Of a stretch of DNA of 50,473 nucleotides, positions 1 through 50,473 are shown piece after piece. A model generated the notes under the pieces. The model made no database searches and had not been told where the DNA came from. It saw only the letters and a program-made list of their open reading frames with translations. Within the stretch, counting starts at the first letter, position 1, and each line of letters opens with the position of its first letter. This DNA is from Corynebacterium sp. (GTDB taxonomy: Bacteria > Actinomycetota > Actinomycetes > Mycobacteriales > Mycobacteriaceae). The translations under genes and the position numbers were made by a program. The stretch covers positions 1 through 50,473 of the forward strand of contig JAUMUD010000014.1 of the NCBI GenBank assembly GCA_030530875.1, written 5' to 3'.

Positions 1-2
1 CC

Positions 3-3000
3 GATCCTGTCAATGTAGTTGTCAAGGAAAAGCCAGCTGCTCCTGTTCAGAAGGACAATGACAAGACCCCAGCAGCTTCCGTTGCTGGTAAGTCCGAGGG
101 TGCACTGACTGTTAAGAATCCATCCGCCGGTGCTGTTTATACTGTCACCGACTCCAATAACAATGTTGTTGGTTCTAACCTGACCGCTAATAATGACGGT
201 GTTCTCCTCAAGGAGGATGGCACCCCACTGACCCTGAACCCAGGCACCTACAGTGTTGTTGCCCAGGTCCCAGGCGATGATTCTTCCAAGACCTCCGCTG
301 GTTCCTTCACCGTCAAGGAGAAGGCTGCCACCCCTGAGGCAACTAACCCAACCCTGGCTGATAATGGTCAGAGCAACGGTCAGATTGCTACCCCTGGCCT
401 TACTGCAGGTACTGCGGTTGAGTACAAGGGCAAGAATGATACTGACTATAAGAAGGCTAAGGTTGACGACAAGGGTGTGCTTGTTGACACCGAGTCCGGT
501 GCGCCTATCCCGCTTGCACCTGGTGACTACCAGGTTCGCATCCCAGCCAATGGTGATGTTCTAGCCTCTGACCCAGCTGATGTTCGCGTTCTTGAGAAGC
601 CAGCTGCTCCAGCCGGTTCTGCAACTCCTTCCAAGAAGGACACTGCTGAGGGTGTTATTACCCTCAGCAACAAGAATGATGATGCGACCTATACGGTCAA
701 GGGCCCAGGTACTGACACCACCACTGTCACCCTCAAGACCAATGACAAGGGTGAATTGGTTGACCCAGCAACTGGCCAGCCACATGTCTTCACGCCAGGT
801 GACTATACTGTCACGGCTACTGTTGGCAGCGGTGATAATGCTGCAACCTCTCCAGCTACCACTATCACCGTGGCTGAAAAGCCTGCTGCACCAACGGTGA
901 CTACCACGCTGTCCAATAATGGCGCGAATGATGGTTCCATCACTGTGACGAATCCAAATACCGACTCCGGTGTGAAGTATCAGATTCGTAAAAAGGGTGA
1001 GAGCGAGTGGACTGATACCACTCTTGGTGAGAATAACAAGCTCACTGAAAATGGGGGTACGAATTTTGCCCCTGGTGAGTACGAGGTTCGTGTAGTTAAG
1101 ACCCCGACCGGTGGCACCGAGGTTGCTTCTGATATCACCCCTGTCACTGTTTATGAGGCACCAGCTGCCCCAATTCAGGATCTGAATAACTATGCTAACC
1201 CAGCACAGACCGGTGTTGAGGTTGGTGCTGACGGTCAGATTTCCTCTGATGATAAGCTCGGCGTTCTGACTGTCACCAACCCAGACAAGAATGCTACCTA
1301 CACTGTTAAGAACAATGCTGGTACAACTGTTGCTACCGGCAAGGTCAATGACAAGGGCGAGCTCGTCGATAACAATGGCAATCTGCTCAAGTTCGAGCAC
1401 GGTAACTACACCGTAACCGCCACCGTTACTGACCCAACCAACCCTCAGAGCACGGCTACTTCCGATGCGGGCAACTTCACTGTTACTGCTAAGGCAAAGA
1501 AGCCACAGGGCTCCGCTAATGCAGCATCCAATGGTCAGTCCAATGGTTCTGTGAATGTGGACCTCGCCAATGGCACTACCGTTGAGTATCAGCTCAATGG
1601 TGGTACCTGGACCAAGGGTACTGTCAAGGACGGCAAGCTTGCTGGTTCAGATGGCACTGTTCTGGATAGCCTCGCACCTAAGACTCAGGTGAGGGTCCGT
1701 ATCCCAGCCGATGATACTAATCAGCTCCTTGCTTCTGACCCACTCGAGGTCACCATCAATGAGATCCCAGCCGCACCAGCGGGTGCAGGCACCAAGTCCC
1801 ATGTTGGTGAGAAGGAAGGCGAGATTACTCTCAGCAAGCTGCCATACTCGGTTATCAATAACCCAGATACCCGCATTGTTGTGACTGGTCCAAGCACCAG
1901 CACCGGTACTCCTGAGACCAAGGAATACAAGGTCAACACTGATGGTTCCCTCGTTGATGACCAGGGCAATACTCCTACCTTTGCCCCAGGTACCTACTCC
2001 GTTTCCATCAAGAATGGTGATGGTACTTCCACGTCAACCTCGATCAATGTGACCCCAATTGCTAAGGCACCTGAGGCCAATGGTGTGGACACCACCACGA
2101 CCAATGGCACGGATGGCCACATCAATACGCCACAGCTGCCAAAGGGCACCGAGGTTGAGTACAGGCCTTCCGGTTCGGATGATAACTCCTACAAGAAGGC
2201 CAAGGTTGGCGATAATGGCCAGCTGGTTGATGATAATGGTGCAGCTATTGCTGTTCCTTCCGGCAACTACCAGGTCCGCGTAGTTAGCGGTACCGATAAT
2301 GGTCTCGCTGTTGAGCCATCTGACCCAACTGAGGTAGAGGTCTTCGACCCAGCCCCACGTGGTCTTGATAGCAATGTTGCTTCCGGCGCTGACCAGAAGG
2401 ACGGTAAGATCACCGGCCTGGATGCCAATACCACCTACCAGTACCGTCCAAAGGGCAGCACTGAGTGGATTGATGTTCCTGCCGGCACCAGCATTGATGG
2501 CCTGGCCCCAGGCACCTATGAGGTTCGTACCAATAATGGCACTGGTACCTCCCGTGTGACCGAACTGACTGTGGCCACCGCTGAGACCCCAGCCGCACCG
2601 GCAAATCTCAATGGTGTTGCAGTGACCAAGGCCAATGCCAATGACGGTAAGATTACCGGCCTGGATGGCAATACTTCCTATGAGTATCGCAAGAAGGGCA
2701 GCACCGAATGGACCACCGTGCCAGCAGGTGCCACCACCGTCGAAAATCTTGCCCCTGGTGACTATGAGGTCCGCGTAGCTGCCAAGGATGGTAACCCAGC
2801 ATCCGCAGCAAGCACCGTGACTGTGAATGATGCCGCAACCCCAGAGGGCCCACTGGACCTCGGCGGTCAGAATGCATCCACCGAGACCACCAATGACGGT
2901 AAGATTACCGGCCTTGATGCAAGCCGTACTTACGAGTACCGCAAGCAGGGCAGCACGGAGTGGATTTCCGTTCCTGCTGGTTCCACCAGCATCAACGACC

Positions 3001-3626
3001 TGCTCCCAGGCACCTATGAGGTTCGCTTTGCCGCCAGCGAGGGCACCCCAGCTTCCGCAGCGGTCACCGTCGAGGTTGGCTATGGTGAGGGCAATGGCAA
3101 GAAGCCATTCGTACTCTCCTCCGGTAGCTCCTCCATCCCATGGTGGGTCTATGCAGGTGCCGCAGGTATCGGCGTGGCAGGCCTCTTCGCCGCAGCCACC
3201 GCTTGTACCGACCAGATGGGTATTGTCTCCTATCAGCTCCCAGGTCAGCGACCAACCTCCTATAACCTGAATAAGCGCGATAATGACAATATTGCTCCTC
3301 ATCTGCGCCGCTGCGATGAGCACGCTGTGAACTTCGGTCTTGGTCGCCCACTGTGCACCGATGACCAGGGTATTGCTTCCTACAAGCTTGCTGGTCGACG
3401 CCACGAGCACCTCGGCCTGAGCGAGGAAGACAACCGTCAGGTTGCCCCAACCCTGCGCCGTTGTGATGTCAATGAGACTGATACCGCAGGCCCAGGCGGT
3501 ACATTCTGCACCGATGCAAATGGTATTGCTTCCCGCCAGCTCCCAGGCCAGCGCCCAGAATCCCTGGGTCTGACCGACCAGGAGAATAAGAATATTGCTC
3601 CACGTCTTGGCCGTTGTGTTGAGTAG
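3..3626 (+). CDS. Large Ig-like-repeat surface protein, C-terminal part (5' end outside window)
   Basis: The frame is open from base 3, so the start lies upstream; 1207 residues are visible. It consists of tandem Ig-like beta-sandwich units of two sizes: longer ones of about 100-120 residues ending in motifs such as PGDYTVTA and EKPAAP, then three compact ones of about 60-80 residues beginning KITGLD (near 2407, 2650 and 2899) with YEYRKKGSTEW-type cores. Near the end is a hydrophobic segment (about 3136-3203, PWWVYAGAAGIGVAGLF), followed by three tandem repeats of about 50 residues starting CTD and ending in R-x-R/G-R-C (3204-3353, 3354-3506, 3507-3623). Each has two cysteines and an IAPxL motif. 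Repetitive acidic Ig-like units suggest an extracellular stalk or adhesin; the Cys repeats are unfamiliar to me. There is no LPXTG signal. A terminator follows directly. Function as an adhesin is inferred from architecture only. Confidence 0.85.
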   Translation, partial: DPVNVVVKEKPAAPVQKDNDKTPAASVAGKSEGALTVKNPSAGAVYTVTDSNNNVVGSNLTANNDGVLLKEDGTPLTLNPGTYSVVAQVPGDDSSKTSAGSFTVKEKAATPEATNPTLADNGQSNGQIATPGLTAGTAVEYKGKNDTDYKKAKVDDKGVLVDTESGAPIPLAPGDYQVRIPANGDVLASDPADVRVLEKPAAPAGSATPSKKDTAEGVITLSNKNDDATYTVKGPGTDTTTVTLKTNDKGELVDPATGQPHVFTPGDYTVTATVGSGDNAATSPATTITVAEKPAAPTVTTTLSNNGANDGSITVTNPNTDSGVKYQIRKKGESEWTDTTLGENNKLTENGGTNFAPGEYEVRVVKTPTGGTEVASDITPVTVYEAPAAPIQDLNNYANPAQTGVEVGADGQISSDDKLGVLTVTNPDKNATYTVKNNAGTTVATGKVNDKGELVDNNGNLLKFEHGNYTVTATVTDPTNPQSTATSDAGNFTVTAKAKKPQGSANAASNGQSNGSVNVDLANGTTVEYQLNGGTWTKGTVKDGKLAGSDGTVLDSLAPKTQVRVRIPADDTNQLLASDPLEVTINEIPAAPAGAGTKSHVGEKEGEITLSKLPYSVINNPDTRIVVTGPSTSTGTPETKEYKVNTDGSLVDDQGNTPTFAPGTYSVSIKNGDGTSTSTSINVTPIAKAPEANGVDTTTTNGTDGHINTPQLPKGTEVEYRPSGSDDNSYKKAKVGDNGQLVDDNGAAIAVPSGNYQVRVVSGTDNGLAVEPSDPTEVEVFDPAPRGLDSNVASGADQKDGKITGLDANTTYQYRPKGSTEWIDVPAGTSIDGLAPGTYEVRTNNGTGTSRVTELTVATAETPAAPANLNGVAVTKANANDGKITGLDGNTSYEYRKKGSTEWTTVPAGATTVENLAPGDYEVRVAAKDGNPASAASTVTVNDAATPEGPLDLGGQNASTETTNDGKITGLDASRTYEYRKQGSTEWISVPAGSTSINDLLPGTYEVRFAASEGTPASAAVTVEVGYGEGNGKKPFVLSSGSSSIPWWVYAGAAGIGVAGLFAAATACTDQMGIVSYQLPGQRPTSYNLNKRDNDNIAPHLRRCDEHAVNFGLGRPLCTDDQGIASYKLAGRRHEHLGLSEEDNRQVAPTLRRCDVNETDTAGPGGTFCTDANGIASRQLPGQRPESLGLTDQENKNIAPRLGRCVE

Positions 3627-3664
3627 TAGCGAGTAATTCTGGAAAATTCTCCAATTACGTAGAT

Positions 3665-3691
3665 GCCGCCCTTCGGGGCGGCTTCTTTTTT
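3665..3691 (+). terminator. Rho-independent terminator of the Ig-like surface protein gene
   Basis: A 7-bp GC stem (GCCGCCC / GGGCGGC) closes a TTCG tetraloop and is followed by a T-rich run. It lies 39 nt after the stop codon and just before the purB promoter. Confidence 0.9.
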
Positions 3692-3708
3692 GCGGTAACA
3701 TAGTTTCT

Positions 3709-5142
3709 GTGACCGAAAACAATACGCAGATTGCAAATGTACTCGCCAGCCGTTATGCCTCCGGCGAGCTCTCTAAGATTTGGACTCCCGAGCATAAGAT
3801 CATCATGGAACGCCAGCTTTGGATTGCCGTGATGAAAGCCCAGCGTGACCTTGGTGTGGACATCCCTGAAGAGGCCATTGCTGCCTATGAGGCTGTAATT
3901 GACCAGGTGGACCTCGAATCCATCGCCGCCCGTGAGCGCGTCACCCGCCACGATGTAAAGGCCCGCATTGAGGAATTCAACGCCCTTGCCGGTTATGAGC
4001 ATATCCACAAGGGTATGACCAGCCGCGACCTTACCGAGAATGTGGAGCAGCTCCAGATTTATTCCTCCCTGGAACTCATGCGTGATAAGGCTGTGGCCAC
4101 CCTCTCCGCCATTGGCCGCAGGGCAGCGCAGTACCAGACCCTGGTCATGGCCGGCCGCTCCCATAATGTGGCCGCCCAGGCAACCACCCTGGGTAAGCGC
4201 TTTGCCAGCGCCGCTGATGAGATTCTTGTCGCCCTGGAGCGCACTGAGCAGCTTCTTGCCCGCTACCCATTGCGCGGCATCAAGGGGCCAATGGGTACTG
4301 CCCAGGACATGCTGGACCTGATGGATGGCGATGAGGCCAAGCTTGCGGAGCTTGAATCCCGCGTGGCCGCCCATCTTGGTTTTGCCCGCGTCTTTGATTC
4401 TGTGGGCCAGGTCTACCCACGCTCCCTGGACTTTGATGTGGTCTCCGCACTGGTGCAGCTTGGTGCCGGTATGTCTAGCCTTGCCACCACCATTCGCTTG
4501 ATGGCGGGTAATGAGATTGTCACCGAGGGCTTCAAGCCCGGCCAGGTGGGCTCCTCCGCCATGCCGCATAAGATGAATGCACGCTCCTGTGAGCGCGTTG
4601 GTGGCCTTCAAATCATTCTGCGTGGTTATCTGACCATGGTGGCTGATCTCTCCGGCCAGCAGTGGAATGAGGGCGATGTGTTCTGCTCGGTGGTGCGTCG
4701 AGTAGCTCTGCCAGATGCCTTCTTTGCCCTGGACGGCATGTATGAGACCTTCCTCACCGTGCTCAAGGAATTCGGTGCCTTCCCAGCCATGATTGACCGT
4801 GAGCTCGAGCGCTACCTGCCATTCCTGGCCACCACCCGCATCCTCATGGCTGCTGTACGCGCCGGTGTGGGCCGTGAAACCGCCCATGAAATCATCAAGG
4901 AAAATGCCGTGGCCGTGGCCCTCAATATGCGCGAAAATGGCGGTGAGCAGGACCTCATTGACCGACTTGCCGCCGATGAGCGCCTCCCAATGAGCAAGAC
5001 GGAACTGGAAGCAGTGCTGGCGGACCGACATGTCTTTATTGGCGATGCCCCAAGCCAGGTCAGCCGTGTGCTTGACCGCATTTCTGATGTGGTGGCCAAG
5101 CACCCAGCCGCCGCCAATTACACCCCTGGTGAGATTCTTTAA
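3709..5142 (+). CDS. purB: Adenylosuccinate lyase
   Basis: Cytoplasmic enzyme of the fumarase/aspartase superfamily that acts twice in purine synthesis, splitting SAICAR to AICAR plus fumarate and adenylosuccinate to AMP plus fumarate. The 477-residue length is typical. The superfamily signature GSSAMPHKMN is present (bases about 4552-4581), as are the N-terminal HDVKA and TSRDLTEN motifs that carry active-site residues. The GTG start at 3709 is supported by TAACAT at 3696-3701 with 7 nt to the start and no Shine-Dalgarno sequence, the pattern of a leaderless mRNA. It belongs functionally with purC (9215), purSQL (16183 onward) and purF/purM (24769 onward), but has its own promoter after the upstream terminator. 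Confidence 0.97.
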   Translation: MTENNTQIANVLASRYASGELSKIWTPEHKIIMERQLWIAVMKAQRDLGVDIPEEAIAAYEAVIDQVDLESIAARERVTRHDVKARIEEFNALAGYEHIHKGMTSRDLTENVEQLQIYSSLELMRDKAVATLSAIGRRAAQYQTLVMAGRSHNVAAQATTLGKRFASAADEILVALERTEQLLARYPLRGIKGPMGTAQDMLDLMDGDEAKLAELESRVAAHLGFARVFDSVGQVYPRSLDFDVVSALVQLGAGMSSLATTIRLMAGNEIVTEGFKPGQVGSSAMPHKMNARSCERVGGLQIILRGYLTMVADLSGQQWNEGDVFCSVVRRVALPDAFFALDGMYETFLTVLKEFGAFPAMIDRELERYLPFLATTRILMAAVRAGVGRETAHEIIKENAVAVALNMRENGGEQDLIDRLAADERLPMSKTELEAVLADRHVFIGDAPSQVSRVLDRISDVVAKHPAAANYTPGEIL

Positions 5143-5253
5143 TCCTAGCCCCCTGGCCGTAGGATTCAAGCCACTTTAAGGCCGGGGTGGTAATCTATTC
5201 TCCTGCTATATTTTACAAATTAACTCAGGCAGGGAAAGGAACCCAAGAGCCAC

Positions 5254-6558
5254 ATGCATGATATTTTGCAGCGTTTAGTTACGGATATTGGTCAGACCTC
5301 CATTACTAATTTGAGCGCGCGAATAGTGCTTGTGGCTCTGATTATTTTCTGCGTGCTTTTTGCCGCCAAGGCCATTGTGCACCACCACCTGCGCCACTGG
5401 GTGATTCTTACTTTTGCCCTCTCCATTGTGGTGGGCTTCCTCTCCTGGGCGATTCTGGAAGTCTGGTGGGTGCCTTTTACCGACCATATGCCATTCTGGC
5501 TCTACTGCTGGATTGCCGCCATGGCCTTTGTGATTTTCTCCGCCGTGGTGCAAAAGGGCCGCAGGATTCTGCTTTCCATTGTGGCCCTGGTGGGTGTGGT
5601 CACCATGCTGGGTTCGCTGAATTTTCTCTATAACCAGTACCCGGATTTTGATGCCCTGGCCAATGAGAATGTGGATGGCTATATGACCTTCAAGGACTTT
5701 AGCCGCATGACCGAGGCCCCGACCAATTCCAGCGGCCAGCAGGTCGGCCAGGTATTTGAAATGCCTATTGGCTCGCAGAAGAGTGACTTCTCCCACCGCC
5801 ATGCGCTGGTCTACGTGCCTCCGGCATATTTCTCCCATCCTGACTTCGGCTTCCCCGTTTTTGTCATGATGCACGGTAACCCCGGCGGGCCGACTATGTG
5901 GTTCGGTGGTGGCACCATTGATAAGACCATGGATAGCTTCGCTGCGGCGCATAATGGCTTTGCCCCAATTATCGTGGCCATTGATGCCACTGGTTCCATG
6001 CTGGCCAATCCAATCTGCATGGATACCCGCAAGGGTAAGACCATGACCTATATTGCCGAGGATGTGCCGGATAGCATTAAGTCCACACTCCACGTGGATA
6101 GCGACCAGTCCCACTGGGTTATCGGTGGCCTTTCCTATGGCGGCACCTGCTCGCTCCAGGTGGCCACCAACCACCCGGAGGCCTATGGCACTTTCCTGGA
6201 CCTCTCCGGGCAGATTGAGCCCACCATCGGCAACCACAAGCAGACGGTGCGCACCTTCTTCAATGGGAATGATGATGCCTTCCGCGCCCAGAACCCCCAG
6301 GACCTCCTTGAGGCCGCCGCCGGCACCGATAAGTACAAGGGCATCGCCGGGCGTTTTGTGGCGGGCTCTTCCGATAAGGACTCGGTGAGCGCGCTGACCA
6401 CGCTCAATGATCTCGCCCAAAAAGCCGGCATGGATACCGAGCTTCAAATCGTCAGCGGCGCCCATGATTGGAATACATGGCGCGCCGGCTTTAATGATAA
6501 TCTTGAGTTTTTGATCGACCGCACCCAGTTGCTGCAGAAAATAGGTGAAACCAAGTGA
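5254..6558 (+). CDS. Membrane-anchored esterase (alpha/beta hydrolase, esterase D/mycolyltransferase-like fold)
   Basis: 434 residues. The first ~130 hold about four membrane segments (around residues 24-42, 48-70, 78-97 and 103-125); the rest is an extracytoplasmic alpha/beta-hydrolase domain of the putative esterase family. The nucleophile is probably Ser294 in GLSYGGT, the oxyanion region HGNPGGP lies near residue 208, and a late GAHDW supplies the catalytic His. An AAAGGA ribosome-binding site precedes the ATG. Its stop overlaps the GTG of the aminoacyl-lipid synthase gene by 4 nt (GTGA), so the two are translationally coupled. A conserved esterase beside an aminoacyl-phosphatidylglycerol synthase is known in corynebacteria, so removal of aminoacyl groups from lipids is a reasonable inferred role. 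A mycolyl-type transferase is an alternative, although these normally lack the N-terminal membrane segments. Confidence 0.8.
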   Translation: MHDILQRLVTDIGQTSITNLSARIVLVALIIFCVLFAAKAIVHHHLRHWVILTFALSIVVGFLSWAILEVWWVPFTDHMPFWLYCWIAAMAFVIFSAVVQKGRRILLSIVALVGVVTMLGSLNFLYNQYPDFDALANENVDGYMTFKDFSRMTEAPTNSSGQQVGQVFEMPIGSQKSDFSHRHALVYVPPAYFSHPDFGFPVFVMMHGNPGGPTMWFGGGTIDKTMDSFAAAHNGFAPIIVAIDATGSMLANPICMDTRKGKTMTYIAEDVPDSIKSTLHVDSDQSHWVIGGLSYGGTCSLQVATNHPEAYGTFLDLSGQIEPTIGNHKQTVRTFFNGNDDAFRAQNPQDLLEAAAGTDKYKGIAGRFVAGSSDKDSVSALTTLNDLAQKAGMDTELQIVSGAHDWNTWRAGFNDNLEFLIDRTQLLQKIGETK

Positions 6559-9191
6559 CAACCGAGGACCAAACCCACGGCTCCCGGCTCAGCCAGCTCA
6601 GCCTTGGCCTCTACCACAGGGCCGCCACCACGTGGTTCAGCATCGCCAATATTTACCGCAAGGCCCCGGCAAGCATGTGCACCATCACCATTATGTGGTT
6701 CCTTTATTGGACCTTCCGTAATGATATGAAGGCCCTGCGCCACTTTTTCGCCATTGACCTCGCCCAACCCGGCGATTACTGGCACCTCTTTTCCTCCGGC
6801 CTTACCGCCAATAGCCTCAGCGCCTGCGTGCTCTCCACCGTTTTGCTGGCCACTATCGGTGTGCTCACTGAACGCGCCATTGGCACCACCCGCTTTGTGG
6901 GCGCCGCGGTTATCTTCCAATTAATCGGCACCTTGATTGGCATTGGCGCCGTCAATATCGCCGGCGCTTTTAGCAATGTCTGGGAAGCCCAACTGCGCCA
7001 CCAGCCCCTGCTGAGCCCCACCGGCTGGCTTTTCGGCGTCACCGCCGCCGGCACCGCCGCCATGCCAATTCTCTGGCGCCGCCGCGTGCGCGTCTTTATC
7101 CTCGCCATCGCCATTACGCTTTTCCTTTATTCGGGCTCCATTACGGACTTCCCACGCCTCTGCGCCACCATTCTTGGCTTGCTCATCGGCCAGTGGGCCG
7201 TCATCCGCAATGCCAAGCGCGGCCGTATCTCCCGCCGTGAAAGCCGCGTGCTGGTCGCCACTGCGGTCTTTGCTGTGACCGTGGGTCCCTTCGTCGGCTC
7301 GCTGAACCACTCGGCCGCCGGTCCGCTTAGTCGTCTGGCGGAAATGGTGTGGACCCCTAAGGATTTTGCACGCATGCACCAGGCGCTCTGCGCCATAGAT
7401 TCCCACGGGCCGCTGTGTGACCATGGGCCGGTAGCCCTGGTGGTTTATCATGTGGTGTGGGGTGTGAGCAGCCAGCTCTTCCCCCTGTGCATGCTGGTGA
7501 TTTCTTGGGGTTTGGTCCGTGGTCGCCGCCTGGCCTGGGTGCTGGCCCTGGGTGCCTCCGTGGCAGCACTGGGCCTCATTATCTACTCCTTTGTCAATGA
7601 TCCTGAGGTCAACGCGGATAATTTCCGTCTGGTGGGCCTGGTTGGGGTTTGCCTGCCTTGGCTTGCTGTAATTATCCTGCTCATCTGGCGTTATTGGCTT
7701 TTCGACGTCCGCCTGCCTCGTGCCCTTCTTCTGCGTAAGTTCCTAGTTCTTGCCGGGTGGTTTGCATTCTGCTCCCTTATTTGGGCTGCCTTGGGTGTGC
7801 CTGCCCATCTGGGGGCGGGGCATTGGCTGGCAAGTTTCCTGCCCCCAGTGCTGGGTGCCAATATTTATTCGGAGCAGATGCAGTATAGCCACCTGGCCTG
7901 GGCGGCCTATCTGTGGCCAAGCCTGATTTTCTGGTTGGGTACTGCAGTGATTCTGTATGTGGCAGTCACTATTAACCCGCGCCTCTGTGAACGGGAGCAG
8001 CAGGAGCGGGCCCGCCAGATGCTCATGAAGGGTACCGGTGATCACCTGGCCTGGATGACACTCTGGGAGGATAATTCCTATTGGTTTGATCCGGAAGGCC
8101 GTGGCTATGTGGCCTATAGGATCCATAATGGTGTGGCAGTAACCGTGGGTGCTCCGGTAATTTCGGCGCTGCCTCAGCTACAAGACCTCGCGCCAATCCC
8201 GGATAATCTCCTGACGGAAGAAGACCTAGAGAAACTCCCTGAAGAAGCGGCCATTAAGAAGAATGCCGCCTTGCGGGAGCGTGCCCTAGCGGAGCGTGAA
8301 GAGAAGCTCGCCGCTGCCCATAGTGAGCGCCTTGAAGCTCTTGCCCGTGGATTCGAGGAACTCTGCCAGCAACAGGGCTGGCATGTGGCCTGGTACTCCA
8401 TTAATAGGGAGTTCTCCAAGGCCCTTGAGTCCCGCGGCTGGAAGTCTCTCCAGGTTGCGGAGGAATCCATGGTTCCTGTGGCCACCAAGGAAGATATTGC
8501 CTTCAAGGGTAAGAAATTCCAGGATGTTCGCACCGCCAAGAACCGTGCTGGCAAGGAAGGTATCCACTCCGAGTGGACCACATGGGCTGAGGCCAGCTCC
8601 ATTGTCCGTGAGCGCATTGTGGCCCTCTCTGAGGATTGGGTGGCCGATAAGTCCCTGCCTGAAATGGGCTTTACCCTTGGTGGCATTGATGAACTCAAGG
8701 CTCCTGAGGTCAAACTCATGCTGGCTCTCGATGATAATGACCACGTCCATGGTGTGACCTCCTGGCTTCCTGTTTATGAAGACGGCGAAGCCGTCGGTCT
8801 CATCCTTGACTTCATGCGCCGTGATGCCGAGGGCTTCAAGCCAGTGGTGGAGTATCTCATTGCGGAGGCCATTGAAAAGGCCCATGCTGAGGGCTACCAG
8901 TGGGTAAGTCTCTCCGGTGCGCCACTGGCGCATACCAGCACCAATGAGGAGGATGACTCTATCCTCACCACCGTTTTGGATAAGGTCGGTGCTGCCCTCG
9001 AACCCCTCTATGGCTTTAGGTCCCTTGCCTTTTTCAAGGCAAAATTCCAGCCACGCCATGAACCATGGGTGCTCTGCTACATGGACGAACTTGCCCTGCC
9101 AAGTATCGGTATGGCCATCTCCAAGTCCTATGTGCCAAATATGAGCCCAGGCCAATTTGTGCACGTTGCACGTCAGCTTGCAAATAGGTAA
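6555..9191 (+). CDS. MprF-type aminoacyl-phosphatidylglycerol (aminoacyl-lipid) synthase
   Basis: 878-residue integral membrane protein. The N-terminal ~480 residues contain many membrane segments, beginning with a rhomboid-like block (about residues 30-230). The C-terminal part, from about residue 490 (GTGDHLAWMTLWED), is the DUF2156/LPG-synthase catalytic domain with a GNAT-like fold, which takes an amino acid from aminoacyl-tRNA and moves it to phosphatidylglycerol or a related lipid, lowering envelope negative charge. A charged coiled stretch (about residues 555-600, Glu/Lys/Ala-rich) interrupts the domain. The donor amino acid cannot be told from sequence; alanine and lysine are both known in related actinobacteria. 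The GTG start overlaps the esterase stop by 4 nt. No fused lysyl-tRNA synthetase domain is present, unlike mycobacterial LysX. Confidence 0.85.
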   Translation: MTTEDQTHGSRLSQLSLGLYHRAATTWFSIANIYRKAPASMCTITIMWFLYWTFRNDMKALRHFFAIDLAQPGDYWHLFSSGLTANSLSACVLSTVLLATIGVLTERAIGTTRFVGAAVIFQLIGTLIGIGAVNIAGAFSNVWEAQLRHQPLLSPTGWLFGVTAAGTAAMPILWRRRVRVFILAIAITLFLYSGSITDFPRLCATILGLLIGQWAVIRNAKRGRISRRESRVLVATAVFAVTVGPFVGSLNHSAAGPLSRLAEMVWTPKDFARMHQALCAIDSHGPLCDHGPVALVVYHVVWGVSSQLFPLCMLVISWGLVRGRRLAWVLALGASVAALGLIIYSFVNDPEVNADNFRLVGLVGVCLPWLAVIILLIWRYWLFDVRLPRALLLRKFLVLAGWFAFCSLIWAALGVPAHLGAGHWLASFLPPVLGANIYSEQMQYSHLAWAAYLWPSLIFWLGTAVILYVAVTINPRLCEREQQERARQMLMKGTGDHLAWMTLWEDNSYWFDPEGRGYVAYRIHNGVAVTVGAPVISALPQLQDLAPIPDNLLTEEDLEKLPEEAAIKKNAALRERALAEREEKLAAAHSERLEALARGFEELCQQQGWHVAWYSINREFSKALESRGWKSLQVAEESMVPVATKEDIAFKGKKFQDVRTAKNRAGKEGIHSEWTTWAEASSIVRERIVALSEDWVADKSLPEMGFTLGGIDELKAPEVKLMLALDDNDHVHGVTSWLPVYEDGEAVGLILDFMRRDAEGFKPVVEYLIAEAIEKAHAEGYQWVSLSGAPLAHTSTNEEDDSILTTVLDKVGAALEPLYGFRSLAFFKAKFQPRHEPWVLCYMDELALPSIGMAISKSYVPNMSPGQFVHVARQLANR

Positions 9192-9214
9192 TGCAAAGAA
9201 GGTAGACTTATCTT

Positions 9215-10108
9215 ATGCGCCCAGAACTCTCTAGCTATAAGCATATTTCTGCTGGTAAGGTCCGCGAGATCTATGAGGTGGATGACCAGCACCTTCTCAT
9301 GGTTGTTAGTGACCGTATTTCGGCCTATGACTACATTCTGGATTCCTTGATTCCGGATAAGGGGCGAATCCTCACTGCCATGAGCATGTTCTTCTTTGAG
9401 AATATTGACTTCCCTAATCACCTTGCGGGTCCGATCGATGACCCACGCATCCCTGAGGAGGTCCTGGGCAGGGCACTGATCTGCAAGAAGCTGGACATGG
9501 TGCCTTTTGAGTGCGTGGCCCGTGGCTATCTCACCGGCTCTGGCCTCGTGGAATACAAGGAAAGCCAGTCTGTCTGCGGCATTCCACTGCCAGAGGGTCT
9601 TACTGAGGCCTCCAAGCTCCCTGAGCCAATCTTCACCCCAGCCACCAAGGCTGAATTCGGCGAGCATGATGAAAATGTGAGCTTTGAGTATGTCGTCGAA
9701 AAGCTTGGTGAGAAGCGCGCTGCTGAACTGCGCGATGCCACCATCAAGATTTATAGTGAGGCCGCTGCCATGGCTGAAAAGCACGGTGTTATCCTCGCTG
9801 ATACCAAGTTTGAGTTTGGCCTCGATGAAGAAGGTAACCTCATCCTCGCCGATGAGGTTCTCACCCCGGACTCCTCCCGCTACTGGCCAGCCGATGGCTA
9901 TGAGGAGGGCAAGGTGCAGCCAAGTTTTGATAAGCAGTACCTGCGCAACTGGCTCACCAGCCCAAAGTCTGGTTGGGACAAGGCTTCGGGCGCACAGCCA
10001 CCAGCCCTTCCTGGCAGCGTGGTTGAGGCTACCCGTGAGCGTTATATTGAAGCCTATGAGCGAATCTCGGGGAAGAAGTTCTCCGAGTGGATTGGAGAAC
10101 CAGCTTAA
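9215..10108 (+). CDS. purC: Phosphoribosylaminoimidazole-succinocarboxamide synthase (SAICAR synthetase)
   Basis: ATP-dependent ligation of CAIR and aspartate to SAICAR in the cytoplasm. The 297-residue length is typical. Characteristic features are [11 protein letters not shown] near the N-terminus, the [13 protein letters not shown] motif, and [17 protein letters not shown] for substrate and metal binding. TAGACT at 9203-9208 followed by 6 nt and the ATG indicates a leaderless transcript, so the start is secure. The stop overlaps the next gene by one base (TAATG), giving a purC-ptrB operon as in mycobacteria, where an oligopeptidase gene also follows purC. Confidence 0.97.
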
Positions 10109-12258
10109 TGGAAGCACCTAAGGCCGCGAAGAAACCTATCACCCGCCTCCACCACGGCATTGAATATGTCGATGACTATGAATGGATGCGCGATAAAGAA
10201 AACCCTGAGGTTATCTCCTACCTTGAGGCTGAAAATGCCTATACGGATCAGGAAACAGCTGGGTTAAAGCCGCTAGAGGATAAGATTTATTCCGAAATTC
10301 TCGGTCGTATCAAGCAGACCGATATGAGCGTGCCTTCGCGGTCCCACGGCTACTGGTACTTCTCCCGCATCAGCGAGGGCGATAATTACGGTCGCTACTG
10401 CCGTGTGCCTGTGGCAAGCCAAGATAACCAGAACGCAGACTCTGTGGACTCCTGGCTTCCACCAAAGATTGAGCCCGATCAGGTCCTTCCTAATGAGGAA
10501 GTCGTCATCGATGTAGAGAAGCTCTCCAAGGGTCATGAGTTTTTCAATGTCGGTGGCATTCATATCAAGCAGACCACCGATAATGTCCTCTACGGTGTGG
10601 ACATTACTGGTTCTGAGCGCTACTCCCTCCGTGTCTTCAATCTGAAGACAGGGGAGTACTATCCGGAGGTTATTGAGAATACCCATGGCTCCGGCTACTG
10701 GCTCTCCGAGGAATACTTCGTTTATGAGCGCTCCGATGAAGCCTGGCGTCCATGCCAGCTCTGGCGCCATAAGCTCGGCACCCCAGTTGAAGAAGACGTG
10801 CTCATCTATGAGGAACCCGATGAGCGCTTCTGGGTCGGCTGTGGCCTGACCCTGGACACCCGTTACCTCGTAGTCACCAGTGCATCCAAGACCACCTCGG
10901 AGCAGTGGTACCTGGATACCAAGGCTGATCCAACCGGTGAACTCAAGCTCATCCGTGCCCGCGAAGAGGGTGTGGAATACGCTGTTGAGTTTGCTGAGGT
11001 GGATGATCAGGTCCATGCCCTGGTGATTCACAATAAGAACCACATCAATGCTGAACTCGGCGAAACTACCCTCACCGAGGACACCTTCCCATTGGACTTT
11101 GGTGCTCTCAATGTGATGATCCCACCATCCGATGACATGCGTGTGGAAGGCGTGGATGCCTATAAGAACTTCATCCTTGCTGCCTATCGCCGTGAGGGTA
11201 TCGGCCGCGCTGCCGTAATGAAGATTAACCCTGGCTTCGGCGAATTTGTGGAACTTAAATGGGATGAGGAACTCGTCTCCTGCGGCGTCTCTGGCGCTGG
11301 CCAGTGGGATAGCCCAGTTATCCGCGTGAGCTATAGCTCCTTCCTGACGCCTTCCGTGCTCTATCAAGTGGATGTCACCAAGGATGTCAATGACCCTTCG
11401 GCTCGCATAGTTCTGCGCGAATCGGAAATCCTCGGCGGCTATGACCCGAAGGACTATGTGGCTTATCGTGAGTGGATTACCGCCACGGATGGTACTCGTA
11501 TCCCGGTTTCCATCGTCCACCGGGCCGATCTTGATACCTCGAAGCCAAACCCAATGTTCCTCTATGGCTATGGCTCTTATGAGACCTGCATTGATCCTGG
11601 CACGAGTGTCTCTCGCCTCTCCCTTCTGGACCGTGGCATTATCTTCGTTATTGCCCACATCCGTGGTGGCGGCGAAATGGGTCGCCTCTGGTATGAGGAA
11701 GGTCGTCTGGATAAGAAGAAGAATACCTTCACCGACTTCATCGATGTGGCCCGTGGCCTCGTGGCTAAGGGCATGACCACCCCTGAGCAAATCTGCGCCT
11801 GCGGTGGCTCCGCCGGTGGCCTTCTGATGGGTGCCGTGGCCAATATGGCTCCGGATCTCTTCAAGGCCATCCTTGCTGAGGTCCCATTCGTGGATGCCCT
11901 GACCTCCATCCTTATGCCGGAACTCCCACTGACCGTTATTGAGTGGGATGAGTGGGGCGATCCACTGCACAATAAGGACATCTATGAGTACATGGCTTCC
12001 TACACCCCTTATGAGAATATCGCCCCGGTAATGTACCCGGATATCCTCATTACCTCCTCCATCAATGACACTCGCGTGCTCTATGTGGAACCAACCAAGT
12101 GGGTGGCTAAGCTCCGTGATACCGCTCAGGGCAAGTTCCTGCTGCGCATGTACATGAATGCTGGCCACGGTGGTGCCTCCGGCCGCTATGACTCCTTCCG
12201 TCAGACGGCCTTCGCCTACGCCTGGGTGGTCAACGAAATCACCGGCAAGACTGAATAG
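10108..12258 (+). CDS. ptrB: Oligopeptidase B / protease II (prolyl oligopeptidase family S9A)
   Basis: 716-residue cytosolic serine peptidase that cleaves short peptides after basic residues. The N-terminal half is the beta-propeller gate (WYFSRISEGDNYGRYCR near the start); the C-terminal half is the alpha/beta-hydrolase domain. The catalytic Ser is about residue 568 in GGSAGGLLMG, the Asp lies in SINDTRVLYVEP and the His in NAGHGGASGR. The ATG at 10108 overlaps the purC stop; an in-frame ATG 21 nt upstream inside purC is less likely. No signal peptide is visible. A terminator follows 13 nt after the stop. Confidence 0.93.
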   Translation: MEAPKAAKKPITRLHHGIEYVDDYEWMRDKENPEVISYLEAENAYTDQETAGLKPLEDKIYSEILGRIKQTDMSVPSRSHGYWYFSRISEGDNYGRYCRVPVASQDNQNADSVDSWLPPKIEPDQVLPNEEVVIDVEKLSKGHEFFNVGGIHIKQTTDNVLYGVDITGSERYSLRVFNLKTGEYYPEVIENTHGSGYWLSEEYFVYERSDEAWRPCQLWRHKLGTPVEEDVLIYEEPDERFWVGCGLTLDTRYLVVTSASKTTSEQWYLDTKADPTGELKLIRAREEGVEYAVEFAEVDDQVHALVIHNKNHINAELGETTLTEDTFPLDFGALNVMIPPSDDMRVEGVDAYKNFILAAYRREGIGRAAVMKINPGFGEFVELKWDEELVSCGVSGAGQWDSPVIRVSYSSFLTPSVLYQVDVTKDVNDPSARIVLRESEILGGYDPKDYVAYREWITATDGTRIPVSIVHRADLDTSKPNPMFLYGYGSYETCIDPGTSVSRLSLLDRGIIFVIAHIRGGGEMGRLWYEEGRLDKKKNTFTDFIDVARGLVAKGMTTPEQICACGGSAGGLLMGAVANMAPDLFKAILAEVPFVDALTSILMPELPLTVIEWDEWGDPLHNKDIYEYMASYTPYENIAPVMYPDILITSSINDTRVLYVEPTKWVAKLRDTAQGKFLLRMYMNAGHGGASGRYDSFRQTAFAYAWVVNEITGKTE

Positions 12259-12271
12259 CACCAGCCACTAT

Positions 12272-12299
12272 GCCCCTCTTAGCAATAGGAGGGGCTTTT
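12272..12299 (+). terminator. Terminator of purC-ptrB
   Basis: GCCCCTC pairs with a downstream GAGGGGC around an A/T-rich loop and is followed by TTTT. Confidence 0.8.
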
Positions 12300-12423
12300 G
12301 CATGTCGAGACTAAAACCGACAAAGTCAAAGTACCCAATACCGGTCCGCCTATATGCCGAACTTGTCCAAGCAAGCTCTAGCAAGAGAAACTTAGAAGTG
12401 TTACTATTGTGACTTGAGTAAAC

Positions 12424-12452
12424 TTGTGAGAATGTAGTGAATTTGCTATATT
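12424..12452 (+). promoter_or_regulatory. Promoter of the first small secreted protein
   Basis: TTGTGA (12424-12429), a 17-nt spacer and TATATT (12447-12452). Transcription would start about 35 nt before the ATG, leaving room for the GGAAGAAAGAG ribosome-binding site. Confidence 0.65.
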
Positions 12453-12495
12453 AAGCACAGTTTTCAAAATCATCGTTCGGAAGAAAGAGTTTATT

Positions 12496-13296
12496 ATGAT
12501 GATTCGTGGTCGCGCCCTGATTGCTAGCCTGATGATTGGCTCTGCGGCTCTCACCGGTGTTGTTGCTGCTCCTGCTGCACATGCTGATGCTATTTATGCT
12601 CCAGTGGTAAATAGCGCTACCCGCAGCTATGCCGATTTTAATGATGAGGCCCAGAAGACTCTGGATGCCTTCAACAAGCTCTATGATTCCCTGAGCGATG
12701 CAAATATGAAGTCCAAGCGCCCAAGCATGGATAACATCATCACCGGCATCATGGGTACGAATGTTGGTGCTGCTGGTGGGACCATCACCTTCTACCCTAC
12801 TGTTAGCGATGGTGCTCGCAAGGGTGGTGTGGTCGATGTCTACTCCGAACTGAGTGCGGAAGTGCTGAAGACGATCAACAATGCCAATGGCAACCTCGAA
12901 TCGACCATCAATTCCGCATCCAGTGTTCTTGGCTTCCAGAAGGCTGCTCTGCAGTCCATGCCTATGATTACCTACTACCTCTTCCAGCCATTCACCAGTG
13001 GTGAGAAGCCAAATGCTACCCAGGCTCCACTGGTGATGGATGTTTATAATGCCGCTATGGCTCTGCGCGCCAAGGCCATCAACTTTGAGGTCGCCGATAG
13101 TGTTCACTTCGACCGTGGTACCTGGACCATCAACGAGGCTCAGGCTAAGGAAGCCGGCTTTGACCTCAACGCTGACAAGACTCAGGTTAGCTACGATCCT
13201 GCTAAGCAGGGTGGTGTGATTGGTGCCGTGGGCAAGGTCAACGGCTTCTTCGATGGTCTGAAGAACTTCGTGACCTCCTCCGCACTTTCCAGCTAA
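12496..13296 (+). CDS. Small secreted protein with C-terminal TSSALSS tail, function unknown
   Basis: 266 residues. A Sec signal peptide covers about residues 1-31 (Arg-containing start, hydrophobic core, cleavage near AHADA). The mature part is mostly helical with Ala/Asp/Asn-rich stretches, no cysteine and no recognised domain. The last residues are FVTSSALSS, close to the SSFSS ends of the next two genes. Flanked by its own promoter and terminator, so it is a single-gene unit. I do not recognise the family; an envelope-associated protein is likely from the signal peptide and genomic company. Confidence 0.8.
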   Translation: MMIRGRALIASLMIGSAALTGVVAAPAAHADAIYAPVVNSATRSYADFNDEAQKTLDAFNKLYDSLSDANMKSKRPSMDNIITGIMGTNVGAAGGTITFYPTVSDGARKGGVVDVYSELSAEVLKTINNANGNLESTINSASSVLGFQKAALQSMPMITYYLFQPFTSGEKPNATQAPLVMDVYNAAMALRAKAINFEVADSVHFDRGTWTINEAQAKEAGFDLNADKTQVSYDPAKQGGVIGAVGKVNGFFDGLKNFVTSSALSS

Positions 13297-13335
13297 TGTG
13301 GGAAGAATGCACTAAGGGCAATAGCCCGAAAAATC

Positions 13336-13363
13336 AAAAGAGCGCTTCGGCGCTCTTTTTTTT
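13336..13363 (+). terminator. Terminator after the first small secreted protein
   Basis: AAAAGAGCGC and GCGCTCTTTT enclose a TTCG tetraloop, with a further T run. Confidence 0.92.
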
Positions 13364-13412
13364 GTTTTTTTATATCCCAATCTGGCCACTACCACCCAGT
13401 TCGTTAGCAGAC

Positions 13413-13440
13413 TTGAAATTGACTTTTTTTTTTCTAGGAT
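13413..13440 (+). promoter_or_regulatory. Promoter with T10 tract in the spacer (copy 1)
   Basis: TTGAAA (13413-13418), a 16-nt spacer containing ten consecutive T (13424-13433), and TAGGAT (13435-13440). The same layout recurs at 14355-14382 in front of the next gene, including the shared upstream TAGCAGACTTG. Confidence 0.65.
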
Positions 13441-13510
13441 TTTTTTAGCTGGCAAACTCATGTGAGTCTATCAGCTGTTCTTCATAATTACTGACGATTG
13501 GAGCAACCCC

Positions 13511-14266
13511 ATGGCTTCTAAAAAGCTCGCCGCAGTCCTCTGCGCGGTCTCCCTCCTCGGTGCTGGTATCGCTGCACCTTCCGCTAATGCTGTTACCGGC
13601 TCTATCTCCACTAAGAATGGACAAAAATACTGTGTTTTTGGTCTGACAAGCGCGGAGAAGGACTCTTTGTCCAAGGCTGGTTTTGATTTTGGCACCACCC
13701 TTGGCGATTTCATGTATCGCGTGTCTCCGGAACTTAAAGCCGGTGGAGAGGCAAAGCGCCAGGAAACAGTTAAGCTTGCGCAAGACTGGATGGCTGTTAT
13801 GATCAATGCCACTATGAGCAGCGATGGCATATCCATTAGCGGTGATTCCGAGTCACCAACTTGGGATACTGTGATTGCAAAACTGAAGGCTCAGGGCGTT
13901 TATTCCGATACCTCAAAGTATGATGCTCTTCGTCAGCGTGCGGTCGATATGGGCGTAACTGATGCTGCCTACGCTATCACCATCGATCTGTTCCTGGATA
14001 TGAATTTCGATGCAAGTGTCACCAAAGCTAGTGTCATCGACGCTATCGACCGTAATGTCGTAGTTTCAACGGCGGAGTTCTTTAAGAATTTCTACGGCGT
14101 AATTCGCGACGGGTTAGCATCGTGCATCAATAGCTCAAGTCTTACTGACAAGGAAAAGACTCAGCTCAACAAGGATCTCAGCGAGATGGACGAGTATATT
14201 GCAGGTCTCGGACCTGATCGTCCAAAGAAGGCCACTGGTTTCTTCGGTAGCTCCTTCTCTTCCTAG
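13511..14266 (+). CDS. Small secreted protein with C-terminal FFGSSFSS tail, function unknown
   Basis: 251 residues with a clear Sec signal peptide (about residues 1-27, cleavage near SANAV). The mature chain is helical and contains two cysteines (YCVFG near residue 41 and LASCINSS near 209) that could form a disulfide. It ends TGFFGSSFSS, matching the end of the next gene's product. The ATG is preceded by GGAGCAACCCC. It is bounded by the T10 promoter and its own terminator. No known domain is recognised; it may be a distant paralogue of the following gene (shared promoter, tail and two-Cys plan), although overall sequence similarity is low. Confidence 0.8.
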   Translation: MASKKLAAVLCAVSLLGAGIAAPSANAVTGSISTKNGQKYCVFGLTSAEKDSLSKAGFDFGTTLGDFMYRVSPELKAGGEAKRQETVKLAQDWMAVMINATMSSDGISISGDSESPTWDTVIAKLKAQGVYSDTSKYDALRQRAVDMGVTDAAYAITIDLFLDMNFDASVTKASVIDAIDRNVVVSTAEFFKNFYGVIRDGLASCINSSSLTDKEKTQLNKDLSEMDEYIAGLGPDRPKKATGFFGSSFSS

Positions 14267-14286
14267 TCTTTACAGACTCTTCATTC

Positions 14287-14311
14287 GGACGGGCTTCGGC
14301 CCGTCCTTTTT
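14287..14311 (+). terminator. Terminator after the second small secreted protein
   Basis: GGACGGGC / GCCCGTCC stem with TTCG loop followed by TTTTT. Confidence 0.92.
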
Positions 14312-14354
14312 GCATTCTTGTTGCGTGTAGTGAGCTGTCGTTTCGATAGCAGAC

Positions 14355-14382
14355 TTGCAATTGGCTTTTTTTTTTCTAGGAT
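14355..14382 (+). promoter_or_regulatory. Promoter with T10 tract in the spacer (copy 2)
   Basis: TTGCAA (14355-14360), a 16-nt spacer containing ten T (14366-14375), and TAGGAT (14377-14382). The geometry and flanks are nearly identical to 13413-13440. A leader of about 135 nt precedes the chosen start of the downstream gene. Confidence 0.6.
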
Positions 14383-14522
14383 TTTTGTTGTCTGGCAGAA
14401 TCCTGTGTTTTACATCAGGTTTTGTTAGCTGGAGTTATCGCGATTCGTCTGTTTGTGGCATGTTGACGAGAAGCCAGGCAGGCGATGAACGAGGTGTAGT
14501 TAGCCTCAACGGAAGGAAAATT

Positions 14523-15383
14523 GTGAAGAAGCTTTTGAGCAGCCTTGCTGCGAGTGTGTTGCTTGGAACTACGCTGGTTGCTGCGGACACTGGTGTTCCA
14601 GCGCAGGCGGATACCTCGGAACCAATTGTGTGTAGTCCTTCGGCCTCGTTGTTCACCGATGCTGATATTAAGGCCTTGCAGGACGCGGAAAATGACTATA
14701 ACGTCAAGCTGGCTGACTATAAAAATTCCATCGGCATTCAAACTACTGTGAAGCCGGTAACGGGAACATCTGCTGATGGATTCAGTTGGACCTGGGGAGC
14801 ACGGCAGTCAATCGAAGGTTACAGAAAAGGCACCAGGGGGTTTACGAATGAGAACCTCGATTCAAGCGAAAAGTATAACCCGGTAAAACCAATCACCAAG
14901 GAAGACGTCATTGAAAAGTATGGCTCGGAAGAAAAGGCTCGACTCGGCCATGCCCGAGCCAAGGAACTCAATGTAAATGTAGACTTCTTTGATTCCGTTT
15001 ACGCGGCATTTGCAAAAAATGAAGCGGGTAGTTACGCCAGTGATAGCCCGGAGATTGGTGTCGATGAAGCTAAGTCCCGCCTTGAGAAAGCAAACCGTGA
15101 GCTTGTACAAAATTCGATTAATCTCGGCGCTAAGGTGGCGGGAATATCATGGAGTGCAACCTACGACTGCCTGCAGCGCACAGGCCGGAGCACTGAAATG
15201 TTCAAGCGCGGCATCGAACGGTATCAGGAATCGGGTTTCACAGCCAGCTATTCTGGCAGCAAAATCACCTTCGCTGTCGACATTTCCTATAAGGGTGACC
15301 CATACTTCGGTGACTCTGCTACCAGCGAAGAGAAGGACCAGCTGCGTAAGAACAGCTTCTTCGGTAGCTCCTTCTCCTCCTAA
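14523..15383 (+). CDS. Small secreted protein with C-terminal FFGSSFSS tail, function unknown
   Basis: 286 residues from the GTG at 14523, chosen because GGAAGG lies 6 nt upstream and the encoded start MKKLLSSLAASVLLG is a good signal peptide with cleavage near AQAD. The frame is open further upstream to 14355, but that would place the signal peptide internally. The mature protein has two cysteines (IVCSPS and YDCLQR), a charged helical middle and the end NSFFGSSFSS. Several codons unusual for this region (CGG, AAA, GGG) hint at a different history. Function not recognised. Confidence 0.78.
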   Translation: MKKLLSSLAASVLLGTTLVAADTGVPAQADTSEPIVCSPSASLFTDADIKALQDAENDYNVKLADYKNSIGIQTTVKPVTGTSADGFSWTWGARQSIEGYRKGTRGFTNENLDSSEKYNPVKPITKEDVIEKYGSEEKARLGHARAKELNVNVDFFDSVYAAFAKNEAGSYASDSPEIGVDEAKSRLEKANRELVQNSINLGAKVAGISWSATYDCLQRTGRSTEMFKRGIERYQESGFTASYSGSKITFAVDISYKGDPYFGDSATSEEKDQLRKNSFFGSSFSS

Positions 15384-15405
15384 TCTGTACTCGCAGATTC
15401 TTTCT

Positions 15406-15430
15406 GGCGTCCCTTCGGGGGCGCCTTTTT
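15406..15430 (+). terminator. Terminator after the third small secreted protein
   Basis: GGCGTCCC / GGGGCGCC stem with TTCG loop and TTTTT. The bluB -10-like box starts two bases downstream. Confidence 0.88.
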
Positions 15431-15443
15431 GCATAATGGGGGA

Positions 15444-16100
15444 ATGGGTATTCATGAGTTTTCTGATATGACAGAGGTCGCGGCCCTTGAGGCTGTGATT
15501 GGGCGGCGGCGTGATGTGCGGGCGGAGTTTAGTGGGGAGAAGATTCCGCGGGCGGATTTGATGCGCATTTTGGCGGCGGGGCATAGGGCACCAAGCGTGG
15601 GGTACTCGCAGCCGTGGGACTTTATTGTTGTTGATGACTTTGAAGATTTGGAGGCCTTTGCCGCGCACGTGGGGGAGTGCAGGGAGGAGTTTGCTTCATG
15701 TTTGGATGCTTCGCGCCGGGAGGTCTTCAATCCGATCAAGATTGAGGGGATTCGTGAGGCGGGCACGGGTGTGGTTGTGACTTATTCGTCGAAACGCGGG
15801 GGACCGAGGGTGCTAGGGCGGCATACGCTGGATGTGATGGGCGAAATGTCGGTGGCGTGCGCCATTGAGAATATGTGGCTGATGGCGACCGCGATGGGCT
15901 ACGGCATGGGGTGGGTTTCATTTTTTGAGGAAGAATTCCTGCGGGAATTCATCGGGGCGCCGGAGGATGTGCGGGTGCTGGCATGGCTGTGCATAGGGCC
16001 GGTGCGGGAGTTACAAGAGGTGCCTGACTTGGAGAGATTTGGCTGGCGAAAGGGCATGGACGTGGCAGATGTGGTGCACTGGGGGCGCTATTCGCATTAA
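15444..16100 (+). CDS. bluB: 5,6-dimethylbenzimidazole synthase (BluB-like, nitroreductase fold)
   Basis: BluB cleaves reduced flavin mononucleotide with oxygen to make the lower ligand of vitamin B12. The 218-residue protein has the family's N-terminal RRRDVRAEF, the HRAPSVGYSQPWDF motif (BluB rather than a generic nitroreductase) and GMGWVSFF near residue 160. The ATG at 15444 follows CATAAT (15432-15437) by 6 nt, consistent with a leaderless start; an upstream in-frame TTG would sit in the terminator. No other ring-assembly genes are nearby, so it may serve salvage or a distant pathway. The G-rich codon choice (GCG, CGG, GGG) differs from flanking genes and suggests later acquisition. Confidence 0.85.
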   Translation: MGIHEFSDMTEVAALEAVIGRRRDVRAEFSGEKIPRADLMRILAAGHRAPSVGYSQPWDFIVVDDFEDLEAFAAHVGECREEFASCLDASRREVFNPIKIEGIREAGTGVVVTYSSKRGGPRVLGRHTLDVMGEMSVACAIENMWLMATAMGYGMGWVSFFEEEFLREFIGAPEDVRVLAWLCIGPVRELQEVPDLERFGWRKGMDVADVVHWGRYSH

Positions 16101-16130
16101 CCTGCGCCAACGGGTATATTTTTAGTTGTG

Positions 16131-16149
16131 CGCATGTATATACCATGCG
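16131..16149 (+). promoter_or_regulatory. Inverted repeat over the -10 region of purSQL, candidate operator
   Basis: CGCATG and CATGCG are perfect inverted arms around TATATAC, which itself can serve as a -10 box. It lies about 35 nt before the purS start. A repressor site is inferred, not matched to a known consensus. Confidence 0.4.
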
Positions 16150-16182
16150 AGTTGTGCCGTCCATAACAGTTAGGGAGCAAAA

Positions 16183-16416
16183 GTGGCTCGTTTTATTGTC
16201 AATGTGATGCCGAAGGCAGAGATTCTTGATCCGCAAGGTCAGGCGGTGCAGCGTGCGCTGGGCCGTATTGGGGTAGAGGGTGTCAAGGATGTTCGCCAGG
16301 GCAAGCGCTTTGAAATTGAGGCCGAGGATTCAGTGACCGAAGAGGATATTCGCAAGGTGGCCGAGAAGCTGCTTGCCAATACCGTCATTGAAGAATTCCG
16401 CATTGAGGTGCAGTAG
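16183..16416 (+). CDS. purS: Phosphoribosylformylglycinamidine synthase, subunit PurS
   Basis: 77-residue small subunit that helps pass ammonia from PurQ to PurL. The family pattern [17 protein letters not shown] and the later [10 protein letters not shown] are present. The GTG start has TTAGGGAGC upstream at good spacing. It overlaps purQ by one base (TAGTG), the first of a tight purSQL operon. Confidence 0.95.
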
Positions 16417-17087
16417 TGAGCGCAAAGATTGGTGTAATCACTTTCCCAGGCACCTTGGATGATGTGGATGCAGCACGTGCCGCACGCATTGCCGGTGCTG
16501 AGGTTGTATCCCTGTGGCATGCGGATGCCGATATTAAGGGCGTGGATGCTGTTGTCGTCCCAGGTGGTTTTTCCTATGGTGACTACCTGCGCAGTGGTGC
16601 GATTTCCGCACTGGCGCCTGTGATGCAGACCGTGATTGAGCAGGCCCATAAGGGCATGCCAGTGCTTGGTATTTGTAATGGCTTCCAGATTCTGACCGAA
16701 TCGGGCCTGCTGCCAGGCGCACTGACGCGTAATGAGGGTCTGCACTTCCATTGTGTCGATACTTATCTCGAGGTTGCTAATAACCAGACCACGTGGACCA
16801 ATACTCTTGAGCAGGGTCAGAAGATTCTGATTCCAGCAAAGCACGGTGAAGGCCGCTTCCAGGCCTCCAAGGAGACCGTCGAAATGCTCGAGGGTGAGGG
16901 CCGCGTGGTTTTCCGTTATACGGATAACTTCAATGGCTCCATTAATGCCATTGCCGGTATCTGCTCTGAAAATGGCCGTGTGGTTGGTCTGATGCCACAC
17001 CCTGAGCATGCCGTTGAGACCCTGACCGGCCCATCCCTTGATGGTCTGGAGCTATTCCTGTCCGCAGTCGGAAGCATTGGAGCATAA
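16416..17087 (+). CDS. purQ: Phosphoribosylformylglycinamidine synthase, glutaminase subunit PurQ
   Basis: Class I glutamine amidotransferase that releases ammonia from glutamine for FGAM synthesis. 223 residues, normal length. The nucleophile Cys sits in [10 protein letters not shown] (about residue 87) and the His/Glu pair in MPHPEH (about residue 196). [14 protein letters not shown] is also diagnostic. It starts with GTG inside the purS stop and ends 3 nt before purL. Confidence 0.97.
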
Positions 17088-17090
17088 TAA

Positions 17091-19367
17091 ATGAGCTTTA
17101 ACGATACGGTCGAGGCCGCCAAGGCCAACCCAGACCTGGCGCAGCCTTATGCTGAGCTGGGCCTGAAGGATGATGAGTATGCGCGCATCAAGGAGATTCT
17201 TGGCCGCCGCCCAACCGATGCGGAGTTGGCCATGTACTCCGTGATGTGGTCGGAGCACTGCTCCTATAAGTCCTCCAAGGTGCACCTGCGCTACTTCGGT
17301 GAAACCACCACCCCAGAGATGCAGTCCAAGATTCTTGCCGGTATCGGGGAGAACGCCGGTGTGGTTGATATCGGCGATGGCAATGCTGTGACCTTCCGCG
17401 TGGAGTCCCACAACCACCCATCCTATGTGGAGCCTCATCAGGGTGCGGCCACCGGTGTGGGCGGTATTGTGCGTGACATTATGGCCATGGGTGCCCGCCC
17501 AATTGCTGTGATGGACCAGCTGCGTTTCGGTCCGGCTGATGCGCCGGATACCCAGCGAGTGCTGCCAGGCGTGGTTGATGGTGTTGGCCACTATGGTAAC
17601 TGCCTGGGCCTGCCAAATATTGGTGGCGAGACTGTCTTTGACCCATCCTATGCCGGCAACCCACTGGTTAACGCCCTGTGCGTGGGTACCTTGAAGTCCA
17701 AGGACCTGAAGCTTGCTTTCGCTTCCGGTTTGGGCAATAAGGTCATTCTTTTCGGTTCCCGCACCGGCCTGGATGGCATTGGTGGCGTGTCCGTGCTGGC
17801 CTCCGATACCTTCGAAGAGGGTGCTGAGCGCAAGCTTCCAGCCGTGCAGGTGGGCGACCCATTTGCTGAGAAGGTCCTCATCGAGTGCTGCCTGGACCTC
17901 TACCGTGCTGGTGTGGTTGTGGGCATCCAGGACCTGGGTGGCGCTGGTCTTTCCTGCGCTACCTCTGAGCTGGCTGCCGCTGGCGATGGTGGCATGAGTG
18001 TCAACCTTGACTATGTGCCACTGCGCGCCGAGAATATGACCGCCGCTGAGATTCTTTCCTCCGAGTCCCAGGAGCGCATGTGTGCTGTTGTGACCCCGGA
18101 GAATGTGGAGCGCTTCAAGGAAATTTGCGCCCACTGGGATGTTCCTTGCGCCGAGATTGGTGAGGTCACCGATGGCAAGCACCTGGTTATCACCCACCGC
18201 GGTGAGACTGTGGTTGATGCCCCAGCCCACACCATCGCACACCAGGGTCCTGTCTATGACCGCCCTTGGGAGCGCCCTGAGTGGCAGGACGCACTGCAGG
18301 AATATAAGCCAGTCGACCGCCCAGCTGATCTGCGCCAGGCCGTGCTCGATATGGTCTCCAGCCCAGCCCTGTGCTCCCGCGCATTCATCACCGAGCAGTA
18401 TGACCGCTATGTTCGTGGCAATACTGTTCTTGCTCAGAATTCCGATGCCGGTGTTCTGCGTATCGACGAAGAAACTGGTCGCGGTGTTGCAATCTCCGCC
18501 GATGCCTCTGGTCGTTACACCAAGCTCGACCCACGTACCGGTGCTGAGCTTGCTCTCTCTGAGGCTTATCGCAATGTGGCTGTCACTGGTGCTGACCCAG
18601 TGGCTGTTACCAACTGCCTGAACTTCGGTTCCCCTGAGGATCCTGCTGTAATGTGGCAGTTCCGTGAGGCTGTTCATGGTCTGGCCGATGGCGCTAGGAC
18701 CATGGGTATTCCAGTCTCCGGTGGCAATGTGTCCTTCTATAACCAGACTGGTACCGAGTCCATTCTCCCAACCCCAGTGGTTGGCGTTCTGGGTGTTATT
18801 CCTAATGTTGAGGACCGCATTGGCCACATCATTGAGGAAGGCCAGGATGTGCTGCTTCTGGGCGATACCCGTGAGGAATTCGGCGGTTCCATCTGGCAGG
18901 AGATCACCGGCGGTGGCCTCAATGGTCTGCCACCAAAGGCCGACCTGGATGCCGAAATTGCCTTGGGCAAGGTCTTTACCTCTCAGACCAATGGTGGCGC
19001 CAAGCTGGTTGAGGCTGCGCATGACCTTTCTGAGGGTGGTTTGAACCAGGCCCTGGCTGAGCTTGCAATCTACGCAAATATTGGCCTGAGCGTCGACCTC
19101 TCTGAGGTCCATGAGGATCTCTTCGCCGCGCTCTTCAGTGAGTCCGCCTCTCGTGCTGTGGTCACCGTGAAGCCGGAAAATACCGAAACCCTCATGGCCC
19201 TTGCCACTGAGCTCGGTGTTCCGGTTCGCCTGCTTGGCCGCACCGGTGGTAGCGACTACACCGTCGCCGATGGCTTTAGCATCCCAGTCGAAGAAATCGC
19301 CGAGGCATGGAAGGGCACCCTCCCACGCATCTTCGGCAATGCCGCTGGCGCTAACTCCGTTGTCTAA
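17091..19367 (+). CDS. purL: Phosphoribosylformylglycinamidine synthase, synthetase subunit PurL
   Basis: ATP-dependent amination of FGAR to FGAM, in complex with PurS and PurQ. 758 residues: the small, PurS-dependent PurL, not the large fused enterobacterial form. Motifs seen are [11 protein letters not shown] (about residues 44-54), [11 protein letters not shown] and [11 protein letters not shown], and [14 protein letters not shown] in the first ATPase half. The second half carries [11 protein letters not shown] and [12 protein letters not shown]. The ATG is 3 nt after the purQ stop. A terminator closes the operon. Confidence 0.97.
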
Positions 19368-19392
19368 ACCGAACAAGCGGAAACATACCTTA

Positions 19393-19421
19393 AGAGTCGA
19401 CCTGCTGGTCGGCTCTTTTTT
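19393..19421 (+). terminator. Terminator of purSQL
   Basis: AGAGTCGACC pairs with GGTCGGCTCT (one G-T pair) around TGCT and is followed by a T run. Confidence 0.9.
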
Positions 19422-19453
19422 CAATTTCCGCCAAGCCAAGTAGGATAAGCGGT

Positions 19454-20095
19454 ATGGCAAAACGCACCAATATCGCTGTGGGAGGCATCCTTATTTGCAC
19501 CCTTGTTGCTGGACTCATGACCAGCCCCGCCGGGGCAGAGGACAGTGCAAGCACTGAAAGTACCCAGGCAACAAGTCAAGCAGCGGCAACTACCACCACT
19601 ACCGACGCAGCGCCCACAACAACGGCCGCCACGACCACGACGGCCACGACTACCACCACAACGACTGTCGCTGTCACTACCACGCCAACTCCTACCTCCA
19701 TTAATGAGGTGCCAACCAGTGACCCAGTAGCGCCAACCGCCCTTGCCGGCACCGGCTTCCACAGTGAAGCCCGTCTGGGACTTATCCCGCTGGCTATCTA
19801 CACCATCTACAATATTGTCTGGGATTTGCTCCCGCTAAAATATTTCACAAACTTCCTGCGCATGACCACCTCCGATGCGCGCGGACTCTTTGATACCTGG
19901 ACCACCGACTCCCAGCAGCAGTACTGTCAGGATGTGGCCGATGGTAAGTACACCCTCGAGGAACAAATCAACCAGGGCTATAGCCAGCATAATATCGGCC
20001 TTGATGGCTGCCGTGATGGCAAAGTCGCCGATGGTCGCAGCAGCAATCTGATTGATTGGTTTAAGGCCTGGGGGCGCTTCCTCTTTAAGTGGTAA
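19454..20095 (+). CDS. Secreted Thr/Ala-rich protein with internal LAGTG motif, function unknown
   Basis: 213 residues. Signal peptide about residues 1-28 (cleavage near AGAED), then a Thr-rich low-complexity stretch (about 30-82) typical of a glycosylated, wall-spanning linker. Next come LAGTG (residues 97-101), a hydrophobic stretch (LGLIPLAIYTIYNIV) and a soluble C-terminal ~90 residues with two cysteines (QQYCQDV, LDGCRDG). TAGGAT at 19441-19446 with 7 nt to the ATG marks a leaderless start. The motif is not C-terminal, so sortase anchoring is doubtful. No family recognised. Confidence 0.8.
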   Translation: MAKRTNIAVGGILICTLVAGLMTSPAGAEDSASTESTQATSQAAATTTTTDAAPTTTAATTTTATTTTTTTVAVTTTPTPTSINEVPTSDPVAPTALAGTGFHSEARLGLIPLAIYTIYNIVWDLLPLKYFTNFLRMTTSDARGLFDTWTTDSQQQYCQDVADGKYTLEEQINQGYSQHNIGLDGCRDGKVADGRSSNLIDWFKAWGRFLFKW

Positions 20096-20176
20096 TCCAC
20101 TAGGTGGTAATTACCTGAGAATTGGCATATCGCTCTTGATGCTTACGGCACCGTAGGTTATGCTTGATGGTAGAAG

Positions 20177-20205
20177 CCGGTGCGATGAGATGTTCATCCC
20201 ACCGG
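20177..20205 (+). promoter_or_regulatory. 5' UTR hairpin before the hemolysin III gene
   Basis: CCGGTG-c-GATGA / TCATC-c-CACCGG forms an 11-bp stem with a C-C mismatch and a 5-nt loop, ending about 40 nt before the ATG. No U tract adequate for termination follows directly. It does not match a riboswitch I know. Confidence 0.45.
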
Positions 20206-20244
20206 TGGTACTTTTCGGTACTGAGCGTTTAAAATGGAGGAAAT

Positions 20245-20961
20245 ATGTCGACAAAGACACTGGTGAATGAAGAGGTATATCCGGTGAAGACTATTACCAT
20301 CAAGCGTGAAGTCGCCGACCGCGGTGACCGCCCTAGTGCCAGGGGTTGGTTCCACTTTTTTGCCACGCTGCTCAACCTCGTTGCGGGCACCGTGCTGACC
20401 ACCTATGCCTGGATTCATATTGATTGGTGGAAAGCCCTCGGCGTGACTATCTACTCGGTCGGTGTGGTCCTCCTCTTTGGTGTCTCCGCTGCCTATCACC
20501 GTGGCTACTGGAAATCCGCCAAGACTGTTCAATGGTGGCGTCGGGCTGACCATGCCACCATCGGTGTTTTTATTGCCGCCACGTATACGCCACTGTGCCT
20601 GATTGTTCTGCATGGTGCTGCTATTTGGTGGATGCTCGGCAGTGCTTGGGTCGGCGCCCTGGTTGCTGTATTCCTGGCCCTGGTGTGGATTGACCACCCA
20701 CGCGCCATTGATGTGGTGGTCTACCTGGTTCTCGGCTGGCTGATTGTTCCTCTTATCCCTCAGCTCTGGCATAGCGCCGGTCCGGCTGTGGTCTGGCTCC
20801 TCTTTGCCGGTGGCCTTGTCTATTCCCTCGGTGCTCTGGTCTATGGCTTTAAGTGGCCTGGCCGTCATGCCCGCCACGTGGGCTATCATGAGTACTTCCA
20901 TGCGGCCACCATTATCGCCGCTATTTGCCACATGGTTGCCATCTGGTTTGTTGTTGTTTAA
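20245..20961 (+). CDS. trhA: Hemolysin III / PAQR family membrane protein
   Basis: 238 residues with seven membrane segments after a ~35-residue cytoplasmic lead. The three metal-binding histidines of the PAQR fold are recognisable: AAYHRGYW after the second segment and HEYFHAATIIAAICHM in the last. The ADHATIG motif fits too. Bacterial members affect membrane-lipid homeostasis or lysis in heterologous hosts; the in-cell role here is not shown by sequence. A strong GGAGG ribosome-binding site precedes the ATG, unlike the leaderless neighbours, and a hairpin sits in the leader. Confidence 0.9.
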   Translation: MSTKTLVNEEVYPVKTITIKREVADRGDRPSARGWFHFFATLLNLVAGTVLTTYAWIHIDWWKALGVTIYSVGVVLLFGVSAAYHRGYWKSAKTVQWWRRADHATIGVFIAATYTPLCLIVLHGAAIWWMLGSAWVGALVAVFLALVWIDHPRAIDVVVYLVLGWLIVPLIPQLWHSAGPAVVWLLFAGGLVYSLGALVYGFKWPGRHARHVGYHEYFHAATIIAAICHMVAIWFVVV

Positions 20962-21081
20962 GTATTTTTCCTGTGAGTTTAGAAAATTCACAGCGAAAAT
21001 AAAGCAATACTGAAGCCTATATAGATTGAAGTGTGCTTAACTGGTAGTGATACTCGACTACAAAAAACGGAAGAGGTCCGC

Positions 21082-23241
21082 GTGAGCACACCCAGCCCAG
21101 CTGCCGGTAATGGCCATGCCTCCGTGCGACGTGATGATTCAAATGCGAATCACTGGCTTGGCCTAACCCTGCTTTTGGTAGCCTCCCTTCTGGTCTACTT
21201 CACGGGACTAAGCCGTAATACTTTCGCGGATTCCTATGTCAGTGCCGCCGTACAGGCCGGTGCGGATAACTGGAAGGCTTTCTTCTTTGGCTCGGTGGAT
21301 ATTGGTAATTCCACCACGCTCTCCTTTTTCCCCATTGGCCTTTGGCCAAGTATACTGCTCACCAAATTTGTGGGGCTGAGCAATACCTCCTTGCTCATCC
21401 CACAGGCCATCTTTGGCTTTCTCTCGGTGACCAGCATTTATTTTGCGGTCCATAATAGTCTCGACTCCCGCTACCGCCCACATACTGCTGCTCTCATTAG
21501 CTCCTGGGCATTTCTGCTCACCCCATTAGCCGTGCTGGCCTTCCGCTATAACTATCCGGATGCCATGATGGTGTTCTGCAGCATCCAAGTCCTTGCCCAG
21601 GCAGTTCGCGCTTTTAAGAAAAAGACCGCAATGTCCTATATCCTCCTTGGGCTACTCATCGGTCTGGGTATTCTTATCGGGCAGATGGAAATCATGCTCG
21701 TCGTACCGGGCCTCATCATCGCGTGGTTCTTTACTGACCGCCGCAATTGGCGTGCGGTACTCACCATTCCTGCCGCTATTCTAAGCTGCGGCTGGTATGT
21801 CCTTATTGTCGGCCTCTGGCCTAAGGACTCTCGCCCATGGCTCGGTGGTACGGATAACAACTCGGTGCTCTCCCAGCTTTTCTATACCAATGGCTGGACC
21901 CATCTGGTTAATTCCGACGGCGTGCACTATAGCTTCCGGGATGCCATCACCCACCCATTTAGCTATTTCCTCGGCGGCCAGATGTCGTGGTTCCTCCCAC
22001 TGGCGCTTTTCCTCAGCGTGGCCAATATTGTGATTCACCGCCATAGTGAAGCCCGCCCAATGGTGATCACCTGGAGCGCAAGCTTTTATAGTGTACTCAT
22101 CATTATGTGTCTCTCCAGCGGTAAATCGGATACCCTCTGCAATACCGTGCTCGTCCCGCTGGCTGCTGTGTGTACTGGTATCGGCATTGTTACCTGCATG
22201 TACCACTCACACCGTACACGCATCTATTTGGCTATCACTTTCATCCTCAGCCTTACCTGGGCCTTCATCCTCCTTGACCGCTCTTCAGAAAACTTCCAGG
22301 CCGCCCGCTATATCGTGGTTGTTGTCGGCTTCGCCGCTGTGGTGTTGCTCATTGGCTTTGATTACGCGCCGGGCTTCATGCACTACCGCCTATGGCGTGC
22401 TCTAATGGCAATCACCGGTTCTCTTGCATTCTTTGGCGGTCCCGCCATTTATACCCTGGACACCATCACCACCGCGCAGACTGGCTCCAGCCCAACAGCG
22501 GGTCCACGTCTTGGTGGTGCACTCCCGGCAACTGTCAAAGGCAATGGCAAATATGGGCCCGCGACTCAGGTGGTTCGCATTGGTTCCACGGGTAATCTCA
22601 CCGTGGAAAATGTCTACGGTCTCCGTAATGTGGCTCTTAAATCCGCCGATTTTTCTGGTAACCAGATGATTCCACGTCTCTTTGCTAAAGATGAGGGGCA
22701 CCGTTGGGTGGCCGCCATGGCCGGTGGTGTCTACTCGGCTAATCTGCAATTGGCCTGTGGCAAGTCAGTGCTGCCTATTGGTGGCTTTGTTGGTGATACT
22801 TCCAATATCACCCTTGACCAGTTCAAGGAACTTGTTGCCACTAACCAGATTCACTACTATCTGCTGCTCTCTGGTCCAAGCTTTAATAGTAATGGCTTTG
22901 CCACCCAATTTGATGACTGGGTTGAGGAAAACTTCTCTAGCTTCAAGCTTGAAGGTGTTCGTGTCTTTGACCTCACCGGCTCTAATCTTGATTTCGGCGT
23001 TACCGGTATGCGCCCATCAAATAAGCCTGATAGTAGTCCTGGTGATCCGGCACTTACTGATGCCCCTCCACCCGCCCCAAGCTCGGCTCCTAATAGGCCT
23101 GATAGCAAACCAAGCGGCACGCCTTCGGCCAAGCCAACCGGTGTAAAAAAGAATCTGCCACAAGACCTGACTGCCACCACGACAATCACCATCCATTCCA
23201 GCGACACTGCAGTAAGCAGCACACCGGAGCCAGTGAGCTAG
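21082..23241 (+). CDS. GT-C family membrane glycosyltransferase (GT39/PMT_2-like)
   Basis: 719 residues from the GTG at 21082, chosen for the GGAAGAGG box just upstream; the frame runs further up without a better site. About ten to twelve membrane helices occupy residues ~30-470. Conserved traits of the actinobacterial family are the AVQAG-x4-WKAFFFGS motif, LIPQAIFGF, and TPLAVLAFRYNYPDAMMV. Such enzymes move a sugar from polyprenyl-phosphate donors to extracytoplasmic acceptors. A soluble domain (about 490-640) is followed by a Pro/Ser/Thr-rich tail of about 70 residues. The first loop after membrane helix 1 (FADSY) holds the likely catalytic Asp. Acceptor unknown; cell-wall glycan or secreted protein is inferred. 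Confidence 0.8.
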   Translation: MSTPSPAAGNGHASVRRDDSNANHWLGLTLLLVASLLVYFTGLSRNTFADSYVSAAVQAGADNWKAFFFGSVDIGNSTTLSFFPIGLWPSILLTKFVGLSNTSLLIPQAIFGFLSVTSIYFAVHNSLDSRYRPHTAALISSWAFLLTPLAVLAFRYNYPDAMMVFCSIQVLAQAVRAFKKKTAMSYILLGLLIGLGILIGQMEIMLVVPGLIIAWFFTDRRNWRAVLTIPAAILSCGWYVLIVGLWPKDSRPWLGGTDNNSVLSQLFYTNGWTHLVNSDGVHYSFRDAITHPFSYFLGGQMSWFLPLALFLSVANIVIHRHSEARPMVITWSASFYSVLIIMCLSSGKSDTLCNTVLVPLAAVCTGIGIVTCMYHSHRTRIYLAITFILSLTWAFILLDRSSENFQAARYIVVVVGFAAVVLLIGFDYAPGFMHYRLWRALMAITGSLAFFGGPAIYTLDTITTAQTGSSPTAGPRLGGALPATVKGNGKYGPATQVVRIGSTGNLTVENVYGLRNVALKSADFSGNQMIPRLFAKDEGHRWVAAMAGGVYSANLQLACGKSVLPIGGFVGDTSNITLDQFKELVATNQIHYYLLLSGPSFNSNGFATQFDDWVEENFSSFKLEGVRVFDLTGSNLDFGVTGMRPSNKPDSSPGDPALTDAPPPAPSSAPNRPDSKPSGTPSAKPTGVKKNLPQDLTATTTITIHSSDTAVSSTPEPVS

Positions 23242-23262
23242 TAGCAAAAGAGCATAGAGAAA

Positions 23263-23292
23263 AGACCCGCGTAGTAGAAGCTACGCGGGTCT
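23263..23292. terminator. Bidirectional terminator between glycosyltransferase and thioesterase genes
   Basis: AGACCCGCGTAG / CTACGCGGGTCT is a perfect 12-bp stem with a 6-nt loop. The A run on the left gives a T tail for the minus-strand thioesterase gene. Confidence 0.85.
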
Positions 23293-23314
23293 ACGTATTT
23301 CCGCCCGAAAGCCT

Positions 23315-24301
23315 TTAGAGCATCACATCAGGGACAACTGGTGGAATGAGTGGCAGTGGCTGGTACTCCGCACGGAGGCGGCGCAGCTTGGCCGCATGCT
23401 CAGCCAGGGAAATATCCTCAGGGGTCTTTGGCTCAAACTGGCGGGCATTATATGGGTTACCATCCACATCCACACCGATATAGGTGATGGTGGCATGAAT
23501 AGCAGTTTCCAATTCGGGATTCTTTGGATCCCCCGCACGTACATGAACACTCATCTGCATGGAACGAGTATCAGTACGCATCATACGGGCATCGACCTCA
23601 ATAAGATCACCAATCTGAATTGGCTTATAGAAGCGAATACCACCGGCATAGACAGCCACAGTCTGCACACCGGACCAACCCATGGTGCAGGCAGTCGCAG
23701 CCTCATCAATCCACTCCATAGCAGTACCACCATGGACCTTGCCTCCCCAGTTGACGTCGGTAGGCTTAGCAAGGAAGCGGGTGATGAGACGAGGTGCATC
23801 CGAAGGACCATCATAGGTCTGCTTGGACATCTCATCCTCAATGGCCTTGCGTAGGTCAATACGAGAAATAGCGGCCTTGCAGCTGATCTTTTCCTCTTCG
23901 GTGGTTGGCTCGAAATGAGGAACCTCGGTTGGCTTCTTGGTCTCTGGGTCCATGGCCACGAAAATCACGAGGCAGTCGCAGGCGCGGGTGAATTTACCCT
24001 CACGTGGATCAGCAGAAAGAACCTCGTTGATAATGTGCATGGAGGAACGACCGGTCATCACAATGCGGGAACGAACCTCCACAATATGGCCGGTAGGAAT
24101 TGGGCGCTGGAAGTGAATATGGCCGACATAGGCAGTCACACAATAGGTGCCGGCCCAGCCGACGGCGCAGGCATAGGCGGCCTTGTCAATCCACTCAAGG
24201 ACACGACCACCGCTCACACCCTGCGAACCGGCCAAAAGAATATCGGTCGGTGCCGCCATAAATCGCAGGGTCACTCGGGGGTTTGGATTTGCGTTAGGCA
24301 T
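23315..24301 (-). CDS. Acyl-CoA thioesterase with two hotdog domains
   Basis: 328 residues built of two related 4HBT hotdog domains (about residues 10-130 and 165-285). Each has a GG-x2-LEWID or GG-x2-MEWID helix carrying the likely catalytic acid, followed by TAYVGHIHFQRPI and AVYAGGIRFYKPI strands. Members hydrolyse fatty acyl-CoA to free acid and CoA in the cytosol. The ATG at 24301 is supported by TACAAT (minus strand, 24314-24309) with 7 nt to the start; an in-frame ATG 9 nt upstream would lie within that promoter. Divergent from the SCP2-like gene. Confidence 0.88.
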   Translation of the reverse strand: MPNANPNPRVTLRFMAAPTDILLAGSQGVSGGRVLEWIDKAAYACAVGWAGTYCVTAYVGHIHFQRPIPTGHIVEVRSRIVMTGRSSMHIINEVLSADPREGKFTRACDCLVIFVAMDPETKKPTEVPHFEPTTEEEKISCKAAISRIDLRKAIEDEMSKQTYDGPSDAPRLITRFLAKPTDVNWGGKVHGGTAMEWIDEAATACTMGWSGVQTVAVYAGGIRFYKPIQIGDLIEVDARMMRTDTRSMQMSVHVRAGDPKNPELETAIHATITYIGVDVDGNPYNARQFEPKTPEDISLAEHAAKLRRLRAEYQPLPLIPPVVPDVML

Positions 24302-24355
24302 AATTATCATTGTAAGCCACGAAGAAGACTATCGATAACAGGCGAGAAGGGAATT

Positions 24356-24718
24356 ATGGTAATCGACCCACAGACAGCAGCCTGGTTGCGGGATGAGCAA
24401 GCCCCAATGCCAGACAGGGCAGTGCTCTCCCGGTTGGTGAAGGAGAGTGCGCGCACTTTGGAGAAGATCGCGCCGGGCAAAAGCGTGGAGGTGCGCATCC
24501 CGCCTTTTGTTGCCGTTCAGTGTGTGGAGGGCCTGACCCATAGGCGTGGTACGCCACCGAATATTGTGGAGCTTCCTCCACGACAGTGGTTGCGCCTAGC
24601 GGCCGGGCTCATTCACTTGGATGAGCTTGAAAATACGCCAAAGGTCACTATTTCAGGAACAAGGGCCAAAGAAATTGCTCGGTGGATGCCACTGCTTCAT
24701 CTGCCAGCTGAGGGATAG
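24356..24718 (+). CDS. SCP2-like sterol-carrier family small protein
   Basis: 120 residues, equivalent by position and length to the small protein encoded directly upstream of purF in mycobacteria, which is classed with the SCP2-like sterol-carrier superfamily. Motifs include VEVRIPPFVAVQ and THRRGTPPN. Homologues may bind lipids, but the ligand is unknown. AGAAGGGAATT gives a weak ribosome-binding site before the ATG. The stop is followed by a 7-bp inverted repeat and then purF. Confidence 0.75.
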   Translation: MVIDPQTAAWLRDEQAPMPDRAVLSRLVKESARTLEKIAPGKSVEVRIPPFVAVQCVEGLTHRRGTPPNIVELPPRQWLRLAAGLIHLDELENTPKVTISGTRAKEIARWMPLLHLPAEG

Positions 24719-24734
24719 TTGGGGTTGCCCAACT
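24717..24734 (+). promoter_or_regulatory. Perfect inverted repeat upstream of purF, candidate operator or weak terminator
   Basis: AGTTGGG / CCCAACT, 7 bp with a GTTG loop, starting in the stop codon of the upstream gene and ending 22 nt before the purF -10 box. No T run follows, so a protein-binding role is at least as likely as termination. Confidence 0.35.
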
Positions 24735-24768
24735 ATGAAAACTCGTGGAAAACAGGTATTCTAGGGAC

Positions 24769-26244
24769 GTGACAATGAACCTGGATTCGAAATTGGATGA
24801 TGGTTGTGAGCAGGGACCTCGTGAGGAGTGTGGCGTCTTTGGCCTCTGGGCTCCGGGCGAGGAAGTTTCCAAGCTGACCTATTACGGGCTCTACGCACTT
24901 CAACACCGTGGCCAGGAGGCTGCGGGCATCGCCGTGGGCGATGGCGAGCAGGTTGTTGTCTTCAAGGATCTGGGTCTCGTATCCCAGGTTTTTGATGAGC
25001 AAACCCTGGAAGCTTTGAAGGGTGATATTGCCATTGGCCATACCCGCTATTCCACTGCGGGCGGTGTGACATGGGAGAACTCCCAGCCAATGTTCCGTAC
25101 CACCCCTGATGGTACGGACCTAGCCCTCGCACATAATGGCAATCTGATTAACTACCTTGAGCTTCTTGATGAAGCCGCCGCTTTGGGCATTGTTGACCCT
25201 GAGCGTAAGCCTTCCGATTCTGATGTACTCTGTGGTCTTCTGGCTCATAAGGTGGCCGATGGTGCTACCTTGAGCGATGCTTGCATGGAAGTACTTCCAC
25301 GCCTTAAGGGTGCTTTTAGCCTGGTCTTCACCGATGGTAAGAAGCTTTATACCGCGCGTGACCCTTGGGGCATCCGCCCACTCTCCCTTGGTCGTCTTGA
25401 CCGTGGTTGGGTTGTGGCCTCCGAAACTGCCGCCCTGGATATTGTGGGCGCCAGCTTCGTCCGTGATATTGAGCCTGGTGAATTTGCCACCATCGATGCT
25501 GCGGGCGTCCAGGTCAAGAAATTTGCTGAACCTGACCACAAGGGCTGCGTATTTGAATTTGTTTACCAGGCCCGTCCTGATGCTGTTATCCGTGGTCGTA
25601 GTGTCAATGCTGTGCGACTGGAAATTGGGCGTCGACTAGCTGAGGAATTCCCGGCCGATGCCGATTTGGTTATCCCAGTGCCGGAATCTGGTACCCCTGC
25701 TGCTGTTGGTTATGCGCAGGCCAGTGGCATCCCTTATGGCCAGGGCCTGGTGAAGAACTCCTATGTGGGCCGTACCTTCATTCAGCCATCCCAAACTATC
25801 CGCCAGCTGGGCATTAGGCTCAAGCTCAACCCACTGCGCGAGGTCATCAAGGATAAGCGCCTGGTTGTGGTGGATGATTCTATCGTGCGTGGTAATACTC
25901 AGCGCGCGCTGATTCGTATGCTGCGTGAGGCCGGTGCCGCTGAGGTTCATGTGCGCATTGCCTCCCCACCAGTCAAGTGGCCATGCTTCTATGGCATTGA
26001 CTTCGCCTCCCCTGGTGAGCTACTGGCTAACTGTGTGGGCGATGATTCGCTGACCGAGTCTGTCTGTACTGCTATTGGTGCTGATAGTTTGGGTTATGTC
26101 TCCATTGATGCCATGGTTGAGGCCACACAGCAGCCGCGTTCGGAACTGTGTTGTGCCTGCTTTGATGGCAAGTACCCGATTGGTCTGCCGAAGGGTAATC
26201 CGAATGCCGACCTTGTTCGCGAAATGCAGCATCTAAGCGACTAG
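24769..26244 (+). CDS. purF: Amidophosphoribosyltransferase
   Basis: First committed enzyme of purine synthesis, making phosphoribosylamine from PRPP and glutamine. 491 residues: an N-terminal Ntn glutaminase whose catalytic Cys follows a short propeptide (REE-CGVFG, Cys at residue 21), then a phosphoribosyltransferase domain with the PRPP loop VVVDDSIVRGNT. The late LCCACFDG cysteine cluster fits the [4Fe-4S] Bacillus-type enzyme. The GTG at 24769 is preceded by TATTCT (24757-24762) and exactly 6 nt, a leaderless start. The upstream ATG at 24745 would lie before the promoter box and the internal ATG at 24775 is two codons in. Confidence 0.96.
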   Translation: MTMNLDSKLDDGCEQGPREECGVFGLWAPGEEVSKLTYYGLYALQHRGQEAAGIAVGDGEQVVVFKDLGLVSQVFDEQTLEALKGDIAIGHTRYSTAGGVTWENSQPMFRTTPDGTDLALAHNGNLINYLELLDEAAALGIVDPERKPSDSDVLCGLLAHKVADGATLSDACMEVLPRLKGAFSLVFTDGKKLYTARDPWGIRPLSLGRLDRGWVVASETAALDIVGASFVRDIEPGEFATIDAAGVQVKKFAEPDHKGCVFEFVYQARPDAVIRGRSVNAVRLEIGRRLAEEFPADADLVIPVPESGTPAAVGYAQASGIPYGQGLVKNSYVGRTFIQPSQTIRQLGIRLKLNPLREVIKDKRLVVVDDSIVRGNTQRALIRMLREAGAAEVHVRIASPPVKWPCFYGIDFASPGELLANCVGDDSLTESVCTAIGADSLGYVSIDAMVEATQQPRSELCCACFDGKYPIGLPKGNPNADLVREMQHLSD

Positions 26245-26274
26245 ATGCCCAAAGAAACAGAAAAGAGCAAAATA

Positions 26275-27333
26275 ATGAGCGATGAGAAAATCTCGTATGC
26301 CGCTGCTGGTGTGGACATTGAGGCCGGCGATAAGGCCGTAGAACTCTTCGGCCCTTTGGCTAAGCGTGCTACCCGCCCTGAGGTGCGCGGTGGTCTTGGT
26401 GGCTTTGCCGGTCTTTTTGCCCTCGGCAACTATAAGCAGCCACTTTTGGCTGCTGGTTCTGATGGTGTGGGCACCAAGCTCGCTGTGGCACAGGCCATGA
26501 ATAAGCATGACACCATTGGTATCGACCTGGTCGCTATGTGCGTGGATGACCTGGTTGTCTGTGGTGCCGAGCCACTCTTCCTGCAGGACTATATTGCCAT
26601 TGGCAAGGTTGTGCCTGAGCATGTGGCACAGATTGTCTCCGGTATTGCTGAGGGCTGCGTGCAGGCTGGTTGTGCACTGCTTGGCGGTGAGACCGCTGAG
26701 CACCCTGGTGTGATGGAACCACATCACTATGATGTCTCCGCCACCGCCGTTGGTGTTGTTGAGGCCGATGAGGTTCTTGGCCCTGACCGTGTGCGCAATG
26801 GCGATGTGGTTATTGGTATGAAGTCCTCTGGTCTTCACTCCAATGGCTATAGCCTTGCCCGCTATGTTCTTCTGGAAAAGGCCGGCCTTGCTCTGGATGA
26901 GCATGTTGAGGAACTCGGCCGTACCCTTGGTGAGGAACTGCTGGAACCAACCCGCATCTATGCCAAGGACTGCCTCGCCCTTGCTGCTGAGTGTGAAGTC
27001 CGCACCTTCTGCCATGTTACTGGTGGCGGCCTGGCTGGCAATCTGGCTCGCGTGATTCCTGCTGGTCTCACCGCTGAACTTTCCCGTGGTTCCTGGACCC
27101 CTGGCCCAATCTTCCGCTTCATCTCCTCTGTGGGTCAGGTTCCACAGGAAGAGATGGAAAAGACCTTCAATATGGGTGTGGGCATGGTTGCTGTGGTCTC
27201 CGCCGATGACCGCGACCGCGCCCTGGCTATGCTCACTGCACGTCACCTTGACCCATGGGTCCTTGGCACCGTGCGCACCTCTGAGGAAGGCGAAGCTCGC
27301 GTCATTCTCACCGGCCAGCATGAGGATGCCTAA
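26275..27333 (+). CDS. purM: Phosphoribosylformylglycinamidine cyclo-ligase (AIR synthetase)
   Basis: ATP-dependent ring closure of FGAM to AIR. 352 residues from ATG 26275; the family core begins SYAAAGVDIEAGDKAVE, then GSDGVGTKLAVA, MCVDDLVVCGAEPLFL and HVTGGGLAGNLARVIP. The frame also offers an ATG at 26245, directly after the purF stop, adding ten Lys/Glu-rich residues; I prefer 26275 because homologues usually start close to the YAAAGVDI motif. Co-transcribed with purF. Confidence 0.96.
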   Translation: MSDEKISYAAAGVDIEAGDKAVELFGPLAKRATRPEVRGGLGGFAGLFALGNYKQPLLAAGSDGVGTKLAVAQAMNKHDTIGIDLVAMCVDDLVVCGAEPLFLQDYIAIGKVVPEHVAQIVSGIAEGCVQAGCALLGGETAEHPGVMEPHHYDVSATAVGVVEADEVLGPDRVRNGDVVIGMKSSGLHSNGYSLARYVLLEKAGLALDEHVEELGRTLGEELLEPTRIYAKDCLALAAECEVRTFCHVTGGGLAGNLARVIPAGLTAELSRGSWTPGPIFRFISSVGQVPQEEMEKTFNMGVGMVAVVSADDRDRALAMLTARHLDPWVLGTVRTSEEGEARVILTGQHEDA

Positions 27334-27360
27334 TTAAGCATAGGCACAAAGAATAAAAAA

Positions 27361-27396
27361 GTAGGAGCCCGAGTTCTTGTGAACTCGGGCTCCTAC
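27361..27396. terminator. Bidirectional terminator between purM and the MerR gene
   Basis: A 16-bp perfect stem (GTAGGAGCCCGAGTTC and its complement) with TTGT loop. The A6 run to the left forms the U tail for the minus-strand gene, whose stop codon abuts the stem. Confidence 0.92.
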
Positions 27397-27855
27397 TTAT
27401 CTGCCGGGTTTGGCTATTGCACGCAATTCCGTAGAAACCTCGTGGCTTTGCTTCTCTAGCTCCTCCATGAGGGCGGTGTCACCTTCTGCCACAGCATCCC
27501 AGTAAGCCACCTTGAGGTCCGCGTATTGGGCACGAAGCTTCAATATACGTGCCTGCTCTACGAGCTGGCGTTTGAAATTACGAAAGACGGCGCGCTGTGC
27601 ACGAGCAGATTCCGCATCGCGATTATCTATGCGAGCAACATAGGCGCGCACATTTTCCAAACCCAAGCCCACTGCGGATAAGCAGGCGAGTTGCTCGAGG
27701 AGATGGAGATTCTCCTCGGTGAACAGCCTGCGGCCGCTGGAAGCTTCACGCTCAATGGCAGGGATGAGCTCGATGGATTCGTAGTAACGAATCGTACTAG
27801 CTGGCAGCCCCGTGAGCTGTGAGACTTCTGAAATTGTGTACTTGTGTTCTTGCAC
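27397..27855 (-). CDS. MerR-family transcriptional regulator (aldehyde-type, single conserved Cys)
   Basis: 152 residues. N-terminal winged helix-turn-helix (YTISEVSQLTGLPASTIRYYE) followed by a dimerising coiled coil. One cysteine, Cys58 in LEQLACLSAVG, occupies the same place in the paralogue at 28784-29245 and could be a redox/electrophile sensor as in AdhR-like MerR proteins. GTG start: TACGGT (minus, 27868-27863) is 7 nt upstream, with TTGCAG 19 nt further, the long spacer typical of MerR-controlled promoters. It lies downstream of the aldo/keto reductase gene but has its own promoter. Confidence 0.87.
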   Translation of the reverse strand: MQEHKYTISEVSQLTGLPASTIRYYESIELIPAIEREASSGRRLFTEENLHLLEQLACLSAVGLGLENVRAYVARIDNRDAESARAQRAVFRNFKRQLVEQARILKLRAQYADLKVAYWDAVAEGDTALMEELEKQSHEVSTELRAIAKPGR

Positions 27856-27862
27856 ATGTTAA

Positions 27863-27893
27863 ACCGTATTAGGTTAAAGCGCTTGAACTGCAA
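27863..27893 (-). promoter_or_regulatory. MerR-type promoter with 19-bp spacer and dyad operator (copy 1)
   Basis: On the minus strand, TTGCAG (27893-27888), 19-nt spacer, TACGGT (27868-27863), then 7 nt to the GTG. The 16-bp imperfect dyad GTTAAAGCGCTTGAAC (27873-27888) lies across the spacer. Confidence 0.65.
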
Positions 27894-27923
27894 GTAGGCA
27901 CAGAAAAGCCGGCAATTTATTAA

Positions 27924-28769
27924 CTAGTTGCTGTGGACTTTAGCCATGAACTCCACGGTCTCTGGGGTCTGGTGAGAGAAGAAGAGGGAAGCGCCCTTAT
28001 CCAGTGCAGCGATGGCTGCATGGTCGTCATCAGTGAGCTCAAAGTCAAAGATGTCGAAGTTCTCAGCCATGCGCTCCTTGTGGACACTCTTGGCCAGGGC
28101 AACAATGTCCTGTTCAATCAGCCAGCGGAGGATGACCTGGGCAACGGACTTGCCGTGGGCATCGCCGATCTTCTGCAGTACTGGGTTGGTGAAGATTCCA
28201 TTACGACCCTCACCGAATGGTGCCCATGCCTCGTGGACAATGCCACGGGAGGTCAGTGCTGCGCCTTCCGCGCGGCGCTGGTGCAGTGGGTTGGTTTCAA
28301 TCTGGTTGATCATCGGCATGAGGTCATTGAAGGTGCCAAGATCAACTGCACGGTCAGGGGAGAAGTTGGAGATACCAATGGCACGAAGCTTCTTCTCGGA
28401 GTACGCCTTCTCCAGTGCACGCCATGCATTATAGGTGTCATTGAATGGCTGGTGGAGGAGGAAGAGGTCAACGGTATCCAGGCCAAGCTTCTCCATGGAA
28501 GTGTCAATGGCGCGGGCAGCCTTCTCGCCATCATATTCACTCAACCACAGCTTGGTGGTAATGAAGATCTCTTCGCGCTTGAGGCCGCTGGCCTTAATAG
28601 CAGCGCCGACCTCAGCCTCATTGCCATAGATTGCCGCAGTGTCAATGTGGCGGTAGCCAATTTCGAAGGCCTCTTCCACGGCCCTCTGGGTCTGAGCTGG
28701 TGGAATCTGATAGACACCAAAGCCAAGTACTGGGATTTCGACGCCATTAGCAAGGGTGACATTCTTCAT
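27924..28769 (-). CDS. Aldo/keto reductase (2,5-diketogluconate reductase-like)
   Basis: 281-residue NADPH-dependent cytosolic TIM-barrel enzyme reducing aldehydes or ketones. Signatures: GYRHIDTAAIYGNEAEVG with the catalytic Asp and Tyr, ITTKLWLSEY with the catalytic Lys, LFLLHQP, and AIGISNFSP. The late cofactor segment LAKSVHKERMAEN fits the AKR5-type family. The ATG is 14 nt after the stop of the upstream MerR gene, with AGGAAAG as ribosome-binding site, so they form an operon likely induced by the MerR effector. True substrate unknown; reactive aldehydes fit the context. Confidence 0.93.
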   Translation of the reverse strand: MKNVTLANGVEIPVLGFGVYQIPPAQTQRAVEEAFEIGYRHIDTAAIYGNEAEVGAAIKASGLKREEIFITTKLWLSEYDGEKAARAIDTSMEKLGLDTVDLFLLHQPFNDTYNAWRALEKAYSEKKLRAIGISNFSPDRAVDLGTFNDLMPMINQIETNPLHQRRAEGAALTSRGIVHEAWAPFGEGRNGIFTNPVLQKIGDAHGKSVAQVILRWLIEQDIVALAKSVHKERMAENFDIFDFELTDDDHAAIAALDKGASLFFSHQTPETVEFMAKVHSN

Positions 28770-28783
28770 GAGAAAACTCTTTC

Positions 28784-29245
28784 CTATTGCTTTTGATTTT
28801 GGACTAGCAGGCGTAGACGCTCAACCAAGGAACGAATCTCACTATCGGTCGTCTTTGCTTCGGCTGTCTTGCCCTCTGCTAGGGACTGCCAGTAGGTAAG
28901 TTTCAGGTCCGCATATTTCCTGCGCAATTGAAGAATCTGCTCTTCATGCTCAAGACGCTGCTCATAGGCATGAAGAAGCTTCACCTGAAGGGCGGCACTA
29001 TCGCGTGAGCCTTCGGTGAGATTTTCCATATAGCGGCGGATTTCCTCCAGGGTGAATCCCGCTGCATTGAGGCATGCGAGGCCATGTATATAGGCCATGT
29101 CCGCTTCAAGGAAATAGCGTCTTCCACTCGAGGGATAGCGGTGGGCCTGGGGGATTAGCCCGATGCTCTCGTAGTAGCGAATAGTGCTTGCCGGGAGGCC
29201 AGTATGGTGCGTGACCTGCGTGATTGAGTACCTAACTTCGTCCAC
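28784..29245 (-). CDS. MerR-family transcriptional regulator, operon partner of the aldo/keto reductase
   Basis: 153 residues and clearly paralogous to the MerR protein at 27397-27855: both contain TGLPASTIRYYES, SSGRR and an ADLK-x2-YW segment in the coiled coil, and both have Cys58 in GLACLNAAG or equivalent. GTG start, 6 nt after TAGAAT (minus, 29257-29252), with TTGAAC 19 nt upstream, so it is probably autoregulated and leaderless. It precedes the reductase by 14 nt. Confidence 0.88.
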   Translation of the reverse strand: MDEVRYSITQVTHHTGLPASTIRYYESIGLIPQAHRYPSSGRRYFLEADMAYIHGLACLNAAGFTLEEIRRYMENLTEGSRDSAALQVKLLHAYEQRLEHEEQILQLRRKYADLKLTYWQSLAEGKTAEAKTTDSEIRSLVERLRLLVQNQKQ

Positions 29246-29251
29246 AGCCTC

Positions 29252-29282
29252 ATTCTACAAAGTTGCAGCGCTTGAAGTTCAA
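29252..29282 (-). promoter_or_regulatory. MerR-type promoter with 19-bp spacer and dyad operator (copy 2)
   Basis: Minus strand: TTGAAC (29282-29277), 19-nt spacer, TAGAAT (29257-29252), 6 nt to the GTG. GTTGCAGCGCTTGAAG (29262-29277) sits at the same offset as the dyad at 27873-27888 and shares AGCGCTTGAA. Confidence 0.68.
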
Positions 29283-29347
29283 GTAACTTTAATTAATTTT
29301 TCCTAAGAATTTTCTTTCCCGACCGTAGGTTTCTATACAGCACAAAA

Positions 29348-29376
29348 ACCGGGCTGGCACTCTTTGCCAGTCCGGT
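29348..29376 (-). terminator. Terminator for the DUF3073-ygfZ-nitrobindin strand
   Basis: ACCGGACTGGCA / TGCCAGCCCGGT (minus strand, one mismatch) followed on that strand by TTTTTG. Confidence 0.8.
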
Positions 29377-29422
29377 CAATGTCATCTGCGTCAGCAGACG
29401 GTGAAGCTATCCAGCAGTGAAA

Positions 29423-29611
29423 CTACTTAGCTTCAGAGTCTTCCTCAGGATCGTAATCCGCCCAAGCGGCGTATTGATCCTGGTCGTCCTCCTCATGGTG
29501 ATTCTTAGCTGCAAGCTCTCGCTGGAGCGAATCGAGATCCATGTTTGGGACGTTGTACTTAAGCTGACGTGCAACCTTGGCTTGTTTAGCCTTAGCGCGG
29601 CCGCGACCCAT
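29423..29611 (-). CDS. DUF3073 family small protein
   Basis: 62 residues: a very basic N-terminus (MGRGRAKAKQAKVARQLKY) and an acidic C-terminus (HHEEDDQDQ, DPEEDSEAK), the hallmark of the DUF3073 family found next to purM across actinobacteria. The ATG follows AAGGGGGTCAGG. Function unknown; the charge layout suggests nucleic-acid or ribosome contact, which is inference. Confidence 0.88.
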   Translation of the reverse strand: MGRGRAKAKQAKVARQLKYNVPNMDLDSLQRELAAKNHHEEDDQDQYAAWADYDPEEDSEAK

Positions 29612-29650
29612 GGCCTGACCCCCTTGACGATTGGGATTTCTATACGAAAG

Positions 29651-30682
29651 TTAGTCTACCACATTACCCTTGAGGCGCTCAATGGCACGTTTTCCAGCAG
29701 GTGTAGACTCATCATTAACAAGATTATCGGTATCCACACTAAGCGCGGAGAGCCCCGCAGTTAGTGGTACCTCAAGGCTATTCCGCTTGATCAAGGCCAA
29801 AGCAATTGGCCCCAACTCATAGTGCTGAGCCACTGTACCCAGACGCCCAACTGTGCGCCGGCCCGAAGTAATAGGGGAGCCCGGCGCGGGCAGTTCGGGC
29901 GCGGAACCATCGAGATGAACCATGGCGAGTACGCGTGGGGAGCGTCCGAGGTTTTGGACTCGTGCGACTGTTTCTTGGCCGCGGTAGCAGCCCTTGTCAA
30001 GATTAACGACTGCCGCTTCATCGTGGCCGATGTAGTGGAAGACCTCATGGGGGATGGACTTATTGTCCAAATCAAGTCCAATGCTTGGCTCCAGCCAGGT
30101 TACGCGGCATGCGTCCCAGCCCAGAGTGCCGATGAGGTGATAGCCATCGTAGAGGCGCTGGGTGAGGTGATGGGCGAGCTCATTGGGCTGGAGGAATAGG
30201 TCCACGCGTGTTGGGCCATTCCAAGGGACAGTCTTATGATCGGCGGACATTGTTCCGCTATCATCCCGCTCAACGAGGGTGATGATGCTGTGGTCAGTGT
30301 CCTCTATATTGACATTGGTCCAGAAGCGCATCGCTTCGAGGTAAGTGCGCAGGTCACTCTCAATATCCACATGTAGTAGATAGCCATCCTCAATGGCCTG
30401 CCAGACAATAGTGTCAATAATATGGCCGGCTGCGTCCAGGTTTAGGGCGCGGCCAACAGTACCGACCGGTCCCGTAAATATTTGGGAGAAGAGACTGGTG
30501 AGGAAGCTGCTTGCATCGGGGCCAACTACTTTGATGACCTTCCGGTCTAAGCGGGGATGCATGAGCAGGGCATGCTTTTGCTCGCCGAGTGGATCCCCAT
30601 AGTGGGCTATGCCCGCAACCTCTGGTGCATGAATTGCACCGTAGGGTTCGAGCAGTTTTGCTAGGTCATCGCGGACAGTCAT
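29651..30682 (-). CDS. ygfZ: Folate-binding protein YgfZ (Fe-S/tRNA modification factor)
   Basis: 343 residues of the GcvT-like folate-binding fold. The diagnostic KGCYRGQETVARV motif (about residue 232) carries the YgfZ cysteine. Members bind tetrahydrofolate and support assembly or repair of some iron-sulfur enzymes, including MiaB. It starts 9 nt after the stop of the nitrobindin gene with AAGAGG before the ATG, so the two share a transcript. Gene order nitrobindin-ygfZ-DUF3073 against purM matches mycobacteria. Confidence 0.93.
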   Translation of the reverse strand: MTVRDDLAKLLEPYGAIHAPEVAGIAHYGDPLGEQKHALLMHPRLDRKVIKVVGPDASSFLTSLFSQIFTGPVGTVGRALNLDAAGHIIDTIVWQAIEDGYLLHVDIESDLRTYLEAMRFWTNVNIEDTDHSIITLVERDDSGTMSADHKTVPWNGPTRVDLFLQPNELAHHLTQRLYDGYHLIGTLGWDACRVTWLEPSIGLDLDNKSIPHEVFHYIGHDEAAVVNLDKGCYRGQETVARVQNLGRSPRVLAMVHLDGSAPELPAPGSPITSGRRTVGRLGTVAQHYELGPIALALIKRNSLEVPLTAGLSALSVDTDNLVNDESTPAGKRAIERLKGNVVD

Positions 30683-30691
30683 AAATACCTC

Positions 30692-31351
30692 TTAACCAAC
30701 AACGCGGCTGAGCTGCGCGGACATATATGGCTTGAGTTCGCCATTGATCTGGCGCTCATCAACCCAGCCGAGCATGCCATTTGGCATGAGGCCGTAGAGG
30801 CGCTTGCCTGGACCGAAACCTGCTGGACCGGTGGCGGTCACCATGGTGGAGGCGGACTCAACCTGCCATGCGCGCTCATTCATTGGCTCACCATAGAAGA
30901 TTTCGACCAAGCCCTTGGAAGAGGTAGCGGTGACTTCAATCTCATCCTTCAGGGAGATACGCCAGAAACCAACCTCGCGGGTGACTTCACCATTGCGCTC
31001 CCCATTAGAATCCAATGGCCAGGTGAGGGATTCATAGGAAAGGTAATTGTGGCCGTTGTGGCTAAAGGTAAGCTGCTGACCGAAGTGGTGCTGGCCGAGC
31101 TCTGGGTCATCGGCTTCACCTTCACCGCGCCATACACCAACCAGTGGCAGCAGAGCCAGAAGGCCATCATGGAGATTTGGGCCCATGCGCAGATTAGCGG
31201 TATCACCCTCTACTGGCAGGTCCTCCCACTGTGGCATATTCTTGTGGGCAGTGCCCTTGGCGCGCTCTTCAGCTGCAGCAATAGCCTCATTGGCATTGAG
31301 CTTTTGTGGTTCAGCTTCTTGTGCATTGTTCTGAGGGTTATTGTCAGTCAT
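30692..31351 (-). CDS. Nitrobindin-like heme-binding beta-barrel protein
   Basis: 219 residues. A disordered, acidic ~55-residue N-terminal extension is followed by the 10-stranded nitrobindin/THAP4-type barrel with VGVWRGEGEAD (GxWxGxG motif) and a late MLGWVDE. Family members bind ferric heme and react with NO or peroxynitrite. GGAG is 3 nt from the first of two adjacent ATG codons and 6 nt from the second, so I place the start at 31351. A clear histidine ligand near the C-terminus, present in some nitrobindins, is not visible, so heme binding is not assured. Confidence 0.85.
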   Translation of the reverse strand: MTDNNPQNNAQEAEPQKLNANEAIAAAEERAKGTAHKNMPQWEDLPVEGDTANLRMGPNLHDGLLALLPLVGVWRGEGEADDPELGQHHFGQQLTFSHNGHNYLSYESLTWPLDSNGERNGEVTREVGFWRISLKDEIEVTATSSKGLVEIFYGEPMNERAWQVESASTMVTATGPAGFGPGKRLYGLMPNGMLGWVDERQINGELKPYMSAQLSRVVG

Positions 31352-31442
31352 CATTGTCTCCTTTAATCATCTAATTAATAAGTAACTTCAGCTTCCAACG
31401 TGAAGTATCCCAATCCAGCCTACTCTTTATTAAGCTGGTGAT

Positions 31443-32333
31443 ATGAACCTCACTGGAATTCTAAATTCTGACGAACGCCGTAGCGCTCTGTCCATTATTG
31501 AAAACGCACAGTCTCATGATGCTATTCCGCCGTTTTCTGAGCAGTTCCTGCTTGGCCTCGATGATGAGCGCCTGGGCCACCGCCATGTACTGGTTGATGG
31601 GGGTATTGCTGCCATTGCCCCAGGTGGGGATGTGGAATTAGTGGTAGATCCTGATGTTCGTGGGCAACACATCGGCTCTGATCTCGTGGAGGCTACCAAG
31701 GCTGCCGGCGGCACCAAGTTCTGGGCCCATGGCAACCTACCGGCCGCTAAAAATCTCGCAGCTAAAAACCAGATGAAGCTCACCCGTGAGCTATGGGTGA
31801 TGGCCCGCCCGGTGAGTAGCCAACCTGCAGAACCTGCGGTATTCCCGGAGGGCATGCGCCTTCTGAACCTTCGCCAGTCTATTGAGGCCTTTGGTGAAGG
31901 CTGGACCATGGAGTCCTGGTTAAGAGTAAATAATGAAGCCTTCGACTGGCATCCTGAGCAAGGCCACTGGGATATGCCACGCCTGCGCCGGGCACTTGAA
32001 GCCGAGTGGGTAAAGCCTGAAGGTATCTTCCTTCTCTGGGAACAGAGCCAAGACCCCGATGAGAATATCACTGCACGACCAACCCTGCTCGGCTTTCATT
32101 GGACAAAGTTGGAGGATGGTGTGGGTGAAATCTACGTGGTTGGCCTGGCAAATGCTGCCCGCGGTAGGAAGCTTGGTGCACCACTAACTGAAGCCGGTAT
32201 CCACTATATGGAAGCCATTCTTGGTAGCGGCCGCATCGACCTTTACGTGGAACACGATAATGCACCGGCAATTCGCCTATATGAAAAAGAGGGCTTCGCA
32301 GTACGCGAAACCCACTCCGTGTACGAGGCCTAA
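31443..32333 (+). CDS. mshD: Mycothiol synthase (mycothiol acetyltransferase)
   Basis: 296 residues with two tandem GNAT domains, the last step of mycothiol synthesis (acetylation of Cys-GlcN-inositol). The C-terminal catalytic domain has NNEAFDWHPEQG, GEIYVVGLANAARGRKLG (acetyl-CoA loop) and LYVEHDNAPAIRLYEKEGF. The N-terminal domain (VDPDVRGQHIG) is degenerate, as usual. TAAGCT (31431-31436) with 6 nt to the ATG suggests a leaderless start. Mycothiol marks the organism as an actinobacterium. Its cysteine substrate is made by CysE/CysK encoded further right. Confidence 0.95.
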   Translation: MNLTGILNSDERRSALSIIENAQSHDAIPPFSEQFLLGLDDERLGHRHVLVDGGIAAIAPGGDVELVVDPDVRGQHIGSDLVEATKAAGGTKFWAHGNLPAAKNLAAKNQMKLTRELWVMARPVSSQPAEPAVFPEGMRLLNLRQSIEAFGEGWTMESWLRVNNEAFDWHPEQGHWDMPRLRRALEAEWVKPEGIFLLWEQSQDPDENITARPTLLGFHWTKLEDGVGEIYVVGLANAARGRKLGAPLTEAGIHYMEAILGSGRIDLYVEHDNAPAIRLYEKEGFAVRETHSVYEA

Positions 32334-32354
32334 TCAGCCCGTACCTTCCCTAAA

Positions 32355-33500
32355 TTAGCCGCCGGAATTCTCAATATCGGCGCCGAATGGAACAGTGTCA
32401 TCATTCGGATTATCAAGCCAGCCCTCCGGCAGAACAACCTTGCCAGGGGAGCCTTGGCGGCCACGTGGCCCCTCAGCATCATTAGCCATGGCAGTAGAGG
32501 AACGCAGGGGAGCGAGGACCTCATCGAGTTCCGCAAGACTAGAAACAGTCGCCAGCGCACGGCGAGCATCGCCACCCACTGGGAAGCCACGCAAATACCA
32601 ACCCGCATGCTTACGTAGATCGCGGCAGCCCTTTTGCTCACCATCATGAGCAGCAAGCAGCTCAGCATGGCGGTAGATAATATCGGCAACTTCACCGAGC
32701 GTTGGTTCCCCCGGCATCTCCTTGCCATTAAGCAGAGCAGCGAGATTAGCGAATAGCCATGGGCGGCCAAGGCAACCACGGCCAATAACCACACCATCGC
32801 AGCCAGTCTCATTCATCATATTCACGGCATCCTGTGGGGCAAAAATATCGCCATTGCCCAAAACAGGAATGTTGTGGCCATGGTCATGCATATGCTCACG
32901 AAGAATGCGAATCTCATCCCAATGAGCATGGCCAGAATAACGCTCAGCTGCAGTACGAGCATGCAGAGCCACAGCGGCCGCACCATGCTCAGCAGCAATA
33001 CGGCCCGCATCCAAATGGGTCTTATGATTAGCATCAATACCCACACGGAACTTTACCGTCACCGGAATATCCGTACCTGCCACACCACGAACAGCGGCAT
33101 CCACGATATTGGCAAATAGCGGACGCTTGTAGGGGAGGGCAGAACCGCCACCGCGCCGGGTTACCTTAGGTACCGGGCAACCAAAGTTCATGTCGATATG
33201 GTCGGCGAGATTCTCTTCGGCAATCATGCGAGCAGCCTCATAGGTCCAATGAGGGTCGGTGGTATAAAGCTGAAGGGAACGAGGGTTCTCATCAGGAGCG
33301 AAGGTAATCATGTGGAGAGTCTTCTCATTACGCTCACACAGGGCCCTCGCCGTAATCATCTCACAGACATAAAGCCCGGAGACCGTCCCATTCTTCTCAC
33401 GCTCAATAGCACGGCACAGGCTACGAAAAGCCACATTGGTTACGCCTGCCATTGGTGCCAATACTACGGGTGATGCACACTCAATATTGCCAATTTTCAC
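32355..33500 (-). CDS. dusB: tRNA-dihydrouridine synthase (DusB type)
   Basis: 381-residue FMN enzyme reducing uridines in the tRNA D-loop. SPVVLAPMAGVTN binds FMN; NFGCPVPKVTRRGGGSAL holds the catalytic Cys; GDIFAPQDA and DGVVIGRG follow. The frame extends to 33605, but the GTG at 33500 has TATTAT (minus, 33512-33507) exactly 6 nt upstream, and homologues begin about ten residues before SPVVLAPMAGV. A start at ATG 33518 or 33524 cannot be excluded. Convergent with mshD, 21 nt apart, and divergent from cat. Confidence 0.9.
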   Translation of the reverse strand: MKIGNIECASPVVLAPMAGVTNVAFRSLCRAIEREKNGTVSGLYVCEMITARALCERNEKTLHMITFAPDENPRSLQLYTTDPHWTYEAARMIAEENLADHIDMNFGCPVPKVTRRGGGSALPYKRPLFANIVDAAVRGVAGTDIPVTVKFRVGIDANHKTHLDAGRIAAEHGAAAVALHARTAAERYSGHAHWDEIRILREHMHDHGHNIPVLGNGDIFAPQDAVNMMNETGCDGVVIGRGCLGRPWLFANLAALLNGKEMPGEPTLGEVADIIYRHAELLAAHDGEQKGCRDLRKHAGWYLRGFPVGGDARRALATVSSLAELDEVLAPLRSSTAMANDAEGPRGRQGSPGKVVLPEGWLDNPNDDTVPFGADIENSGG

Positions 33501-33604
33501 CCCACAATAATACGCCATGACCATGGTAAACGCCAGAACTATCGCAAACGATGATGTTTTTGGTATGGTTATAACAAGTGTCCCATAACCACCGGAGGTA
33601 TCCA

Positions 33605-35119
33605 ATGGTTTCTCGTATCCCTGATCGCTATGCTTCTCTGGTAAAGACCGCTGAAGAGGCTGCCACCTTCGTCAATGATGGTGATTTGGTCGGCATGTCC
33701 GGCTTCACCGGTGCTGGTTACCCTAAGGTTTTGCCTACAGCTATTGCTGAGCGTGCCAAGGAAGCCCACCAGCGCGGCGATGAATTCAAGATTTCCCTGC
33801 TCACCGGCGCTTCCACCGCCCCTGAGTGCGATGGTGTTTTGGCTGAGGCGGATGCCCTGAAGTTCCGCAGCCCTTTCCAGTCCGACCCAATTCTTCGTAA
33901 TAAGATCAATGATGGCTCCATTAATTACATGGACTACCACCTCTCCGAGCTGGGCATGTATGTTGAGCAGGGCTTCTTTGGCCCAATGGACGTAGCCGTC
34001 ATTGAGGTCACCCGCATTACTGAGGATGGCCAGCTGGTTCCTAGCTCCTCGGTGGGCAATAACCTCGAATTCATGGATGCTGCCAAGCGCATCATCCTCG
34101 AAGTTAATGACTGGATGAGCCTTGACCTGGAGGGCATGCATGATATTTGGGCCCTTCCTAAGCTCCCTAACCGCATCCCAATTCCTATCCTCAAGGCTGA
34201 GGATCGCATCGGCACCCCATATATGCCGGTGGACTGGGATAAGGTTGTTGCCATTGTCCCAACGGATAACCCTGATCGCAACGCACCTTTCAAGCCTATC
34301 GACGATGGCTCCCGAAAGATCGCCGGGCACTTCCTCGACTTCCTCGAGGGTGAAGTCGCTGCTGGCCGCCTGACCTATGATGGCTATGTCATGCAGTCCG
34401 GCGTGGGCAATGTCCCTAATGCTGTGATGAATGGCCTTCTTGATTCCAAGTTTGAAAATATCAAGGCCTACACCGAGGTTATTCAGGACGGTATGGTGGA
34501 CCTCATCGATGCTGGCAAGATGACCGTTGCTTCCGCAACTTCTTTCTCCCTCTCCCCAGAGTATGCGGAGAAGATGAACGATGAGGCAGCGAAGTATCGC
34601 AATACCATCATCCTGCGACCACAGCAGATTTCCAATCATCCTGAGGTTATTCGCCGACTTGGTCTCATTGCCTCCAACGGCCTCATCGAGGCTGATATCT
34701 ACGGCAATGTGAACTCCACCAATGTCATGGGTTCCCGCATGATGAATGGTGTCGGTGGCTCTGCGGACTTCACCCGTAATGGCTATATCTCCACCTTCAT
34801 CACCCCAGCTGATGCTAAGGGTGGTCTGATTAGCGCGATTGTCCCATTCTGCGCCCATATTGACCACACCGAGCAGGACGTCAAGGTGATTATTACGGAA
34901 TATGGCTATGCGGATCTTCGTGGCCTGTCCCCACGCCAGAAGGCGCCAAAGATTATTGCTCTCGCATCCCCTGAGTACCGCCCAGCACTCGAAGAGTACT
35001 ACGAGCGTGCACTCAAGGTGGCAGAGACCAATAAGACCATGCAGGTTCCTCATGACCTTGCTACCGCCTTCGACTTCCACCGCCGCTTTATTGAGACTGG
35101 CTCCATGAAGCTCAGCTAG
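33605..35119 (+). CDS. cat: Acetyl-CoA hydrolase/transferase family: acyl-CoA:acetate CoA-transferase
   Basis: 504-residue cytosolic class I CoA-transferase that moves CoA between acetate and succinyl- or propionyl-CoA. VGMSGFTGAGYPK near the N-terminus, the catalytic Glu291 in AYTEVIQDG, and GVGGSADFTRNG in the CoA site are present. The ATG at 33605 has GGAGG 7 nt upstream; the frame begins nine codons earlier without support. The homologous enzyme of C. glutamicum (ActA/Cat) provides an alternative to Pta-AckA for acetate activation; RamA, encoded at 46719, is the acetate regulator in that species. Confidence 0.92.
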   Translation: MVSRIPDRYASLVKTAEEAATFVNDGDLVGMSGFTGAGYPKVLPTAIAERAKEAHQRGDEFKISLLTGASTAPECDGVLAEADALKFRSPFQSDPILRNKINDGSINYMDYHLSELGMYVEQGFFGPMDVAVIEVTRITEDGQLVPSSSVGNNLEFMDAAKRIILEVNDWMSLDLEGMHDIWALPKLPNRIPIPILKAEDRIGTPYMPVDWDKVVAIVPTDNPDRNAPFKPIDDGSRKIAGHFLDFLEGEVAAGRLTYDGYVMQSGVGNVPNAVMNGLLDSKFENIKAYTEVIQDGMVDLIDAGKMTVASATSFSLSPEYAEKMNDEAAKYRNTIILRPQQISNHPEVIRRLGLIASNGLIEADIYGNVNSTNVMGSRMMNGVGGSADFTRNGYISTFITPADAKGGLISAIVPFCAHIDHTEQDVKVIITEYGYADLRGLSPRQKAPKIIALASPEYRPALEEYYERALKVAETNKTMQVPHDLATAFDFHRRFIETGSMKLS

Positions 35120-35147
35120 CTGGCCAAAAGCCGCATGTATGCCCAGT

Positions 35148-35176
35148 TTGTCAATAGTTGACGGACTGGGTATACT
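35148..35176 (+). promoter_or_regulatory. Promoter of tRNA-Lys
   Basis: TTGTCA (35148-35153), 17-nt spacer, TATACT (35171-35176). The region also forms an imperfect inverted repeat CCCAGT-tt-GTCAA / TTGAC-gg-ACTGGG that overlaps the -35 and may end cat transcripts. Confidence 0.7.
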
Positions 35177-35215
35177 TATACCTTGCGTGTCTTGTGGACA
35201 TGCACTTCTAAAAGT

Positions 35216-35288
35216 GGGCCTTTAGCTCAGTTGGTAGAGCTACGGACTTTTAATCCGCAGGTCGTGGGTTCGAGCCCCACAGGGCCCA
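35216..35288 (+). tRNA. tRNA-Lys (anticodon TTT)
   Basis: Cloverleaf folds with 7-bp acceptor GGGCCTT/AGGGCCC (one T-G), D arm GCTC-GAGC, anticodon loop CTTTTAA and T arm GTGGG TTCGAGC CCCAC. The CCA end is not fully encoded. Confidence 0.96.
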
Positions 35289-35292
35289 CCGC

Positions 35293-35332
35293 ATGAGCTG
35301 CAGTGATTTGATGTCACTGCAGCTCATTTTTC
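35293..35332 (+). terminator. Terminator of tRNA-Lys
   Basis: ATGAGCTGCAGTGA / TCACTGCAGCTCAT, 14 bp, 7-nt loop, then TTTTTC. Confidence 0.92.
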
Positions 35333-35710
35333 GGTTCAGGCACCCCCTTGGTAATGATAAGCACGCTCCCAAGGTGCAAAATGAGAATTTTAAGTTTTTT
35401 CACAGAACTCTTACACCCTAGTTTGAGCCGACTTATCCTGCAAAAATGTGATTTTGGTTATATTCCTGTTATCGTGCCATATAAGGCTAAAATGTGAATA
35501 TTTCAACCATGTAGATGTTAAAAATTTAATGTGCAACAACTGTTAAACATGGGTGACCTGCGATAATTTAGTCATTCGCTTTGTGTAATGATTGGGATTA
35601 TTGTGTATATTGTGCATTGTATAAATGCAAAATTACATGCTAATAACCTTGGGGTAACCTATGATGACAATTTCTTTGCCATTCCTGAGAATTCCTTAGG
35701 CCAAATTAAG
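35333..35710. other. AT-rich intergenic region upstream of the GA-module surface protein
   Basis: About 380 bp with no convincing reading frame. It is markedly AT-rich relative to the surroundings and contains several half-site-like TGTGA motifs (for example near 35447 and 35494) and TGTGTAATG/TGTGTATATTG near 35581-35612. This would suit a heavily regulated surface-protein gene, but I cannot assign binding sites. Confidence 0.4.
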
Positions 35711-35739
35711 TTTAACTCGCAGCATCTTTAAGGTACTAT
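35711..35739 (+). promoter_or_regulatory. Promoter of the GA-module surface protein
   Basis: TTTAAC (35711-35716), 17-nt spacer, TACTAT (35734-35739), leaving a leader of roughly 64 nt to the chosen ATG. Confidence 0.5.
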
Positions 35740-35809
35740 CAAATCAGCATAAATATTGCTGGGCTTTGCCCAGACTACTTTTTCTGAATCTACTACTAAG
35801 GGTTTTGAT

Positions 35810-38800
35810 ATGTCGTATGGAAAGCGCTCGGTGCACCAGCTGCTGAGCACTATGCTGGTAAGCACCAGCCTTGCTGTTGGTGGCGTAGCTGTACCTGCTA
35901 TTGCGCCATCCGCGTCCGCCTTGCTCGGTCAGGCATTTGCTGGCGTGCAGTCCGGTGGCGCTAATTCTGTCTTTACCTGGGACGCAGATAAAAGTGCTTG
36001 GGTTGCGCATGATGGTGGAACCTATAGCGAGGATATGAGCATTGCTCCAGGCGGTGCGTTCCCTGGACCGGGCGAGGAGACGGATCCTCGAACTGATACT
36101 CAAATTTGGAATAAGGCCACGGTTTCTCGTTCACTCAATCGTACTGTTGAAGCCGTGATTACCGATGCGTCAGGCACAAAGAAAAAGTATGCTAGTGCCG
36201 GCGATACAATTTCATGGACGATTTCTTATTTCTCAGAAAGACCTGGCAAGTCGGTACAGAATCTTTTGATTCCGATCCAGTTCGCTGACGGTACTACACC
36301 GGATGATGTCGCTATCCATGTTCAGGATGACGAAAGCTCGGTTGATTTTCCTGCAGGTGCGATTGCCTATTACAACCCTGCAGATACTTCCATCAATGCA
36401 CCTGTAGCCCAGGCTTTTACTAATCCGTCGTTTACGTCGCCATTTGAATTCACTCCTAGTGGTACCACTTCGACAGCGATGATGGGCGACAATGTAGTTG
36501 CTGCCAATATGATTGGTGGAAGCACGCTTTCGCCGGAAATTACCAAGGGCGTGAACTACACAAATACACTCTGGATTAATACTGAGGACTATTTAGGTGG
36601 CAGTGTAAATCTTTCAATTGAAGTGACGTTCACTAGCAAGGTTGGCGCTGCTACCCAAGCTACGACCGTGCTCAAGGACGAGGACTACAAGGTGCTGTCT
36701 GCCAAGGGTACGATTTTCGGTGACCTGGTGCTGGATGGCAGTAATCGCAGTACCCTAGGTGCTGCAAGAAATGCGCTTAGTGCCCCAGTATCTGACACTA
36801 ATCCAAACGTGTGGACTGATTATCGACAGGGCGCTTTCGCCACAGGCGGTTCTTCGTATAGTCCTTGGGCTCGTGCCACTGGCGATAATCCTATTATTGC
36901 AAACCAGGCAACTAACCTTAGTGTTATCAACAAGCTTGGTACTGTGGATGCATCCAAGTATGCCACTGGTATGACAGTCAACTTTGACGTCTATGCGGTT
37001 AATACCTCGAAATATGCTATGACTGCTGCTGATGCAGCGGCAAACCCTTCCAAGACCTACGTATCGGACATGAAGCAGCTCAAGGCGCTGGCCGAAACGG
37101 ATAAGGATAATATCTTCAAGATTGAAAGCGCTGATGGTAATAATACCCAGAGCTTGACTAATGCCCCATACGGCGAGTGGTCTTATTTCGCATCCGCCAA
37201 TAACATGGCGATCTTCCCAGCTACCTCTAGTGCCGGTACTAAGACGACGCTTATGGATACCATCGATGATAATCATCCGAATGCTATCCGTACGCTGACT
37301 ATCGACAACTACCCAGTTCTTGGTGAATATAGCTCGCAGTTCAACCGTCTTTTCAGTGCAAAGTACCTGACTGATGCGCAGAAGCAGTACTACATCAACC
37401 TGCTCAATAATGCGACCACTATCGATGATGCCAAGAAGCTCACTGATAATGCCCTCGCTGTTGACCAATCCATGGGCGCTAACAACATTGATACCGCCAA
37501 GTATGAGGATGCCAATGGTGCTAGCCAGGATGCAGCAACTGTTACGGTAAGCGATGATGATAAGGCAGCAGCTAAGGCTGCGATTGATGTCATTCTGAAG
37601 GATGCTGGCACCACAAAGACTGCCGATGACTTCAAGAATGAAATTAGCAGCGCAACTACTGCTAAGCAGATTGCTCAGATCATCCGTAATGCCTTCAAGG
37701 AGCCACAGGTTGAGGCTGTTAATAACACCAAGAACCTGACTCCTGCACAGAAGCAGTACTACACTGAGTTGCTGGCCAAGGACAGCACTCGTGCAGATGC
37801 GGATAACCGCGTCAATGAGACTCAGGACTCCGGTTACGAGACTGTTTCCGCCAATACTGTGGCCAATGGTGCTGTTGCCGAGGATGTTCCGATGAAGGAG
37901 ACCACTCCTGAGGCAGCACGCAATGCGGATACCACTACTGTGGCAAATGAGTACGATAAGTCCGCTGCTATTAGCGCCCTTAATAAGGAATTCGGCGATC
38001 TGTCGGATGTTCAGGAGCGTATTACCGGCGTCAATAACGCAACCACCCTTGGTCAGGTGGCAGAGCAGCTGAAGCTTGCCGCACAGACCAAGTTCAATGA
38101 GACCAAGAGTAGTTCTTATGATTCTATTCTTAAGCTCAACAACCTGACCCCAGCACAGCGTCGTAGCTACCTGGAGCAGCTTGGTAAGGCAAGCACTTCG
38201 GATGAAGTTTCGTCCCTGGTCAAGCACGCAACTGAGGTTAATGCGGGCATGGACCCATCCACGGGTTCCACTGCTTCGACCAATACCGATACCATCACCG
38301 ATGCGGATATCACTGCAGCCAAGAACTATATTGAGCACCTTGGTCTTCCTGATACCAGCACTTACACCACTGGTCTGACCGCTGGTACTACCACCATCAG
38401 TGAGCTCATTAGCGCCGTCAATAAGGCACGCGAAGATGCGAAGACCGCTATTGAGAATAATGACACTCTTCGCGATGAGCAGAAGACTGTCTACAAGAAT
38501 GCTGTGGACAAGGTCTCCGGTCCTGATGTTGACACCACCAATTTCCCTGATACTGTCAAGACCGCCATTGCCAATGACCCAACGGTTAACACCCCAGTGA
38601 CCGATGCGTCCAGCGTCAATGACTCCATGAAGACCAATGAGTACTCTGCTAATACGGAGTCTGCTTCCCAGACCGATAAGGATGCTGGTACTTCCGCTAT
38701 CCAGAAGCTCATTGATGACTATGCCGGCAACAATGAGACTTTGAAGACCGAGCTTCAGACCCGCCTGGACAACGCCAAGAGTGCTACCACCAAGGGCGAT

Positions 38801-41800
38801 GTGGCCAAGGCAGTGGATGAGGCCATGGACAAGGTCCTGGAGGCCAAGAAGCAGGAGGCTGCTGATAAGATCATGAAGCTGGAGAACCTCACTCCAGCAC
38901 AGAAGTACTCCTACATCAATAACATCAACAAGATCACTCTTGATCCTGTTAATGATAATGGTGTTGTCACTGCGCCTTCCCTTGAAGAGCAGATTGCTAA
39001 GGTGACCACGCAGACTGATGGTGCAACGCAGGTTAATAATGCCATGAGCAGCAACCCAACGGGTGATCCTTCTTCCCAGACCGCAACTGATGAGGATAAG
39101 GATGCGGCTACCAACTACATCAGCCACATTGGTCTGCTGAATAGCACCACTTTGACTGATCTCCTGAACCGCGTTACCAGCGCTGGTACCAAGGCAGACA
39201 TCGCTAAGGTGATTAGCGATGCTAAGACCGAGGCAGCCAAGGAGCTTGATGACCGCGGTCCTAATGGCACTGATGATAACCTCAAGGGTTCCCTAACCCA
39301 GGCACAGGTGGATACCTACAAGTCCCAGATCAATAAGATCACCGGTACTGAGATTCCATCCAATGTCGAGCAGCCAACCCTGGTCAATGACATCATCAAG
39401 GGTGCAGCCAATGTCGGCACCGCACAGAAGGCTGATGATGCAAGCACATCCATTGAATCCGCAACCACTGTGGATAAGACTGCTGCTGATGCCGGTATTG
39501 ATTCCCTGGCCAAGGAGGGCAATACTGACCCAATTCTGTCCAAGTACGGTCTGACCCCAGAGCAGGTCACCCAGTACAAGGGTGAGTACTCGGGTGATCA
39601 CAGCACCCAGGGCACTGTTGGTAAGGCCGTGGCTGATGCCGAGAAGCAGATTCTTGAGAATGCAAAGACCGCGGCCCGTGAGGATCTGGCTAAGCTCACC
39701 TCCCTCACCCCAGCCCAGCGCATTGAGTATGCACACCGCATTGAGAATTCCACCACCCCTGAGCAGGTGGATGCCCTGCGCACCGGCTTCAATAATGTCG
39801 GCAATGAGATGGCTAATGGTTCTACTGATAGCACCACCCCAGCCACTGCTGATGATATTGCGGCAGCAAAGCGCTATATCACCGCAACGGGCGTCAGCAA
39901 TGCTGATGAGCTGAATAACCAGCTCACGAGCGATGTGACCGTCGGTAAGCTTGTATCCCTGGTTGAGCAGGCCCGCAAGGGTGCCAAGGATGAGATTGCC
40001 AAGATGCAGGATGGCAACACCAATGGCTACCTGACCCCAGATCAGGTCACCGCCTACCAGAATGCTGTTGACAAGGCCACCGGTGTGGAGACCGACGGTA
40101 CTTCCGGCGAGACCGGCACCGAGGTTGTCAATAATGTGGTTGGCAATGCAAGCCACATGAATACCGGCATGAAGGAGGACGACCCACGTACCTCCACCTA
40201 CCATGCTGATAATGGCACCACCGCTGACCGTGAGGGTGCTAGGGAGACCCTGAATTCCCTCAAGGACTACCTGGACCCAGCCAATTACCAGACCCGTCTG
40301 GATAAGGTCAGCGATGCTTCCAAGACTCCTTCCCTTGGTGAGATTGCCAAGGAGCTCAAGGATGCTCAGAAGGAAGCCGAGGCCAATAAGCTCACCAAGG
40401 CCAAGGAAGACGCAAAGACTGCTATTAGCAATCTCAAGTACGTCACCCCTGAGCAGAAGCAGTCTTATCTCGACCAGGTCGACAAGGCTACCACCGTTGA
40501 TGGTGTGAATGAGATTGTTGAGTCCTCCACCTCCGTGGATTCCACCATGGGTGGCACCCCAGATAAGAATGCTGGCAAGGACAAGGAGCCACAGGACACC
40601 ACCGCTGCTACCACCGGTATTAGCGCAATGCCTGCCCTGACCCCAGATGACCTCAAGGAATTCAACGATGGTCGCGTCAACGGTACTGACAAGACCCGTG
40701 AGGATGTTGGTAAGACCGTTCTGGATGCCAAGGCCCGTGTTGTTCAGCGCGTTGAGGAGTACCTGGAGAATAATGCTCCTAACCTGACCACTGAGCAGCG
40801 TGAGAGCTACCTCGAGCAGATCAAGAAGGTCACCGACCCTAATGATCAGTACGAGACCGCTGTGTCCATCTGGAACTCCAGCCACAATATTGACACCTCC
40901 ATGGGTGGCAATACCCCAGAGCAGAACCCATCTGGTACTGATGAGGACCGCGAGGCTGCCAATACTGCTATTGACTCCTTCAACTTCATCCCTGAGGATA
41001 AGCGCAATGAGTACAAGCAGCAGATTGCTTCCGCCCCTGACCAGAAGACCATTGGTGAGATTGTCAAGAAGGCCTTCGATGAGGATAAGACCAATGCCAA
41101 GGCTGAGATTGATAAGCTCACTAACCTGACCGAGGATCAGAAGACCGAGTACAAGAACAAGGTCGATGAGGCCAAGGGTGGCAAGGAAGTTAATGTTCCT
41201 TACCTCGAGGCCAATAAGGAAGACGCCAAGGCCAGCGTGGATAAGCTCAAGAACCTGACTGATGAGGAAAAGACCGAAAAGAAGCAGGAGATTGACAATG
41301 CCACCACGGTCACCGCAGTCACCACTGTGGTAACTGGTGCGGTCGCCACCAACAAGGAGCGTTTCGACGACGCCCTGAAGAAGGCACAGGAGACCCTGGA
41401 TCGCGCGAAGGCTGAGTACGACAAGATTCGTTACACCAACGCAACCCCAGAGATCAAGAAGGCCTTTGAGGATCGCATTGCTGAGCTGACCAACCTGATT
41501 GGGTCCGCTAATGAGGTCAATGGTGTGGATACCGTCGCCGCCTCTGAGCTGACCACGGCTGATTCCAACACCACTGTCGCTCAGAATGCCCTCGACGGCA
41601 CCGCCTCCGACACTGGCAGCAAGTTCAACTGGGTCCCAATCGCCCTTGGTGGCCTCGGCGTCATCGGCCTCGGTGGCCTGGCTTGGTTCCTGCTCGGCAA
41701 CCACGACAACAACCAGCAGCAGGCCACTGCCGACGCTGCTAATGGTGCAGCTGCTGGCAATGGCGCCGCTAATGGTGCTAATGCTGGTGCCAATGGTGCC

Positions 41801-42043
41801 GCTAATGGTGCTAATGGTGTTGCCAACGGCGACGTCGCTGGCAACGCTCAGAATGGTGCTGCCGACGCCTCCGCTAACACTGCTGGCAATGGCGCAGCCA
41901 ATGGCCAGCAGGCTCCTGTGGCCCGCGCTGTTGGCCGCCTGGCAAGCACCGGTGCTGCTGTGAGCGGTGTGGCCCTGCTGGCCGCAGTCCTGATTGCAGT
42001 GGGTGGCGTATTCGCCTTCCGTCGCCGCAAGAGCGAGGACTAA
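35810..42043 (+). CDS. Giant GA-module repeat surface protein with LASTG sorting signal
   Basis: 2077 residues from the ATG at 35810, which opens a long signal peptide (about 1-40, cleavage near ASALLG); the frame extends 54 nt further up. Residues ~45-500 form a non-repetitive head. From about residue 515 to 1850 there are some fifteen helical modules with LTPAQKQYY or LTPEQKQSYLDQVDKATT-like cores, resembling GA (albumin-binding) modules, often separated by VN-x-GM or STMGG linkers. After that come a hydrophobic segment (WVPIALGGLGVIGLGGLAWF), an Asn/Gly/Ala repeat, LASTG (residues 2044-2048), a second membrane helix and the tail RRRKSED. LAxTG is the form used by class E sortases in actinobacteria. 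An adhesin or host-protein-binding role is inferred. Confidence 0.88.
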   Translation: MSYGKRSVHQLLSTMLVSTSLAVGGVAVPAIAPSASALLGQAFAGVQSGGANSVFTWDADKSAWVAHDGGTYSEDMSIAPGGAFPGPGEETDPRTDTQIWNKATVSRSLNRTVEAVITDASGTKKKYASAGDTISWTISYFSERPGKSVQNLLIPIQFADGTTPDDVAIHVQDDESSVDFPAGAIAYYNPADTSINAPVAQAFTNPSFTSPFEFTPSGTTSTAMMGDNVVAANMIGGSTLSPEITKGVNYTNTLWINTEDYLGGSVNLSIEVTFTSKVGAATQATTVLKDEDYKVLSAKGTIFGDLVLDGSNRSTLGAARNALSAPVSDTNPNVWTDYRQGAFATGGSSYSPWARATGDNPIIANQATNLSVINKLGTVDASKYATGMTVNFDVYAVNTSKYAMTAADAAANPSKTYVSDMKQLKALAETDKDNIFKIESADGNNTQSLTNAPYGEWSYFASANNMAIFPATSSAGTKTTLMDTIDDNHPNAIRTLTIDNYPVLGEYSSQFNRLFSAKYLTDAQKQYYINLLNNATTIDDAKKLTDNALAVDQSMGANNIDTAKYEDANGASQDAATVTVSDDDKAAAKAAIDVILKDAGTTKTADDFKNEISSATTAKQIAQIIRNAFKEPQVEAVNNTKNLTPAQKQYYTELLAKDSTRADADNRVNETQDSGYETVSANTVANGAVAEDVPMKETTPEAARNADTTTVANEYDKSAAISALNKEFGDLSDVQERITGVNNATTLGQVAEQLKLAAQTKFNETKSSSYDSILKLNNLTPAQRRSYLEQLGKASTSDEVSSLVKHATEVNAGMDPSTGSTASTNTDTITDADITAAKNYIEHLGLPDTSTYTTGLTAGTTTISELISAVNKAREDAKTAIENNDTLRDEQKTVYKNAVDKVSGPDVDTTNFPDTVKTAIANDPTVNTPVTDASSVNDSMKTNEYSANTESASQTDKDAGTSAIQKLIDDYAGNNETLKTELQTRLDNAKSATTKGDVAKAVDEAMDKVLEAKKQEAADKIMKLENLTPAQKYSYINNINKITLDPVNDNGVVTAPSLEEQIAKVTTQTDGATQVNNAMSSNPTGDPSSQTATDEDKDAATNYISHIGLLNSTTLTDLLNRVTSAGTKADIAKVISDAKTEAAKELDDRGPNGTDDNLKGSLTQAQVDTYKSQINKITGTEIPSNVEQPTLVNDIIKGAANVGTAQKADDASTSIESATTVDKTAADAGIDSLAKEGNTDPILSKYGLTPEQVTQYKGEYSGDHSTQGTVGKAVADAEKQILENAKTAAREDLAKLTSLTPAQRIEYAHRIENSTTPEQVDALRTGFNNVGNEMANGSTDSTTPATADDIAAAKRYITATGVSNADELNNQLTSDVTVGKLVSLVEQARKGAKDEIAKMQDGNTNGYLTPDQVTAYQNAVDKATGVETDGTSGETGTEVVNNVVGNASHMNTGMKEDDPRTSTYHADNGTTADREGARETLNSLKDYLDPANYQTRLDKVSDASKTPSLGEIAKELKDAQKEAEANKLTKAKEDAKTAISNLKYVTPEQKQSYLDQVDKATTVDGVNEIVESSTSVDSTMGGTPDKNAGKDKEPQDTTAATTGISAMPALTPDDLKEFNDGRVNGTDKTREDVGKTVLDAKARVVQRVEEYLENNAPNLTTEQRESYLEQIKKVTDPNDQYETAVSIWNSSHNIDTSMGGNTPEQNPSGTDEDREAANTAIDSFNFIPEDKRNEYKQQIASAPDQKTIGEIVKKAFDEDKTNAKAEIDKLTNLTEDQKTEYKNKVDEAKGGKEVNVPYLEANKEDAKASVDKLKNLTDEEKTEKKQEIDNATTVTAVTTVVTGAVATNKERFDDALKKAQETLDRAKAEYDKIRYTNATPEIKKAFEDRIAELTNLIGSANEVNGVDTVAASELTTADSNTTVAQNALDGTASDTGSKFNWVPIALGGLGVIGLGGLAWFLLGNHDNNQQQATADAANGAAAGNGAANGANAGANGAANGANGVANGDVAGNAQNGAADASANTAGNGAANGQQAPVARAVGRLASTGAAVSGVALLAAVLIAVGGVFAFRRRKSED
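41740..41850 (+). repeat. Ala/Asn/Gly low-complexity repeat (GCTAATGGT-like 9-mers)
   Basis: Inside the GA-module gene, imperfect 9-12 bp units encoding NGAA / ANGA repeat between the two C-terminal membrane segments. A flexible wall-spanning linker whose length could vary by slippage. Confidence 0.7.
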
Positions 42044-42092
42044 TTAGCCCATAGGCAGCGACTAGTTTCTAGGAGCTTGTCGACGCCCCCTG

Positions 42093-42126
42093 AAAGACGC
42101 TTCGAGTTTTCTCGAGGCGTCTTTTT
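42093..42126 (+). terminator. Terminator of the GA-module surface protein gene
   Basis: AAAGACGCTTCGAG / CTCGAGGCGTCTTT with a TTTT loop and TTTTTC tail. Confidence 0.9.
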
Positions 42127-42272
42127 CTATGCCTGCATAATAAGTCTCGATCGATGGGTGTGTGCGCTTTTGGGCTGGGATCGTCGATAAGCTCTATGCG
42201 GAAGTGAACAACCTGTGGTTGTGGGAGCGTGCGAGAACCTCGGCTACGAAACCCCCGATGTCTATAGAAAAA

Positions 42273-42301
42273 CCCCGATGGTTGACGTGCAACCACCGGG
42301 G
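42273..42301 (-). terminator. Terminator of the minus-strand membrane protein gene
   Basis: On the minus strand CCCCGGTGGTTG / CAACCATCGGGG with 5-nt loop, then TTTTTC. The 42127-42272 stretch beside it shows no reading frame or structure I can name. Confidence 0.85.
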
Positions 42302-42330
42302 CTAGCCTTCCGAATAAAGGGAACCTGCGA

Positions 42331-42972
42331 TTAGAAGTAGAACATGCAGAGCAGGATGCCGATGACATTGGCCCAGATAATGAGCCAGGATGCTGGGCGG
42401 TACTTCTCCGGGACGTCAGGAAGGTTCAGTGGGGTCTCCATGATGCCGGAGGAACTGAGGAAGGAATTGGCCTCCGTGAACTTCTCTACGTCAGCCTTCC
42501 AGGCGCGCAGATGCTCGCGGTCGATGTGGCGGCAGTAAATGTACCAGAAGGCGCCCAGAAGCATGCTCAGCGTCGAAATGACGGCAAGGACGAGTCCAAG
42601 GCCACGCTCCTCGGTAAGCATGGCGAGGGCTGAGAAGGCCCAGCAGATGTCAAAAATGACGGCTAGCCATGGCCAGGCGCGCTGATGGGTGACCTTCCGT
42701 AAATCCTCCTTGGAGACCGGGAGGGGCTCCGCGCCGGCGGCGTAGATATTGGGGGCCGGTGGGGGAGTGGGGTTGAGATTTGGCCTAATGACCGGCTGGC
42801 GCGGCTGTTGGACAGGCACGTCGAATTGGAAGGACTGTTCTTCAGCGGTCTGTGGCCCTTCAAGCGGGCCCTGCTGCTGCGGGACACCATTGGTGTTGAT
42901 ATTGATATTCAGGTTGATGGAAGGCTTGTCGTCGCTCTTCTCATCATGAGATTTGTCGGAGCGTTCGTTCAT
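42331..42972 (-). CDS. Three-helix membrane protein with disordered N-terminus, function unknown
   Basis: 213 residues. Residues 1-95 are hydrophilic and rich in Asn, Pro and Gln (INLNININTNG, VQQPRQPV); three membrane segments follow (about WPWLAVIFDICWAF, LGLVLAVISTLSMLLGAFW and WLIIWANVIGILLCMF at the very C-terminus), with a ~55-residue polar stretch between the second and third. The ATG at 42972 has TAGATT (minus, 42985-42980) 7 nt upstream, a leaderless start; a further 18 codons are open above it. I do not recognise the family. Confidence 0.75.
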   Translation of the reverse strand: MNERSDKSHDEKSDDKPSINLNININTNGVPQQQGPLEGPQTAEEQSFQFDVPVQQPRQPVIRPNLNPTPPPAPNIYAAGAEPLPVSKEDLRKVTHQRAWPWLAVIFDICWAFSALAMLTEERGLGLVLAVISTLSMLLGAFWYIYCRHIDREHLRAWKADVEKFTEANSFLSSSGIMETPLNLPDVPEKYRPASWLIIWANVIGILLCMFYF

Positions 42973-43194
42973 AGTTATAAATCTACCAGTCGTTTGGGAT
43001 ATTAAAGTTTGCCACAGGAAAAACATGCCACGCGGTGCTACATGTTAACTATGTGCGACTAACCACTTGTCTAACTAAAGGGTGAAAAATGGGCTATTAC
43101 CAGCAGGGAAAGAAAATGTTGCACTCCGGCTTCTTTTCCTGTATTGTTCATTAAGTGCTTAAAGCGCGGTGGAAACACAACGCTTAAGACATAG

Positions 43195-43270
43195 GCTCCC
43201 ATCGTCTAGCGGCCTAGGACGCCGGCCTTTCACGCCGGTAACACGGGTTCAAATCCCGTTGGGAGTACCA
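43195..43270 (+). tRNA. tRNA-Glu (anticodon TTC)
   Basis: Acceptor GCTCCCA/TGGGAGT, anticodon loop CTTTCAC, T arm ACGGG TTCAAAT CCCGT; CCA is encoded. First tRNA of a cluster. Confidence 0.95.
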
Positions 43271-43287
43271 GGTTTTAAAACCTGAGT

Positions 43288-43361
43288 GGCCCTGTGGCGC
43301 AGTTGGTTAGCGCGCCGCCCTGTCACGGCGGAGGTCGCGGGTTCAAGTCCCGTCAGGGTCG
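43288..43361 (+). tRNA. tRNA-Asp (anticodon GTC), copy 1
   Basis: Acceptor GGCCCTG/CAGGGTC with discriminator G, anticodon loop CTGTCAC, T arm GCGGG TTCAAGT CCCGT. CCA not encoded. Identical to 43468-43541. Confidence 0.96.
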
Positions 43362-43409
43362 CGCCTTTTAGGTGCAATGAAAATTGTATCTCGAAGGTTG
43401 CATAATGAT

Positions 43410-43438
43410 TTGCTTTGAGTTGAGTCATTATGTATACT
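43410..43438 (+). promoter_or_regulatory. Promoter of tRNA-Asp copy 2 and tRNA-Phe
   Basis: TTGCTT (43410-43415), 17-nt spacer, TATACT (43433-43438), about 30 nt before the second tRNA-Asp. Confidence 0.65.
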
Positions 43439-43467
43439 AATAAAGTTGCTTATGCGACAGCCTATAA

Positions 43468-43541
43468 GGCCCTGTGGCGCAGTTGGTTAGCGCGCCGCCC
43501 TGTCACGGCGGAGGTCGCGGGTTCAAGTCCCGTCAGGGTCG
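43468..43541 (+). tRNA. tRNA-Asp (anticodon GTC), copy 2
   Basis: Base-for-base the same as the copy at 43288, followed 4 nt later by tRNA-Phe. Confidence 0.96.
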
Positions 43542-43545
43542 CGTT

Positions 43546-43618
43546 GGCCAGATAGCTCAGTCGGTAGAGCATCCGCCTGAAAAGTGGAAGGTCGCCGGTT
43601 CGATCCCGGCTCTGGCCA
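43546..43618 (+). tRNA. tRNA-Phe (anticodon GAA)
   Basis: Acceptor GGCCAGA/TCTGGCC with discriminator A, anticodon loop CTGAAAA, T arm GCCGG TTCGATC CCGGC. CCA not encoded. Confidence 0.96.
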
Positions 43619-43625
43619 CAGATTG

Positions 43626-43652
43626 AAAGCCCCGGAGAAATCCGGGGCTTTT
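43626..43652 (+). terminator. Terminator of the tRNA cluster
   Basis: AAGCCCCGGA / TCCGGGGCTT with a GAAA loop, then TT. Confidence 0.88.
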
Positions 43653-43798
43653 CGCGTATGTACTGACGCACCTTTGGGTTGAATTTCCCGAATTTTCTTC
43701 TTTGTGTCGGAAATGCCCCCTGAACTTTAGTTTCGCCGATGTGGTGACACTGTTGTTAGTGTGAAAAATGGGGCTATTTTGAGTTTAAAAAGTGGCTC

Positions 43799-43839
43799 TG
43801 ACCTCTATCTTTTCTGTGTGGCGATCATAACGGTAAGTT
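43799..43839 (+). promoter_or_regulatory. Promoter-like block resembling the putative rRNA promoter at 50389
   Basis: TGACCTC (43799-43805) and TAAGTT (43834-43839) are exactly 35 nt apart, start to start, as in the block after murA. TTTCTG lies 17 nt before TAAGTT. A GATGTGGTGACACTG (43738-43752) relative of 50338-50352 lies further upstream. The rest of 43653-43988 has no gene; it contains GGGGGTAGTGAA twice (43875, 43930). Confidence 0.4.
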
Positions 43840-43988
43840 GTGATGCCTGATTTTTGGTCTTCGTGGGGGCGATCGGGGGTAGTGAATCCTGCAACGTTTT
43901 CGCACGTAGCGGGATTTTTCTCAGGTTGCGGGGGTAGTGAAAAACGACTTTATTAGCGCTTCTTGACTCCATGTGTTTAGATTGAGAC

Positions 43989-44273
43989 ATGGAATTTCAA
44001 GTCAGAAGCCGAATGGACTGCGATGGCGGTCGCTTCGTTCTAATGGTTAATGGTGTTGAAGCCGGATACGCCCACTACGCCCTCGAGGACTTTCCCGAGG
44101 ACCCGAAGAATAAGCGAAGGGTATTCGATCACACCATCATTCAAGAGCGATTCCGCAGCCAAGGTCTCGGTTCTCGGTTGATTGAAGAATCCGTAAAAGC
44201 TACTGAGGCAGCAGGTCACCCTTATAGGGCGACATGCTCCGCTGTAGAGGATTGGTTGACGAAGAACCGCTAA
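43989..44273 (+). CDS. Small GNAT-like N-acetyltransferase (NATD1/YjdJ type)
   Basis: 94 residues, the size of the one-domain COG2388 acetyltransferases. GRFVLMVNGVEAGYAHY forms the first hairpin, VFDHTIIQERFRSQGLGSRLIEE gives the acetyl-CoA binding loop (R/Q-x2-GxG), and the end AEDWLTKNR-like helix closes the fold. TAGATT (43978-43983) lies 5 nt before the ATG, so a short or absent leader is possible. Substrate unknown. The gene is followed without a terminator by the structured RNA-like region. Confidence 0.85.
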   Translation: MEFQVRSRMDCDGGRFVLMVNGVEAGYAHYALEDFPEDPKNKRRVFDHTIIQERFRSQGLGSRLIEESVKATEAAGHPYRATCSAVEDWLTKNR

Positions 44274-44299
44274 GGAACCTTCAGCCATGACTTTTCGAA

Positions 44300-44792
44300 C
44301 CGTGGCTCTCTTAATAGCTGCTTGATAGGAGCGAATACCGAGCAGTTTAGAGCCACCTCGGGAAGCGGGCAATGGGGTCGGACCCCCACTTACACTTAGC
44401 CGTTCGTCTTCATTCGTCGACTGGTCGCACGGTCCTCCCGGTCACCTGCACACAATGAGCGTCCTATACGCCCGCCGGGTGGGCCTGGAGGTTAGATAGG
44501 AATTGATAGTCGGTCCTATCAAACCTCCAGGTCTAGTCCGTGTCTACCACGACGGTTAGACCTCTCAGTAGGTAGGCTGAGAGCTCCTCGGGGGTGGTAG
44601 CCCGAGGTTGAGTAGCACTATTCTCTTAATGGAGGTAGTGGACTCCTTTCTATGGTAGGGAAACACGCCTTAGGGTGTGTGGAGAGCCTTTTGTTTGGTG
44701 CGTGAGTCTGTTCTCCCGTGATGGATGCCACCATCAAACAAAAGGAAATGGTCCTCCTCGACACAATTCGGTTGGTCGAGGAGGACTTTTTT
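44300..44792 (+). ncRNA. Candidate large structured noncoding RNA, family not recognised
   Basis: About 490 nt without a plausible reading frame but with a chain of stem-loops. GTGGCTCT (44302) pairs with AGAGCCAC (44349). CCTGGAGGTT-a-GATAGGA (44484-44501) pairs with TCCTATC-a-AACCTCCAGG (44514-44531), 17 bp. GGTCTA (44530) pairs with TAGACC (44557) around CGTG/CACG. CTCTCAG (44562) pairs with CTGAGAG (44577), and CCTCGGG (44586) with CCCGAGG (44601). CCTTTTGTTTG (44687) pairs with CAAACAAAAGG (44735). A very strong terminator ends it. It lacks the RNase P core, tmRNA ends and SRP RNA motif. The 5' end is uncertain; it may be processed from the GNAT mRNA or start near 44280. A phage remnant or mobile-element end is the main alternative. 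Confidence 0.5.
44751..44792 (+). terminator. Strong terminator of the structured RNA-like region
   Basis: GTCCTCCTCGAC / GTCGAGGAGGAC, 12 perfect base pairs, 12-nt loop, followed by TTTTTT. Confidence 0.93.
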
Positions 44793-44800
44793 ATGCTTAA

Positions 44801-44835
44801 TGCCCCTGGAGCTACACGATGTAGTCCCAGGGGCA
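44801..44835 (-). terminator. Inverted repeat downstream of cysE, probable terminator
   Basis: TGCCCCTGG-ag-CTAC / GTAG-tc-CCAGGGGCA encloses a short loop. T-rich tail on the minus strand is modest (TTAAGCATAAAAAA), so efficiency is uncertain. Between this and cysE there is a further weak repeat (GCCGCTA/TAGCGGT). Confidence 0.55.
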
Positions 44836-44885
44836 TGCTTAGGCCGCTATTGTCGATCTGGTAATTTAGCGGTCCCTTAAGACCA

Positions 44886-45458
44886 CTAAATGTGGTAGTA
44901 GTAATCCGGGTCGACGAGTTTGATGAACTCGGAGTCCTTGCGTGGACGGTTCTTGGCTGGAATACCCACGGCGATGTGATGCGGGGGCACATCCTTGGTT
45001 ACTACGGCATTGGCGCCAATGGCGCTGCCTTCACCAATGGTGATGGGGCCAAGGACCTTGGCGCCCGCACCCACAGTGACATTGTCCTGAAGGGTAGGGT
45101 GGCGCTTGGTCTGAGTAAGCACCTGACCGCCCAGAGTCACACCGTGATAGAGCATGACGCCATCGCCAATTTCAGCGGTCTCACCAATGACCACGCCCAT
45201 GCCGTGGTCGATAAAGAAGCGGCGCCCAATGGTGGCACCCGGATGGATTTCCACACCGGTGAGGAAGCGGGTGAACTGCGAGAGAATCCTGGCGGGTGCT
45301 TTGAGGTTCTTTTGCCACAACTTGTGGGCAATCCGATATGACCAGATGGCGTGAAGTCCAGAGTAGACAATTGCATTCTCCACGTCACCGCGGGCTGCAG
45401 GGTCATGATCACGGGCGTTAGCAAGATCTTCGCGGATTAGCGCGAGAAGTTCCTTCAT
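44886..45458 (-). CDS. cysE: Serine O-acetyltransferase
   Basis: 190-residue left-handed beta-helix enzyme that makes O-acetylserine from serine and acetyl-CoA. Short form: the N-terminal helical domain is reduced and the core [22 protein letters not shown] contains the catalytic His/Asp pair; hexapeptide repeats and a loop [15 protein letters not shown] follow. ATG 45458 ([11 protein letters not shown]) is preferred over an upstream in-frame start six codons earlier. It lies 67 nt downstream of cysK on the same strand, separated by a 10-bp hairpin, so the pair is probably one operon with attenuated cysE. Confidence 0.95.
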
Positions 45459-45480
45459 GAGTGTTAAGCCTATCAAAGAA

Positions 45481-45504
45481 AGGCGGCCGTAAAAACGACC
45501 GCCT
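45481..45504 (-). terminator. Hairpin between cysK and cysE
   Basis: AGGCGGTCGT / ACGGCCGCCT (minus strand, one mismatch) with a TTTT loop. A short T-rich stretch follows, so partial termination is possible. Confidence 0.5.
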
Positions 45505-45525
45505 ATGGTTTTTGGGCTCTACTTC

Positions 45526-46455
45526 TTAACCACGGATGTCATCGAAGAGAGCGGTGGACACATAGCGCTCACCATAATCGCAAGCAACGGTGACAATGGT
45601 CTTGCCCTTGTTCTCTGGGAGAGCAGCAAGCTTGAGAGCAGTAGCAATATTTGCGCCGGTGGAGATACCGCCGAGAATACCCTCAGCAGCAGCAAGCTTA
45701 CGGGAACCCTCAATGGCCTCCTCATTTCCAACGGTGAGGACATCATCAAGAATCTTACGGTCCAGAACCTCAGGAATGAAGTTAGCGCCGATACCCTGAA
45801 TCTTGTGTGGGCCAGCCTTGCCGGTGGTCAGCAGGGCAGAGGTCTCAGGCTCAACGCCGTAGACCTTAACATCTGGGTTGTGCTCCTTGAGCACGGTGCC
45901 CACGCCAGTAACAGTACCGCCGGTACCAAAGCCGGCAACGAAGATGTCAACCTTGCCGTCAGTATCCTCAAGGATCTCCTTGGCGGTAGTTGCACGGTGG
46001 ATAGCTGGGTTAGCTGGATTAGCAAACTGGCGAGCCAGAATTGCATTGTCATTATTAGCGACAATCTCATTGGCCTTATCCACAGCGCCCTGCATACCAG
46101 CAGCACCAGGGGTAAGAACAATCTCGGCGCCATAAGCGCGCAGCATCACGCGGCGCTCGAGGCTCATGGTTTCAGGCATGGTCAGGATGACCTTGTAACC
46201 ACGGGCTGCACCAACCATGGCCAGCGCAATACCGGTATTACCGGAGGTTGCCTCAACAATGGTGCCACCTGGCTTCAGGGTGCCATCAGCCTCAGCTGCA
46301 TCAATAATGGCCTTACCAATACGGTCCTTCACGCTATTAGCAGGGTTGAAGAACTCGAGCTTGATAAGAACCTCAGCCTCGAGGCCTTCGGTGAGCTTGT
46401 TGACACGGACCAGTGGGGTATTACCGATGGTTTCAGTTACATTCTTGTAAATCAT
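45526..46455 (-). CDS. cysK: Cysteine synthase A (O-acetylserine sulfhydrylase)
   Basis: 309-residue PLP enzyme forming cysteine from O-acetylserine and sulfide. The PLP lysine lies in NPANSVKDR (about residue 42), the substrate loop is TSGNTGIAL, and GTGGTVTGVG binds the PLP phosphate. ATG 46455 follows TATAGT (minus, 46468-46463) by 7 nt, a leaderless start; an in-frame GTG/ATG three codons upstream is less likely. It provides cysteine for mycothiol (mshD) among others. Confidence 0.97.
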   Translation of the reverse strand: MIYKNVTETIGNTPLVRVNKLTEGLEAEVLIKLEFFNPANSVKDRIGKAIIDAAEADGTLKPGGTIVEATSGNTGIALAMVGAARGYKVILTMPETMSLERRVMLRAYGAEIVLTPGAAGMQGAVDKANEIVANNDNAILARQFANPANPAIHRATTAKEILEDTDGKVDIFVAGFGTGGTVTGVGTVLKEHNPDVKVYGVEPETSALLTTGKAGPHKIQGIGANFIPEVLDRKILDDVLTVGNEEAIEGSRKLAAAEGILGGISTGANIATALKLAALPENKGKTIVTVACDYGERYVSTALFDDIRG

Positions 46456-46658
46456 GTAGACCACTATAGCACATAAAATAGACCGCGCAATAGACTAACT
46501 AGTCTACTAGTGTAACCAACCTCTGATTCTATGTACTAACAGTTTTAAAAATTTTCCAAAACTCATTTGCTGTGATGAAGCTAGCACTCTCGTATTCATC
46601 GAGGACATAAAGATTTTTTCAAGAATTTTTGCGCGGGTGTAGTGGTGTGGGTTCTTTT

Positions 46659-46681
46659 ACCCCCGGTTTATGACATATAAT
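46659..46681 (+). promoter_or_regulatory. ramA promoter region with ACCCCCG motif
   Basis: TATAAT at 46676-46681 with a poor -35. ACCCCCG (46659-46665) fits the A-C4/5-A/G/T binding motif reported for C. glutamicum RamA, which represses its own gene. The remaining 46465-46650 is AT-rich without further recognisable sites. Confidence 0.5.
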
Positions 46682-46718
46682 TTTGGAAAATGCAGTCCAC
46701 GGAAAAGGAGAAGTACTT

Positions 46719-47564
46719 ATGGACAACCAGCAAATCCGCGATGATGAAGATGCCATCCGTGCTGCGTTGACCGCCCTGAGGGGTACTAGTGGTATCCCGG
46801 TTACTTTGTATGCTTCTGTTCTCCCAGATCAGCGCCTGCAGGTGACCTCGTGGATTGGTCTTCGTACCCCCGCTCTGCAGAATCTGATTATTGATCAGGG
46901 CTGTGGCATTGGTGGTCGTGTGGTTACTACTCGGCAGGCAGTTGGCGTGACTGACTATTCCCGCGCAGATAATATCAGCCATGAGTATGACCGTCCGGTG
47001 GCTGACGAAGGAATTGTCTCCTTGGTAGGTGTGCCAATTATTGTGCGCCGTGATGTTCGCGGTGTCCTCTATGTTGGTGTGCACTCTGCCGTGCGACTTG
47101 GCGCCAAGGTCTTGGATGAAGTGCGTACGACCGCACGCATTCTTGAGCAGGATCTTGCTATTAATGAAGCCCTGCGCAAGGTTGAACCGGGCCGTAATGC
47201 TGTAGTTAGCAGTGACCCTAATGCCCTTAATGGGGCAGAGTGGGAGCAGGTTCGTTCCGCTCACTCGCGTCTTCGCATGCTCACTAATCACATCTCCGAT
47301 CCAAAGATTGCCACAGAGGTTGAAGAGATCTGCGATCAAATGGTTGCCCCAGTACGGGTTCAGCAGACCACCAAACTGTCTGCCCGTGAGCTCGATGTTC
47401 TTGCCTGTGTGGCCCTCGGTCATACCAATGTTGAGGCCGCCGATGAGATGGGCATTGGTCCTGAAACTGTTAAGAGCTACCTGCGCTCGGTCATGCGTAA
47501 GCTCGGCGCTCATACTCGCTATGAGGCAGTGACCGCTGCACGCCGCATGGGTGCCCTCCCATGA
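46719..47564 (+). CDS. ramA: RamA-type GAF/LuxR transcriptional regulator of acetate metabolism
   Basis: 281 residues, matching C. glutamicum RamA in length and layout: an N-terminal GAF-like domain (IGLRTPALQNL, GCGIGGRVVTTRQAVGV, GVLYVGVHSAVRLG) and a C-terminal LuxR helix-turn-helix (KLSARELDVLACVALGHTN, ETVKSYLRSVMRKLGAHTRYE). RamA activates acetate and central carbon genes. AAAGGAG sits 8 nt before the ATG; the frame extends 36 nt upstream without support. The stop is followed at once by an open frame lacking a start codon. Confidence 0.94.
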   Translation: MDNQQIRDDEDAIRAALTALRGTSGIPVTLYASVLPDQRLQVTSWIGLRTPALQNLIIDQGCGIGGRVVTTRQAVGVTDYSRADNISHEYDRPVADEGIVSLVGVPIIVRRDVRGVLYVGVHSAVRLGAKVLDEVRTTARILEQDLAINEALRKVEPGRNAVVSSDPNALNGAEWEQVRSAHSRLRMLTNHISDPKIATEVEEICDQMVAPVRVQQTTKLSARELDVLACVALGHTNVEAADEMGIGPETVKSYLRSVMRKLGAHTRYEAVTAARRMGALP

Positions 47565-47735
47565 AGGAGTCCTGAACCCGAAGAAGTTACCCAGCCTACC
47601 CGCGAGGATGGTCTCTTTGTCGACCCTAATGAGGCCTATGTCAATATCCCTCGTGAGGCCTATGACTTCATCCCAACTCCGGAGCCACCACGGCGCCTGC
47701 AATTTGATGATGAGTATGGTCACCATGAACCGACC
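47565..47735 (+). other. Coding-like stretch without start codon between ramA and the next ORF
   Basis: In the same frame as ramA, 57 sense codons follow its TGA with normal local codon choice and sensible sequence (EPEEVTQPTRED, DPNEAYVNIPREAYDF). There is no ATG, GTG or TTG in this frame before GTG 47736. AAGGAG (47564-47569) would be a good ribosome-binding site but no start codon lies in register. Confidence 0.6.
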
Positions 47736-48203
47736 GTGCCTTCACGCGCTATAGCCAAGGGGCCGCGTTCCAAGAATGTGGAGGGTGATGGCCCTAATGC
47801 TGCGCCACCCGCTGATGGTAAAGCTAATTGTGCTGCTAATACTCCTGGTCTATATGGCGGAAATCCAGAAGCTAAGGATGCCCCGATCTTTGATTCTGCT
47901 GCAGCCGCCGAGGCTGCAAGCACGGCGCGCCAGCAGCGCCCTGATCGCCGTAGCAGTTCCCGTGGTGGCCGCCCAACCAAGCAGCGTAGTTCCGGTCTGC
48001 TCAATGGCCGGGATAATGGTGTGACTGGTCGCCGCAATGCCGGCCGTAATAATTACGCCTTTGATGCCAATAGTGCCAACACCCATGGCGCAACCTATCC
48101 TCAGCCAGACCTGCAGGAACTGGTGAAGAAGATCAAAGAGCGCGAGCAGGGTAGTGCTAGGCGCTCAAGGACTACGCGCAAGAAGCCCAAAGAGCAAGAG
48201 TGA
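47736..48203 (+). CDS. Basic, disordered protein downstream of ramA; real start uncertain
   Basis: 155 residues from the first canonical start (GTG 47736), which has no ribosome-binding site. The product is low in hydrophobic residues and rich in Arg, Asn, Gly and Ala (RRSSSRGGRPTKQRSS, GRRNAGRNNYAF) and ends in a basic tail (ARRSRTTRKKPKEQE). The reading frame is open back to the ramA stop and the preceding ~57 codons look coding, so the true protein is probably about 210 residues, made from a nonstandard start, by frameshift or readthrough, or its start has been lost. Nucleic-acid binding is a guess from charge. No family recognised. Confidence 0.6.
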   Translation: MPSRAIAKGPRSKNVEGDGPNAAPPADGKANCAANTPGLYGGNPEAKDAPIFDSAAAAEAASTARQQRPDRRSSSRGGRPTKQRSSGLLNGRDNGVTGRRNAGRNNYAFDANSANTHGATYPQPDLQELVKKIKEREQGSARRSRTTRKKPKEQE

Positions 48204-48240
48204 CGAGGGAAGCTCTTCCCGCGTCACCTTCGGGTTTCTT
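48202..48240 (+). terminator. Terminator-like hairpin after the basic protein gene
   Basis: GACG-a-GGGAA / TTCCC-g-CGTC with GCTC loop overlaps the stop codon; an interrupted T-rich stretch follows. Confidence 0.55.
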
Positions 48241-48290
48241 TTCTAGTTAGTCTCAACCGAGGATTTTTAAAGAGTCTTTTTTAAGCGACC

Positions 48291-48905
48291 TCAGTCTTCA
48301 GAACTCTGCTCCGCGTCTTTGCGCTTATCGGCTGGTATCCACAGAATTTCGGCTTTACCGTTGTCATTAGCTTCACGGGCAAGGACGAAAAGCAGGTCGG
48401 AGATGCGGTTGAGGTACTGGCCAGCAAGGAGGAGATCTTTGAACTGCTCCTTTTCTTTACTTTCTTTCGTCTCTTTGTCTACCGCTTCTTCTTCCGCGCG
48501 TAGAGTTTCCACATAGGCCCAGAGTGCGCGTTCAGCGGCGCGGGCCGTGACGCGCGCTTGGTGCAGATGGGCGGCATCGGGGGTGCCGCCGGGCAGGATG
48601 AAGGAGGATAGTGGCGGGAGGGTGGATGAAAGGGCATCGATACGCTGCTCAAGATGAGTGATAGTGGCTGGATCGAGGGACTGTGGGGTGCCAGCGATGA
48701 CGGAGCCGAGATCGAAAAGCTCCTGTTGAAGGCGGGTGAGCAGGGGAGTGCGGGTGGGCACTAAGCCGAGCGCGCAGTTGAGTTCTTCCACGGCGGCGTA
48801 GGCAGCCAGCTGTGGAGAAGTTTTGGAGATTTCTTGATTTCGGGCATTGCGGGTGCGGCCATGATCGCCGGTGCGGGTGTAGATGCGTGTGAGGTGAATA
48901 GCCAT
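48291..48905 (-). CDS. PduO-type ATP:cob(I)alamin adenosyltransferase
   Basis: 204 residues, the orthologue by position of the adenosyltransferase gene beside murA in mycobacteria. It converts cob(I)alamin to adenosylcobalamin. [13 protein letters not shown] starts the ATP-binding region, [12 protein letters not shown] replaces the usual VDELN motif, [12 protein letters not shown] carries conserved Arg/Glu, and [19 protein letters not shown] is the C-terminal signature. The TGDHGRT segment and the VEELN change depart from the commonest consensus. A Glu/Lys-rich insertion lies near residue 150. TAGAGT (minus, 48917-48912) is 6 nt before the ATG, a leaderless start divergent from murA. Confidence 0.87.
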
Positions 48906-48944
48906 GATTCCACTCTAAGGCAATGGGTGGCTAGAATGGAGCAG

Positions 48945-50207
48945 GTGAAGGAAAAGTTTTTGGTCACTGGTGGTGCACGGCTTGTTGGATCCGTGCGTGT
49001 AAATGGTGCAAAGAATAGTGTCTTGAAGTTGATGGCGGCAGCGCTATTGGCGGAGGGCACGACTGTTTTGCGCAACTGCCCCGAAATTCTGGACGTCCCA
49101 TATATGAAGGATGTTTTGGAAGGGCTGGGTTGTTCCGTGGACATCCAAGGTGAGGTTGTTGCCATTACCACACCAGCAAAAGACCAGCTTAAGAGCGACG
49201 CGGACTTTGATGCGGTGCGTCAGTTCCGCGCCTCGGTCTGTGTGCTTGGTCCTTTGACCGCCCGTTGCGGCCGTGCCAAGGTGGCTCTTCCTGGTGGTGA
49301 TGCCATTGGTTCGCGCCCACTGGATATGCACCAGTCCGGTTTGGAAAAGCTCGGTGCGACCACCTCTATTTCCCATGGCTGTGTCATTGCAGAGGCTGAG
49401 CACCTCGTCGGCGCCAATATCAAGCTTGATTTCCCAAGCGTGGGCGCCACGGAAAATATTGTGACCGCCGCTGTCCTCGCGGAAGGCACCACTGTTTTGG
49501 ATAATGCCGCCCGCGAACCAGAAATTGTGGACCTCTGCACCCTGCTCAATGAGATGGGCGCAAAAATTGAGGGCGCTGGTTCCAATACCATCACCATCAC
49601 TGGTGTGGATTCCCTGCACCCGGCCGAGCATGAGGTCATCGGCGACCGTATCGTTGCTGGTACCTGGGCCTATGCAGCTGTCATGACTCGCGGCGATATC
49701 ACCGTTGGTGGCATTAGCCCGCAGTGCCTCCACCTCCCACTGGCCAAATTGAAGAGCGCCGGTGCGGAAATTGAAACCTATGAAAATGGCTTCCGTGTTC
49801 GTATGGATGGCCGCCCAAAGGCCGTGGATTATCAGACCCTCCCATTCCCTGGCTTCCCTACAGACCTTCAGCCAATGTCCATTGGCCTGGCCACCGTTGC
49901 TCAGGGCATGAGTGTCATCACGGAAAATGTCTTCGAATCCCGCTTCCGCTTTGTCGATGAACTCCAACGCCTCGGCGCCGATACCTCCGTCGACGGCCAC
50001 CATGTGGTGATCCGTGGCGTGGAACAGCTCAGCTCCACCAGTGTCTGGGCCAGTGACATCCGCGCCGGTGCCGGCCTGGTCCTTGCCGGTCTCTGTGCCG
50101 ATGGTGTGACCGAAGTTCACGACATCTTCCACATCGACCGTGGCTACCCCAACTTTGTGGAGAACCTCAATCGCCTGGGCGCACATGTGGAGCGTGTCGA
50201 GGCCTAA
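48945..50207 (+). CDS. murA: UDP-N-acetylglucosamine 1-carboxyvinyltransferase
   Basis: 420-residue first enzyme of peptidoglycan precursor synthesis, joining PEP to UDP-GlcNAc. [19 protein letters not shown] opens the fold. At the usual catalytic Cys position the loop reads [11 protein letters not shown]: residue 119 is Asp, as in mycobacterial MurA, a change known to confer fosfomycin insensitivity. The GTG at 48945 follows TAGAAT (48932-48937) by 7 nt; the ATG at 48936 overlaps that box and other upstream starts would lie in the divergent promoter. It is followed by its terminator and an rRNA-type promoter, the same order as in mycobacteria. Confidence 0.95.
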
Positions 50208-50261
50208 AGGACACCACCGCCTGACGTATGGGGCTGTTACCTGCACTTTAGCTCTTTGATG

Positions 50262-50308
50262 AGACCTCAATGATGTACTGACACAGTACCTTCTTGGGGT
50301 CTTTTTCT
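50262..50308 (+). terminator. Terminator of murA
   Basis: AGACCTCAA / TTGGGGTCT (9 bp with G-T pairs) encloses an inner GTAC/GTAC hairpin and ends in TTTTTC. Confidence 0.75.
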
Positions 50309-50388
50309 GTATTTACCTGGAGAAACATGTAAATGTAAATAATGTAGTGACACTGGCAGTGGGCGGTTTTTGGCCGAAAAATAGCCCT

Positions 50389-50429
50389 TGACCTCCCAGT
50401 TTGTGTCGAATCGGCAATCCGTGTAAGTT
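50389..50429 (+). promoter_or_regulatory. Probable rRNA operon promoter downstream of murA
   Basis: TTGTGT (50401-50406), 17-nt spacer, TAAGTT (50424-50429), preceded by TGACCTC. Downstream to the window end there is no reading frame, only a short hairpin GTCGC/GCGAC (50438-50452), as expected for an rRNA leader. That the 16S gene lies next is inferred from the murA-rrs order in related actinobacteria; it is outside the window. Confidence 0.5.
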
Positions 50430-50473
50430 TAATCAAGTCGCCGAGAGCGACGGGGAAAGTTTCAAAGCGGGTT

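Follow-up and report, generated by a model that had tools for sequence, protein, structure and literature searches.

What is a chain of strong stem-loops doing between two convergent protein genes of a Corynebacterium genome? A sequence-only reading had pointed out such a region of about 490 nt between a GNAT acetyltransferase gene and cysE, and had proposed that it might be a new abundant RNA or a leftover of a mobile element. Here, the window is the whole stretch of DNA that was analysed (50,473 nt); its source is a draft genome (G000) of 2.19 Mb in 67 contigs, with a completeness of 93.9%. The nearest relative (G058) is a MAG of Corynebacterium sp. isolate S11A_Sa_2_sub (record JAUMTX010000051.1).

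The locus and its flanking genes

The gene order in the window is tRNA-Glu, Asp, Asp and Phe, then a small GNAT acetyltransferase gene (43989-44273, plus strand, 94 aa), the structured stretch, convergent cysE (44886-45476, minus strand) and cysK. The names cysE and cysK are presumptive, being taken from the sequence and the earlier reading. The two tRNA-Asp copies before GNAT, at 43288-43361 and 43468-43541, have equal scores, and G058 has one copy there. The GNAT protein is matched by Pfam PF14542 (Acetyltransf_CG) with 48.5 bits (cut-off 30), and an orthologue with 78% identity is found at the same place in G058. We define the structured non-coding stretch as 44274-44797 on the plus strand, directly downstream of GNAT, from its stop codon to just past a terminator, on the basis of the fold z-score and the lack of an ORF at Pfam level. 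Both flanks had been placed correctly in the sequence-only reading, with the right coordinates, and its statement that the gap holds no credible reading frame is borne out: none of the six ORFs that lie in or overlap the gap, besides GNAT, reaches a Pfam curated cut-off, and one of them gives a weak match at E 0.13.

A possible -10 element, TAGATT (43978-43983, plus strand), is located just before the GNAT start codon, and ATGTGTTTAGA(T/A)T shortly 5' of the GNAT ATG is common to the window and G058, a conservation from which the GNAT message would be leaderless. This candidate is absent from the sites of the promoter scan, which found no consensus promoter in 43600-45000. Since the consensus used in the scan does not cover all corynebacterial promoters, a promoter belonging to the stretch itself may have been missed. 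Between 44274 and 44746, no terminator was listed by a simple scan, which also misses the T6 terminator described below.

Folding of the stretch, its hairpins and the terminator

Segment 44290-44800 has a predicted folding energy of -226.7 kcal/mol on the plus strand, corresponding to a z-score of -6.55, and none of 100 dinucleotide shuffles folded as well; the z-score of the minus strand is -5.75. When the terminator is removed, the plus strand value drops to -5.11. The excess stability is unevenly distributed, the first 191 nt being ordinary (z -0.96) and 44532-44686 reaching z -2.88. For a rough ranking, the plus strand of the window was covered by 100 tiles of 500 nt, a further stretch was set at the finding itself, and each of the 101 was compared with 14 shuffles; the two highest excess stabilities belong to two overlapping stretches, whose first positions are 44501 and 44290. 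The observation of a stem-loop-rich region of about 490 nt is therefore confirmed, as the best-folding plus strand stretch of the 50-kb window for its composition. A wider scan of 4108 stretches of 400 nt, taken from genus loci on both strands, put 44401-44800 in 4th place; since tRNA genes or long ORFs (five places checked) occur in several others near the top, strong folding alone is no proof of an RNA gene, and the scan was of no use for finding further over-structured stretches. Folding this strong is rare, though not unique, and the scores by themselves would not establish a transcript. The predicted fold contains 27 G-U pairs on the plus strand and 8 on the minus strand. An assignment to the plus strand from these counts was dropped because the known CoRP RNA (described in the last section), with 11 on plus and 26 on minus, fails the same test.

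The individual elements, all on the plus strand, are as follows. At the 5' side, a long hairpin at 44291-44365 consists of helices of 8, 8 and 11 bp (mean pair probability 0.93-0.97), and a central branched domain occupies 44414-44555 (helices with mean pair probability 0.79-0.94). The longest stem, for which the fold gives 25 bp, is at 44480-44535 (0.94) and holds an 18-nt inverted repeat, 44484-44501/44514-44531, with 17 of 18 bp formed (94% complementary), which corresponds to the 17-bp stem claimed at 44484-44531. Of the consecutive hairpins that had been reported next, two are found both as inverted repeats and in the pair probabilities: CTCTCAG/CTGAGAG at 44562-44583 (0.99), spanned by the inverted repeat 44559-44568/44577-44586, and CCTCGGG/CCCGAGG at 44586-44607 (0.93), with the inverted repeat 44586-44592/44601-44607. 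The third, 44530-44562, is likewise present as an inverted repeat; in the minimum-energy fold, however, a larger competing helix of the domain 44414-44555 is preferred. Further downstream, the hairpin CACTATTCTCT/GGAGGTAGTG at 44616-44640 (0.93) is followed at 44687-44745 by a 17-bp stem, CCTTTTGTTTGGTG.../...CACCATCAAACAAAAGG, that encloses a further hairpin (0.99; inverted repeat 44687-44700/44732-44745).

The intrinsic terminator at 44746-44792 (inverted repeat 44746-44762/44775-44791) is plain in the sequence, as had been described: a GC-rich core stem GTCCTCCTCGAC/GTCGAGGAGGAC of 12 bp with a 12-nt loop, and then T6 at 44787-44792. The simple scan did not list it, probably because the loop limit of the scan is 8. 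A separate 17-nt palindrome, an inverted repeat at 44800-44836, possibly belongs to the cysE 3' end.

Comparison with known RNAs gave no assignment. In the cmscan of the whole window, the Rfam gathering score was reached by five tRNAs only, and at E <= 10 the region 43700-44900 gave five matches, to eukaryotic families and all far under the Rfam thresholds. The earlier exclusion of known RNAs thus holds in Rfam, no family being found at the stretch. Known Rfam families, 6S RNA included, were rejected for want of a covariance model match, and RNase P RNA and tmRNA were rejected because both have their copies elsewhere in the genome (C67:132-543 with 275.5 bits and C10:98218-98599 with 140.2 bits, respectively).

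Relatives of the locus and a probable tail of the GNAT message

In blastn against 201 genomes of the genus, the stretch found one, i.e., itself, and there is no second copy in its own genome (E <= 0.001). A single-sequence structural model of the central domain (R3), searched over 242 genomes with filters that lose weak matches, matched only itself and its own opposite strand; among 50 sources including the G058 insert described below, R3 found no structural relative.

The flanking genes are more widespread. GNAT protein matches occur in 142 of 151 genomes, and when the best 30 of the 142 were taken as loci, cysE was beside GNAT in 29 of these 30, the window's own locus included. At E <= 1e-16 over 242 genomes, GNAT matches besides the window were restricted to G058 (78%) and G041 (46%). 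The distance between the ends of the GNAT and CysE matches is 619 nt in the window, 456 nt in G058 and 51-177 nt in 25 of the 27 other measured loci; the two remaining long gaps are of 462 nt (L013, tandem repeats) and 747 nt (L008, a 226-aa ORF). At L013 (genome G033), imperfect tandem repeats were seen by eye at ~1860-2060, instead of hairpins, in the GNAT-cysE gap, so this spot tolerates inserts.

G058 retains both flanks, GNAT and cysE, and carries between them an insert of ~450 nt with z-scores of -8.29 on the plus and -4.18 on the minus strand; cut before its last hairpin, the insert still has z -6.97 on the plus strand. As yardsticks between G000 and G058, RNase P RNA is 94.7%, tmRNA 99.2% and GltX 91.1% identical (89% over 300 residues). 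The best local alignment between the two inserts is a 20-nt block, GGGTCGNACYCCCACYTRCA, whose score was reached by 516 of 1000 shuffles. The block lies at a similar offset in both inserts, and in an ungapped comparison limited in offset its score was reached by 11 of 300 plain shuffles, at best weak support, and by 60 of 300 with no limit. In global alignment, the score of the whole gap was reached by 37 of 400 shuffles, and across eight such tests the count was between 27 and 293 of 400. When the inserts were compared as proteins in six frames, the best E was 0.009, with the matching end antisense to the GNAT 3' end. The 20-nt block was also tried and rejected as a motif: with at most one mismatch it occurs in 4 of 242 genomes, two being its sources and two (G177 and G128) having it in ORFs, and a backwards control pattern of the block also gives 4 hits.

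A new abundant RNA in the sense of a conserved family is not supported by these results, since blastn and R3 recovered only the stretch itself and the insert of G058 could not be aligned with it; the comparison of the homologous intergenic region, which had been proposed as a check, gave for the nearest relative no alignment beyond chance. Because the inserts are unalignable while RNase P RNA and tmRNA are nearly identical, the stretch is not constrained in the manner of housekeeping RNAs, nor in that of CoRP between genomes equally far apart. Either it is chiefly the folding that has persisted, or G000 and G058 gained their inserts separately. Independent insertions are possible because the two folds are not demonstrably homologous; to judge from the alignments, a faint common origin of the two inserts may likewise be allowed for.

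Independent acquisition would suit a stretch of foreign origin, leftover or passenger, that came to lie where the two convergent genes leave a permissive spot, its stems being remnants of mobile-element hairpins. The tandem repeats of L013 and the 226-aa ORF of L008 at the same spot agree with this, as do two inserts that are unalignable, as though independent. However, blastn searches of phages (50,697 records) and plasmids (72,556 records) were negative at E <= 0.1, the genome has the stretch once only, its ORFs all stay below the Pfam cut-offs, the window contains no second tRNA-Phe 3' end, and dead DNA would be expected to lose strong folding. The mobile-element suggestion of the sequence-only reading is thus not supported by the phage and plasmid records, the copy number or the tRNA-Phe end, and we keep it as a rival that is unlikely but still to be reckoned with. 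The long stem has no copy in viral contigs; one distant GNAT match (43%) was seen in these contigs.

The stretch could otherwise be a free-standing orphan RNA of a small lineage, with a promoter of its own, acting in trans and changing fast in sequence while its stems are kept. It has the appearance of a discrete unit with a strong terminator, both insert-bearing genomes have strong structure there, and the block GGGTCGNACYCCCACYTRCA stands at a similar offset in the two; but chance would explain the block (its score is reached by 516 of 1000 shuffles, or by 11 of 300, at best weak support, when restricted in offset), no promoter was found, and R3 has no structural relative in 50 sources or 242 genomes. 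We consider such an RNA rather unlikely.

Our preferred reading, which we put forward tentatively and at somewhat less than even chance, is that this is a lineage-restricted, fast-diverging and strongly structured non-coding stretch, most likely transcribed as the tail of the GNAT message and having a local effect. Transcription of the plus strand would occur by read-through from GNAT and end at the T6 terminator, so that the GNAT mRNA would carry a hairpin-rich 3' tail of ~520 nt; trimming of this tail could yield a stable RNA. The likeliest effect would be local, i.e., formation of the transcript end, protection of the message or separation of the two convergent units, and a conserved, sequence-specific function in trans would not be expected of such a tail. 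Points for this reading are the z-scores of the stretch (-6.55, and -5.11 when the terminator is left out) and of the G058 insert (-8.29, and -6.97 when cut), the long GNAT-cysE distance in both genomes, the retention of GNAT and cysE in G058, and the failure to find a consensus promoter or, between 44274 and 44746, a listed terminator. The predicted structure, the terminator sequence and the lack of known families, of detectable relatives and of alignment with the G058 insert are shown; we infer transcription, strand, processing and function. The unalignable inserts, beside nearly identical RNase P RNA and tmRNA, fit a constraint on structure or none, rather than one on sequence. A point against the GNAT tail is that it leaves unexplained why structures of such length occur in just two of the genomes examined.

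Structured 3' untranslated regions ending in an intrinsic terminator are a general kind, and the present stretch is like them in being 3' of a protein gene, in having no listed terminator in between and in its GC stem with a T run. Unlike the usual gap of the genus loci (51-177 nt in 25 of the 27 other measured), it is long and strongly folding. Literature searches listed no paper on the GNAT-cysE locus. As passenger DNA, or as no more than a 3' tail with structure, the stretch is a local curiosity. Should it be transcribed and its structure be the reason for its retention, G000 and G058 would present a sharp case of a long RNA with its strong fold retained and its sequence turned over, in which tmRNA changes by under 1% over the same span.

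Comparison with CoRP and other polymerase-binding RNAs

What the stretch has in common with 6S and Ms1 RNA is no more than the broad notion of an RNA with structure and a terminator at its end, and a functional likeness would be speculative. 6S RNA has the shape of one long interrupted rod, whereas the stretch is made up of many separate hairpins. It is also longer than 6S and Ms1 RNA, which are about 200 and 300 nt according to PMC11077062; the same paper reports that searches of C. glutamicum for the two, by synteny and by structure, were negative.

PMC11077062 describes CoRP, a 516-nt RNA polymerase-binding RNA of C. glutamicum (NC_003450.3:1366239-1366719), which is flanked in the order tRNA Gln - Glu - CoRP - Glu, has an overlapping ORF in C. 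diphtheriae and binds both the core and the holoenzyme of RNA polymerase; the paper also contains the proposal of one abundant polymerase-binding RNA in every species. Because the sizes are so close (~516 and ~520 nt), we checked the stretch for CoRP identity. Both occur in the same genus, are intergenic and mostly non-coding with a length of ~500 nt, are near tRNA genes and have a non-random predicted fold (the C. glutamicum-like CoRP copy folds at z -3.05). The synteny of CoRP, on the other hand, differs from that of the window locus (tRNA Glu-Asp-Asp-Phe, GNAT, insert, cysE).

CoRP sequences were recovered by using gltX and tRNA synteny, an nhmmer profile was grown, and the covariance models R1 and R2 (59 core sequences) were constructed. 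For these, RNAalifold gave only 5 and 3 base pairs, so R1 and R2 are mostly sequence models. The positive control of R1 was a match at 1366339-1366472 of the 3.31-Mb genome G212, which falls within the CoRP coordinates of the paper and has the expected tRNA genes on its two sides; from this position and the size we infer that G212 is C. glutamicum, and R2 gave 67 bits in this C. glutamicum-like genome. R1 detected CoRP in at least 84 of 242 genus genomes (E <= 0.05), a lower bound because strict filters lose weak members such as the split copy of G036 and the partial nhmmer matches of G133 and G042. R2 was also applied to 38 R1-negative genomes, G000 and G058 among them, and gave weak matches only (E <= 1), at best 22.5 bits in G127, with 16.9 bits in G000 and 15.7 bits in G058; the G127 match (E 7.4e-4) could be a diverged member of CoRP. 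By GltX, many of these 38 genomes, in which neither model sees a clear CoRP, are close to that of the window.

In 44200-44900, the CoRP core was matched with at most 5.8 bits (R1) and 8.1 bits (R2) when filters were off, and the nhmmer CoRP profile, at E up to 100, matched neither the stretch nor the G058 locus, both strands being covered. CoRP identity was rejected, since the conserved core (SD-like AAGGAG..ATGGCAG, the hairpin GGCAUCGCC-AUAAUCC, ACUUC...GAAGU and AGGAGCU) is not found in the stretch by R1, R2 or the profile. No recognisable CoRP was detected by R1 or R2 in the genomes of G000 and G058; because the models miss diverged members (G133 and G042), this does not prove absence. The canonical CoRP site of G000 is readable up to tRNA-Gln, where contig C47 ends, and in G058 the canonical tRNA Gln-Glu...Glu interval holds two ORFs of 308 and 231 aa.

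The stretch might then be a relocated or analogous RNA polymerase-binding RNA, resembling 6S, Ms1 or CoRP, that replaces CoRP where CoRP is unrecognisable. CoRP is 516 nt long and lies among tRNA-Glu genes (PMC11077062), and the stretch, of ~520 nt, follows a tRNA Glu-Asp-Asp-Phe cluster at a distance of ~0.7 kb; the models recognise a CoRP in neither G000 nor G058, the canonical interval of the latter being occupied by the two ORFs; and CoRP itself diverges fast, two CoRP pairs at 82.8% GltX identity having scores of only 13-14. Yet the stretch contains no CoRP core even with filters off (best 8.1 bits), and a CoRP pair at 90.7% GltX identity scores 285, as against 12 for the inserts of G000 and G058 at 91.1%. 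Furthermore, 36 other R1-negative genomes also show weak matches only, and CoRP is so commonly missing that its absence does not point to the GNAT-cysE locus. We regard the replacement as improbable. It would be more improbable still that corynebacteria without a recognisable CoRP generally have a fast-evolving ~500-nt GNAT-cysE RNA that binds RNA polymerase instead, through repeated reinvention with the architecture kept. An identity as a CoRP-like RNA changed beyond recognition stays conceivable.

The CoRP alignment is usable as an RNA family model in its own right, and the many corynebacteria without a model-recognisable CoRP make the proposal of PMC11077062, an abundant polymerase-binding RNA in every species, testable. 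Several features of CoRP were noted along with these searches. An example of the locus is L108 (G212), 1420-1950. In the alignment A5 of 43 sequences, a conserved core junction reads AGC[GGC-AUC-GCC]AUAAUCCA[ACUUC...GAAGU]AGGAGCU. Its 5-bp stem was located by best fit in 34 of the 43 sequences, in some of them at other places, with the variants ACTTC/GAAGT, GATTC/GAATC, CCTTC/GAAGG and CCCTC/GAGGG. For the short GC hairpin, pairing is seen in 95.3% of cells, a value as high being found in none of 500 shuffles, and 5 cells change on both sides. In G036 (L058), CoRP is split into parts at oriented positions 687-845 and 3512-3667, with ~2.7 kb between them, which hints that CoRP may be dispensable. 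The 376-aa and 255-aa ORFs that split it presumably resemble the istA/istB pair of an IS21-type element. CoRP sequences also keep an SD-like AAGGAG followed mostly by ATGGCAG (e.g., L049, 1400-1420), like the conserved start of a short peptide.
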